From Desulfonatronum sp. (GTDB lineage: Bacteria; Desulfobacterota; Desulfovibrionia; Desulfovibrionales; Desulfonatronaceae): 50,203 bases of DNA. A program made the translations under genes and the position numbers. Every line of letters begins with the position of its first letter. Position 1 is the stretch's first letter. The DNA is taken from NCBI GenBank assembly GCA_011049455.1, contig DSBL01000092.1:1-50203 (forward strand). The letters are read 5' to 3'. Positions 1 to 50,203 of this stretch are shown one piece after another. The notes below the pieces were generated by a model that saw only the letters and a list, made by a program, of their open reading frames with translations, was not told the DNA's origin and searched no databases.

Positions 1-1
1 G

Positions 2-745
2 GATACGAATACGGGCGGATACTATTCGTACAATACCGACAGACTGCTGTTGCTGCTCAGGCAGGACGGAAACAGCTCCCTGATCTCCATCAGCAGACAA
101 ACCGACCAGTCTTCTGTTGGACGAAAGGGTGTGGTGCTCGGGGATGATGCTGACTGGAATTATTACTATTCCAACGAGGAAGGGCTGACCAAAAGCGGTC
201 TGGGTTGGGTCAATTCCTATATATTCGACTCCTTTTCCGTGACCGTGCTCTCCGCCAGTCAAACCGATCCAGCTCGATCCCAGCATGTGATGTTCAAGTG
301 GGTCAGAGCCGGATGGTCAGGAATCAACATGGTTCGGACGGAACACGTCCGGAACGGATGCATGCGCTTTGCACAAAGCCTGACCAAGTTAATGGAGTCG
401 CAACGGCTTCCGGATATCCAAACCATCGTTGCCATGGCAGACCATGTTTTGTCCATGGACCAGGCTGACCTGGAAGCAACCCTGGAACCCTATGTTCAGG
501 CCCTGCAAAAATTAAGCGCCGAAGACCCCATTCTTTCCCGGCCTTCCTTCAGAAACGTCGTCCAGGAGAACCCGTTGGCGCACTATTCCCTGGAGGCGAA
601 ACAAAGCCTGATCATGAAGGAGTATATGAAGGCCAGCATCGGCATGCCCGCCCTGCTGACGCTCTCCGAGAAATTATTCCCCGTTTTCGTCGCTTGGCAA
701 GAGGAGATGAACAACCCTCCTTTCTATCAAAGCAGCCTGGATTGA
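2..745 (+). CDS. Unrecognised protein, 5' end outside the window
   Basis: The reading frame is open from base 2 and runs to a TGA at 743-745, so the start lies upstream of the window; the TTG at 50 is internal and has no ribosome binding site. About 247 residues are visible. The first ~70 are rich in Tyr, Ser, Asp and Asn, resembling a beta-rich domain, and the C-terminal ~130 look helical (segments such as FAQSLTKLMESQ and VMADHVLSMDQADLEATLEP-like acidic helices). I do not recognise a family. It converges on gyrA with 85 bases between the stops and no clear terminator. That it is a real gene is inferred from the long open frame and normal residue composition. Confidence 0.6.
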   Translation, partial: DTNTGGYYSYNTDRLLLLLRQDGNSSLISISRQTDQSSVGRKGVVLGDDADWNYYYSNEEGLTKSGLGWVNSYIFDSFSVTVLSASQTDPARSQHVMFKWVRAGWSGINMVRTEHVRNGCMRFAQSLTKLMESQRLPDIQTIVAMADHVLSMDQADLEATLEPYVQALQKLSAEDPILSRPSFRNVVQENPLAHYSLEAKQSLIMKEYMKASIGMPALLTLSEKLFPVFVAWQEEMNNPPFYQSSLD

Positions 746-830
746 CAGGGCTCTCGCTTGGTGCAGGCAAAGAAAGCAGGGTGACCGGAAGCGCACGACA
801 ACATGCCCCAATTCCGGACGGACGGATTCA

Positions 831-3272
831 CTATTCCTCTTCCTCTGTGTCCAAAAGCCCCTTATCGTCGATACGGTCAAAGCCGACAACAATCATCTCC
901 GGATCCATGCGCACCAGAAAAACCCCTTGCGCGTCCCGTCCCACTCGACTGATGCCTGACACCTTCGTGCGAATAATCTTTCCAGCGCTGGTCAGCAAAA
1001 GCAATTCGTCTTCGGGCTGAACAAGAACTGAACCCACCACGTGTCCGGTCTTGGGCGTGACGCGCATATTAATCACCCCTTTGCCGCCTCTGGACTGCAT
1101 CCGATAATTCTCCAAAAGCGTTCGTTTGCCATAGCCGTTGGCAGAAACCGTGAGAATTTCCTGGCGTTGGTCATCGCCGGTGACCACGCAGGAAACAACC
1201 TGATCGTCCTTGGACAAAGCAATGCCGCGCACACCGGAAGTGCTTCTGCCCGTGGACCGAATTTCCGAATTGGAAAAGTGGATGGATTTGCCCTGCATGG
1301 TAATCAACACCACCTCTGCTTCCGTGGATATCTCGCGGACCGTGATCAATTCGTCTTCCGGATTGAGATTGACCGCCTTCAATCCGCTTTGTCTGCAGTT
1401 CACGTATAGCTGTGCCTGGGAACGCTTGACCATCCCCTTTCTCGTGGCAAAAAGAAAATCCTTGTCCGTGGCAAAATCACGAATAGTCATGGCCGTGGCG
1501 ATAAACTCATCCTTGTCCAATGGCAGAAGGTTGGAAACGTGGGACCCCTTGGCCGTTCGCGAACCTTCCGGGATGTTGTAGGCCTTGAACTGATACATCC
1601 TGCCCTTGTTCGTGAACAACAGGATGTAGTTATGATTCGTGGTGGTGAAGACCTGGGAAATGATGTCCTCAGAGACCGTGGACACGCCATAGATGCCCTT
1701 GCCGCCCCGTTTCTGCTGCTGGTAGATGTCCATGGGCGTGCGTTTGATATAGCCTCTCTGGGACAGGGTGACCACTACTTCGGTATTGCCTATCAAATCC
1801 TCCATATTGATGGAATTGGGATCTTCCTCCACGATGATGGATTTTCTGGGAGAGGCAAACCCTTTCTTGAGTTCGGTCAATTCATCACGGATGACCTGGA
1901 TGAGCACTTCCTGGTTCTGCAGAATGCTTTGCAAGTATTCGATCCTTTTGATCAGCTCCTGGTATTCGGCCAACAGCTTGTCCCGCTCCAGGTTGGTCAG
2001 GCGCTGCAGTCGCATGTCCAGGATGGCTTGGCATTGCGGATCGGTAAAGCCGAACCGCTTGATCAGCTTTTCCTTGGCCTCAGCCGGTGTCTTGGAGGAT
2101 TTAATCAGTTGGATGACTTCGTCGATATTCTCCAAGGCGATCTTCAAACCTTCCAAAATATGGGCGCGCTGTTCAGCCTTGTTCAGATCGAACTTGGTTC
2201 TGTTCAGCACCACTTCCTTACGGTGATCGATAAACAGCGACAGGATGTCTTTTAAGTTCAAAAGTTGCGGACGATTACGCACAACGGCCAGCATGTTGAT
2301 GCCGAACCACGTTTCCAGCGGCGTAAATTTGTATAAGGAATTGATGACTATATCCGGAATGGCCGTTTTCTTGAGATCAAGCACGATCCGGATCCCGTTG
2401 CGGTCGGATTCGTCACGCAGATCACTGATGCCCTCAATCTTTTTTTCGTGAACTATCTGGGCGATCTTTTCCACCAATACGGACTTGTTCAAAGCATAGG
2501 GAATTTCCTTGATAATGATGGATTCCCCCTGCTTTCCACGTTCTTCAATCTCGACCTTGCCCCGGATCTTGATGGATCCTTTTCCTGTTTTATAGGCATC
2601 AATGATGCCGTGCCGACCATAGATGAACGCACCGGTGGGAAAATCCGGGCCTTTGATCAGTTCCATCAGGTCCGTGATCTCAGCGTCCGGATTGCGCAGC
2701 AGAAGCAACAGTCCGTCGATCAATTCTCCAAGGTTGTGCGGCGGAATGTTCGTGGCCATGCCCACGGCGATGCCGGATGATCCGTTGAGCAGCAGGTTAG
2801 GCACCTTTGTGGGCAGGATTTCCGGTTCTTCCAGGGTGTTGTCATAGTTTTGCCGAAAGGGAACGGTCTGTTTTTCAATGTCCTGCAAAAACTCGGCTGT
2901 CAGCTTGGCCATGCGCACCTCGGTGTATCGCATGGCCGCCGCGGAATCACCGTCAATGGAGCCGAAGTTTCCTTGCCCGTCCACCAGTGGTTCGCGCATG
3001 GAAAAACTTTGGGCCAGGCGAACCATTGCGTCATACACGGCACTGTCCCCATGGGGATGGTATTTACCAATCACGTCGCCGACAATGCGCGCGGATTTTT
3101 TATACGGGCGATTAAAGGTATTCCCCAGGTCATGCATGGCGAAAAGGATTCGCCGATGAACAGGCTTGAGCCCGTCACGGACATCCGGAATGGCCCTTCC
3201 AATAATGACGCTCAAGGAATACTCCAGATATGAGCGCTGCATTTCCTCTTCGATGAAAATGGTGTTCTTCAC
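831..3272 (-). CDS. gyrA: DNA gyrase subunit A
   Basis: Breakage-reunion subunit of the A2B2 gyrase that introduces negative supercoils. The protein is 813 residues, a normal length. The winged-helix/tower region opens with [21 protein letters not shown]; the quinolone-region helix [12 protein letters not shown] (residues 72-83) keeps the Ser and Asp that are mutated in resistant strains; the catalytic tyrosine is Tyr116 in AAMRYTEVR. The C-terminal pinwheel carries the GyrA box QKRGGKG, which separates gyrase from topoisomerase IV ParC. The start is GTG at 3272, with GGAG five bases upstream. It lies 152 bases downstream of gyrB on the same strand. The protein ends in an acidic tail (DTEEEE). 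Confidence 0.97.
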
Positions 3273-3424
3273 AATATCTCCGCTGTCAATTTATGTCATA
3301 TGATTTCAGGATGTTTGCCGGCAATATCCAGGTTTCAAACACGTGCCTTGAAAACCGGCATTGATCTTCACTTCCGGCAGCCCAACCCTTCGCAGAGAGG
3401 GTGCACGCTATTTCCCCGTGATCA

Positions 3425-5824
<2,400 letters not shown>

Positions 5825-5837
5825 TTAATATTTAAAA

Positions 5838-6995
5838 TTATATGTCTTTTTCAGTATATACGACATCTTCAGTTATTTTCATAGGCATTATCAATACACT
5901 GTAATTTTGATCTTCATTACCTGTAACAAAGCAAGGTCCTTCGGAATTTGTAAAATGAAAATGTAATTTTTCTGATTTGAAATGCGACAAAATTTCCATA
6001 ATATCCTTGGTTGGAAAAGCAATTTTTTTCAAATCTCCTTTGAATTCTACATCAATATACTCATTTGCCTCTCCTTTTTCATCCGAATGAACATCCATTT
6101 GAAGCAAGTTTTCTGAAAATTCAAAATATGTACAAATACTGTTATCAGTATTAAAAATAGAAATTCTATCCAATGCGTCAATCAATAATTTTTTATCAAC
6201 ATTCATACTACTTGGATTATCTGATATATATTTTGCCAATAATTCCTTATGGTCAGGAAAATCATATTGCGTTAAAGGTATACTGATATTTTCGATTTTA
6301 TCGAATGACCTGCAATACAGTTTATTATTGGAAATATTTATCTCTATTTCTTTTTGCGGCATCATTCTTCTCAAATCACCAAGATATTTCTTCATGATAA
6401 GTATTCCCTGTTCAGGAATAATGTTTTCCAAGCCATTTTTTTCCAACTGAAATAATGCCAACTGATGGCCATTTAAGCCGCAAAAATCAATTTTTTGTTC
6501 TTTCTCTGAAAATTTTACAAACATACAATTAATGGCCCGCATTACTTCATCATCACTGATGGAAAAAAAGACGCTATCAATAACATCGGAAAATGATTCT
6601 CCATGCCAAAAAACAGAATGCTCTTCCGGGAAAGTGGAAAGTGGTTGAAACCAATAATTTTCATTAATTGGGAGGACATATTTTCGTTTGTTTTGCTTGA
6701 CGTGCAACTTTTTTGATTCTTCTTCCACTTGGAAGAGCAATTCTCCGGGGTGTAATTTTCTTATCAAATCATACAAATGGCGACCATTCACGCCCACGAG
6801 ACCATCATTATCAATCTGCGCTTGATAACTACCATAAAATTCGATGTTGGAGTCCGTGGCCATGATCTGCAGTTGGCCTGATTCAGCCTTGAACCAAACC
6901 GAACGCAAAAAAACCGCTCCTGTTTTCACGGTGGTTATTTGAGCCGCCTGATGTAATCCGGGAAGAATATCTTCCTTCTGTATTGTAAATTTCAT
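5838..6995 (-). CDS. dnaN: DNA polymerase III beta subunit (sliding clamp)
   Basis: Ring-shaped processivity clamp of the replicase. The 385 residues match the family length and its three-fold repeat layout: it starts MKFTIQKEDILPGL, contains the GVNGRHLYDLIRKL segment typical of domain 1, and ends near SVLIMPMKI, the usual clamp C-terminus, followed by a 12-residue acidic extension. The start is ATG 6995 with AAAGGAG seven bases upstream. It begins the dnaN-gyrB-gyrA series; dnaA, the usual upstream neighbour, is absent. Base composition is extreme: 6001-6180 holds 53 G or C in 180 bases (29%), against 72% in 20041-20100, with matching AAA/AAT/TTT codon preference. Confidence 0.95.
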   Translation of the reverse strand: MKFTIQKEDILPGLHQAAQITTVKTGAVFLRSVWFKAESGQLQIMATDSNIEFYGSYQAQIDNDGLVGVNGRHLYDLIRKLHPGELLFQVEEESKKLHVKQNKRKYVLPINENYWFQPLSTFPEEHSVFWHGESFSDVIDSVFFSISDDEVMRAINCMFVKFSEKEQKIDFCGLNGHQLALFQLEKNGLENIIPEQGILIMKKYLGDLRRMMPQKEIEINISNNKLYCRSFDKIENISIPLTQYDFPDHKELLAKYISDNPSSMNVDKKLLIDALDRISIFNTDNSICTYFEFSENLLQMDVHSDEKGEANEYIDVEFKGDLKKIAFPTKDIMEILSHFKSEKLHFHFTNSEGPCFVTGNEDQNYSVLIMPMKITEDVVYTEKDI

Positions 6996-7205
6996 TTTTA
7001 AACTCCTTTTATTGATTGTCGAAAATGTTGTGCTTAATGATGTTAATATTTTGTTTTTATTGAATAAATTATCATCTTGCTAATGTTTTTAAAAAAATAA
7101 ACCTGTTCTTAAAAAGATTCAGTGAAAAAAAATTGCTTCCAAGATTACCAGAGGAACAGTAAATTCCGCACCCTTGTGCATATATTGAATATCATAAAGA
7201 AATAA
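6996..7205. other. AT-rich noncoding stretch upstream of dnaN
   Basis: About 210 bases with long runs of A or T (for example near 7088-7095, 7121-7130 and 7209-7217). It must hold the dnaN promoter and leader, but I could not pick one convincing promoter because A/T hexamers are everywhere. No DnaA box (TTATCCACA) was found in it. It could be an easily melted region near an origin, but nothing seen proves that. Confidence 0.5.
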
Positions 7206-7709
7206 CTATATTTTTTTTGAAAAGTGCGGTGCGAAAGATTTTCCTCTTCTTGACACTCCGGAACAGCATGCCTTTAATGCGCAGGAAGGACATCCATCTT
7301 TCCACGGCCAGTACGTCACGGTTGCATACACCCTGTTGAGTTGTCCGGTGGGGTGAAGATGCAACCCCAGTCTTCCCAGGGTTTCGTTCATTTGGGATGT
7401 GGAGAAAGGCACTGGCGCACATTCATGGACTGATATTTCAGGCAAAAATTTTTGCAGCTGTAATGTCAAGGTCAGCAAGACTTTTTCGTGCAGGAGAAAG
7501 CCCTCACTGGGTGACAATTGCCAAATGTGATCAACAACACGCTCAATTTCCTGGTCAAACCAAACAACCAAAAAAGCGTTTCGAGCAGGGGGAAGAATGC
7601 AGACGCGCAGATGATAAAAAAGGTCGTATGAAGAAATATAATTATTAATCACAAAGAGATAGCCCTTATCCCCATCAGGAATTCCGGAAATATGATTGCA
7701 TGTAACCAT
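7206..7709 (-). CDS. Hypothetical protein with a cysteine-rich C-terminus
   Basis: Encodes 167 residues I cannot assign to a family. The N-terminal half alternates hydrophobic and polar residues like a small alpha/beta domain (GYLFVINNYISSYDLFYHL, AFLVVWFDQEIERVVDHIW). The C-terminus carries a compact cysteine motif, CPSCALKACC, followed by a basic tail, which could bind a metal; this is inference. The ATG at 7709 lacks a clear Shine-Dalgarno. It lies directly upstream of dnaN on the same strand, in the position where dnaA is usually found, but it has no AAA+ or DnaA helix-turn-helix motifs and is far too short to be DnaA. Confidence 0.55.
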   Translation of the reverse strand: MVTCNHISGIPDGDKGYLFVINNYISSYDLFYHLRVCILPPARNAFLVVWFDQEIERVVDHIWQLSPSEGFLLHEKVLLTLTLQLQKFLPEISVHECAPVPFSTSQMNETLGRLGLHLHPTGQLNRVYATVTYWPWKDGCPSCALKACCSGVSRRGKSFAPHFSKKI

Positions 7710-8064
7710 ACCGTGATAACTGAAAGGATGAATACCTTAATTATCGATTATTTTCCAGGCCGCATTATCTCATTTTCTTCAATAGTTAAAGACGGATACA
7801 ATAACTTCATTTTTGATGCTAACAAATCTTTTGCCGGCAGATGAATGTCGTGTTTTTATGTATTGATCCCAGCATGTTGCATAGGGACGCCCAGAAGGCG
7901 TCTTGATGATCCTCAAGATTGTCAAAAGGCCAAAAACGTGATGAATAATTTGTGATGAAGGATTATTGGCGGGAAATGAGCGCCGGTGACGAGGCTGGGC
8001 AAACCGGGGCATCCCCTTTAAACGTTTCCATGCGAAATACCGCGGACTTTTGGGAGAAACGGGT
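7710..8064. other. Intergenic region between divergent genes
   Basis: About 355 bases without a supported gene, between the minus-strand hypothetical and the plus-strand aminotransferase, so it should contain two divergent promoters. Visible elements are a small perfect hairpin, GACGCC-N5-GGCGTC (7886-7902), and a direct repeat GTGATGAA around 7938-7960. Neither matches a site I can name. Moderately AT-rich. Confidence 0.5.
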
Positions 8065-9207
8065 ATGAGTCGATTGCGATGTTCGGAGATGAAGCCGTTT
8101 TATGTTATGGAAGTACTGGAAAAGTGCCAGAGTCTGGGCTGCGATGGTCCGGATGTTATCCACATGGAGATAGGCGAACCTGATTTCGACACTCCCGAAT
8201 GCATCAAGCAGGCTGCCTGCAAAGCCCTGATGGACGGACACACTCACTACACCCATAGCCAGGGAATTATTGAATTGCGGGAGGCGATATGCCGCCATTA
8301 TGAAAAAAACTATGGAATCTGCATTCATCCAGATCAAATTTTGGTTACCGCCGGCACATCTCCGGCTATGTTTTTAGTTTTTTCGGCCCTGCTGGCCATG
8401 GGTGAGGAAGTGATCGTGTCCGACCCCCATTATGCCTGCTACCCGAATTTTGTTCGATTCGTCGGAGGGAATCCCGTATTCGTTCCCGTCATGGAGGAAG
8501 ACGGGTTTCAGTATCGTCCGGAAGAGGTTCTTTCCAGGATGACCCAGCGAACAAAAGCCATCCTGATCAATTCCCCTTCCAATCCGACGGGAACCATGCT
8601 TTCCGATGAACGAATGAATGCCCTGAAGGATCTTGGACCATGGATTCTTTCCGACGAGATTTACCACGGTTTGGTGTACGAAGGCCGGGAGCGATGCATT
8701 CTTGAATTCACGGACAGGGCTTTTGTTTTCAATGGGTTTTCCAAAGCCTATGCCATGACAGGATGGCGTTTAGGCTATGTAATAGCGCCTCGAAAGTTCA
8801 TTCCCACCCTGCGCATTTTGCACCAGAATTTTTTTATTTCCGCTAATGCCGTGGCCCAGTGGGCGGGCATTGCCGCTCTTGAAGAAGCCGGTCCGGACGT
8901 GGTTCAAATGCGCTCCATGTATGATCAACGCCGTCGTTTTTTGGTGCACCGATTACGACAGCTTGGTCTGGGCGTGCAGGTGGAACCAACAGGGGCGTTT
9001 TATGTCCTGGCCAATGTCCGGCATGTTTCCATGGATTCTCTGAGGCTGGCCTTTGATATCCTCGAAAAAGTCCGTCTGGGCGTTGCGCCAGGGCTTGACT
9101 TCGGGTGTAATGCTGAGGGTTTTTTACGGTTTTCCTATGCCAACTCCCTGGAAAACCTGGAAGAAGGAATGGAACGCATGGAGACGTATCTTAACAATTA
9201 CGGATAG
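8065..9207 (+). CDS. Class I/II PLP-dependent aminotransferase
   Basis: Fold-type I aminotransferase (aspartate aminotransferase superfamily), 380 residues. Visible motifs are MEIGEPDFDTP near the N-terminus, the cofactor-phosphate region VTAGTSPAM, INSPSNPTG with the conserved Asn, the Asp/Tyr of LSDEIYHGLVY, and the PLP lysine in NGFSKAYAMTGWRLGY; the carboxylate-binding Arg is in GFLRFSYANS. The start is ATG 8065, with GGGAG eight bases upstream; an in-frame TTG at 8050 lacks this support. Substrate cannot be told from sequence; aspartate, alanine or aromatic amino acids are all possible. It precedes the two GTPase genes by 91 bases and may be cotranscribed with them. Confidence 0.9.
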   Translation: MSRLRCSEMKPFYVMEVLEKCQSLGCDGPDVIHMEIGEPDFDTPECIKQAACKALMDGHTHYTHSQGIIELREAICRHYEKNYGICIHPDQILVTAGTSPAMFLVFSALLAMGEEVIVSDPHYACYPNFVRFVGGNPVFVPVMEEDGFQYRPEEVLSRMTQRTKAILINSPSNPTGTMLSDERMNALKDLGPWILSDEIYHGLVYEGRERCILEFTDRAFVFNGFSKAYAMTGWRLGYVIAPRKFIPTLRILHQNFFISANAVAQWAGIAALEEAGPDVVQMRSMYDQRRRFLVHRLRQLGLGVQVEPTGAFYVLANVRHVSMDSLRLAFDILEKVRLGVAPGLDFGCNAEGFLRFSYANSLENLEEGMERMETYLNNYG

Positions 9208-9298
9208 ATGGGAGACATCAGCAGAATAAGGGCAACGACCACAGGATGTCAGCGGGATTTTTCTGGGCGTATTTTTTCACGTTTTGAAAAAGGTTATC

Positions 9299-11131
9299 AT
9301 GCAGGATGTGACCGGACAACTTTCGAGTGAACCTGAAAAATTGCGTCTTCAACTTACGCAGATTCTGGTTCTCGCCTCCAGGATACATCAAGCCCTTGAG
9401 GTTGATACTCCCCTGGAAGAGCTGCCAGGGTGGCGGGAATTGGCCGGCAAGCCGGAACGGCTTATAATGCATCAGGATAAACCATGCCTTGTTTCCGTAA
9501 TTTTTGGTCCAAGCGGTTCTGGAAAAAGCACCATTTTTCATCTTTTGACGGGAATTGACGTACCCCGCGGAGAGACACGCAGGCCCATGACCCGCAATAC
9601 CGTAGCGGCTATACCGCGGGTTCTTCAGGAAGTTGTTGATTTGAACGCTCTTTTTCCAGGCTTCACCGCGTTTCCCCTGACAGATCATTCCGTGCTCGAA
9701 AATGCGCCATTTTCTGGTTCATTATTCTATTATGCGTTTTATGACCAAATGGATGCATGTCTGGCGTGGCTGATTTTGGTTGATGTGCCTGACTTCAATA
9801 CAGTGGAGCGCCAAAATTGGGACAAGGCGGAAAAAATGCTGCGTCGTTCGGAAACAGTGATCTTCGTAGTCCATCCAGAGGCCTACAAGGATGAAGCGGT
9901 TGTTTCCCAGCTGCATGCTTGCTGTTGTCATGCCGGCTTTTTGGCCTATGTGTTGACCAAGGTCCCATCGGAAAACGCGTTTTCCACGGCAGAGGAAATA
10001 TGGCGGGATTTGATGAAGTTCGTAAAGCATGATCCACGGTTTCAGGCAACGCGTGCGGATGGTCGAACTGCCGAAACATTTCTGGAAAGCGCCGTGGCAT
10101 ATTTTGCTCCACGCAGCTCATCCTTGAACATCCAACAAATCCAGCCAATGCATGCGGGTTCACCGGATTTTACATCCCTGCTCAAGGGACATTCCGGAAT
10201 CCAAATCTACTGGTCAAATCTTTTGGAAACCGCAGGATCCGGCATCTCCTCCGTGGCCTTGCTGGCCGAAAGTGCGCTGGAAACGCAAAGAAGCTTGGAA
10301 CAGGCCCTGGAACTGGTTGAAGGCCGCCTATCCATGGTTGGCCAACGCATCGCAGGCTTGCAGTTTCCTGCGGGAGAACTCGTGGAAACCATCATTCAAA
10401 CCATCAAAACAAGTAGGCCGAGATGGTTGCGGATGATTTCCCTGCCCTTGTCGTCCGTAGCCGGCTTGTTTTCCTCCACCAAGGCACTGTTGGCGAGATT
10501 GCGAAGCAGGGATCACAAGCAGATGCTCAAGGACCGTGCTGTGCTGGAAAAAGAACGCTTGATTGAGGCGGTGGAAGTGCTTGTTGCCCAATGGCGGTCT
10601 GATTTTTCATCCGAATCCATGCATGGGTTGTTGAAGGTTGACAATTGCCGCCGTGTTGTTGCGGCATTTGCCGAGAAACAATTACCTGAACCGCACAGCG
10701 AGTGGAAGAAAGCGATTCACCAGGATGTTCAGCGCTGGGTGCAAAAAAATCCCTGGTACGGCTCCGTATTGGGCACCTTGTCCGAGATGTTGGTCCTTTT
10801 GGGAGGGGCGGCACTGGTTCTGGATTTGGCTTTTTCCGGCGGTCTTACTCACCTTGGCGTGGGGGCAGCAGCCGGTGCGGGCAGTGTCGGCGCAGGCACG
10901 GTCCTGAAATTGTTCGAGGAGTTGAAAATGAAAGATATTCTTGAAAAGGCCGACAGGAAATGGCGCACCCAGCGAGCACACGAATTGACCGACCATCTCC
11001 GCAAGCACCTTGCCGACCCCCTTGTGGGAAATGCTTGGCGGGATAAACTGAATAAGATTATCGCAGCCGACCCCAGCGCCTGTTTACGAGCCTGCGAGAG
11101 TCTGCGGACCCACTGGATGACAGGCAAATGA
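9299..11131 (+). CDS. Dynamin-like membrane GTPase, first of a tandem pair
   Basis: Large P-loop NTPase, 610 residues. G1 is GPSGSGKST (residues 70-78), G2 probably the Thr of RPMTRNT, and G3 DVPDFN (162-167). The expected G4 (N/T)KxD is TKVP (220-223), so the guanine-contacting Asp is missing. A long helical middle region follows, then a Gly/Ala-rich hydrophobic stretch at about 487-537 that could insert into the membrane like a dynamin paddle, and a basic C-terminal helix. Start ATG 9299 has AAGG five bases upstream; a TTG at 9284 is weaker. Its stop overlaps the next GTPase start (ATGA), so the two are translationally coupled. Role is inferred: membrane remodelling or tethering as a heteromeric pair. 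Confidence 0.75.
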   Translation: MQDVTGQLSSEPEKLRLQLTQILVLASRIHQALEVDTPLEELPGWRELAGKPERLIMHQDKPCLVSVIFGPSGSGKSTIFHLLTGIDVPRGETRRPMTRNTVAAIPRVLQEVVDLNALFPGFTAFPLTDHSVLENAPFSGSLFYYAFYDQMDACLAWLILVDVPDFNTVERQNWDKAEKMLRRSETVIFVVHPEAYKDEAVVSQLHACCCHAGFLAYVLTKVPSENAFSTAEEIWRDLMKFVKHDPRFQATRADGRTAETFLESAVAYFAPRSSSLNIQQIQPMHAGSPDFTSLLKGHSGIQIYWSNLLETAGSGISSVALLAESALETQRSLEQALELVEGRLSMVGQRIAGLQFPAGELVETIIQTIKTSRPRWLRMISLPLSSVAGLFSSTKALLARLRSRDHKQMLKDRAVLEKERLIEAVEVLVAQWRSDFSSESMHGLLKVDNCRRVVAAFAEKQLPEPHSEWKKAIHQDVQRWVQKNPWYGSVLGTLSEMLVLLGGAALVLDLAFSGGLTHLGVGAAAGAGSVGAGTVLKLFEELKMKDILEKADRKWRTQRAHELTDHLRKHLADPLVGNAWRDKLNKIIAADPSACLRACESLRTHWMTGK

Positions 11132-12978
11132 ATATCTCACCGCAAGTTGAAAGAATTCTTTCCAGGGCAACAGATTTACATAAAAAAACAGCCTTGTTGG
11201 ACGGTTTGGTCGAGGCGCAAACCATGGCCGTGCGTCTGGAGCGGGCGCTGGAAGGAGCGCAAACTGGAAACCGGCATCGGCCGGTGTGCATAGCCCTTGT
11301 AGGGGGCACAGGCGTGGGCAAGTCGGAATTGTTCAATGCCCTGATCGGTCAATCCCAAGCCAGTCCATCATCTCAGACTCGGCGGCCGACGACAGACCGA
11401 CCATATGTTGCGGCGGCGCCTCAGGACAGACAGTTTTTGGCATATTTTGCCGACATGGGCGCAGTTTTTGTGGATCACGGCCAAGTCGGGACCGCTCTCA
11501 TGGATACGCCTGACGTTGACAGCGCTGCTTCCGAACACCTGGAGCTTGCTCGGAGGCTTCTCTTTGCAGCGGATGTTGTCGTGTATGTCGCCAGTCCGGA
11601 CAAGCGAGCCAATTTCAGCATTCTGGAAGAGGTGCGTGCTTGGTCCGCGCAAAAGCGTTGGTTCTTCACACTGAATAAAATGGACCTGGTTGATGTCCAG
11701 GATCGAGAGGCCGTGATCAAGGATTTTGCGCTCCGGTTGGAGGAAATCGGCTTTCCCCCTGAGCAGCGGTTTTTGTTTGCCGTCAGTGCAACAAAACCTG
11801 AAGACGACGAATTCCTGCGTCTTCGGAAAACGATTTTCTCAGCCAGGGCCGTGGAACAAATGCATGCCCTTCAGCGGCACAATTTGCTGAATCGGTTGCT
11901 GCATGCCCTGGCCAAGGATCTGGTCGGCCCTTTGGAAGAACGGTTGGCCGTGGTCATTTCCAGGGAAAACGAATTAACCTGTCGCGTCAGACAGGTGTTT
12001 GCCGAGGCATTGGATGATCTCCCAACAGCGGAAACGATCCGGCAGGCTGTACGGGAACAGGCCTGGCGGCTGGCGCCGGCCAGAGTGGGAGGTTTTTTGG
12101 CGTTGCCGGTATGGCTGCGCAGCCGAGTGGCTTTTTCCGGTCTGGCATACCAACTTTCCCGGATGGCTTCCGGAGGACCGTCCCTCTTCAGAATGGCGCG
12201 AGCAGGGTGGCACGCCGCCAAGGCCGCGTGGCGCGGTGTGCTGCCGTTGCAGACTCTACTCAGGGGATTTTCCGCTCAGCAAGCAGAAAAATTGAGGGCA
12301 ATAGCCCTGGATGGACAGCGCTTTTTGCAGGACATGGGGCTGGCGTCATCCGTCCGTGGTCTTGTCTTGCCCGTTGTTGAGGCCGAAAAACAGCGGGAGG
12401 AAGCCGTTCCGGCATGGGCCAGACATCTTCTGTCCATTTTGGGAGTGCATGGGTCAGGGGGCAAAGAGAACGGAATGGGCAGCGAGTGGAACACGGGGCT
12501 GTTTCAGGAGCGTCTGGAAAACGCCGTCGACGCCTGTGCCTCTGTGTCGGTTTTCCAGCGTATCGGCTGGGCGCAAAAATTTTTTGGCAATCTGTTGCCG
12601 CTGCTGTTTTTTGTTCAGGCGTCCTATCGAGTGGGATCCGCGTGGCTCTCTGGAGCCTGGTTGCCCCTTGAGTTTTATTTCACGGCTTTGGCTGTTTTTT
12701 TGATCAGCCTGGCCCCCGGATATATCCTCGTTTCCCTGGCCCTGTCTCGTCGCGGTAATATACCGGATGTCCAGGCTCTTGTAGCCTCCATTGAACGTCC
12801 TCCGGAAGTCGCAGATCTTTCCCGGATCCGTGCCATCCTGGAGGATGTGGTTACAGAGACGCATTCCCTCAGGGACCAGATTCTGAGCAATCTTCGTGTG
12901 TTGAATCAGGAGCTGGACCCAGCCTCTTTTGGTGTCCCTTTGGAGCAAACGAGAAACCCAGCCCCAAATTTTTCATAA
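11128..12978 (+). CDS. Dynamin-like membrane GTPase, second of a tandem pair
   Basis: 616-residue GTPase with a complete set of motifs: G1 GGTGVGKS (59-66), G2 RRPTTDRP, G3 DTPDVD (126-131), G4 NKMD (183-186) and G5 SAT (220-222). The middle is helical. At about 482-539 two hydrophobic segments (LLPLLFFVQA, LAVFLISLAPGYILVSLAL) form a probable membrane hairpin, followed by a helical C-terminal tail. The G3 form DxPDxxS is shared with the upstream partner, which suggests an ancient duplication followed by divergence. It begins inside the stop of the first gene (ATGA at 11128-11131). Paired dynamin-like proteins are known in Campylobacter and Streptomyces; this pair's function is inferred by analogy only. 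Confidence 0.78.
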   Translation: MNISPQVERILSRATDLHKKTALLDGLVEAQTMAVRLERALEGAQTGNRHRPVCIALVGGTGVGKSELFNALIGQSQASPSSQTRRPTTDRPYVAAAPQDRQFLAYFADMGAVFVDHGQVGTALMDTPDVDSAASEHLELARRLLFAADVVVYVASPDKRANFSILEEVRAWSAQKRWFFTLNKMDLVDVQDREAVIKDFALRLEEIGFPPEQRFLFAVSATKPEDDEFLRLRKTIFSARAVEQMHALQRHNLLNRLLHALAKDLVGPLEERLAVVISRENELTCRVRQVFAEALDDLPTAETIRQAVREQAWRLAPARVGGFLALPVWLRSRVAFSGLAYQLSRMASGGPSLFRMARAGWHAAKAAWRGVLPLQTLLRGFSAQQAEKLRAIALDGQRFLQDMGLASSVRGLVLPVVEAEKQREEAVPAWARHLLSILGVHGSGGKENGMGSEWNTGLFQERLENAVDACASVSVFQRIGWAQKFFGNLLPLLFFVQASYRVGSAWLSGAWLPLEFYFTALAVFLISLAPGYILVSLALSRRGNIPDVQALVASIERPPEVADLSRIRAILEDVVTETHSLRDQILSNLRVLNQELDPASFGVPLEQTRNPAPNFS

Positions 12979-13069
12979 TTGCATTTGCGTCAGAGCTTTG
13001 TATAATATTTTCCTGTCATGGGGAACAGGGTTTACCCGTTGCAAAGGCACCAGCGCCGGTGTGGTCATG

Positions 13070-14398
13070 TCAGTTCGACGTTCCTATGTTGGTAAATTTT
13101 TTGGCGAGCATGATCTCCAGGATGGTGCGGTCCGTTTCGATCATGCCCTCGGTGGCCAGCGTGCCCATGTTCCGCATGGTTTCTTCAGAGGACTGGCCGA
13201 TAATGCCGTCCGAATCATGAACATTGACGCCGTGGAGTGAAAACAGGGCCGCCTGAACGGCTGTACCCGCGGCCGTGGCCAGCTTGAGAGCGCAGCCGGT
13301 CTTGGCGCCGTCGCAGATGATCCCGGCCAGGTCCTCCAGCAGATTCTTGATGGCGCCGGCAATATGTCTGCAGTCTCCGCCCAGCAGAAAGGTGATGCCT
13401 GCAGTGGCGCCCGCGCCTGCTGCCACGGAACAGCCGCAGACCGCGGAAAGCCTGCCGGTGTGAGCTTTCACGTAAGCGGTCACAATATGTGAAAGGGCAA
13501 TGGCCTCCAGCACGGTGCGGCGGTCCACGCTTGCGACATAGTCCTTGACTGCCCAAATGGGCAGGACGGCTGTCAACCCGTGATTGCCCGAACCTGCGGA
13601 ACTCATGGCGGGCAGGGGAGCTCCGGACATTCTGGCGTCCGCTGCAGCGGAAGTCAGGACGCGCGCCGCCAGGATCATGTCCTTTTTAATCAGTCCCTGG
13701 CGGCACAGTCTTTCCAGGGTCTTGCCCACGCCAATGCCCATTCCCTGCTTCAGCCCCTGGCGGGCCAGGCGCATATTCACATCCACGCCCTCCTGGAGAA
13801 AGCCGTAATCGTCTTCATCCAGATCATCGGTCAGGGCCATCAGATCATTCAAGGTCAGCTTCTTGAGCCAGACATCCATATCCTCCAGGGGGTTTGCGCC
13901 AGGGCCCTTTTCTTTGTTCAGGAATGGGCTGTCAACCTGGACATTGTTGAGTGCGAGCGTTGTGATATTGTCGTGCAGTCCCTCGATGATAGATTCAGCC
14001 CTGCTGCCGCGGCTTGTGATCACGGTGCGCACAAACAGACCGTGTTGCTCCTTGAGCAGGTTGACCTTGACCTGACCTTTCCGGATGCTCTCCTTTGCTT
14101 TAACGACATGGGCTTGATCAAGGGGTTGCAGCACTTCCAGACGCAAGGCGGGATTCCCGCCAAGAGCGCCCAAGGCAGCGGCCATGTCCAGTCCGGAAAG
14201 GCCTCCGGCACCCGGGATGGAAACGGCCAAGCCGTTTTTGAACATGTTGGGGTCCAGCCACAGCTCAATGGAATCAAAAACCTTGTCCGGCAGTAGGGAG
14301 ATGGCCGCTGCAGCGCCCAGAGCGATTGCCGCTGGTTCCGTGCACCCCAAGGCCGGGGCGACCTGGGCCCTCAACACGTCCTTGACGGTATATGTCAT
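13070..14398 (-). CDS. UPF0597 family L-cysteine desulfidase / serine dehydratase-like protein
   Basis: 442 residues of the UPF0597 (YhaM/CyuA, CdsB) family, iron-sulfur enzymes that degrade L-cysteine to pyruvate, ammonia and sulfide. Visible: the N-terminal cysteine motif GCTEPAA (Cys19), the Gly-rich SIPGAGGLSGLD, SSAGSGNHGLTA, and C-terminal cysteines in SAVCGCSVAAGAGA and ICDGAKTGCALKL, which are candidate [4Fe-4S] ligands. Start ATG 14398 has AAGGA seven bases upstream and overlaps the glycosyltransferase stop (ATGA), so it is the last gene of the recJ unit. It converges with GTPase 2 with a 91-base gap that shows no strong terminator. Serine or another amino acid could be the true substrate. 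Confidence 0.85.
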   Translation of the reverse strand: MTYTVKDVLRAQVAPALGCTEPAAIALGAAAAISLLPDKVFDSIELWLDPNMFKNGLAVSIPGAGGLSGLDMAAALGALGGNPALRLEVLQPLDQAHVVKAKESIRKGQVKVNLLKEQHGLFVRTVITSRGSRAESIIEGLHDNITTLALNNVQVDSPFLNKEKGPGANPLEDMDVWLKKLTLNDLMALTDDLDEDDYGFLQEGVDVNMRLARQGLKQGMGIGVGKTLERLCRQGLIKKDMILAARVLTSAAADARMSGAPLPAMSSAGSGNHGLTAVLPIWAVKDYVASVDRRTVLEAIALSHIVTAYVKAHTGRLSAVCGCSVAAGAGATAGITFLLGGDCRHIAGAIKNLLEDLAGIICDGAKTGCALKLATAAGTAVQAALFSLHGVNVHDSDGIIGQSSEETMRNMGTLATEGMIETDRTILEIMLAKKFTNIGTSN

Positions 14399-15552
14399 GT
14401 CCGCGTCCTTTTCCGTGCTTGTTTATCCTCAATGCCTTCTGGTCGAGGCGTTGCCTGCAGCAACTGTCTATAGGCGTCAATGTATGTCCTGCCCATGCGT
14501 TCCACTGTGAAAAAGCGATGATAGCGATGGAAGGCCAATTTGGCGAGATGCTGTCCCCAAGCAGGCTCCTGGAGGATGCGCACTGCTGAGTCGGCCAGAT
14601 GCTCAATATCGCCTGAAGGAGAGAGCAATCCTGTCTGTTCATGGATGATTTGTTCCGGAATGCCGCCAGAGGCGAAGGCTACGCAAGGAAGGCCGCGGGA
14701 CATGGCCTCAAGAACAACCAGAGGGTGATTGTCCGCCAAACTTGGATAGACCAGAACATCCGCGGCATCCATGAAACGGACCAGGTCCTGCTGGACAAGG
14801 TAGGGCAATTCCCAGAAGTCGCCGTTGCGGGTTGTTTTCTCGCCTCCAATGGCCAGGGCCACTGCTTGGGGTTCACGCGTTTTGATCTGCTTCCATATCC
14901 GTGTCCACAGATGACCTCCCTTGTACATGGCCTGTTTGCCGCCATGGGCTATGAACAGCACCAACTTGCTGTTAACTTGGATTCCCAGCTTCTTTTTACA
15001 TTCAATTTTTGATGAGCGTTCCGCTCCTGCCGCGGCAATGCCGTTGGGAATGACGCGCACGCGGGCCTGAGGATGGAGGGTCCGGACCATTCCGGCCAGC
15101 CAGCCGGAGGGAGCCATCAGAATGGGCTTCAGGTTATCCAGCAATACCCTGATTTTCTCCCAGTGTTCCGCGGTCTTTGAAAAATGTTGCGGACAGCTTT
15201 CAGAGCATCCAATTACCCATTGCTGACAGGAAAGGGGAAAGGGGCATCCTCCGGTCAGCAGTCTGCAGTCATGGAGGGTGATTGCGAGAGCCGTTGCGCG
15301 TTCGCGGCAAAATTCAAGGCAAACTGACCAGTCAGCGGTGGAATGCAGGTGGAGAATGCCCTGGGCTTTTGCGTCGTCAACCTGGTTTGCGATTTGTTCC
15401 GGCGGGATTTGTAGACCGACGGCGGCGCTGTCTTGCAGCTCAAAGGATGCAATTGTCGGTATGCCTTGGCCTGTAAGGTACATCTGAAGATCGCGGGCAA
15501 CCCTGGCTGTTCCACCTTGGGATTGAAGAAGGGTGTGCTGATGCACGTGCAT
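14395..15552 (-). CDS. Family 4 glycosyltransferase
   Basis: 385-residue GT-B glycosyltransferase. The N-terminal domain has GGTARVARDL, which fits a Gly-rich nucleotide loop, and a cysteine-containing insert TGGCPFPLSCQQWVIGC seen in several polysaccharide GT4 enzymes. The C-terminal domain contains VIPNGI, VYPSLADNHPLVVLEAM and the EX7E-type donor-binding motif in EAMSRGLPCVAFASGGIPEQ. Cytosolic, using a nucleotide sugar to extend lipopolysaccharide or exopolysaccharide (inference). The start ATG shares one base with the recJ stop (TGATG), indicating coupled translation; the neighbours are unrelated in function. Acceptor and sugar cannot be read from sequence. Confidence 0.88.
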   Translation of the reverse strand: MHVHQHTLLQSQGGTARVARDLQMYLTGQGIPTIASFELQDSAAVGLQIPPEQIANQVDDAKAQGILHLHSTADWSVCLEFCRERATALAITLHDCRLLTGGCPFPLSCQQWVIGCSESCPQHFSKTAEHWEKIRVLLDNLKPILMAPSGWLAGMVRTLHPQARVRVIPNGIAAAGAERSSKIECKKKLGIQVNSKLVLFIAHGGKQAMYKGGHLWTRIWKQIKTREPQAVALAIGGEKTTRNGDFWELPYLVQQDLVRFMDAADVLVYPSLADNHPLVVLEAMSRGLPCVAFASGGIPEQIIHEQTGLLSPSGDIEHLADSAVRILQEPAWGQHLAKLAFHRYHRFFTVERMGRTYIDAYRQLLQATPRPEGIEDKQARKRTRT

Positions 15553-17273
15553 CAGGAGTGCACCGTCCAGTCCCGCAAGGCCAGTTCAATGCTGGCGACT
15601 CCGTTGTATTCGTTGAATTTCGGGGTGAAGGCCAGCACCATGTTCTTTCCGGCGATGCTTTGCGGCAGCACCGCGGCCTGGTTCCATGCCTTGGCCCGCA
15701 AGGTTACGCCGGCATGTTCATCGCGCAAATCCAGAAAAACATGGTCCGTGCCGATGGTTTTTCGGTTGCGCACGACCACCTGAGGCGAGAGGAACACCGG
15801 TTTGGGGTTGTCCGGCCCAAAAGGGGCCAGCAGCTCCAGTTCCTTGAGCAGGTCGAAATCCACTTGGCCAAATCCGAGTGCGGCATCCAACACCAGGGTC
15901 GGTTTGGGCTTTTGGTGTTGAAAGGCCTTGCCTGCCACGGCATCAAACCTCTCTTGAAACGCCTCCAGGTTGTTCCGGGAAAGGCGCACACCGGCCGCCT
16001 GACTGTGTCCGCCAAAGCCCACAAGCAAGTCACGGCAGGCCGCAAGACCCTCATGCAGATGGAATTCGGGGATGCTGCGTCCCGATCCCTTGAGTCCGCC
16101 GGATTCATCGTCTGTCAAGACAATGGCCGGCCGATAGCAGGATTCGGCGATCTTGGAGGCAATGATTCCGATTACTCCCTCATGCCATGCGGATGCATAC
16201 AGCACCAGCGCGAATTGATCAGCCTGTTCCCTGGCCATGCTTTGAGCCTGCTCCAGGATCGCTCGGCCGATTGTTTTGCGCCGGGCATTGTACGTGTCCA
16301 ATTCCTTGGCCAGTTCTCGAGCTTGGTCAAGGTTCTCGGTGAGCAGCAGTTGCAGGGCGGTTTCCGCGTGCCCCAGTCTGCCGGCGGCATTGATCCGGGG
16401 CGCCAGGCCGAACCCGACCCGTTCTTCGTCCAGAACCGCTGTGGGTTTGTATCCACAAACCTCTTTCAGAGCATAAATGCCCGGACGGCGGCCATCCTTG
16501 AGGATGGCCAATCCGTTTTTGGCCAGGATCCGGTTTTGGCCGGTCAATTGCACCACGTCGGCCAGGGTGCCCAGGGCCACCAGGTCAAGGAACTGGCGCA
16601 TGTCCATGGGTTCGCCGGGCAGCATCCGGTTGAGCACGGCAGCCAGCAAAAAGGCCACCCCGACTCCGGCCAGATGCGGACAGGGACATGATCCCAGTTT
16701 GGGGTTCATGATGGCGTTCGCCGGTGGCAGTTCACGATCAGGCAGATGATGGTCGGAGATCACAACAGTCATGTTGAGTTCCCTGGCCCTGGCGACTTCC
16801 CGGCAGTTGCCGATCCCGCAGTCTACGGTGATGAGCAGGCCCACGTCCCGGCTTGCCAAGGCTTCAATGCCGGCGATGTTCAACCCGTAGCCCTCGGCTT
16901 GACGATGGGGGATATGGTGTTCGAGGAGAATGCCTCGCTTTTGGAAAAAATGCAGCAGCAGGGCTGTTGCCGTGATGCCGTCCACGTCATAGTCCCCCCA
17001 TACCGCAGCCTTTTTGCCCAGGCTCAAGGCTCGGGCAACGACCTCGGCGGCATGGTTCAGCCCGGACCACTGATCCGGCATGGCCAGGTGGCGCAGGCCC
17101 GGAGATAAAAAAAGGTCGATGTCGTTGGCTGTTCGCAACCCCCGGGCCCAGAGCAGGCGGACAAGCAGGGGCGATATGTCCAGGGAAGACGCCAGCTCAC
17201 GTTCTGCCTTGGCGGGCGCTGACTGGGAGCGAAATCTCCAGAGTTTGTCGGGAAAGACAGGGAGTTCACGCAT
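15552..17273 (-). CDS. recJ: Single-stranded-DNA exonuclease RecJ
   Basis: 5'-3' ssDNA exonuclease acting in recombination and mismatch repair. The DHH motifs are intact: WGDYDVDGITATALL (motif I), TVDCGIGN (motif II), VISDHHLPDRELP (motif III) and GTLADVVQL (motif IV); the DHHA1 domain has GRSIPEFHLHEGL and GFGGHSQAAG, and the OB domain follows. From ATG 17273 the protein is 573 residues, the usual size. That start overlaps the HDOD stop by eight bases; an upstream in-frame ATG at 17345 would add 24 residues unlike RecJ N-termini and overlap the HDOD gene more. No strong Shine-Dalgarno, consistent with translational coupling. Confidence 0.95.
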   Translation of the reverse strand: MRELPVFPDKLWRFRSQSAPAKAERELASSLDISPLLVRLLWARGLRTANDIDLFLSPGLRHLAMPDQWSGLNHAAEVVARALSLGKKAAVWGDYDVDGITATALLLHFFQKRGILLEHHIPHRQAEGYGLNIAGIEALASRDVGLLITVDCGIGNCREVARARELNMTVVISDHHLPDRELPPANAIMNPKLGSCPCPHLAGVGVAFLLAAVLNRMLPGEPMDMRQFLDLVALGTLADVVQLTGQNRILAKNGLAILKDGRRPGIYALKEVCGYKPTAVLDEERVGFGLAPRINAAGRLGHAETALQLLLTENLDQARELAKELDTYNARRKTIGRAILEQAQSMAREQADQFALVLYASAWHEGVIGIIASKIAESCYRPAIVLTDDESGGLKGSGRSIPEFHLHEGLAACRDLLVGFGGHSQAAGVRLSRNNLEAFQERFDAVAGKAFQHQKPKPTLVLDAALGFGQVDFDLLKELELLAPFGPDNPKPVFLSPQVVVRNRKTIGTDHVFLDLRDEHAGVTLRAKAWNQAAVLPQSIAGKNMVLAFTPKFNEYNGVASIELALRDWTVHS

Positions 17274-18168
17274 GAAGTTTCGAGGCCAGCGGTGATCGCG
17301 TGGAAGGAATGCCCATGCCGTGCAAAAAAGCGGCGGGCTTTTCATCCCGCAAGACCTCCCGGGCGAGGGCGAAGGGGATTTGGGGAGCCAGGCGCAGATG
17401 CTTCAAGTCTTGTTCCCAGCCGACATAGACCGGGGTCTGTGCAGCTTCAGAAGGCATGTGCATCAGGCCGTTTGCCAGGCGCAGCACCCGGGCTTGCATG
17501 GCATGCTCTTGAGCCAGGTCAGGGGCGTGATGCCAATTAATGGGCTCTGTCAGGGAGGTGGGCAAAAACCAGTATTTCAAGGTCAATGCCCCGATCAGGG
17601 CATGATCCAGGCCCCAGTAAACATCCTCGGCCTGATGCACCGGGATGTTCTTGTCCGCGGCCAGATTTTGAATTCCTTGCCAATGCTTGGGGTGGTGGAT
17701 GACAATAATCAGTTTGCCCAGATCGTGCAGCAGGCCGCAGGTGAAAATTTCTTCCGGATCCTCGATTCCGGAGTGCCTGGCCAAGGCCTGGGCCACGTGG
17801 GCCACTTCCACCTGATGCTGCCAATAGGCGTTGAGGTCGAAGCAATTTGGCGGGAGTTTGTTTTCCAACTGTCGAACGCTCATCAGCAAAAGCAGCTTGC
17901 GGATTTCCTTCAATCCCAAAACCAGCACGGCCCGCATGACCGAAGACACCTGGGACTGCAGGCCGTAATACACCGAATTGGCCATGTGCAGTACCCGCAC
18001 CGCCAGGCCTTGGTCCCGCTCCATAACCCGGCCCAGGGCTTCCATGGAGGCTTTGGAGCGTTCCTGGTCAATGGAGAAGAGAAGCTGAAACACCTCGGGA
18101 GAGAAGGGAAGATCCGCGCGAAGGTCGGGCAGGGTCTTGAGAAAATGTTGTCCTTTGGTGAAAAACAT
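17266..18168 (-). CDS. HDOD domain protein
   Basis: 300 residues made almost entirely of an HDOD domain, a degenerate HD-type fold used in bacterial signalling. Visible features are the helical start (LPFSPEVFQLLF), the segment VLHMANSVYYGLQ, the VLGLKEIRKLLLLMS helix, and the retained histidine/aspartate pairs LLHDLGKL and INWHHAPD. HDOD proteins usually lack phosphodiesterase activity and act as scaffolds; whether LLHDLGK binds metal here is open. There is no receiver, PilZ or GGDEF domain. The start ATG 18168 has AAGGA eight bases upstream, better than ATG 18222. It overlaps recJ by eight bases. Confidence 0.85.
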   Translation of the reverse strand: MFFTKGQHFLKTLPDLRADLPFSPEVFQLLFSIDQERSKASMEALGRVMERDQGLAVRVLHMANSVYYGLQSQVSSVMRAVLVLGLKEIRKLLLLMSVRQLENKLPPNCFDLNAYWQHQVEVAHVAQALARHSGIEDPEEIFTCGLLHDLGKLIIVIHHPKHWQGIQNLAADKNIPVHQAEDVYWGLDHALIGALTLKYWFLPTSLTEPINWHHAPDLAQEHAMQARVLRLANGLMHMPSEAAQTPVYVGWEQDLKHLRLAPQIPFALAREVLRDEKPAAFLHGMGIPSTRSPLASKLHA

Positions 18169-18224
18169 CTCCAACTTCCTTGTGTCGGGAATGCTGCGTG
18201 CAAAACAAAGAAAACATGCCAAAG

Positions 18225-19001
18225 CTATTTCTTGACCAAGCCTTTGGATTCCAGGAATGCAAGAAATTTTGCGGCCTCTTCGAATTCCGGGTTGAGCTCC
18301 AGGGCCTTTTTCAAATAATCGACCGTGCCCGGAATGTTTTTGCAGTCGAATTGGACCCGGGCAATATTGTAATACAGGTGTTCATCATTTTTGGACAGAT
18401 TCAATGCCTTGGAATAATATTCCAAGGCCTGGTCGCTCATTTTGTTCTTGCGCAAGTTGATTCCGAATTCGTTGAACAGGTGCTTGTGCTCTTGTTCGTA
18501 GGCGGCCTCGATCTTGATCAGGCGTTCGAAAATGTCCTGGGCCTTGTCCTTGGCGCCGCGTTCAAGATAGGTCAGACCCAGTCCGAAATTCGCCCGGACG
18601 TTTTCCACGTCCACCCGGACCGCCTTGCCGTATTCCATCTCCGCGCTGAAGGTTTCCTTGTTTTTTCTGTGTCTGTCGGCCCTGGCAATGGTCTTTTCCA
18701 GTTCGCGCATCTTGGGCATCACCGTGAAGGTGTAGAACTCCGGCTCCGGAGAGAATTTGTCCAAGAGCTCATCCATGGGGATGATTTGTTTGGGGCCGGA
18801 AGGGACATAGTTCACATTCAAGGGCTGTATTTCAATGGTTCCATCGTCCAGTTCCTTGCCGAACCAGTAACTTTTTTGAATGGATTTGCGCAGTGTTGTG
18901 CCGGTTCCCACTTTCATCAGTTGTTGGGTGGAAAACACGCCCTTGATTTTTTCCTTTTCCTTGGCCGGAGGAGCAGGCGCTTTTGGAGTGTCTTTGGCCA
19001 T
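18225..19001 (-). CDS. Tetratricopeptide repeat protein
   Basis: 258 residues. The N-terminus is Lys/Pro/Ala-rich and low in complexity (APAPPAKEKEK), followed by a conserved-looking block (VFSTQQLMKVGTGTTLRKS, YWFGKELDDGTI). The C-terminal half holds about four TPR motifs (FGLGLTYLERGAKDKAQDIF, LRKNKMSDQALEYYSKAL, IARVQFDCKNIPGTVDYLKK), so it is a protein-binding adaptor. No signal peptide or membrane segment. ATG 19001 has AGGAG nine bases upstream and is preferred over ATG 19040. It lies one base after pyrF and 56 bases before the HDOD gene; partner unknown. Confidence 0.82.
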   Translation of the reverse strand: MAKDTPKAPAPPAKEKEKIKGVFSTQQLMKVGTGTTLRKSIQKSYWFGKELDDGTIEIQPLNVNYVPSGPKQIIPMDELLDKFSPEPEFYTFTVMPKMRELEKTIARADRHRKNKETFSAEMEYGKAVRVDVENVRANFGLGLTYLERGAKDKAQDIFERLIKIEAAYEQEHKHLFNEFGINLRKNKMSDQALEYYSKALNLSKNDEHLYYNIARVQFDCKNIPGTVDYLKKALELNPEFEEAAKFLAFLESKGLVKK

Positions 19002-19002
19002 C

Positions 19003-19713
19003 TCACGATTCTCCTGGAAGAGCCGAATGCAGGGTTGCACAAAAAAGGTCCGCGGATTTCACCGGGTCTTTTGATGCGGTAATGGGCCTGCCCACAACCA
19101 AGTAATCAGCCCCTGCGGCCACTGCGGCCGAAGGGGTGGATGTTCTGGCCTGATCATCGGTGAAGGCATCGATGCGAATGCCCGGAGTGACACAGACGCA
19201 GGAAGGCCCAAGACGTTTTTTGATTTGACCGACCTCCACAGCGGAGCAGACCACGCCGTCCACGCCCCAGGCGCGGCCGGATGATGCCATATGGAGGACC
19301 AGTTCCGCCGGGTTGGGATTGCCCATCCAGGCAATGTCTTCACGGTCCAGGCTGGTGAGCAGGGTCACGCCCAGGATCAATGGAGAGCCGGCTGTGCCAA
19401 GGCCTTCCTCCCGGCCCTGCAGAGCGGCCTGGACCATGCGTTTCCCCCCGGAAAGATGGACGGTGAGCATGCCCACGCCCATCCGTGTCGCTGTCCGGAC
19501 CGCGGCTTGGACCGTGTTGGGAATGTCCATCAGCTTAAGGTCCAGAAAAACATTTCCTCCGAGTGCTTGCACCTCGTGCACGGCTTCGGGGCCGTGGCTG
19601 GAGAAGAGTTCCAGCCCGATCTTGAACCAAGCGACCCGGCCCTGGAGGCTTTTCACAAGGTTGAGCGCCAAGGATAATTCAGGGTAGTCCAGGGCGACGA
19701 TCAGCTCAGCCAT
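19003..19713 (-). CDS. pyrF: Orotidine 5'-phosphate decarboxylase
   Basis: Last step of de novo UMP synthesis, OMP to UMP plus CO2. The 236-residue TIM barrel has the N-terminal Asp-containing strand IVALDYP, the substrate Lys in WFKIGLELF, and the catalytic Asp-Lys-Asp array in FLDLKLMDIPNTV; the phosphate-binding end has VTPGIR and ADYLVVGRPIT. Its start overlaps the 3' end of gmk by eight bases. Pairing with gmk places pyrimidine and purine nucleotide genes in one unit with guaA/guaB a little upstream. Confidence 0.95.
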   Translation of the reverse strand: MAELIVALDYPELSLALNLVKSLQGRVAWFKIGLELFSSHGPEAVHEVQALGGNVFLDLKLMDIPNTVQAAVRTATRMGVGMLTVHLSGGKRMVQAALQGREEGLGTAGSPLILGVTLLTSLDREDIAWMGNPNPAELVLHMASSGRAWGVDGVVCSAVEVGQIKKRLGPSCVCVTPGIRIDAFTDDQARTSTPSAAVAAGADYLVVGRPITASKDPVKSADLFCATLHSALPGES

Positions 19714-20335
19714 CCTCGTCCCAGGTCGCTAAAATGGTTTCAGCCAGGGTGGGGTTGCAGCGCGACCGCAAGCTCTCGGCCAAATAGACCGCCCGCAGCT
19801 CATGATAGGCTTGTTCCAAATCATCGTTGACAATCTGAAAGTCAAAAAAAACAGCCTGCTCAATTTCCTTTCGGGCGTTGCCCAGCCTTCTGGCCAGGGT
19901 TTCCCGGTCTTCCGTGCCCCGCCGTTGCAATCGTTGCTCCAAGGCATGTTTGGAGGGGGGCAGAAGAAAGACAAAGGCGCCATGTGCAAAGACTTTTTGC
20001 AGCTGCCTCGCCCCCTGGATATCGATGTCGAACAGGACGTCGCGGCCCTGGGCGAGCATGTCCAGCACCGCGGGGCGAGGGGTGCCGTAATGATGGCCAT
20101 GTACCTCGGCCCATTCCGCGAGGATGTTTTGTTCCCGGAGTCCGGTGAATTCCTGCTCGGAGATGAAATAATATTCGCGGCCGTTGACTTCTTCGGCCCT
20201 GGGCGCGCGCGTGGTGTAGGAAATGGAAAAGGCCAGGCGCGGGAATTCCGCGCAGAGCCTGCGGATCAGCGTACTTTTCCCCGTGCCTGATGGCGCGCTG
20301 ATGACCAGAAGCAGACCAAGTCGCATCTCCGGCAA
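19706..20335 (-). CDS. gmk: Guanylate kinase
   Basis: Phosphorylates GMP to GDP with ATP. The P-loop is SAPSGTGKST; the GMP-binding part contains SYTTRAPRAEEVNGREYYF, and DIDIQGARQL matches the conserved DIDIQG motif. I chose TTG 20335 because GGAGGA lies eight bases upstream and the codon follows the DUF370 stop by one base, giving a 209-residue product of usual length. The ATG at 20326 (three codons later) has its GGAG immediately adjacent, which is too close; ATG 20374 would lie inside the upstream gene. Translation is probably coupled to the DUF370 gene. Confidence 0.94.
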   Translation of the reverse strand: MPEMRLGLLLVISAPSGTGKSTLIRRLCAEFPRLAFSISYTTRAPRAEEVNGREYYFISEQEFTGLREQNILAEWAEVHGHHYGTPRPAVLDMLAQGRDVLFDIDIQGARQLQKVFAHGAFVFLLPPSKHALEQRLQRRGTEDRETLARRLGNARKEIEQAVFFDFQIVNDDLEQAYHELRAVYLAESLRSRCNPTLAETILATWDEDG

Positions 20336-20336
20336 A

Positions 20337-20606
20337 CTATTTGTCCTCCTCTGTGTCGTCCTCCTTGGTGGCAAAACGCTGGCCGATGGTTTCGGCCTGA
20401 ATGGCGGAGAGGATTACATGGTTGGAATCCGTGACGACAATGGAGCGTGTTTTACGGCCTTGGGTCGCATCGATCAGCCGTTTGTCCGCTTTGGCCTCTT
20501 CCCGCAGGCGGCGCATGGGCGAGGAAGTCGGGTTGACAATGGTGATGATCCGGGAACTGACGACAAAATTACCGTAACCAATGTTCAAAAGGCTTGTCTT
20601 GGACAT
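20337..20606 (-). CDS. DUF370 / RemA-family protein
   Basis: 89-residue protein of the DUF370 (UPF0296) family, whose Bacillus member RemA is a DNA-binding regulator of matrix genes that oligomerises. Visible family signature: [11 protein letters not shown] at the N-terminus, [16 protein letters not shown] and [25 protein letters not shown]. An acidic tail (DDTEEDK) ends it. ATG 20606 has AGGA nine bases upstream; ATG 20669 would intrude into yicC. It sits between yicC and gmk, an order also found in other deltaproteobacteria and Firmicutes (known); its target in a Gram-negative sulfate reducer is not known to me. Confidence 0.9.
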
Positions 20607-20638
20607 GGGGTGTATTCCTGTTCTGTTGATTGGAGTGG

Positions 20639-21529
20639 CTATTCCAGATTCTGGACCTGTTCGCGGCATTTTTCCAGTTCCGTCTTGAATTCAACGACTT
20701 GGTGACTGATAAAGGCGTCCTGGGTCTTGTTCCCACAGGTTGTTATCTCTCTCAAGCATTCTTGAAAGAGAAAGTCCAGCCGTCTGCCGGGATCAGGTGC
20801 TTTCGCCAGAATGCGCCGGGCTTCCCGAAGGTGCTCGTCAAGCCTGGTCAACTCCTCGCTGACGTCCAGACGATCGGCGAGAAATGCCAGCTCCTGGAGC
20901 AGGCGCGCGTCGTCCACGCATTTTTCATGGGGCAAAAGCAGGGCATTGACCTTTTCGTGCAGGGATTCCATGCGGTTTGGGGCCAACTCCGTTGAGAGGG
21001 AGCGGATATGAGCGGCAATGCTGGTCATTCGCTCCAGGCGCGCGGTGATGTCCGCGACCAGGACCCGGCCTTCCCTGACCCTGGATCGGCAAAGGTCCTC
21101 AATGGCCAAACGCAAGCCTTGGCTCAGGGAGGAAACCAGGTCTTCGGAAAGATCGCCAATGGAATCACGCCACAAAAATGGAACCAGGACAAGAAAGTTG
21201 AGATCAGGGTGGTATGGCCGACCTGAGGTGTCGGCCAGAAGCCGCAACTGATCAATCATGCCCAAGGCTTGTGCCTTGTCCAGGGTCGGGCCGGCAGCCT
21301 CGGGCGTGAGCAGGCGCATGTCCAGGCTGATGTCCGCCCGACCTCGGGTCAGATACGTGCGCACCAGCTTGTCCCATTCGCCCTCCAACCTCCGGCACGA
21401 GGGAGGAATGCGCCATTTGATTTCCAGATAGCGGCTGTTCACCGTGCGCACTTCCCAGGTATGGTCCCATCCGGCCTCCTGGCTGCGCAGGCGTCCGAAT
21501 CCGGTCATGCTTTGCACGGGGGCGTCCAT
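20639..21529 (-). CDS. yicC: YicC/YloC family endoribonuclease
   Basis: 296 residues with the two hallmark ends of the family: SMTGFGR near the N-terminus and a C-terminal REQVQNLE, plus [12 protein letters not shown] and [22 protein letters not shown]. coli YicC and its relatives are metal-dependent endoribonucleases involved in RNA turnover. ATG 21529 has AGGAGG close upstream and shares one base with the tatC stop (TAATG), so it is translationally coupled to the Tat genes. Cytoplasmic. Confidence 0.93.
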
Positions 21530-22314
21530 TACGCCTCCTCCTTCTCGTCCGGCTCAGCAGGGGGCTTTTTCTTGCCGAACACCAGGGCCACATAGATGCT
21601 GATTTCGTAGAGAATCATCAGCGGTCCGGCCATCAGGATCTGGGTGATGCCGTCCGGCGGAGTGAGAATGGCGGCGATGACAAAGGCGAAAAGAAAAGCG
21701 TATTTGCGTTTTTTGCGCAAAGAGGCGGCCGTGACCAGTCCCAGCCTGGCCAGGAAAAAAATAAACAGGGGCAGCTCGAAAATCAGGCCGAAGGCCAGCA
21801 GCAGCTTCAGGGAAAAGCTGAAATATTCCCGCAGGCTGGGCAAGGGTTTGATCAGGTCGTCGGCATAGCCCATGAAAAACTCAAAGCCAAAGGGGAAAAC
21901 AATGAAATAGCCGAACAGGGCGCCGGAGACAAAGAACACGGCGGACAGCATGGCAATGGGAATGATGTATTTCCGTTCCTGCTCGTACAGCCCGGGGGAA
22001 ATGAATTGCCAGATTTGGTAAAAAATATACGGGCTGACCAGAAACAATCCGGCCACAAAGGCCACCTTGATGTAGGTGAAAAAGGCCTCGGGCAGGGCCG
22101 TGAAGATCAGGTGGCTTTCCGGGGGGATGACCTCCAAAAGCGGAGCCATCATCAGCCTGAAAAGATCTTTGGAAAAGGCGTAGCAAGCAAAAAAACCCAC
22201 CAGAGCGGCGATGAACGATCTGACCAGCCGGTCGCGCAACTCGCCCAAATGATCCATGAGCGTCATTTCTTTCAGTTCCCCGGTTCGTTCCTGCTGCTGG
22301 GGGGCTTCGCTCAT
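21529..22314 (-). CDS. tatC: Twin-arginine translocase subunit TatC
   Basis: 261-residue polytopic membrane protein with six predicted helices, the receptor for twin-arginine signal peptides. Family features: the N-terminal MTLMDHLGELRDRLVRSF (including the conserved H-LGEL), the PF..F loop FPFGFEFFMGY, and the conserved Glu-containing FGLIFELPLFIF; DGITQILMAGPLMILYEISI follows. Start ATG overlaps the tatB stop (ATGA). Anaerobic sulfate reducers use Tat to export hydrogenases and formate dehydrogenases, several of them selenoproteins. Confidence 0.95.
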   Translation of the reverse strand: MSEAPQQQERTGELKEMTLMDHLGELRDRLVRSFIAALVGFFACYAFSKDLFRLMMAPLLEVIPPESHLIFTALPEAFFTYIKVAFVAGLFLVSPYIFYQIWQFISPGLYEQERKYIIPIAMLSAVFFVSGALFGYFIVFPFGFEFFMGYADDLIKPLPSLREYFSFSLKLLLAFGLIFELPLFIFFLARLGLVTAASLRKKRKYAFLFAFVIAAILTPPDGITQILMAGPLMILYEISIYVALVFGKKKPPAEPDEKEEA

Positions 22315-22679
22315 GCCTTTTCCTCGGATTTTTGATCTGTTTTTTGTGATGGGGGGGCTTTGTCGACAGGTGCGGAGTCTTTTTCGGCCTTTTGCGCGGC
22401 ATACGGATCGGAGTCTGCGGAACCGGGCGGCGGGACGTCCGCGGGTTCCGGCTTGGATTCAGCTTTTGGCGACTGTTTTGGTTTGGTTTTGTGTTTTTCC
22501 TCCTCCTCGATCCGGGCAGCTTCCAGATTCAAAGTCCGCTGCACATCCGTGGTCACACGCCGAAATTCTCCCAGGGCCTTGCCCAGGGAACGGGCAATGG
22601 TGGGCAACTTCGCCGGGCCGAGGATAACCAGGGCCACAAGCAAGATGATGATCAGTTCCGTGGTGCCAATGCCGAACAT
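22311..22679 (-). CDS. tatB: Sec-independent translocase subunit TatB (TatA/B family)
   Basis: 122 residues: one N-terminal transmembrane helix (FGIGTTELIIILLVALVIL) with the Glu in the TatB-typical position, the GPAKLP hinge, an amphipathic helix (TIARSLGKALGEFRR) and a long charged Pro/Lys/Glu-rich tail. The length and tail favour TatB over TatA. ATG 22679 has AGGA seven bases upstream. It starts 16 bases after guaA and overlaps tatC by four. No separate tatA was seen in the window. Confidence 0.9.
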   Translation of the reverse strand: MFGIGTTELIIILLVALVILGPAKLPTIARSLGKALGEFRRVTTDVQRTLNLEAARIEEEEKHKTKPKQSPKAESKPEPADVPPPGSADSDPYAAQKAEKDSAPVDKAPPSQKTDQKSEEKA

Positions 22680-22694
22680 AATGTGATCCTGTGA

Positions 22695-24245
22695 TTATTC
22701 CCATTCAATGGTGCTGGGCGGTTTGGAGGAAATGTCCAAGACCACCCGGTTTACGCCTCTGACTTCATTGATGATTCTGTTGGACATCTTGGCCAGGATT
22801 TCCGAGGGCACCCTGGACCAGTCCGCGGTCATGGCGTCAACACTGTCCACAATGCGCAGGGCGATGACATGTTCGTAGGTACGTTCATCACCCATCACGC
22901 CAACGGTCTTGAGCGGCAAAAGCACTGCGAATCCTTGCCATACCTTCGCATACCAGCCCGAGGCCATCAACTCGTTGTGCACGATTTTATCCGCCTGTCG
23001 GAGAATGTCCAGGCGTTCCCGGGTGACTTCGCCCAGCACGCGGATGGCCAAGGCTGGCCCGGGGAACGGGTGGCGCCAGACGATGAAGTCCGGCAGGCCA
23101 AGTTCCAGTGCGACCTTGCGCACTTCGTCCTTGAACAGTTCGCGCAACGGTTCGATCAGCTCGAGGTTCATCTTTTCCGGCAATCCGCCCACATTGTGGT
23201 GGCTTTTGATCACTGCGGAGGGCCCCTTGAAGGAGACACTCTCGATCACGTCCGGATAGAGCGTGCCCTGGGCCAGGTATTTGATGCCGGGGATCTTGCG
23301 GGCTTCTTGTTCAAACACTTCGATGAACGTGTGACCAATGATCTTGCGTTTTTGCTCGGGGTCCACAACGCCGCGAAGCCGGGACAGAAAAAGGTCCTGG
23401 GCCTGGACATAGTTCAGGTTCAGTTCGAAGTGCTGGCGCAGGTAGGCCACGATCTCCTCGCCTTCGTTGAGGCGTAGCAGGCCGGTGTCCACCAGCACGC
23501 AGTGCAGTCGTCCGCCAATGGCCTTGTGCAGCATCAGCGCGACCACGGTGGAGTCCACGCCGCCGCTCAGTGCGCAGATGACTTGGTCCTGCTTTCCCAG
23601 TTTCCTGCTCAGGGCGGTCACGTTCTCTTCCAGAAAGGCGGCCATGTTCCAAGTGGGCTTCAAGCCGGCGATACGGAACAGGAAGTTGCGCAGGATAACG
23701 TCCCCGTCTTCGGTATGCACAACTTCTGGATGAAACTGCAGGGCGTAGAGTTTGCGTTCAACATCGGCCATGGCCGCCACGGCCACCCTGCTCGTGCGGG
23801 CCAGCACGGCAAAGCCGGGAGGCGTGGCGATCACCTTGTCTCCATGGGACATCCAGACCTTGAGCCCGTCCGTCCGGCTGATTCCGTTCCACAGCGCACA
23901 ATCTTGGCTGATGAACAATTCGGCTCGTCCGTATTCCCGGTCCTGGGCCGGAACGACCTGCCCCCCTTCGGTGGATGCCATGAGCTGCATACCGTAGCAG
24001 ATGCCCAGTACGGGTACGCCCCAGGTCAATATCTCCGGAGCCAAGCCAGGGGCATCGGCTGCGCTGACGCTGGCCGGACCGCCGGAAAGGATCAGCGCGC
24101 TGGGTGAAAAAGCTTTCAGTTCCGTGGCGCTGATGGTGCAGGGATGGATTTCAGAATACACCCCGGCCTCTCGCACCCTGCGGGCAATGAGCTGAGTGTA
24201 CTGGGAGCCGTAATCCAGGATGATGACTGAACTATTGTGGGTCAT
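22695..24245 (-). CDS. guaA: GMP synthase (glutamine-hydrolysing)
   Basis: Converts XMP to GMP with ATP and glutamine. Class I glutamine amidotransferase domain first: nucleophile elbow GICYGMQLM (Cys), and His/Glu in [13 protein letters not shown]. Then the ATP pyrophosphatase domain with PP-loop [13 protein letters not shown], and the dimerisation domain ending PPSTIEWE, the standard C-terminus. The 516 residues match the family. It follows guaB by 66 bases, so both steps from IMP to GMP are together. No clear Shine-Dalgarno before ATG 24245. Confidence 0.97.
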
Positions 24246-24311
24246 GGATGGTTTTATGCCTGATGCATTCCGTTTGATGTGTAAAAACTGAAAAAGCCGT
24301 GCACCCTTCAG

Positions 24312-25778
24312 TTATGAAAAATCCTCCACCCGGTAATTGGGCGCTTCCTTGGTGATGATCACATCATGCACATGGCTTTCACGCAAGCCGGCCGGAGAGA
24401 TGCGTAAAAAACGAGCCTTGGTCTGGAGATCCCTGAGGCTGGCGCACCCCAAATAGCCCATGCCGGAGCGCAAGCCCCCCACAAGTTGGTAGATGCTTTC
24501 GGCCACCGGGCCCTTGTAAGGCACCCGGCCGACAATCCCCTCCGGAACAAGTTTGGAGGATTTTTCCTGAAAGTAACGGTCCGAGCTGCCGTCGCGCATG
24601 GCGTCGATTGAGCCCATGCCCCTGTAAATTTTGTAGGATCGGCCCTGATACAGGATGGTTTCTCCCGGACTTTCCTCTGTTCCGGCAAACAAACTGCCGA
24701 TCATCACGCAATCCGCGCCGGCGGCAATGGCTTTGGCAATGTCCCCGGAAAACTTGATCCCGCCGTCCGCGATCAGGCATTTGTCCGCCTCGCGACAGGC
24801 CTTGACCGCCTCAATGATCGCCGTAACCTGGGGTACTCCGACCCCGGCCACGATACGCGTGGTACAGATGGAGCCAGGGCCTATGCCGACCTTGATGCAG
24901 TCCGCGCCGGCCCGGATGAGGTCCCTCGCACCCTCATAGGTTGCCACGTTGCCTGCGGCAAGTTGGCATTGGGGAAAGCTGGATTTCACGGCCCTGACCG
25001 TGTCCAGGATGTTTTTGGTATGTCCATGGGCCGAGTCCACCACGAACAGGTCGGCCCCGGCCGCCAGCAGCGTTTCCACCCTTGCTTCGCGGTCCGGGCC
25101 GACGCCGATGGCGCACCCCACCCGCAGGCGGCCTACGGCGTCCTTGGAGGACATGGGGTATTTTTTGACCTTTTCAATGTCCTTGATGGTGATCAGGCCG
25201 CGCAGCTTCTGGTGTTCATCGATCACGAGCAGTTTCTCGATGCGGTTCCTGTGCAGCAGATCCTTGGCCTGGTCCAGGGTTGTGCCAACCGGCACGGTGA
25301 TGAGGTTCTCGCTGGTCATTACCTCGCTGGCCCTGGTGTCCATGTCCGTGACAAAACGCACGTCCCGGTTGGTGACAATGCCCACGAGGTGGTCGTCCTT
25401 GACCACGGGCAAACCCGAAATGCGGTAATCGCTCATCAGTTCGTGAACCCGGCCCACGGTATCGTCGGGGTGAATGGTTACGGGATCGATGATCATGCCG
25501 CTTTCGGATTTTTTGACTTTTTCCACCTCGATTTTTTGACGCTCGATGGGCATGTTTTTGTGAATGATGCCGAGGCCTCCGCTCCTGGACATGGATATGG
25601 CCATGCGTGCGTCCGTGACCGTGTCCATGGCCGCGCTGACCAGGGGAATGTTCAGTTCAATCTCCGGGGTGATGCGGGTGCGAACATCCGCTTGGTCCGG
25701 CAACACTTCCGAATAGCAGGGGACAAGCAGGACGTCGTCAAAAGTCAAGCCAAAGGGAATAGCAGTCGTGATCTCCAT
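24312..25778 (-). CDS. guaB: Inosine-5'-monophosphate dehydrogenase
   Basis: NAD-dependent oxidation of IMP to XMP, the committed step to GMP. The 488-residue protein starts with [12 protein letters not shown]; residues roughly 95-215 form two CBS domains ([32 protein letters not shown]); the barrel carries the catalytic loop GPGSICTTR with its Cys, [13 protein letters not shown], and the flap [13 protein letters not shown] 25778 has AAGG seven bases upstream; ATG 25868 would add 30 residues unlike IMPDH. It leads a guaB-guaA-tatB-tatC-yicC series. Confidence 0.97.
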
Positions 25779-25971
25779 GGCGGTACCTTTTCGCAGATTC
25801 ATGCGTGGGGATGGGTTCGTGTTCGGTATTTTGGAAAACGCGGGTTGCGGTGATTTACTGTAATGCAATCAGGACAGGAGTTGTGGGCCAGCCAATCCGA
25901 CTTTCCAGGACCGGCAGAAGCGTGCCGGGCCCCATGTATCGCCAGAGCAGGCCATCCCTCTTGTCAATGGT

Positions 25972-26679
25972 TCAATCCATGCCCAAATATGCTTCCCTGA
26001 CCTTGGGGTCGGCCAGCAGTTCGGACGAGGTGCCGGACATGGTCACCCGGCCTGTTTCCAGGACATAGCCTCGATGGGCGACTTGAAGCGCCATCTGGGC
26101 GTTTTGTTCCACCAGCAGGATGGTTGTGCCCTCGGCATTGATCTGGGCGATGACCTCGAAAATGTTCTCCACAACAATGGGTGCCAAGCCCAGGGAGGGT
26201 TCATCCAGCAGCAACAGCCTTGGCCGGGCCATCAGGGCCCGGGCTATGGCCAGCATCTGCTGCTCGCCGCCGGACAGGGTTCCGCCGTGCTGCCGACGCC
26301 GTTCCTTGAGAATGGGAAACAACTGGAACGCGTGCTCTTCGTCTTCCTTCAGCCCGTCCCTGTCCTTGCGCAAGTATCCGCCCATACGCAAATTTTCCAG
26401 CACGGTCAGGGCCGGAAAAATCATTCTGCCCTCCGGAACCTGGGTAATGCCCAGGCCGACCACCCTGTCAGTGGACATTTTGGTGATGTCCTGGCCTTCA
26501 AAGGAGATGGAACCGGCCCGCACGGCCACCACCGAGGAGATGGTCATCAAGGTGGTGGACTTGCCGGCTCCGTTGGCGCCGATCAAGGTGACGATTTCCC
26601 CGGCCTGCACGCTCAGACTGATGTCCTTCAAAGCCTGAATATTTCCATAATAGGCCTGCACGCCCCACATTTCAAGCAT
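25972..26679 (-). CDS. livF: Branched-chain amino-acid ABC transporter ATP-binding protein LivF
   Basis: 235-residue ABC ATPase. Walker A GANGAGKST, signature LSGGEQQMLAIARAL, Walker B LLLLDEPSLGL and the switch His region are complete. N-terminal MWGVQAYYGNIQALKDIS is typical of LivF. ATG 26679 overlaps the livG stop by eight bases and has a G-run nine bases upstream; a longer start at 26730 lies inside livG. Last gene of livKHMGF; it dimerises with LivG to power the LivHM permease. Confidence 0.94.
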   Translation of the reverse strand: MLEMWGVQAYYGNIQALKDISLSVQAGEIVTLIGANGAGKSTTLMTISSVVAVRAGSISFEGQDITKMSTDRVVGLGITQVPEGRMIFPALTVLENLRMGGYLRKDRDGLKEDEEHAFQLFPILKERRRQHGGTLSGGEQQMLAIARALMARPRLLLLDEPSLGLAPIVVENIFEVIAQINAEGTTILLVEQNAQMALQVAHRGYVLETGRVTMSGTSSELLADPKVREAYLGMD

Positions 26680-27460
26680 TGCCCGCAGCCCCCCTGCCCA
26701 GATAGGCCTCGATGACCCGCGGGTTCTCACGGATGTCCCTGGGGCCGCCTTCGGCGATCAGTGTTCCGTGGTCCAAAACCACGAGGCGTTCACAGATGCT
26801 CATCACCAGCTTCATGTCGTGCTCAATGAGCATGACGCAGATTCCGGCATCCAGGATGGCGTGGATCAGGTCCACAAGGATTCGAGTTTCCTTGGGGTTC
26901 ATGCCGGCGGCCGGCTCATCCAGCAACAGCAGTTTCGGTTCCGTGGCCAGGGCCCGGGCGATTTCCAGGCGGCGCTGGTTGCCGTAGGAGAGGCTGCTGG
27001 CATCGGACAGGGCCTGGGAGGCCAGCCCGACGAACTCCAGCCAGCGCATGGAATCCTCGACAATGCTTTTCTCCTCGCTTTTTTGGAACGGCGTGCGCAG
27101 CACGGAGCGAAGAAAATTGGCTTTGGTTCGGCAATGGCGGGCGATGCGGATATTGTCCAAAACCGTCAGCGACGTGAACAAGCGGATGTTCTGAAACGTC
27201 CTGGCAATGCCCAGCTCGGTCATTTTTTCCGGCTTGAACCCGTTGATGCGAATGGATGTATCGCCTGGGGTGAAAACAATATCGCCGCTGGTGGGTTTGT
27301 ACACTCCGGCAATGCAGTTGAATATGGTGGTTTTGCCCGCGCCGTTGGGGCCGATCAGCCCAAGGATCTCCTTTTCATGAACATCAAAGGAGATGTCGGC
27401 CAGGGCCATCAGTCCGCCAAAGCGTTTGCTGACCCCGTCGATCTTAAGCAGCGGAGTCAC
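26672..27460 (-). CDS. livG: Branched-chain amino-acid ABC transporter ATP-binding protein LivG
   Basis: 262-residue ABC ATPase: Walker [10 protein letters not shown], signature [15 protein letters not shown] and Walker [12 protein letters not shown]. The YGxQR variant of the signature is characteristic of LivG rather than LivF. The start is GTG 27460, with AAGGA eight bases upstream, overlapping livM by 17 bases. Heterodimer partner of LivF on the cytoplasmic face. Confidence 0.94.
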
Positions 27461-28538
27461 GTGATTTTTCCTTGGCAGCAGCGCCTGCTGCGAGACGTTT
27501 TTGCAGGTCGATCAACAGAGGGTTGGAGCGTCCGCTGGACGCGACGGCCGGGAAGAAGCCGGACGGCTTGAAGCGCATGATCAGCACCATGATCAAGCCA
27601 TAGGCGATGAACCGGGTTTCCGCGGGCAGGCCGATGGCGGTCAGGGATTCGCGCAGGATTTCACCCAGACAAACCAGGATCACAGCGCCCAGCAGGGCGC
27701 CCTTGATGTTCCCAAGCCCTCCCAGGACCACCATGCACAGGACCAGAAAGGATTCCCAGAACTTGAACATGTCCGGGGAGAGAAACATGCTCCAGCGGGC
27801 GTAAAAACAGCCGCCCACAGCGCCGATGCCTGCGGAGATGGCAAAGGCGATGACCTTGTAGTTGAGGATATTCACGCCGCAGCTTGCCGCGGCCAGGGGA
27901 TCCTCGCGGATGGCGTACCAGGCCCGGCCCAGACGGGAATCCTCCATGCGGCACATGATGAAATACACCAGCGCCACCATCAGGGCGGCGATGTAAAAAT
28001 TCGGCGTCTTTTCGTAGAATTCAAAATACCAGGCCTTGTTCAGCCAGCTCAGATTCAAAGTTATGGGCTGGATGCCGGGTAAGCCGAGAGGTCCCCGGGT
28101 GAGCCAGATTTCATTGGTCAAAAACAGGACCACCAATTCCGAAAAACCAAAGGTGACAATGGCAAAATAGTCCCCGGTCAGGCGCAGGGTCGGTGCGCCC
28201 AAAAGCACGCCCCATAGCGCGCCGTTCAGGGCGGCCAGAGGCACGATGACCCAAAAGGGCAGGCCGTAATGAATGGTCAGCAGGCCCGCAGTGTAGGCGC
28301 CGATGCCGTAGAAGCCCACATAGCCAAGGTCGAGCAGGCCGCAAAACCCCGGCACGATGTTCAAGCCCATGGCCAGGATCATGTACACCATGGCCAGGGT
28401 CATGACATGCAGGACATAGTCGCTGGACAGGGGCAAAAGGGGATACGTCAGCAGTCCAGCCCCGATGAACAGCAGCAGTAATTTTCCTTTGGTCACAATG
28501 TGGTGTTCGCTTTTGGTGCGGTTAATAATTGTAAGCAA
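27444..28538 (-). CDS. livM: Branched-chain amino-acid ABC transporter permease LivM
   Basis: 364-residue inner-membrane permease with about nine hydrophobic helices, including the family motifs NIVPGFCGLLDLGYVGFYGIGAY, GAPTLRLTGDYFAIVTFGF and the coupling-helix region DSRLGRAWYAIREDPLAA. The start is uncertain: TTG 28538 or GTG 28496, neither with a good Shine-Dalgarno; the first keeps a short polar N-terminus. It lies 42 bases after livH and overlaps livG by 17, so the operon is tightly packed. Confidence 0.92.
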   Translation of the reverse strand: MLTIINRTKSEHHIVTKGKLLLLFIGAGLLTYPLLPLSSDYVLHVMTLAMVYMILAMGLNIVPGFCGLLDLGYVGFYGIGAYTAGLLTIHYGLPFWVIVPLAALNGALWGVLLGAPTLRLTGDYFAIVTFGFSELVVLFLTNEIWLTRGPLGLPGIQPITLNLSWLNKAWYFEFYEKTPNFYIAALMVALVYFIMCRMEDSRLGRAWYAIREDPLAAASCGVNILNYKVIAFAISAGIGAVGGCFYARWSMFLSPDMFKFWESFLVLCMVVLGGLGNIKGALLGAVILVCLGEILRESLTAIGLPAETRFIAYGLIMVLIMRFKPSGFFPAVASSGRSNPLLIDLQKRLAAGAAAKEKSRDSAA

Positions 28539-28580
28539 TTTCTCATCAACAGTCCGGAATCGGTTCTTTGATCCCCGCGC

Positions 28581-29468
28581 TCACGCCTTGTCGATTACGG
28601 ATCTCCCCAGGATGCCCGACGGGCGGAAGATGATCACCGCGATCATCACGGCATAGGCCACGCCGTCCCTGTACAGGGAGGAAACGTAGCCCGCGCCCAG
28701 GGCCTCGGCCACGCCCAGGACGATCCCCCCGACCATGGCGCCCGGCACGGAGCCGATCCCCCCGAGCACGGCCGCGGCAAAGGCCTTGACCCCGGCGGTG
28801 TATCCCATGGTGGGATAAAGCGTATTATAATAGACTGAAACCAGAATCCCCGCCACCGCGCCCATGGCCGATCCCAGGGCAAAGGTGAAGGAGATCACGA
28901 AGTTGACGTTGATGCCCATGAGTGCGGCCGCAGTCTTGTTCTGGGACAGGGCGCGCATGGCCGTGCCGATGCGGGTCTTGTTGATGATCAAAAACAGGCC
29001 GAACATCATGCTGATGGCCACGGCAAAGATGAAGAGCTGCAGCCAGGTCAGGCTGATGTCTCCCATGACCAGCGCCTTTTCCTTGAGATAGCCTGGGACC
29101 GCCATTTGCGGGAACGGTTTGGAGCGGCTGCCCCAGATGATCAAGGCCAAATTCTGGAGAAAAATGGACATGCCGATGGCCGTGATCAGCGCGGCCAGAC
29201 GCGGCGCCTTGCGCAAAGGGCGGTAGGCGATGATGTCCAAAAGAATGCCGCACAAGGAACAGCAGATCATGGCCATGCAAATGGCTACGTAGAACGGCAA
29301 GCCCACCGCGGTGATAAAGGTTACGCAAAAAAACGCCCCGAGCATGTATATTTCACCATGAGCAAAATTGATCAGCTGAATCACGCCGTAGACCATGGTG
29401 TAGCCCACGGCGATCAGCGCGTAGATCAGGCCGAGGGTCAGGCCGTTGATAAGTTGTTGTTCAAGCAA
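28581..29468 (-). CDS. livH: Branched-chain amino-acid ABC transporter permease LivH
   Basis: 295-residue permease with about eight helices. Motifs: LINGLTLGLIYALIAVGYTM, MVYGVIQLINFAHGEIYMLGAF and the coupling helix KTRIGTAMRALSQNKTAAALMGIN. I chose TTG 29468 because GGAG lies six bases upstream and the protein then begins directly with the first helix; GTG 29501 would add 11 residues. It is separated from the binding-protein gene by 90 bases that contain a strong hairpin (29506-29539). Confidence 0.92.
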   Translation of the reverse strand: MLEQQLINGLTLGLIYALIAVGYTMVYGVIQLINFAHGEIYMLGAFFCVTFITAVGLPFYVAICMAMICCSLCGILLDIIAYRPLRKAPRLAALITAIGMSIFLQNLALIIWGSRSKPFPQMAVPGYLKEKALVMGDISLTWLQLFIFAVAISMMFGLFLIINKTRIGTAMRALSQNKTAAALMGINVNFVISFTFALGSAMGAVAGILVSVYYNTLYPTMGYTAGVKAFAAAVLGGIGSVPGAMVGGIVLGVAEALGAGYVSSLYRDGVAYAVMIAVIIFRPSGILGRSVIDKA

Positions 29469-29505
29469 GGAGTTCTCCAGCCGATGGGGGCGGGGTTGCA
29501 CGAAA

Positions 29506-29539
29506 CCGAAACAGGCTGGGTGCCCCCAGCCTGTTTCGG
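29506..29539 (-). terminator. Intra-operon hairpin between livK and livH
   Basis: Perfect 15-bp stem CCGAAACAGGCTGGG with loop TGCC. On the transcribed minus strand it is followed only by a short U-rich stretch (TTTCG), so it is more likely a partial terminator or an mRNA-protecting hairpin at the 3' end of the livK message than a full stop. Confidence 0.75.
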
Positions 29540-29558
29540 AATTATCGGATCATCGCTG

Positions 29559-30713
29559 CTATTGCATCTGCTTGGGAGCGGCAGAAAAGGCGCCGTCCTT
29601 GACCATTTTCACAAAAGCGTTTTTTTCCGGATCGCCCTTGGCATTGAAGTAGGTGGGGCCGGTAATGCCGACATAGGCTTTTTCCGGGCTGTCGATGGCG
29701 GCCAGGTAATCCCTGATCTTGGCACGGTCCGCGCCAACAGCGGCCACAGCTGCAGCGAACATGCCGGCGGCGTCATAAGCATTGGCGCTCATCCAGTCCA
29801 GGTCGCGCTGGTACTTGTCCTCGAACTTCTGGATGAAGCCCTGGGCCTGTTCCGGAGCAGCAGCGGCCAGGAAGGGCACGGTCATGTAAGTGTTGTTGGC
29901 CGCTGCGCCGCCCAGGTTGATGTAGTCCACGTTATCCAGACCGTCGGCGCCGAACTTGGGCACGTTCATGCCCAGGTTCTCGGCTTGAGCTGCGATCAGG
30001 GCGCCTTCATTGTAGTAGCCGGAAATGAACAAGCCGTCGGGATTGCCGCCTCTGAGTTTGGTCAGCTGCGGGGTGAAGTCCGTGGCGCCCTTGACGTATC
30101 CTTCCTCGCCGACCACGTTCAGGCCGATGTTTTTCGCTTCGTTGACAAAGGCGTCCTTGAGGCCGATGCCGTAGTCGTTATTTTCATAAAAAACGGCAAT
30201 ACGCTCCAGACCGAGAATCTCTTTGGCGTAATGGGCCAAAAAGTAGCCCTGATAGTCGTCCAGGTACACGTTGCGGAAGGACCACACCAGGCCGTTGCGG
30301 TCCGCGTTCTGATCGCTGATGGTCACATTGGTGGCCGTGGGCGAAATGACCGGCATGCCGCTGCGCACATAGGTGGGCAGAGCCGCTAAGTGCGCGGAGG
30401 AACAGACATGGCCGACCACGCCGACGATATCCTTGTCGCGGACAATGCTCGGGGCCACGGTGGCGGCTTCCTTGGGATCGCAAAGTTCATCGAAATAGGC
30501 GATTTCCACCTTGACGCCGTTGATGCCTCCGGCGGCGTTGATCTCCTCGACCTGGGTTTCCACCCCGGACTTGATGTTCTCGCCATAAGACGCCGCTGGT
30601 CCGGTCAAGGGGGCGGCTACGGCGATCTTGATCTTTTGGGCCCAGGCCGGGGAAGCAGTCAAAAGCAGCAGACATGCGGCCGCGACAACCTTCATCCAAC
30701 TCGTTACGTTCAT
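29559..30713 (-). CDS. livK: Branched-chain amino-acid ABC transporter periplasmic binding protein
   Basis: 384 residues with a Sec signal peptide (hydrophobic VVAAACLLLLTASPAWA, cleavage expected after AWA). The mature part is a periplasmic type I binding protein: IKIAVAAPLTGPAASYG, INAAGGINGVKVEI, GVVGHVCSSAHLAALP, GMPVISPTATN and a central YGIGLKDAFVNEA. It delivers Leu/Ile/Val-type ligands to LivHM; exact specificity is not visible. ATG 30713 has GGAGG six bases upstream. First gene of livKHMGF, divergent from the PaaK-like gene. Confidence 0.95.
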   Translation of the reverse strand: MNVTSWMKVVAAACLLLLTASPAWAQKIKIAVAAPLTGPAASYGENIKSGVETQVEEINAAGGINGVKVEIAYFDELCDPKEAATVAPSIVRDKDIVGVVGHVCSSAHLAALPTYVRSGMPVISPTATNVTISDQNADRNGLVWSFRNVYLDDYQGYFLAHYAKEILGLERIAVFYENNDYGIGLKDAFVNEAKNIGLNVVGEEGYVKGATDFTPQLTKLRGGNPDGLFISGYYNEGALIAAQAENLGMNVPKFGADGLDNVDYINLGGAAANNTYMTVPFLAAAAPEQAQGFIQKFEDKYQRDLDWMSANAYDAAGMFAAAVAAVGADRAKIRDYLAAIDSPEKAYVGITGPTYFNAKGDPEKNAFVKMVKDGAFSAAPKQMQ

Positions 30714-30888
30714 TGCATTCCTCCACGTTGTTGATGTGCTGGTTGGGACTGGAAACACCACAAACATCGATCATCCATTGATTTTCGAACATAACTCCCT
30801 CACTGTCGGTCTCATTCCCAGGGCGTTTCCATCACAGACCGCGGGCTTGAAACGGACAAGGCGTTGGGGAGCATGAACGGAAAGCAAA

Positions 30889-30918
30889 ACATTGCCATGA
30901 ACAAAACAGCGCTGTCAA
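30889..30918 (-). promoter_or_regulatory. Candidate promoter for livKHMGF
   Basis: On the minus strand, a perfect -35 TTGACA (30913-30918) is followed after 18 bases by CAATGT (30889-30894), a weak -10. The start of livK lies about 170 bases downstream. Confidence 0.3.
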
Positions 30919-31031
30919 TGGAATTCGCAAGGAAAGCCGGTGGTTATTGAAATACTCTGGCATTGCCGCGGAGAAAGACTCGGTGTGCAAAGCAGGATGC
31001 GCTCTTTGAATCGGGAAAACACGTTTTGGAG

Positions 31032-31060
31032 TTGAGCAAAACCGGCCCGGCGGGTAGGAT
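31032..31060 (+). promoter_or_regulatory. Candidate promoter for the PaaK-like gene
   Basis: TTGAGC (31032-31037), 17-base spacer, TAGGAT (31055-31060): each hexamer matches four of six consensus bases. It would give a leader of about 90 bases containing the dyad at 31086-31101. Confidence 0.3.
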
Positions 31061-31157
31061 ATTTTCCAGGAAAGATGTTGCCGTTCAGCCGAAGTCGGCT
31101 GTTCTTCGGTGTTCGGGGGGCCGCCAAATCAAATCAGGAGTTGGAAAGGAGGGGCAC

Positions 31158-32429
31158 ATGGCCGATATTTCTGATCGTCGGCAGGGGGTGTATCACGGGT
31201 TGGAACTGGAAGAGGGTGAGCAGCGCCGGATTCGGCAGTGGGATGCTGTTCAAGGGTTGCTTCAAGATGCCTGGCACACCGCACCCGCATTCAGAAAGCG
31301 CCTGGAGAACGCGGGCATGTTTGCCGAGGATCTGCGCAGCTGGGATGCATTCGGGCGCATCCCGGTGTTGCGCAAAAAAAACTTGATCGCCCTGCAGCGT
31401 TTGGGACCGCGTTTGGGCGGTCTGCTCACCGTGGATCTGGGTGCGTTGCGGAGGCTTTACTTTTCGCCAGGCCCCATTGCTGATCCTGAAGGGCTGGGGC
31501 GAAACTACTGGGGCTGGGCAGAAGCGTTTTTTGCCGCCGGGTTTCGCCGGGGCGACCTGGTGCAGATGACCTTTGGCTATCATCTGACCCCGGCGGGCTT
31601 GATGCTCGAGGAGCCGCTTCGCGAGCTGGAATGCGCGGTCATCCCTGCGGGGCCGGGAAATACCGCTCAGCAGGTGGAAATCATGACCGCCTGGCCGGTG
31701 ACCGGTTTTGTGGGCATGGCCAGTTTTTTACGCATCATCCGGGACCGGGCCGTGGCCCAGGGGTTTGATCCGCGCGCGGATTTTCATTTGCAGACCGCCT
31801 TTGTCGCGGCGGAGCGCCTGACCGAGGGTTTGCGCGAGGAAATGGAACAGTCTTTTGGGATGACCTTGCGACAAGGGTATGGCACGGCGGATTTGGGGTG
31901 CGTGGCCTACGAATGTTTTCATCTGGGGGGCATGCACGTCTCCTCGCGTTGTCTGGTGGAGATTTGCGATCCCCAGTCCGGCATGCCGCTGCCCGAGGGC
32001 GAGGTTGGAGAAGTGGTGGTCACTCCGTTCAATCCCGTGTATCCGCTGATCCGTTTTGCCACGGGCGATTTGTCCAGGCTGGTCACAGCTCCCTGCCCGT
32101 GCGGCCGGACCTCGAGCAAGCTGGCCGGAATCCTCGGCAGGGCCGACGACACGGCCAAGGTCAAGGGACAGTTTATCTATCCCCACCAAGTGGGCCAAGT
32201 CATGGCCGATTATCCGGCTGTCCGGCGATGGCAAGTGCGGGTGACCAACCCCAAAGGCAAGGACAGGCTGTCCTTGGTGCTGGAGCTGAGTGAACCGGTT
32301 GATGTGGACGCGTTGCGCAATGCTTTCCAGGAACAGCTCAAGCTGCGGCCGGAGCTGCAAGTCCTGTCGTCCGGGCAAAGCCTTGCCCCTGATGTTCCGG
32401 CATTGCTGGACGAACGCAGCTATGATTGA
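31158..32429 (+). CDS. PaaK-like (phenylacetate-CoA ligase family) protein with altered nucleotide loop
   Basis: 423 residues of the adenylate-forming superfamily, PaaK branch: N-terminal WDAFGRIPVLRKKNL, central RRGDLVQMTFGYHLTPAGLMLEEP, IPAGPGNTAQQVE, RQGYGTADLG (A5 position), PLIRFATGDLSRL (A7), a CPCGR zinc-like pair, and a C-terminal lid with KVKGQFIYPHQVGQVM. Where PaaK has the Ser/Gly/Thr-rich phosphate loop, this protein reads FSPGPIADPEG, so ATP use in the normal way is doubtful. ATG 31158 has AAGGAGG upstream. It stands divergently beside the liv operon, which suggests a link with imported amino acids or their acyl products; that is inference. Confidence 0.8.
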   Translation: MADISDRRQGVYHGLELEEGEQRRIRQWDAVQGLLQDAWHTAPAFRKRLENAGMFAEDLRSWDAFGRIPVLRKKNLIALQRLGPRLGGLLTVDLGALRRLYFSPGPIADPEGLGRNYWGWAEAFFAAGFRRGDLVQMTFGYHLTPAGLMLEEPLRELECAVIPAGPGNTAQQVEIMTAWPVTGFVGMASFLRIIRDRAVAQGFDPRADFHLQTAFVAAERLTEGLREEMEQSFGMTLRQGYGTADLGCVAYECFHLGGMHVSSRCLVEICDPQSGMPLPEGEVGEVVVTPFNPVYPLIRFATGDLSRLVTAPCPCGRTSSKLAGILGRADDTAKVKGQFIYPHQVGQVMADYPAVRRWQVRVTNPKGKDRLSLVLELSEPVDVDALRNAFQEQLKLRPELQVLSSGQSLAPDVPALLDERSYD

Positions 32430-32436
32430 CGTTTGA

Positions 32437-32481
32437 CCGCATAAAAAAGCGCGCCCGTTTCAGGCGCGCTTTTTTATGCGG
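32437..32481. terminator. Bidirectional intrinsic terminator
   Basis: Perfect 19-bp inverted repeat (arms 32437-32455 and 32463-32481; core AAAAAAGCGCGCC) with a 7-base loop. The A-run on one side and T-run on the other make it work for both the PaaK-like gene (plus) and the HesB-like gene (minus). Confidence 0.92.
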
Positions 32482-32500
32482 GTCGAGGTGGAAAACGCGA

Positions 32501-32806
32501 TCAACACGATGAGCAGCTGCCGCTGCAACCGCCGCCCCCGCCCAGATTGACCTCGGAGGTCACCGAGAAGCCGTAGGGGGTCATGTCCACCTTGATGGCG
32601 CCGGCGTTGGTGATCAAATCCTTTTCCACAACAAACGTGTATCCGCTGATTTCATGGATGCTGTCGTTATCCCTCTGCTCATCCAGAGCAAGAGCCAATT
32701 TTGGCCCGCCTCAGCCGGGCGCCATGTACACCCTGATGGCCGAGGCATCCTTGCCTTCGAAATAATTGTCCAGTTGCTGTTTAGCGCTGTGCGTCAATTC
32801 AAGCAT
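32501..32806 (-). CDS. HesB/IscA-like selenoprotein with in-frame UGA (Sec32)
   Basis: Reading from ATG 32806, which has GGAGG nine bases upstream, gives 101 residues if the TGA at 32711-32713 is read as selenocysteine: ...VYMAPG-U-GGPKLALALDE... The Sec falls where IscA-type iron-sulfur carriers have their first conserved cysteine (GCSG), and the remainder keeps the A-type carrier pattern, ending in a cysteine-rich tail (Cys94, Cys98, Cys101; CSGSCSSC). HesB-like selenoproteins are a known bacterial family. Without recoding only a 65-residue piece from an internal TTG would be called. A SECIS-like hairpin follows the UGA. Single-gene unit with its own promoter and terminator. Expected role: Fe-S or metal handling in the cytoplasm. 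Confidence 0.9.
32673..32694 (-). promoter_or_regulatory. Putative bacterial SECIS element
   Basis: On the mRNA, CTCTTGCTC-UGGAU-GAGCAGAG forms eight pairs with one bulged U and a five-base apical loop starting UG, 25 bases after the UGA. A bulged U and a G in the first loop positions at this distance are the known features for SelB recognition. A smaller GCCAA-AA-TTGGC hairpin lies between the UGA and this stem. Confidence 0.72.
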
Positions 32807-32847
32807 AACAATCTAACCTCCAAGTGGATTTGTGGTGAACTGGGGAA

Positions 32848-32876
32848 TAGATAAATACGCCGATATGGTTTGTCAA
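32848..32876 (-). promoter_or_regulatory. Candidate promoter of the HesB-like selenoprotein
   Basis: Perfect -35 TTGACA (32871-32876) on the minus strand, 17-base spacer, then TATCTA (32848-32853). It would give a leader of about 35 bases before ATG 32806. Confidence 0.45.
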
Positions 32877-32919
32877 ATGATATAAATTCTCATGACGGTC
32901 CTGACAACAATCCGGCGGA

Positions 32920-35457
32920 TCAACGGCGCTTGGCGCCTTCCGGCTGGAAGGCGCGGAGGCGCAGGGCATTGCTGACCACGGAGACCGAGCTCATGGCCAT
33001 GGCCCCGCCGGCGATCATCGGGCTGAGAGTCGGTCCGCCAAAGGCGTACAGCAGTCCCGCGGCCACGGGGATGCCCAGCACGTTGTAAGCAAAGGCCCAG
33101 AACAGGTTTTGCTTGATGTTGCGCACCACGGCCCGGCTTAAGGCGAGGGCCGTGATCAAGCCCGAGAGGTTGCCGCTCATGAGCACCATGTCCCCGGATT
33201 CAACGGCCACGTCAATGCCCGTGCCCATGGCCACGCCCAAATCCGCCTGGGCCAGGGCCGGGGCGTCGTTGATGCCGTCGCCGACCATGGCCACTTTCAG
33301 CCCTTGTTCTTGCAATCCCTTGATTTCCTCGGCCTTATTCTCCGGAAGCACTTCGGCCCGCACTTCCTGGATGCCCGCCTGGGCTGCCACGGCCCTGGCG
33401 GTTTGCGTGTTGTCGCCGGTGAGCATGACCACTCGCAGGCCCAAGCGCTTCAGAGCAGCGACGACCTCGCTGGCCTCGGGCTTGATGCGGTCGGCGATGC
33501 CCAGCACTGCGGCGGGTCTGCCGTCCACGGCCATGAACAGCGCGGTCTTGCCCGAACTGGATACGTCAACGGCCTTGGCCGGTAATTGATCTGCGTCAAA
33601 ATCCGGGGCAACGCGCTGAAGAATGAATTGTACGTTGCCCAGGAGCAGGTCGTGTCCGTCCGCCCTGGCCTTGATGCCCTGGCCGGGGAGATACTCGAAG
33701 TCTTCAACGGCCAATTCGCCCAGTCCCCTTTCCTTGGCGGAGCGGACCACCGCCTTGGCCAGGGGGTGCTCGGAGCGCGATTCCGCAGCCGCGGCCAGCC
33801 GCAGCAGACTTCCGGCATCCAGGGGTTGGCCCGGCAAGGGGATGACGTCCGTGACCGCAGGCTGGCCCTGGGTCAAGGTCCCGGTCTTGTCCAGCACCAC
33901 CGCCTGGATGGAACGCGCGGTTTCCAGGGCTTCGCCGCCCTTGATGAGTATGCCGAGCTGGGCGCCGCGGCCAGTGCCGACCATGATCGCCGTGGGTGTG
34001 GCCAGGCCCATGGCGCAGGGGCAGGCAATGACCAGCACGGCGATGAAGATGCGCAGGGCAAAGGTGAAGGGCTCACTGGCGATGAAATACCAGCTCAGGC
34101 CGGCAAAAATGGCCACGCCAATCACGGCGGGCACGAAATAGAGGCTTAAGCGGTCCACCAGGCTGGCAATGGGCGCCTTGGAGCCCTGGGCTTCCTGGAC
34201 GAGCCGGATGATCCTGGCCAGGATCGTGTCCCGGCCGATGCGCTCGGCGATCATGTGGATGGAGCCGTGGGCGTTGAGGGTCCCGCCGATCAGGGCGTCT
34301 CCCTGCTTTTTGTTCACAGGCAGGCTTTCCCCGGTGAGCATGGACTCGTCCACGCTTGTTTGCCCTTGGCTGAGTCGGCCGTCAACCGGGATGCGTTCGC
34401 CGGGCCTGATCAAAAGGACGTCACGGGGACGGATCTGCTCCAGGGCGATGATCTCCTGGCGGCCTTCCCGGATACGGGTGGCTGTTTTGGGAGTCAGCGC
34501 CATCAACTGCCGGATGGCGTCCGATGTGCGCGCCTTGGAGCGGGTCTCCAGAAATTTGCCGAGCATGACCAGGGTGATGATCACCGCGGCGGATTCAAAA
34601 TAAAGATCCATGGCCCTGGCCATGGGTTCATGGTCCAGGGCGATCTCCACGAGGTTCCAGGTGCTGTAGGCAAAGGCCGCGCCCGTGCCCACGGCGATCA
34701 GCGAATCCATGTTCGGGGCCCGTTTCCAAAGATTGGGAAAGCCCCGCAAATAGAACTCGCGGCCGGCCCAAAGCACCGGCAGGGTCAACAGGAACTGGAC
34801 CAGGGAAAAGGTCAGGGGGGAGCGATGGGGGCTCAAGAAGCCGGGCATGGGCAGGCCGACCATTTCGCCCATGGAAACGATGAACAGGGGCACGGCGAAC
34901 CCCGCGGCCAGAAGCAGCTTGGAGCGCATGGCCGCAAGCCGGGCCTCCATTTCCCGGCGCTGGATCTCTGTCATGGAGCCCTGGCTGTCGTGCAGGGTGA
35001 AGGCGTCGTAGCCGGCGTCCCGCACGGCCTGGATGATGTCGTCCGGACTGACCTTTTCCGGTGCGACATGGACTTGGGCGGTTTCGGATGCCAGATTCAC
35101 GGAGGCCGATTTGACGCCATCCAAGGCCGTGATGGCGTTTTCCACCCGCCGCACGCACGCTGCGCAGGTCATGCCCTTGACGGCCAGTTCAATCTTGTCG
35201 GAGATGTTTTCAAGGATCAGGGAATATCCGGCTTGGGCCACGGCATCGGCGATATGCTCCGGCGTGATCCTTTCCGGGTCCCACTCCACGGTCATGTTTT
35301 CCGTGGCCAGATTCACAGAAACGCTGCGCACGCCATCCAGTTCGGAAACGGCGTTTTCCACCCGCCGCACGCACGCTGCGCAGGTCATGCCCTGAACAGC
35401 GAATTCGGATTTTTGCAAATTTGAGGTGCTGGAGGTGTCGGCAAAAATGTTGTTCAT
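32920..35457 (-). CDS. copA: Copper-translocating P-type ATPase
   Basis: P1B-type ATPase, 845 residues, exporting Cu(I). Two N-terminal heavy-metal domains each carry [14 protein letters not shown] (Cys26/29 and Cys98/101); then eight membrane helices with the ion-binding CPC in [13 protein letters not shown]; the actuator TGES in MLTGESLPV; the phosphorylation site DKTGTLTQG; the SEHPLAKAV motif of the nucleotide domain; and the hinge [13 protein letters not shown] 35457 has AAGGA six bases upstream; longer in-frame starts run into the pyrR promoter region. The two metal domains share an exact 44-base DNA repeat. Divergent from pyrR; no copZ or regulator gene adjacent. Confidence 0.95.
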
Positions 35458-35671
35458 GGTCTTTCCTTGCAGTTCTGAGACGAGGTGGGTATCCTTAAAG
35501 TCATGAGGGATTGTTTGGTCCTCCGGATTTGAATATGCAGGATACCTGTTTTTAGCATTCCTGTGAATACCAACGGCTTGACCGGGGTTTGTCCCGCTTT
35601 TTGATTGTGTCGCTTGGCGATGTCGCATTCCGTCATCACGGGCGGCTGGGCCAAAACACGGCAGGCCGTGC

Positions 35672-35694
35672 CCAAGGGAGCACCCCTGGTTTTT
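35672..35694 (+). terminator. Terminator-like hairpin in the pyrR leader
   Basis: CCAAGGG-AGCA-CCCCTGG followed directly by TTTTT, ending 16 bases before the pyrR ATG. One A-C mismatch in a 7-bp stem makes it weak. It could be a leader attenuator; no PyrR-binding-loop consensus was recognised. Confidence 0.35.
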
Positions 35695-35710
35695 CTGATC
35701 AGACGCATGG

Positions 35711-36286
35711 ATGACAAAAATGAATACACAGGCAGCGCAGATGATACCGAACAACGGCAAGGTGTTGCTCAATGACCAGGAGGTGCGCCGCGCCTTGGAG
35801 CGACTGGCCTATGAGGTGATTGAGCGTCATGGGGACGGGGCCAGACTGGCCTTGATGGGCGTGCAGCGCCGGGGCGTTGAACTGGCCAAGCGGCTCAAGG
35901 CGTTTCTTGAACAGCGGCTCAACCGGGAGATCCCCCTGGGCAGCCTGGACATCAATCTGTACCGGGACGACTGGACCCACCTGGAGAATCAGCCGCAGAT
36001 CCACAAAACCCATATTCCCTTCGAGGTTGACGGCAGCGAGATCGTCCTGGTGGACGACGTCCTGTTCACCGGACGGACAGTGCGCGCGGCCCTGGAGGCG
36101 ATTCTCGATTATGGCCGGCCCCAGCGGGTGGAATTGCTGGTTCTGGTGGACAGGGGGCACCGTGAACTGCCCATCCACGCCGACTATGTGGGCAAGAAGG
36201 TGAACACCTCTTTGTCCGAGCAGGTGGACGTATTTGTGCAGGAGCAGGATGGACGGGATTTGGTGCTGCTTAACGAACAAAGATGA
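35711..36286 (+). CDS. pyrR: PyrR: pyr regulator / uracil phosphoribosyltransferase
   Basis: 191 residues of the PyrR branch of the phosphoribosyltransferase fold: [16 protein letters not shown] near the N-terminus, DINLYRDDW, the PRPP loop [17 protein letters not shown], and [21 protein letters not shown] near the C-terminus. PyrR proteins salvage uracil to UMP and, in many bacteria, bind pyr mRNA leaders. Two starts are possible: ATG 35711 without a Shine-Dalgarno, or ATG 35720 with GGA eight bases upstream. No pyr genes follow; it is a single gene closed by a strong terminator. Confidence 0.93.
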
Positions 36287-36306
36287 TTTTTTTGAAATGC
36301 TCATGG

Positions 36307-36345
36307 AAAAGGCTGTCGCCGACCTTTGGTCGGCGACAGCCTTTT
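36307..36345. terminator. Bidirectional terminator between pyrR and the RRM gene
   Basis: Perfect 18-bp stem with arms 36307-36324 and 36328-36345, loop TTT, flanked by A and T runs; serves the converging pyrR (plus) and RRM (minus) genes. Confidence 0.93.
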
Positions 36346-36374
36346 TGTTTTTTGCGCTGTTGCGAATGAACCGG

Positions 36375-36713
36375 TTACCAGCCGCGCTGTCTTCCGCCTC
36401 CGCCTCCGCCTCCCCGGCCTCCGGAGCGGCCGCCTCGTCCACCGCCGTCATAGCGGGGGCGGTCTTCCCTGGGCCGGGCCACATTCACGGTCAAGGGGCG
36501 ACCCTGATATTCCTGCCCATGAAATTGTTCAATAGCCTTTTGGGCCTCATCATCGGAGCTCATCTCCACAAAGGCGAAACCCTTGGAGCGGCCTGAATCG
36601 CGGTCCTTGATCAAGGCTACGGACTGCACCGAACCCGCCTGCGCGAACAAATTGCGCAGGTCGTCTTCGGTGGTTGAGTAGGAAAGATTGCCGACATACA
36701 GTTTGTTTTCCAT
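36375..36713 (-). CDS. RRM-domain RNA-binding protein
   Basis: 112 residues: one RNA recognition motif with RNP2 LYVGNLSY and RNP1 KGFAFVEM, then a Gly/Arg-rich tail (RGGRSGGRGGGGGGGR) that adds nonspecific RNA affinity. This layout is that of small cold-shock-type RRM proteins of cyanobacteria and deltaproteobacteria, thought to act as RNA chaperones. ATG 36713 has GGAG eight bases upstream. Its mRNA seems to have a leader of up to about 250 bases with a GC hairpin at 36753-36769. Confidence 0.93.
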   Translation of the reverse strand: MENKLYVGNLSYSTTEDDLRNLFAQAGSVQSVALIKDRDSGRSKGFAFVEMSSDDEAQKAIEQFHGQEYQGRPLTVNVARPREDRPRYDGGGRGGRSGGRGGGGGGGRQRGW

Positions 36714-37004
36714 GCGAGAATCTCCAGTTGACGTTTGACCGCTTGCAAGCCGAGGCCGCTTTTCGGCCTTGTTCAGAGGATGTCCGTTCCGCCGCGCCTA
36801 AATCCAAAACATAGTGAATGATGCGCATAACCACCCAAGTCGGGTCTTTGAGTTCGCGCAACAGGTACTTTTGGGCTACTTGAAAAAAAGAAATGGCACA
36901 AGAGGGCAGTGACGATATTTTCTTCAAGTATGCAGGAAAAGGTGCTGGAAGAAGTTCCTTCACAGCACAAAAAAGGCTGGGAGTTTCCTCCCAGCCTTTA
37001 TCGT
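36714..37004. other. Leader of the RRM gene and end of the tRNA operon
   Basis: No supported gene. From right to left it holds the tRNA terminator (36972-36999) and then about 250 bases upstream of the RRM gene with a perfect hairpin AGGCCG-CTTTT-CGGCCT (36753-36769) and a palindrome GCTTGCAAGC (36741-36750) close to the start codon, which suits a structured leader. A minus-strand frame crosses it (36550-36963) but has no good start or known family. Confidence 0.45.
36966..36999 (-). terminator. Intrinsic terminator of the tRNA-Val/Asp operon
   Basis: 12-bp perfect stem AAAGGCTGGGAG (36972-36999, loop of four) followed on the minus strand by a T-rich run (TTTTTTGTG). Confidence 0.9.
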
Positions 37005-37021
37005 AACCCCTTGAGGGGGTT
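37005..37021 (-). terminator. Second small hairpin after tRNA-Asp
   Basis: AACCCC-TTGA-GGGGTT type hairpin between tRNA-Asp and the main terminator; probably a 3'-end processing or backup termination element. Confidence 0.5.
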
Positions 37022-37029
37022 TTGCATTC

Positions 37030-37106
37030 TGGCGGGGCCGACGGGACTCGAACCCGCGCCCTCCGACGTGACAGGCCGGCGTTATAACCAGCTTAACTAC
37101 GGCCCC
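37030..37106 (-). tRNA. tRNA-Asp (GTC)
   Basis: 77 bases including an encoded CCA. Acceptor stem GGGGCCG/CGGCCCC, D arm AGTTAAGCTGGTTAT, anticodon GTC in the loop CTGTCAC, T arm GGTTCGAGTCC. Second gene of a two-tRNA operon, ten bases after tRNA-Val. Confidence 0.97.
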
Positions 37107-37115
37107 GCTTGTGAA

Positions 37116-37191
37116 TGGTGGGCGGAACAGGGCTCGAACCTGTGACCCTCGGCTTGTAAGGCCGATGCTCTCCCAGCTGAGCTATCCGCCC
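37116..37191 (-). tRNA. tRNA-Val (TAC)
   Basis: 76 bases including an encoded CCA. Acceptor stem GGGCGGA/TCCGCCC, D arm TAGCTCAGCTGGGAGA, anticodon TAC in CTTACAA, T arm GGTTCGAGCCC. First gene of the operon. Confidence 0.97.
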
Positions 37192-37211
37192 ATTCCCGCC
37201 CGGAATGGAGG

Positions 37212-37241
37212 TGTATAGGCGAACCTGGACATAGTTGTCAA
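37212..37241 (-). promoter_or_regulatory. Promoter of the tRNA-Val/Asp operon
   Basis: Perfect -35 TTGACA (37236-37241), 18-base spacer, -10 TATACA (37212-37217); transcription would start about 14 bases before tRNA-Val. The -35 overlaps the last codons of the DUF1786 gene. Confidence 0.7.
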
Positions 37242-38390
37242 TGATCATTTTGGGGATCACTTTGGGATCGCACTGGGCGTGCCTTTGGATTGTCGCTGTT
37301 GGGCGAAAAATACTTCCAGCCCTGGAGCAGGCCGAAGCAGCCGGCCAGCATCATGTCCCCGCCGGGCGCGAGAAAGGTCGCCTTGCTGTTTGCCAGCAGC
37401 GCCCGGCGGGGGCCGAGCACGTAGGTGGGGACAAAACCCTGGGCTTCGGCGGGCAGGTCCAGGGTCAGGCAGCCGTGGCCGTGCTGGTCCATGACCTGCT
37501 CATGGCTGAGTTCGCCTTGTTTGAACAGGGCCAGGTCGGCCAGGATGGCTTCCGGGTCGCGACCGTGGGTGTGCTGTTCGTACACGCCCAAAATCTGGTT
37601 CTGGAAAAGCAGAAAACCCAGGACATGGCTGTTGCCCACGTTGACCACGCACACGCCCTGGCTGTGCTGGCGCTGCCGGACCTCGGGCTCGTACAGGGCG
37701 CCCAGGACCGCGGCCGCGCCGGTGTCCGCCACCAATCCAGCGCCGATGCGGGACTTCAGGGTTTGCAGACGGGTCAGCTGCGCGGGCGGGTCGGCAAAGA
37801 CCAGGGCTTCGGGTCTGCCTGCGGCTTGGAGCAGAAAATCCCGCCACAAGCGAAAGCGGCCGACGCGGTTGCTTTCCTGGGGATGAAAGCCGTGGTCCTG
37901 GGCCGCGGCCAGGATCAGGTCCGGATAGTCCAGACCGGCAGCGGCCAAAAAGGTCTGCCAGAATCCCGGATCAAAGTCGCACAAATGCAAGGGGGTATAG
38001 CCCGCTGGACAGTCAGAGGCCAGGTCCACGCCCATGGACCGAACCTTGTTTGGATTGTCTCCCAGGGAAAAAGCCGCCTCGGGATGGGCCGCCAGGGGCA
38101 GCCCCTGTTCCAGATGGCGGCGCACGGCAAAAAAGAAACCGCCGCCCATGTTGTCGCCGTAGAGCCAGATGGCCCTTTTGGCCTTGGTCAAGGCCGCGAT
38201 GCGCCCGGCCACGACCCTGGCCGGGGAGGGCAGCACGAATTTGGGGCAGTTTGCCTGCTGTTCATCAAGGATGTGCAGCAGCACGTCCTGGGTGCCGCTG
38301 CCGATGTCCAGGCAAAGGATGGAACGCGGAGATGGCGTGAACTCTTGGAGCGGTTTTGCCGCGACCTGGTTCCGTCGGTCTGCGCATTGG

Positions 38391-38398
<8 letters not shown>
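37238..38398 (-). CDS. DUF1786 protein (actin-like ATPase fold)
   Basis: 386 residues of the DUF1786 family, sometimes labelled a putative pyruvate formate-lyase activating protein, a label I see no support for: there is no CxxxCxxC radical-SAM motif. The N-terminus has [15 protein letters not shown], a phosphate-1 motif of the ASKHA (actin/Hsp70/sugar kinase) fold; [24 protein letters not shown] and [14 protein letters not shown] resemble the later phosphate and connect motifs. Start ATG 38398 overlaps the clpB stop by eight bases, so it is likely translated with the chaperone operon. Function unknown; ATP binding inferred. Confidence 0.8.
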
Positions 38399-40997
<2,599 letters not shown>

Positions 40998-41118
40998 GGC
41001 ATTATTCCTTTGTTATCATGTCGCTGAATGGAGGATGCGGGCGAAATGGACCGGGTGAACAACGTGCAACGTTGGCCAGTCTCATCCTCTCAACACTTCC
41101 ATGGCTCATCTTCTGATT

Positions 41119-41436
41119 TTAGAGCAGCAGCCGCATTTCCCGGACCTGTTGCTCCAGGATTTCGATCCGCTCCAGGAGATCCACGATGATCGTTCCGGCC
41201 ATGGCCGACAACTCGAAGTCCCGACACAGCCGCTCCAGCTTGCTGACCCTGAACACATCCTTGGGGTGGAACAGGTAGCACTGCTCATTGGTTTTGTCCG
41301 GACAAATCCAGCCCAGTTCGATAAGCTCTCCCAGTCGGGAGGGATGGATGCCGGTCAGTTCCACGAACCGGGACCAGATCACCAGTTCCGAGGGGGCGGG
41401 CAGATCTTCGTGTTCAAGCTTGATGCGCAGGACCAT
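41119..41436 (-). CDS. cbpM: Chaperone modulator CbpM
   Basis: 105-residue MerR-like small protein matching CbpM, which binds the J-domain of CbpA and restrains it. Visible: GIHPSRLGELIELGWICP (helix-turn-helix-like part), FHPKDVFRVSKLERLCRDFEL and a C-terminal coiled coil (DLLERIEILEQQVREM). ATG 41436 has GGGAG nine bases upstream. Located 24 bases after cbpA and about 120 before clpB, as in other chaperone operons. Confidence 0.9.
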   Translation of the reverse strand: MVLRIKLEHEDLPAPSELVIWSRFVELTGIHPSRLGELIELGWICPDKTNEQCYLFHPKDVFRVSKLERLCRDFELSAMAGTIIVDLLERIEILEQQVREMRLLL

Positions 41437-41460
41437 AACTCGTTGCTCCCTTCGGTTTGA

Positions 41461-42450
41461 TTACGATTGTTCCCTGGGATGAAACCGGGACGCCCGGGAC
41501 AGTTGCTCCCACAGGCCGCGTTCCTGGTCCGTGGGCACGTCCGGTACGGCGATCATCACCCGGATCAACTGATCACCCTTGTCCGCGCCCTTGCCCAGAC
41601 CCTTGCCCCGCAGCCGGAGCTTCCTGCCGCTGCTGGTGCCCGGCGGAATGTTCATGTCCACGGCACCGTCCAGGGTCGGCACCCGGACCTTGGCGCCCAG
41701 GGCCGCTTCCCAGGGGGCCAGGGGCAGGTCATAGACGATGGAATTGCCTTCCAGCTTGAACTGCGGGTGTGGCGCGATGGTTATCTTCAGATACAGGTCC
41801 CCGGCCTGACCGCCGCGCATGCCCGGCGAGCCCTGTCCGGCCAGGCGGATGCGCGAGCCGTTCTTGATGCCCGCCGGAATGTTCACCTGCAGGGACTTGG
41901 TTTCCACGCGGGGCATGCCGTCCGGGCCGGGCACTTGCTCCTGAAAGGAAATAGTCCTGGAACCGCCACGATAGGCGTCCTCCAGGGGCAGTTCCATGCT
42001 TACTTCCGCATCCCGGCCCCTGGCCTGGCGGCCGAAACCGCCGAAGCCGAACTGCTGGTTGTCAAAGCCCTGCTGGCCGCGAAACTGGCCGCCGAAAATG
42101 GTCTCGAAAAAGTCGCTGAAGTCGCCGAATCCTCCGCCCTGGAAATGCGGTCCGCCGCCGGAAGAATAGGAGCGGAACCGGCTGGGATCGAATCCCGGCG
42201 GGGACTGGAAATTCTGGCCGTGCTGCCAGTTCGGGCCCAGGGAGTCATACAGCTTGCGTTTTTCCGGGTCCTTGAGCACTTCGTAGGCTTCGTTGATTTC
42301 CTTGAATTTTTTTTCCGCCTCCGGATCGTTGGGATTGAGGTCCGGATGGTACTTGCGGGCCATCTTTTTGAAAGCCTTGGCGATTTCATCCTGGGAGGCG
42401 GATTTGGAAACGTCCAGAAGCTTGTAGTAGTCCTTGAAGGAAACGCTCAT
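41461..42450 (-). CDS. cbpA: DnaJ-family co-chaperone CbpA
   Basis: 329 residues. J-domain at 5-70 with the essential HPD in KYHPDLNPND, a Gly/Phe-rich linker (GGGFGDFSDFFETIFGG), then the two-barrel C-terminal substrate domain (VNIPAGIKNGSRIRLAGQG, DLYLKITIAPHPQF, PPGTSSGRKLRLRGKGL). The zinc-finger cysteines of DnaJ are absent, so it is a class B J-protein like CbpA. ATG 42450 has AAGGAG nine bases upstream. First gene of the operon, with a promoter at 42506-42533. Confidence 0.95.
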   Translation of the reverse strand: MSVSFKDYYKLLDVSKSASQDEIAKAFKKMARKYHPDLNPNDPEAEKKFKEINEAYEVLKDPEKRKLYDSLGPNWQHGQNFQSPPGFDPSRFRSYSSGGGPHFQGGGFGDFSDFFETIFGGQFRGQQGFDNQQFGFGGFGRQARGRDAEVSMELPLEDAYRGGSRTISFQEQVPGPDGMPRVETKSLQVNIPAGIKNGSRIRLAGQGSPGMRGGQAGDLYLKITIAPHPQFKLEGNSIVYDLPLAPWEAALGAKVRVPTLDGAVDMNIPPGTSSGRKLRLRGKGLGKGADKGDQLIRVMIAVPDVPTDQERGLWEQLSRASRFHPREQS

Positions 42451-42505
42451 GTCGGGAAGCTCCTTAACGGAAATGTCCGGGAATTCGGTTGGCCGGAACC
42501 ATGAG

Positions 42506-42533
42506 AGGATATTCTCGAATCTTCACATGTCAA
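42506..42533 (-). promoter_or_regulatory. Candidate promoter of cbpA-cbpM-clpB
   Basis: Minus-strand TTGACA (42528-42533; part of CTTGACA, which also fits the heat-shock sigma -35), 16-base spacer, TATCCT (42506-42511). No CIRCE element was seen. Leader of about 50 bases. Confidence 0.45.
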
Positions 42534-42687
42534 GTTTTTGACCGATTTGCTTTTCCGCATGCCCTTGACCTGGCCTGGGACATGACGCCGCTGACTGCTG
42601 CCCGGTGGCCTTGTTCTGCATCCCTTGCATTGGACTGCTTGATGGGCTAGAAGTCCATCTTCATCTTCAGGAGGTCGCCGGCCGGTC

Positions 42688-43395
42688 ATGTTTTTCAAGT
42701 TTCTGCTTTTCCTGCTCGCCTTGCTTGTCGTGCCTTCCACGGCGTGGGCCTGGGGGCCGCTGACGCACATCTATGTCGCCAGTGAGTTGTATGGTTACGC
42801 CGCTTTGATTCCTGCCGGGATTTTCAGCCTGATGACCCGGTTTCGTCAGGATTTTTTGTACGGGAACCTGATGGCGGACATGATCCTGGGCAAGAGCCAT
42901 TTGCCCGCGGAAAAAAGCCCCCACAGCTGGGCCACGGGAATGCGTTTTCTGGAGCAGGCTCATAACGAATCGGAACAGGCCTTTGCTTACGGGTATCTGT
43001 GCCACCTGGCCGCGGACACCGTGGCGCACGGGATCCTGGTGGAGGAGCAGCAGGACGTCTCCCATGCCTGGCTGGAAATGCAGGCCGACGCCATGATCCA
43101 CAAGATCTACTGGCTGCAGTCGGTGAGCTTCAGCCGGGCCGTGCAGCGGCGCAACGATCGGTTCCTGGAGAGCTCCCTGGACAGCTATATCTTTTCCTTC
43201 AAGACCAACAAGCGCATCTACAAAAGCCTCGTCTTTTTGTCCCTGCTCAATTTCCGCCGCAAGAAGGCCTGCGTGAGCCCGGACTACATCCACGAACTGC
43301 ACGACCAGTCCCTGGCCAGAATGATCAGCCTGCTGCGCGAGGGCGAGAAGTCCCTGGTTTTTCAAGAAAATCCCATGGCTGTCCGCCATTCATAA
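42688..43395 (+). CDS. Secreted zinc-dependent phospholipase C-like protein
   Basis: 235 residues. A Sec signal peptide (FFKFLLFLLALLVVPSTAWA) is followed by WGPLTHIYVASELYG: Trp at or near the mature N-terminus and an early His are characteristic of the zinc-dependent phospholipase C family, where both ligate zinc. Further ligands are in HSWATGMRF and LCHLAADTVAHG (HxxxDxxxH). Expected outside the inner membrane; the real substrate is unknown. ATG 42688 has AGGAGG 13 bases upstream, a little far. It is divergent from cbpA and converges on selO. Confidence 0.85.
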   Translation: MFFKFLLFLLALLVVPSTAWAWGPLTHIYVASELYGYAALIPAGIFSLMTRFRQDFLYGNLMADMILGKSHLPAEKSPHSWATGMRFLEQAHNESEQAFAYGYLCHLAADTVAHGILVEEQQDVSHAWLEMQADAMIHKIYWLQSVSFSRAVQRRNDRFLESSLDSYIFSFKTNKRIYKSLVFLSLLNFRRKKACVSPDYIHELHDQSLARMISLLREGEKSLVFQENPMAVRHS

Positions 43396-43475
43396 AACTG
43401 GCGACATCTCTTATTGGGCTCCGGGCTGGAGCGTTTTTCTGAAAAAGGAACCGCTCGCGTGAGTCACCGCCTCCC

Positions 43476-44939
43476 TTACGTCCCGCAAAAGGTCCGATAA
43501 CCGCTCCATGACGGTGGAGGCGGGCTGCGGTATTCCTCTTGGCCCGGCGTATTGTCGTACGGCCTGGTCAGGATCGCAAGCAATCGTTCCATGATTGTGA
43601 AGTCCTCGTTGTTCGCGGCGTCCAGCGCCTCCTCCACCCGGTGGTTGCGGGGGATGACCGCGGGGCTGTGGGCCTGCATCAGCGTGCGAACCTCCTCCGG
43701 CGTCGCGGACTGCTGCTGGAGCCTGTCCCTCCATCGCTTCATCCATTCCAGAAATGCCGCATCGCGGAAAATGGGTTTGCTGGGGAGGTTTTTCAAGGCC
43801 AACTCACGCCAGGTATTGGTGAAGTCCGCACGGGTGCGGTGCATGCAGTCCAGCAGGTCCTGCACCAATGCCTCGTCTTTGGCCTCTTCCATGGTCAGGC
43901 CCAGTTTGGCCCGCATGCCCGCGAGCCAGGCGGCGCGGAAGGTTTGAAAAAACGCGGCCAGGATTTCCCGGGCCAGCCGGACCGCTGTCGCCTGATCCGG
44001 GGCCAGCAGGGGAAGCAGGGTCTCGGCGAACCGGGTCAGGTTCCAGTGCATGATCCGGGGCTGGTTGCCATAGGCGTAGCGGCCCTGGTGGTCGATGGAG
44101 CTGAACACCGTGGCCAGATCATAGGCGTCCATGAACGCGCAAGGGCCGTAGTCCATGGTTTCGCCGGACAGGGCCGTGTTGTCCGTGTTCATCACCCCGT
44201 GGATGAAGCCCACGCATTGCCATTGCGCGATCAGCCGCGCCTGTCGCTGCATGACCGCGGCAAGCAGGGAGCAATACGGGGAGGCCGCGGCAACCGCATC
44301 CGGGTAATGGCGGCGGATGACATAGTCGGCAAGGGTTTTCAGATCCTGGAAATTGCCCCGGAAGGCCGCATATTCAAACGTTCCCACACGAAGGTGGCTG
44401 GCCGCGACCCGGGTCAAAACCGCTCCGGGCAGGGCGGTTTCCCGGAACACCGACTCGCCCGTGGCGACCACGGCAAGGCTGCGCGATGTGGGAATTCCCA
44501 GCCCGTGCAGGGTCTCGCTGATGATATATTCGCGCAGCATCGGACCCAGGACCGCGCGGCCGTCGCCGCCCCGGGAAAAAGGGGTTCGGCCGGAGCCCTT
44601 GAGCTGGATGTCGAAGCGTCGGCCGTCGGGCGCAAGATGCTCGCCCAGGAGGATGGCCCGTCCGTCGCCGAGCATGGTGAAATGGCCGAACTGATGCCCG
44701 GCGTAGGCCTGGGCCAAGGGCAGCGCACCATGGGGAATCCGGTTTCCGGAGAACAACCCGGCCCCTTCTTTTTCCATGTTCGGCGCGTTCAGGCCCAACT
44801 CCTGAGCCAGGGGGCGGTTGAGGATGACCAGGCGCGGAGCGCGCACCGGCACCGGGTCCAGGCGGGCGAAGAAGGCCTCGGGCAGGCGGGCGTAGGTGTT
44901 GTCAAAGTTCCAGCCGGCCTCGGCGATCGTGTCGGTCAT
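43476..44939 (-). CDS. selO: Protein adenylyltransferase SelO (cysteine form)
   Basis: 487-residue pseudokinase-fold enzyme that transfers AMP to Ser/Thr/Tyr residues. Motifs: GHQFGHFTMLGDGRAILLGE, the nucleotide Lys in LKGSGRTPFSRGGDGRAVLG, LREYIISE, and the metal/catalytic Asn and Asp in GVMNTDNTALSGETMDYGPCAFMDAYD. The C-terminus ends YRTFCGT with Cys where the human enzyme has Sec, so no recoding is needed here. ATG 44939 has AAGGAT six bases upstream; ATG 45047 would run into the upstream gene. SelO responds to redox stress in E. coli (known). Likely cotranscribed with the HATPase-GNAT gene, 61 bases upstream. Confidence 0.95.
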   Translation of the reverse strand: MTDTIAEAGWNFDNTYARLPEAFFARLDPVPVRAPRLVILNRPLAQELGLNAPNMEKEGAGLFSGNRIPHGALPLAQAYAGHQFGHFTMLGDGRAILLGEHLAPDGRRFDIQLKGSGRTPFSRGGDGRAVLGPMLREYIISETLHGLGIPTSRSLAVVATGESVFRETALPGAVLTRVAASHLRVGTFEYAAFRGNFQDLKTLADYVIRRHYPDAVAAASPYCSLLAAVMQRQARLIAQWQCVGFIHGVMNTDNTALSGETMDYGPCAFMDAYDLATVFSSIDHQGRYAYGNQPRIMHWNLTRFAETLLPLLAPDQATAVRLAREILAAFFQTFRAAWLAGMRAKLGLTMEEAKDEALVQDLLDCMHRTRADFTNTWRELALKNLPSKPIFRDAAFLEWMKRWRDRLQQQSATPEEVRTLMQAHSPAVIPRNHRVEEALDAANNEDFTIMERLLAILTRPYDNTPGQEEYRSPPPPSWSGYRTFCGT

Positions 44940-45000
44940 TCGGATATCCTTGAGCCTTGTCTTGCCGAATCCAGTTACTGGTTCACCTCGTCTCCCCCGG

Positions 45001-46533
45001 TCAGCGGACGTCGCAATCCCGGACGTAATCCAGCAGTTCGCGGGCAAATGGCGAATGCACCTGAACCGCCTTGTAGCCCGGATCTCCGTTGACGAATTGC
45101 AAGGCCAAGTGCTCCTGCCCTTGCGGACTGAAGGTGATTCCGGAAAAGAAAAATCCCATGTCCTCGAAGCGTTCGGTTATGATTGCCGTGGCCGGGACGT
45201 CCAAGGGGAGCACCAGGAAGATCGCGGAGACGCCCTGACTGCAAAGCCGCCGCAGTTGCGACGCCACTCTGGCGCATGCGTTGCTGCCGTATTCCAGCAC
45301 AACGATCCATGCCCATCCTTCCTTGACATCCGTTTCCACCCTGATCCGCGCATTGCCTGCGGGAAGGCCGTTTTGCTCGGCGCCGACGCTTTCCAGGCGC
45401 GCTCCGTGTCCGCCGTTGCCGCGAAACCCGGCATTTGCATCGGCCATGCCCAGGTGGGCGTGGATGCGGCGGATCATCATCTCATGTCGCTTCGGAGCGA
45501 ACAGGGACACGGCGGGCAGTGAACGCAGGAGCCGGATCAGCTGGAGATTGGCGATGCGACTGGGGATCGTCGCGCCCCCGGGCTGTTTGTCAACCTCGCT
45601 CCACGATTTGGAGGGCGGGCTGGCCGCAAGGAGCAGGGCGCATTCCCGAAAGCCGGCGGCCAAGGCGGACCGTTGGGAAAAAACATGATTGCAGACGGCC
45701 AAGGCGTAAACGCAGGAAAGGCCGCGCTCGATCCCGTCCGCGAGCAACGCCGCGGCGATTGCAGCGGAACAGTGTCGCCCCCGCAAGCGCTCATCCACCA
45801 CTCCGTAGGTCATTTCCTCCACCACCGCCTCGGGTGCTTCAGCAACAAGCGCCCCGTGTCCGAGGATTTCCCCTTGCGGCGTTTCCACAACCATGGAACG
45901 CATTTCGCCCTGTTCGAGCATTTCGTTGACCCGCGTCGGGTAGTAGATATCCGCGTTGAACAAGAGTGATCCGTGGGCGCGCAGGGCGAGCCGGGAAATG
46001 CTCTCAGCGTCTTTGGGAGAGGCAAGGCGGATGGTCGTGGCCAGTTCGACATCTTCAAGCCTCGGACGGGATTGTTCGCGTTGCGGCCGGTCCTTGGCAG
46101 CGGATGCATGGATCGGCAGGTTTTTATACAAGGTGATTTTGCGTCTGTTGCCTTTGAGGACGGAAAAGACGGCCTTGTCCATGGTGCTTCGGACCAGAAG
46201 CGCATGCATGCCGGTCATGTCCCCTTCCGAATGGAGCCGGCGTGCGTCAAACTGGGGCAAGGCCTCTTCGTCCAGGGGCAACCCCGTGGACATGACGGTC
46301 ATTTGCAGGCCCAGGGCGGTTCGGGCCAAGCCGACGCGCAGAATGTCCCGGGTTCCGCCGTAGCCGAGGCTGATGGCGTAGCAGACCGCCTCCTCCAGGG
46401 CCAGGCAGATGCGAGAGATGTCCGAGTCGCGAAAACCGATCTCCGCGGCGAACGCCCTGGCCGCGGCCACGGCTGTTGCCGCGAAACGGGTCTGAGCCGG
46501 AAGACGGAGGAAAATTTGGTCGTGAAGTCGCAT
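45001..46533 (-). CDS. Fusion of a degenerate RsbW-like HATPase and a GNAT acetyltransferase domain
   Basis: 510 residues. The first ~140 follow the RsbW/SpoIIAB anti-sigma kinase fold (ICLALEEAVCYAISLGYG, then GMHALLVRSTMDKAVF), but the Mg-binding Asn of the N-box is Tyr and the Asp of the next box is missing, so ATP hydrolysis is unlikely. From ~165 to ~290 a GNAT acetyltransferase domain follows (TIRLASPKDAESISRLALRAHG, GHGALVAE, VVDERLRGRHCSAAIAAALLADGIERG with the acetyl-CoA loop), and a C-terminal third of ~180 residues has no clear motif. ATG 46533 lies inside an A/G-poor leader (GGGAAC upstream). Probably a sensory or protein-binding module controlling an acetyltransferase; inference. 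Confidence 0.75.
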   Translation of the reverse strand: MRLHDQIFLRLPAQTRFAATAVAAARAFAAEIGFRDSDISRICLALEEAVCYAISLGYGGTRDILRVGLARTALGLQMTVMSTGLPLDEEALPQFDARRLHSEGDMTGMHALLVRSTMDKAVFSVLKGNRRKITLYKNLPIHASAAKDRPQREQSRPRLEDVELATTIRLASPKDAESISRLALRAHGSLLFNADIYYPTRVNEMLEQGEMRSMVVETPQGEILGHGALVAEAPEAVVEEMTYGVVDERLRGRHCSAAIAAALLADGIERGLSCVYALAVCNHVFSQRSALAAGFRECALLLAASPPSKSWSEVDKQPGGATIPSRIANLQLIRLLRSLPAVSLFAPKRHEMMIRRIHAHLGMADANAGFRGNGGHGARLESVGAEQNGLPAGNARIRVETDVKEGWAWIVVLEYGSNACARVASQLRRLCSQGVSAIFLVLPLDVPATAIITERFEDMGFFFSGITFSPQGQEHLALQFVNGDPGYKAVQVHSPFARELLDYVRDCDVR

Positions 46534-46895
46534 GCGTTCCCTTTTGTGAACATGTGTAACGATTCAGCACAGCGCATTGGCTTGACGGTACGACGACGGC
46601 CGCGGCGATGGGGTTCAGACGAGGCTGAAACCGGAGAAGAACGCCCTGCCAGATCTATGCTTAATAGTTGCAAAAATGTTTGAGATCCTCCAAAAGAGCC
46701 GTTTTTATCGCCAAGTCCAACCCGATGCGCTGAAGCAGTGAGGAAATGGCTGCTCGGCAAGTTCGGGCGTAAAGACCCGGATGTCGGCTTTCGCCCGCAG
46801 GACTGACACGGAAACGGCCGCCGTGGGAAGTCATTCCGGAGAATGCCGGTATGCAGTGCCGGAAAATGACTGCGCGCTTCATGCGTTGAACACGT
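46534..46895. other. Gene-free interval with a palindromic repeat-like element
   Basis: About 360 bases between the MATE stop and the HATPase-GNAT start. It includes the dyad 46830-46870 (see that entry). A minus-strand frame across it reads IPAFSGMT, the typical mistranslation of REP-like intergenic repeats. No supported gene or clear terminator. Confidence 0.45.
46830..46870. repeat. Palindromic REP-like element
   Basis: Outer arms GTCATTCCGG (46830-46839) and CCGGAAAATGAC (46859-46870) pair over ten bases with a two-base bulge; inner GCCGG copies give extra pairing. Only one copy was noticed in the window, so a repeat family is inferred from similarity to GTCATTCC-type elements of other proteobacteria. 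Confidence 0.4.
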
Positions 46896-48266
46896 TCATA
46901 ACCGCGATGGCTTCAAGGCGTCCAGCTTGCGGAAAAGCGTCTGATTGGGAAAAAATCGGGCGAGAAAAAACAGCGCCAAAATGAACGTTATCACCTCGGC
47001 CATGGGAATGGCCAGAATAAACGGCAGCTCGGGAAACGCATGAAACAGGGTCAGCAGCAGAATCACAGGCAAGACCAAGCTGCGCGCGAGCGCGATGATC
47101 GAGGATTGTACCGGCAGGTGCAGGGCGGTCAAGTAGGACGTGATCACCAGACTCAGGCCGCTGACCGCAAAAACAGGCCAGAAAAGCCGCAGCAGGCCGA
47201 TTGTCAACTCGATCACGTCCTGATCCTCCGCGTTTAAGAATGCGGAAACCAGCACGTGTGTATGACAGAGCAGCAGCCAAATGCTGATGGAAGAAATCAA
47301 CAATGCCAGTGAGATGCAAATCAGCAGAAAGCGACGAATGCGATGCAGCTTTCCTGCTCCATAATTCTGGCTGATAAAAATCCCTTCCGCGTCACCGATG
47401 GAAAAAATCATCATCAGCCCGATGACCATCATGTAGTTCACCACGGTGATGGCCGCGACGCCTTCCACCCCCAGACGGATCATGAACATCCAGTTCAACA
47501 GCAAGGCAATAATCGATGCTGATATTTCATTGATAAATTCCGACAGCCCGTTGAACGCGGAAGTAAACAATTCTCGCCATTTTGTCTGGCGAAGATTGAA
47601 GACCAGCCTGCGCTGAGGGAAAAAGAAATATCCGCACAGCACCAGAAAAGGCAGGGCCTGGGAGATTCCCGTGGCCCAGGCCGCGCCGGCGATCCCCCAT
47701 TGGAAATGCACGATGAACAGATAATCCAAAACCAGGTTGACGGCCGAGCCAGTAATCAGGGCAATGGCCGCCAGGGCGGGATAGCCGTCCACCCTGACGA
47801 AAAAATACATGACCACCGTGAGCAGATGGGCCCAGGCAAACCCCATGATGATGCGGAAATAGGTTTGCATCAGGGGGAGCACGTCGTCGTTGCCGCCCAG
47901 GGCTCGCAGCAAATATGTCTCCAAAAGCAGGCCGGATGCGGTCACCAGCAGTACCAGGACGACGACGGCCAGCAGGGTTTTGGAGAAAATCGCGCCCGCG
48001 GCCGCGGTGTCGGCCTCGCCGATATACTTGCCGGCCCGGACCGTTCCGCCCATGGTCAGCATGAAGGTGACGCCAAAGAGGATGCCCAGGAAAGGGATGA
48101 TCAGGGTCACTGCCGCCAGCGCGGTCGCGCCGACATAGTTTCCTATGAATATGCCGTCCACGATATTCGCGGTGGTCATGGCCATGATGCCGGCCAAAGA
48201 GGGCAGCCATAACCGGAAGAAGCTTGACAGGACGGGGTCGGTGAGGGCCGGATTGGTGCGTGTCAT
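46896..48266 (-). CDS. MATE family efflux transporter
   Basis: 456-residue membrane protein with 12 predicted helices and MATE features: LPSLAGIMAMTTANIVDGIFIGNYVGATALAAVTL in helices 1-2 (Asp in helix 1), GVTFMLTMGGTVRAGKYIGE, and the second-half equivalent with EGIFISQNYGAGKLHRIRRF. Pumps drugs or metabolites out using Na+ or H+. ATG 48266 is the best start by family length though no Shine-Dalgarno is visible; an in-frame ATG at 48533 would overlap the acyltransferase. It follows that gene by 121 bases. Confidence 0.9.
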   Translation of the reverse strand: MTRTNPALTDPVLSSFFRLWLPSLAGIMAMTTANIVDGIFIGNYVGATALAAVTLIIPFLGILFGVTFMLTMGGTVRAGKYIGEADTAAAGAIFSKTLLAVVVLVLLVTASGLLLETYLLRALGGNDDVLPLMQTYFRIIMGFAWAHLLTVVMYFFVRVDGYPALAAIALITGSAVNLVLDYLFIVHFQWGIAGAAWATGISQALPFLVLCGYFFFPQRRLVFNLRQTKWRELFTSAFNGLSEFINEISASIIALLLNWMFMIRLGVEGVAAITVVNYMMVIGLMMIFSIGDAEGIFISQNYGAGKLHRIRRFLLICISLALLISSISIWLLLCHTHVLVSAFLNAEDQDVIELTIGLLRLFWPVFAVSGLSLVITSYLTALHLPVQSSIIALARSLVLPVILLLTLFHAFPELPFILAIPMAEVITFILALFFLARFFPNQTLFRKLDALKPSRL

Positions 48267-48387
48267 GCGAGGGATTTTCAGGCAATTGCGGGCGTTGTTG
48301 CTGTTGCCGGACTGCATCGGCTCAAGCGCTGTCCCTCTGGGGAGAAACGCATTTTGGCCTTTACATGGCCAGAAGAGATGCGAGTTT

Positions 48388-49251
48388 TTACGAAGGTAGG
48401 GGGCACGAGTTGTTACGATTGTTTTCCTGTTGGGGGACGCCACCCATTGGGGGGAGTCCCGGGGATGGCCCCCCTTCCCTGTGCCATTGCTCCAATTTCC
48501 CTTGAATGAACTCCACGATGTGCGCGTGCTCATCCTTGCCCGCCCCGGTGACCGTCATGGGTTCATGGAAGTGGACATGGACGGTTTTCTTCGGGTCTAT
48601 CTTTCCAAAATCCTTGAGAAGTTTTCCATTGCCCCACGCATCGGTCTTCAACGCGAAAGGAACCACCGGGACCCCGGCCCGCTTGGCCAGCTTCACCCCC
48701 ATGGAGTTGAATTTCTGGGGATCGAACTCCGGTTCCCGGGTCGACTGGGGAAAGACCACAATCGAGATACCCTTTTCCAGCCGTCTGCAGCCTTTCTCCA
48801 CGACGGTCTTGAAGTCGTTGCGCGGGTTTTGGCGCTCTACCACGACCGGATCGCGAGAGAACATCACATGCTTGAACACGGGATACTTCACCAGGCTGCG
48901 CTTGACCACAAAGGTGACCGGCCGGTGCGGCTGGATGATCGATGGCAGGACAAACGTCTCCAGGGTGCTCATGTGGTTGCCCACGAAAACGCATGGGGAG
49001 TCGAGCTTCGCCAGAAGGGAAACGTTCTCGATCTTCAGGCGGACGCCGGCGCTTTCCAGGGCAGAGCAGATGGTCCGGCTGCTTTCGATCCAGGCCCGGC
49101 CGTCATACATCGACCGTTTGGCCTTGTTCGAGGCCCGAATGACAATCCCGATCATCTTGGGATAGAAGATCGCGCTGGGAAAAGTTCTGGCGAACCAGGA
49201 GAGATCGCGGTCCGGGGAGGTGTAATCTTTCGTCGGAAGAACATCGAACAT
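48388..49251 (-). CDS. PlsC-type lysophospholipid acyltransferase family protein
   Basis: 287 residues of the PlsC/LPLAT fold. Block I reads VGNHMSTLETF, an HX4E variant of the usual HX4D; block III is VVVFPQSTREPE (motif FPEGTR changed to FPQSTR); GVKLAKRAGVPVVPFAL is block IV. Expected to acylate a lysolipid at the inner membrane; the active-site changes leave the substrate open. ATG 49251 has AAGGA eight bases upstream. The tail after ~265 is low-complexity Gly/Pro/Asn-rich and overlaps a G/C-run region, possibly a recent extension. Confidence 0.83.
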   Translation of the reverse strand: MFDVLPTKDYTSPDRDLSWFARTFPSAIFYPKMIGIVIRASNKAKRSMYDGRAWIESSRTICSALESAGVRLKIENVSLLAKLDSPCVFVGNHMSTLETFVLPSIIQPHRPVTFVVKRSLVKYPVFKHVMFSRDPVVVERQNPRNDFKTVVEKGCRRLEKGISIVVFPQSTREPEFDPQKFNSMGVKLAKRAGVPVVPFALKTDAWGNGKLLKDFGKIDPKKTVHVHFHEPMTVTGAGKDEHAHIVEFIQGKLEQWHREGGPSPGLPPMGGVPQQENNRNNSCPLPS

Positions 49252-49676
49252 GCCGGGATTCCTTTTTATACGCAACGTCGTAAAACTTTGCGTATGCGGG
49301 TGACAGGACGTCACCCCCGACGATCGTGGGATCGTCGAGAGGTCAACGGGAAACCGCGCTTTTCCGTTGGCCGAAACGTCGAAAATACAGGACGGATTTT
49401 CGACGTCATGTATAAAAAATCAAGACGCCCAACTGATTTCGAAAAAGATTTACCGGGTATCGAAAAAAAGGCAACTTCCTTGCGCGAGGGTTCGTTGATT
49501 CATGGATTCGATAGTCCTGTCATCAGCCCGGCGGATGGGGGCACAATACCGAGGGTGCAGCCGACCGCCGCGACTTGCCTCTGCCGACAAGCGTACCAAT
49601 GCGCCCTGTGTTGTCAAAATGCTGAAATGCAAGGCCAGAACCCGGTTCCCTTTCATTCTGGTGCCCAACGCTTGAG
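49252..49676. other. Gene-free interval with four tandem dyads
   Basis: About 425 bases between the cupin stop and the acyltransferase start. Four perfect or near-perfect hairpins follow each other at 49298-49316, 49318-49337, 49344-49369 and 49376-49406. The rest (49410-49676) shows no supported gene or known site. Confidence 0.55.
49298..49406. repeat. Cluster of four consecutive inverted repeats
   Basis: GGGTGAC-N5-GTCACCC; CGACGATC-GTGG-GATCGTCG; CAACGG(G)AAA-N7-TTTCCGTTG; ACGTCGAAAAT-N9-ATTTTCGACGT. Arms are 7-11 bases and the first and last share ACAGGACG in or by the loop. It may be a structured RNA leader of the acyltransferase gene or a protein-binding array. Confidence 0.6.
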
Positions 49677-50075
49677 CTATGGCGCGGGTTTTTCCGTCTG
49701 CTTCAGCTCCTTGTTGAGTGGGAGTTCATTTTCCGGTTTCTTGATGGTTACCGGCTCACCCTTTTCACCAGCATAGAACACGATTATTTCTGCTGGTTCA
49801 TCCCCTTCATTCCTTCCGTAATGCCAAGTATCCACGACCTCCACTATCGGGTCATACGGTTTCAGGTGGAGTATGCCGCCACTTTCCGTGATCACGGTAA
49901 GTTCTCCTTTCAGCAATACCCCGGCATTGATGATTGGATGCTTATGCATTGGAAGGGTATGGTTTGAAGGAATCGTGATCCGTAGAATCGTGATCTCTGG
50001 CCTGCCCGTCTTGTATGCCGGCAATGGCCGGCCATCCCAGCTTTCGCTCGACTTGACCAGCTGAATCGATTGCAC
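49677..50075 (-). CDS. Cupin-domain protein, apparently lacking its signal peptide
   Basis: 132 residues forming a small double-stranded beta-helix. Metal-ligand motif 1 is visible in [21 protein letters not shown] (two His, Glu in GEL), and motif 2 in [16 protein letters not shown] (His). Relatives with this ending ([19 protein letters not shown]) usually have an N-terminal signal peptide; here the frame starts at GTG 50075 with AGGA only four bases upstream and is closed by a stop about 75 bases further up, so the export signal is missing. Lys/Glu-rich tail. Ligand unknown. Confidence 0.75.
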
Positions 50076-50203
50076 ACTATCCTGAATCCGTAATTTTTTC
50101 TTTGGCTGGACACCGTTGTGATGTTTTCGAGGCTTTTTCAGCCCACCTCTTCAGTTGCCAACGCACAAGAGGCTGGTAATTGGGCTAAATTGGCATGAAA
50201 CGA
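50076..50203 (-). other. Right edge: possible 3' end of another gene
   Basis: A minus-strand frame between stops reads ...[19 protein letters not shown]... and ends at a TAG just before the cupin GTG (about 50080). It has a plausible coding look but no start within the window, so it may be a gene remnant or chance. Confidence 0.25.

Follow-up and report, generated by a model that had tools for sequence, protein, structure and literature searches.

A HesB/IscA-like selenoprotein gene in Desulfonatronum with a conserved SECIS hairpin and a putative role as A-type carrier

The window, that is, the whole 50,203-nt stretch of Desulfonatronum sp. DNA that was analysed, carries a hesB-like gene whose upstream neighbour encodes a CopA-like P-type ATPase (Table 1). 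ORF calling without Sec (translation table 11) returns from the hesB frame only a 65-AA fragment with a TTG start. The original prediction was of one 101-codon gene hidden by an in-frame UGA and beginning at a GGAGG-led ATG; its coordinates proved exact, the GGAGG is in place, and a match to the NCBIfam family NF038090 spans the UGA. With the TGA read as U, the product begins with MLELTH, contains PGUGGP and ends with GCSGSCSSC. The terminal TGA was also considered as a second Sec codon and ruled out: orthologues use TAA, TAG or TGA there, and the frame closes after 8 more codons.

Table 1. Features of the hesB-like locus (positions are those of the window)
Feature	Position	Strand	Remarks
hesB-like selenoprotein gene	32501..32806	-	101 codons + stop; start ATG at 32806, stop TGA 32503..32501; UGA codon 32 predicted as Sec
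In-frame UGA (predicted Sec32)	32711..32713	-	aligned with Cys35 of E. coli IscA
Shine-Dalgarno GGAGG	32817..32821	-	10 nt before ATG
Bacterial SECIS apical hairpin UGCUC-UGGAU-GAGCA	32676..32690	-	loop 25 nt after UGA
Upstream element TTTGACAAA...TATNTA	32848..32877	-	promoter-like (TTGACA, 17 nt, TATCTA), between copA and hesB
CopA-like P-type ATPase, two HMA domains	32920..35772	-	upstream neighbour; from first TTG, true start probably further in
Near-perfect inverted repeat, 43 nt, A and T tracts	32438..32480	.	-34.6 kcal/mol, z -8.1 (folded 32430-32480)

The copA gene adjoins the hesB-like gene in seven other members of the genus seen and in one other family, and this linkage appears to be mainly a genus-level association. 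An operon with copA was considered, and is weakened by the different neighbours found elsewhere and by the conserved promoter-like element that lies between the two genes. The TTTGACAAA and TATNTA blocks of this element are invariant in all seven aligned genus sequences, the Cys-encoding one included, and we read it as a putative promoter of the hesB-like gene itself. TTTGACAAA is palindromic about a single base and may therefore double as an operator and a -35 box. A strict sigma-70 scan did not call TTTGACAAA...TATNTA, and a strict terminator scan also returned nothing. Between the convergent hesB-like and AMP-binding, phenylacetate-CoA-ligase-like genes lies the 43-nt inverted repeat, a likely bidirectional terminator. 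Across the phylum no conserved operon partner of the hesB-like gene, Fe-S partners included, was found; only small clusters of neighbours were seen, encoding a PxxKW-type Cys-rich protein, CopA, and PfkA-like, RdgB-like and HdrB-like proteins (all but CopA named by eye). Directly downstream of the hesB-like gene, genomes of one family within the order encode a small protein rich in Cys (CEGCER...KWxxxACNFATH; loci L026, L043, L048, L052, L053, L055, L096, L098 and L104), which is a possible functional partner.

Residues 1-96 of the product were matched across the UGA by NF038090 (IscA_HesB_Se) with 106.5 bits (E 7e-31), which exceeds the curated cut-off of 85 bits and gives membership on score. 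The match is full length and the UGA falls in the family's Sec/Cys column, the first metal-ligand position, where 69 UGA and 34 Cys segments were aligned; only ordinary divergence sets the protein apart. It is the sole NF038090 match in the window genome, whereas several relatives have both Sec and Cys copies. The model for HesB-like selenoproteins, TIGR01911, gave 31 bits, under its curated cut-off of 66.35, and on this score NCBIfam places the gene in the sister subfamily NF038090. Despite the lower score, the protein shares with HesB-like selenoproteins the UxGP motif (PMC13188914), here UGGP, as well as the fold family and anaerobic, Sec-decoding hosts (TIGR01911, PMC1794560, PMC13188914). 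Such proteins were reported in Desulfovibrio in 2006 and listed for D. vulgaris, D. desulfuricans, Geobacter sulfurreducens and others (PMC1794560). Judged from its sequence, the hesB-like gene is a further member of this already described family, of which, in agreement with what had been predicted, the literature knows the existence and not the function (PMC1794560, PMC13188914). What the analysis adds to the known family is comparative: strong SECIS covariation, the near-absence of canonical carriers alongside the gene and repeated Sec/Cys twins.

NF038090 was matched in 59 of 61 relatives (54 above cut-off) and in 165 of the 297 sampled genomes of the phylum (125 above cut-off), and most of these matches carry one in-frame TGA. 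The fetched loci yielded 107 homologues, 80 of them with UGA, which do not amount to 107 independent cases since some loci overlap or share a genome; after removal of duplicates 103 segments remained, 69 with UGA and 34 with Cys. In an alignment of 80 homologues, C94 and C101 never vary, and conservation reaches 90% or more at C98 and in the Sec/Cys column. The window genome (2.87 Mb, 164 contigs, 95% complete) has the full Sec-decoding set of selA, selB, selC and selD, with SelA at 609.1 bits, SelB at 392.8 bits, a tRNA-Sec with UCA anticodon at 82.4 bits and SelD at 335 bits. SelD has its own in-frame TGA, in an AGUASK motif, and is thus itself a UGA-containing selenoprotein (G000:C58:4522-5442, locus L018). 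SelA was present in 269 of the 297 phylum genomes. The two findings on which the original prediction was staked, homologues that cross the UGA and the presence of selB and selC, are therefore both in hand, the former with Sec or Cys in the same column and the latter accompanied by SelA and SelD.

Downstream of the UGA we found a hairpin that fits the published bSECIS model, which asks for a loop of 3-9 nt, a stem of 4-16 bp, a G in the first two loop positions, a distance of 16-37 nt from the UGA and an MFE of at most -7.5 (PMC13188914). Its loop UGGAU is 5 nt long, the stem has 5-6 bp and the distance is 25 nt; the energy is borderline, at -6.9 kcal/mol when five pairs are counted and -7.5 once a U-G closure is added. 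Single-sequence folding of the UGA region was uninformative (z -1.3), and the MFE of a 19-nt segment favours another hairpin, CUCUG-GAUGAG-CAGAG, whereas in a 20-nt context the conserved stem is the more stable (-6.9/-7.5 vs. -5.7 for the alternative). The choice between these two predicted hairpins is decided only by the comparison of homologues. All five stem pairs form in 67 of 69 UGA copies vs. none of 34 Cys copies. This contrast is not just a matter of protein conservation, because it holds among copies sharing the same ALDE peptide, where the stem is intact in 64/65 UGA vs. 0/14 Cys copies. The Ala codon in the stem is GCT throughout the UGA copies (67/67); in Cys copies, 19 of 27 Ala codons are GCC. 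In addition, the synonymous wobble base of the Leu codon just before it follows the residue whose codon lies opposite in the stem (Gln-T 26/27, Pro-G 29/29, Ser-G 11/11, Arg-C 1/1). Overall, 99.4% of the stem cells are paired and the covariation score is 0.269, reached by none of 500 shuffles and by no slid control (0.055 at most); the sequences are related, so that shuffle counts and p-values overstate independence, but the covariation pattern recurs across families. Several Cys copies (e.g., L061, L062, L050 and L025) keep four of the five pairs, the stem being broken by synonymous changes, as expected of putatively decaying SECIS elements.

Conservation and covariation of the hairpin therefore settle selenocysteine as far as sequence can, and we regard it as virtually certain that UGA codon 32 is read as Sec. 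A pseudogene or a sequencing error is ruled out by the conservation and the SECIS element. An ordinary stop of either origin, or synthesis of only the downstream TTG-started ORF, would agree with the 65-AA product of table 11, yet most relatives have their UGA at this very codon, the hairpin covaries and the Sec machinery is complete, which leaves this reading a negligible probability. Readthrough of another kind, by misreading as Trp or Cys, has nothing specific in its favour and is scarcely more credible: homologues have Cys and not Trp at the site, the hairpin is kept in UGA copies only, and the genome encodes SelA, SelB, tRNA-Sec and a SelD with a UGA of its own.

With the Sec/Cys site masked, the tree requires 12 changes between the two forms, at least six of them forced by well-supported branches, although the columns are few and many forks stay unresolved. 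Sec and Cys forms thus seem to have switched repeatedly, at least six times; in several families, Cys copies are nested within Sec groups. For the HesB-like family, two Sec-to-Cys events were counted in the 2006 survey (PMC1794560), and the number of switches, in either direction, appears larger than that. One apparent switch lies within the genus: the copA-adjacent orthologue L093 (G002:C11, 5001-5327) has Cys for Sec and has lost the SECIS stem. A separate Cys paralogue was found in five other genus members (L105, L107-L110) and not in the window genome at its 95% completeness. Sec and Cys copies occur together in many genomes, often in tandem. Tandem paralogues at L030, L031, L036, L037, L061, L062, L069 and L102 belong to several families and apparently have more than one origin. 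At L056 (G047:C16, 1041-2250) three family copies stand in a row, one with UGA and a normal SECIS stem, one with UGA, few Cys in the tail and a divergent stem (GGCUC/GAGGC), and one in which Lys occupies the Sec/Cys site.

As for the fold, the prediction by AlphaFold2 with the family alignment has the topology of an A-type carrier (pLDDT 85.5) and superimposes on IscA (1s98) with Z 11.7 and rmsd 2.4 over 87 residues, on SufA (2d2a) with Z 10.8 and on the IscA-like DsrR of Allochromatium vinosum (2k4z) with Z 10.3, at 17% sequence identity to the latter. Against the PDB, phmmer with the protein alone found no match; the family profile was required, and it matched 1nwb (E 2e-13) and IscA 1s98 (E 2e-9). 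This profile aligns Sec32 with Cys35 and so bears out the claim that Sec replaces the first metal-binding Cys. The likeness to IscA, SufA and ErpA (PF01521) thus comprises the predicted fold, the position of the first metal-binding residue and a Cys-containing C-terminus. The proposed assignment to the A-type Fe-S carriers stands only as regards fold and remote homology: the protein alone scores 14.4 bits with Pfam Fe-S_biosyn (PF01521), under the gathering score of 26.3; 63 of 80 relatives match that model at E <= 0.001. The Cys-rich C-terminus is kept as predicted, whereas the classical CxC is absent. In place of the canonical three-Cys set (Cys35 and a C-terminal CxC), the protein has Sec32 and C94-x3-C98-x2-C101, and, unlike IscA, SufA and ErpA, its gene adjoins no isc or suf genes. 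Tail residues 91-101 are disordered in the model (pLDDT < 50), which therefore gives no basis for placing a metal site.

In 31 genomes from the order, that of the window among them, no canonical PF01521 carrier above cut-off was found, and a strong match (>= 54 bits) occurs in only 13 of the 297 phylum genomes. Of these 13, just one, G146, encodes an NF038090 protein above cut-off as well (Fisher p 0.009, with relatedness ignored). Given this absence in the window genome and the rarity of canonical carriers in the phylum, the hesB-like protein appears to be the sole A-type protein of the cell, and, where present, a protein of this family is usually the only apparent A-type protein of its genome. 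Neither an NF038090 member above cut-off nor a canonical carrier was detected in 160 of the 297 genomes; an A-type carrier is therefore not universally needed, and the role of the hesB-like protein may be dispensable. NifU_N and SufBD proteins are present in the window genome.

We propose that SelB and tRNA-Sec(UCA) would decode the UGA as Sec with the hairpin as their guide, and that the product would adopt the A-type carrier fold with Sec32 at the place of IscA's first metal-binding Cys and with Cys94, Cys98 and Cys101 supplied by the flexible tail. Most likely, the Sec selenolate and the tail thiolates would hold an Fe-S cluster or iron, received from NifU/IscU-type and SufB-type machinery for delivery, so that the selenoprotein would stand in for the missing IscA, SufA or ErpA. 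The reading frame, its conservation, the SECIS element and the Sec machinery are read from the sequence and the fold is predicted; the ligand set, the cargo and the delivery role we infer. As a whole, Sec insertion and carrier role together and with a compromise struck between them, this explanation seems probable to us, while for the Fe-S or iron carrier role by itself the balance tips only slightly in favour.

The same fold could also serve redox chemistry or bind soft metals (Cu, Hg, As) or Se/S species rather than deliver Fe-S, in which case Sec32 and the tail Cys would form a redox or chelating centre that may be tied to the neighbouring copper exporter. The CopA gene directly upstream in genus members and one other family, the loss of the CxC motif and the expectation of a 2026 review that most uncharacterised selenoproteins have redox roles (PMC13188914) speak for it; yet the CopA linkage is lineage-restricted, with unrelated neighbours in other families, the conserved promoter-like element separates the two genes, a CxxU or UxxC motif is lacking, and both the fold and the remote homologues indicate IscA/SufA. 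We consider such a role possible but rather unlikely.

If the Fe-S carrier reading is right, deletion of the gene or a Sec-to-Cys change should visibly affect Fe-S enzymes, since these genomes appear to be without a canonical carrier. The Sec/Cys twin genes and the Cys orthologue L093 offer natural experiments on the benefit of Sec. Standard ORF calling shortens the gene to 65 residues. HesB-like selenoproteins have been recognised from sequence for some twenty years. It is a doubtful, though attractive, extension that in most phylum members encoding it the selenoprotein is the sole A-type carrier, in place of IscA/SufA/ErpA and with a selenium-ligated cluster or iron site, and that the Cys twins, which would have evolved recurrently, step in under selenium shortage. 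Were the selenoprotein indeed the only carrier, Fe-S maturation in these organisms would depend on selenium.
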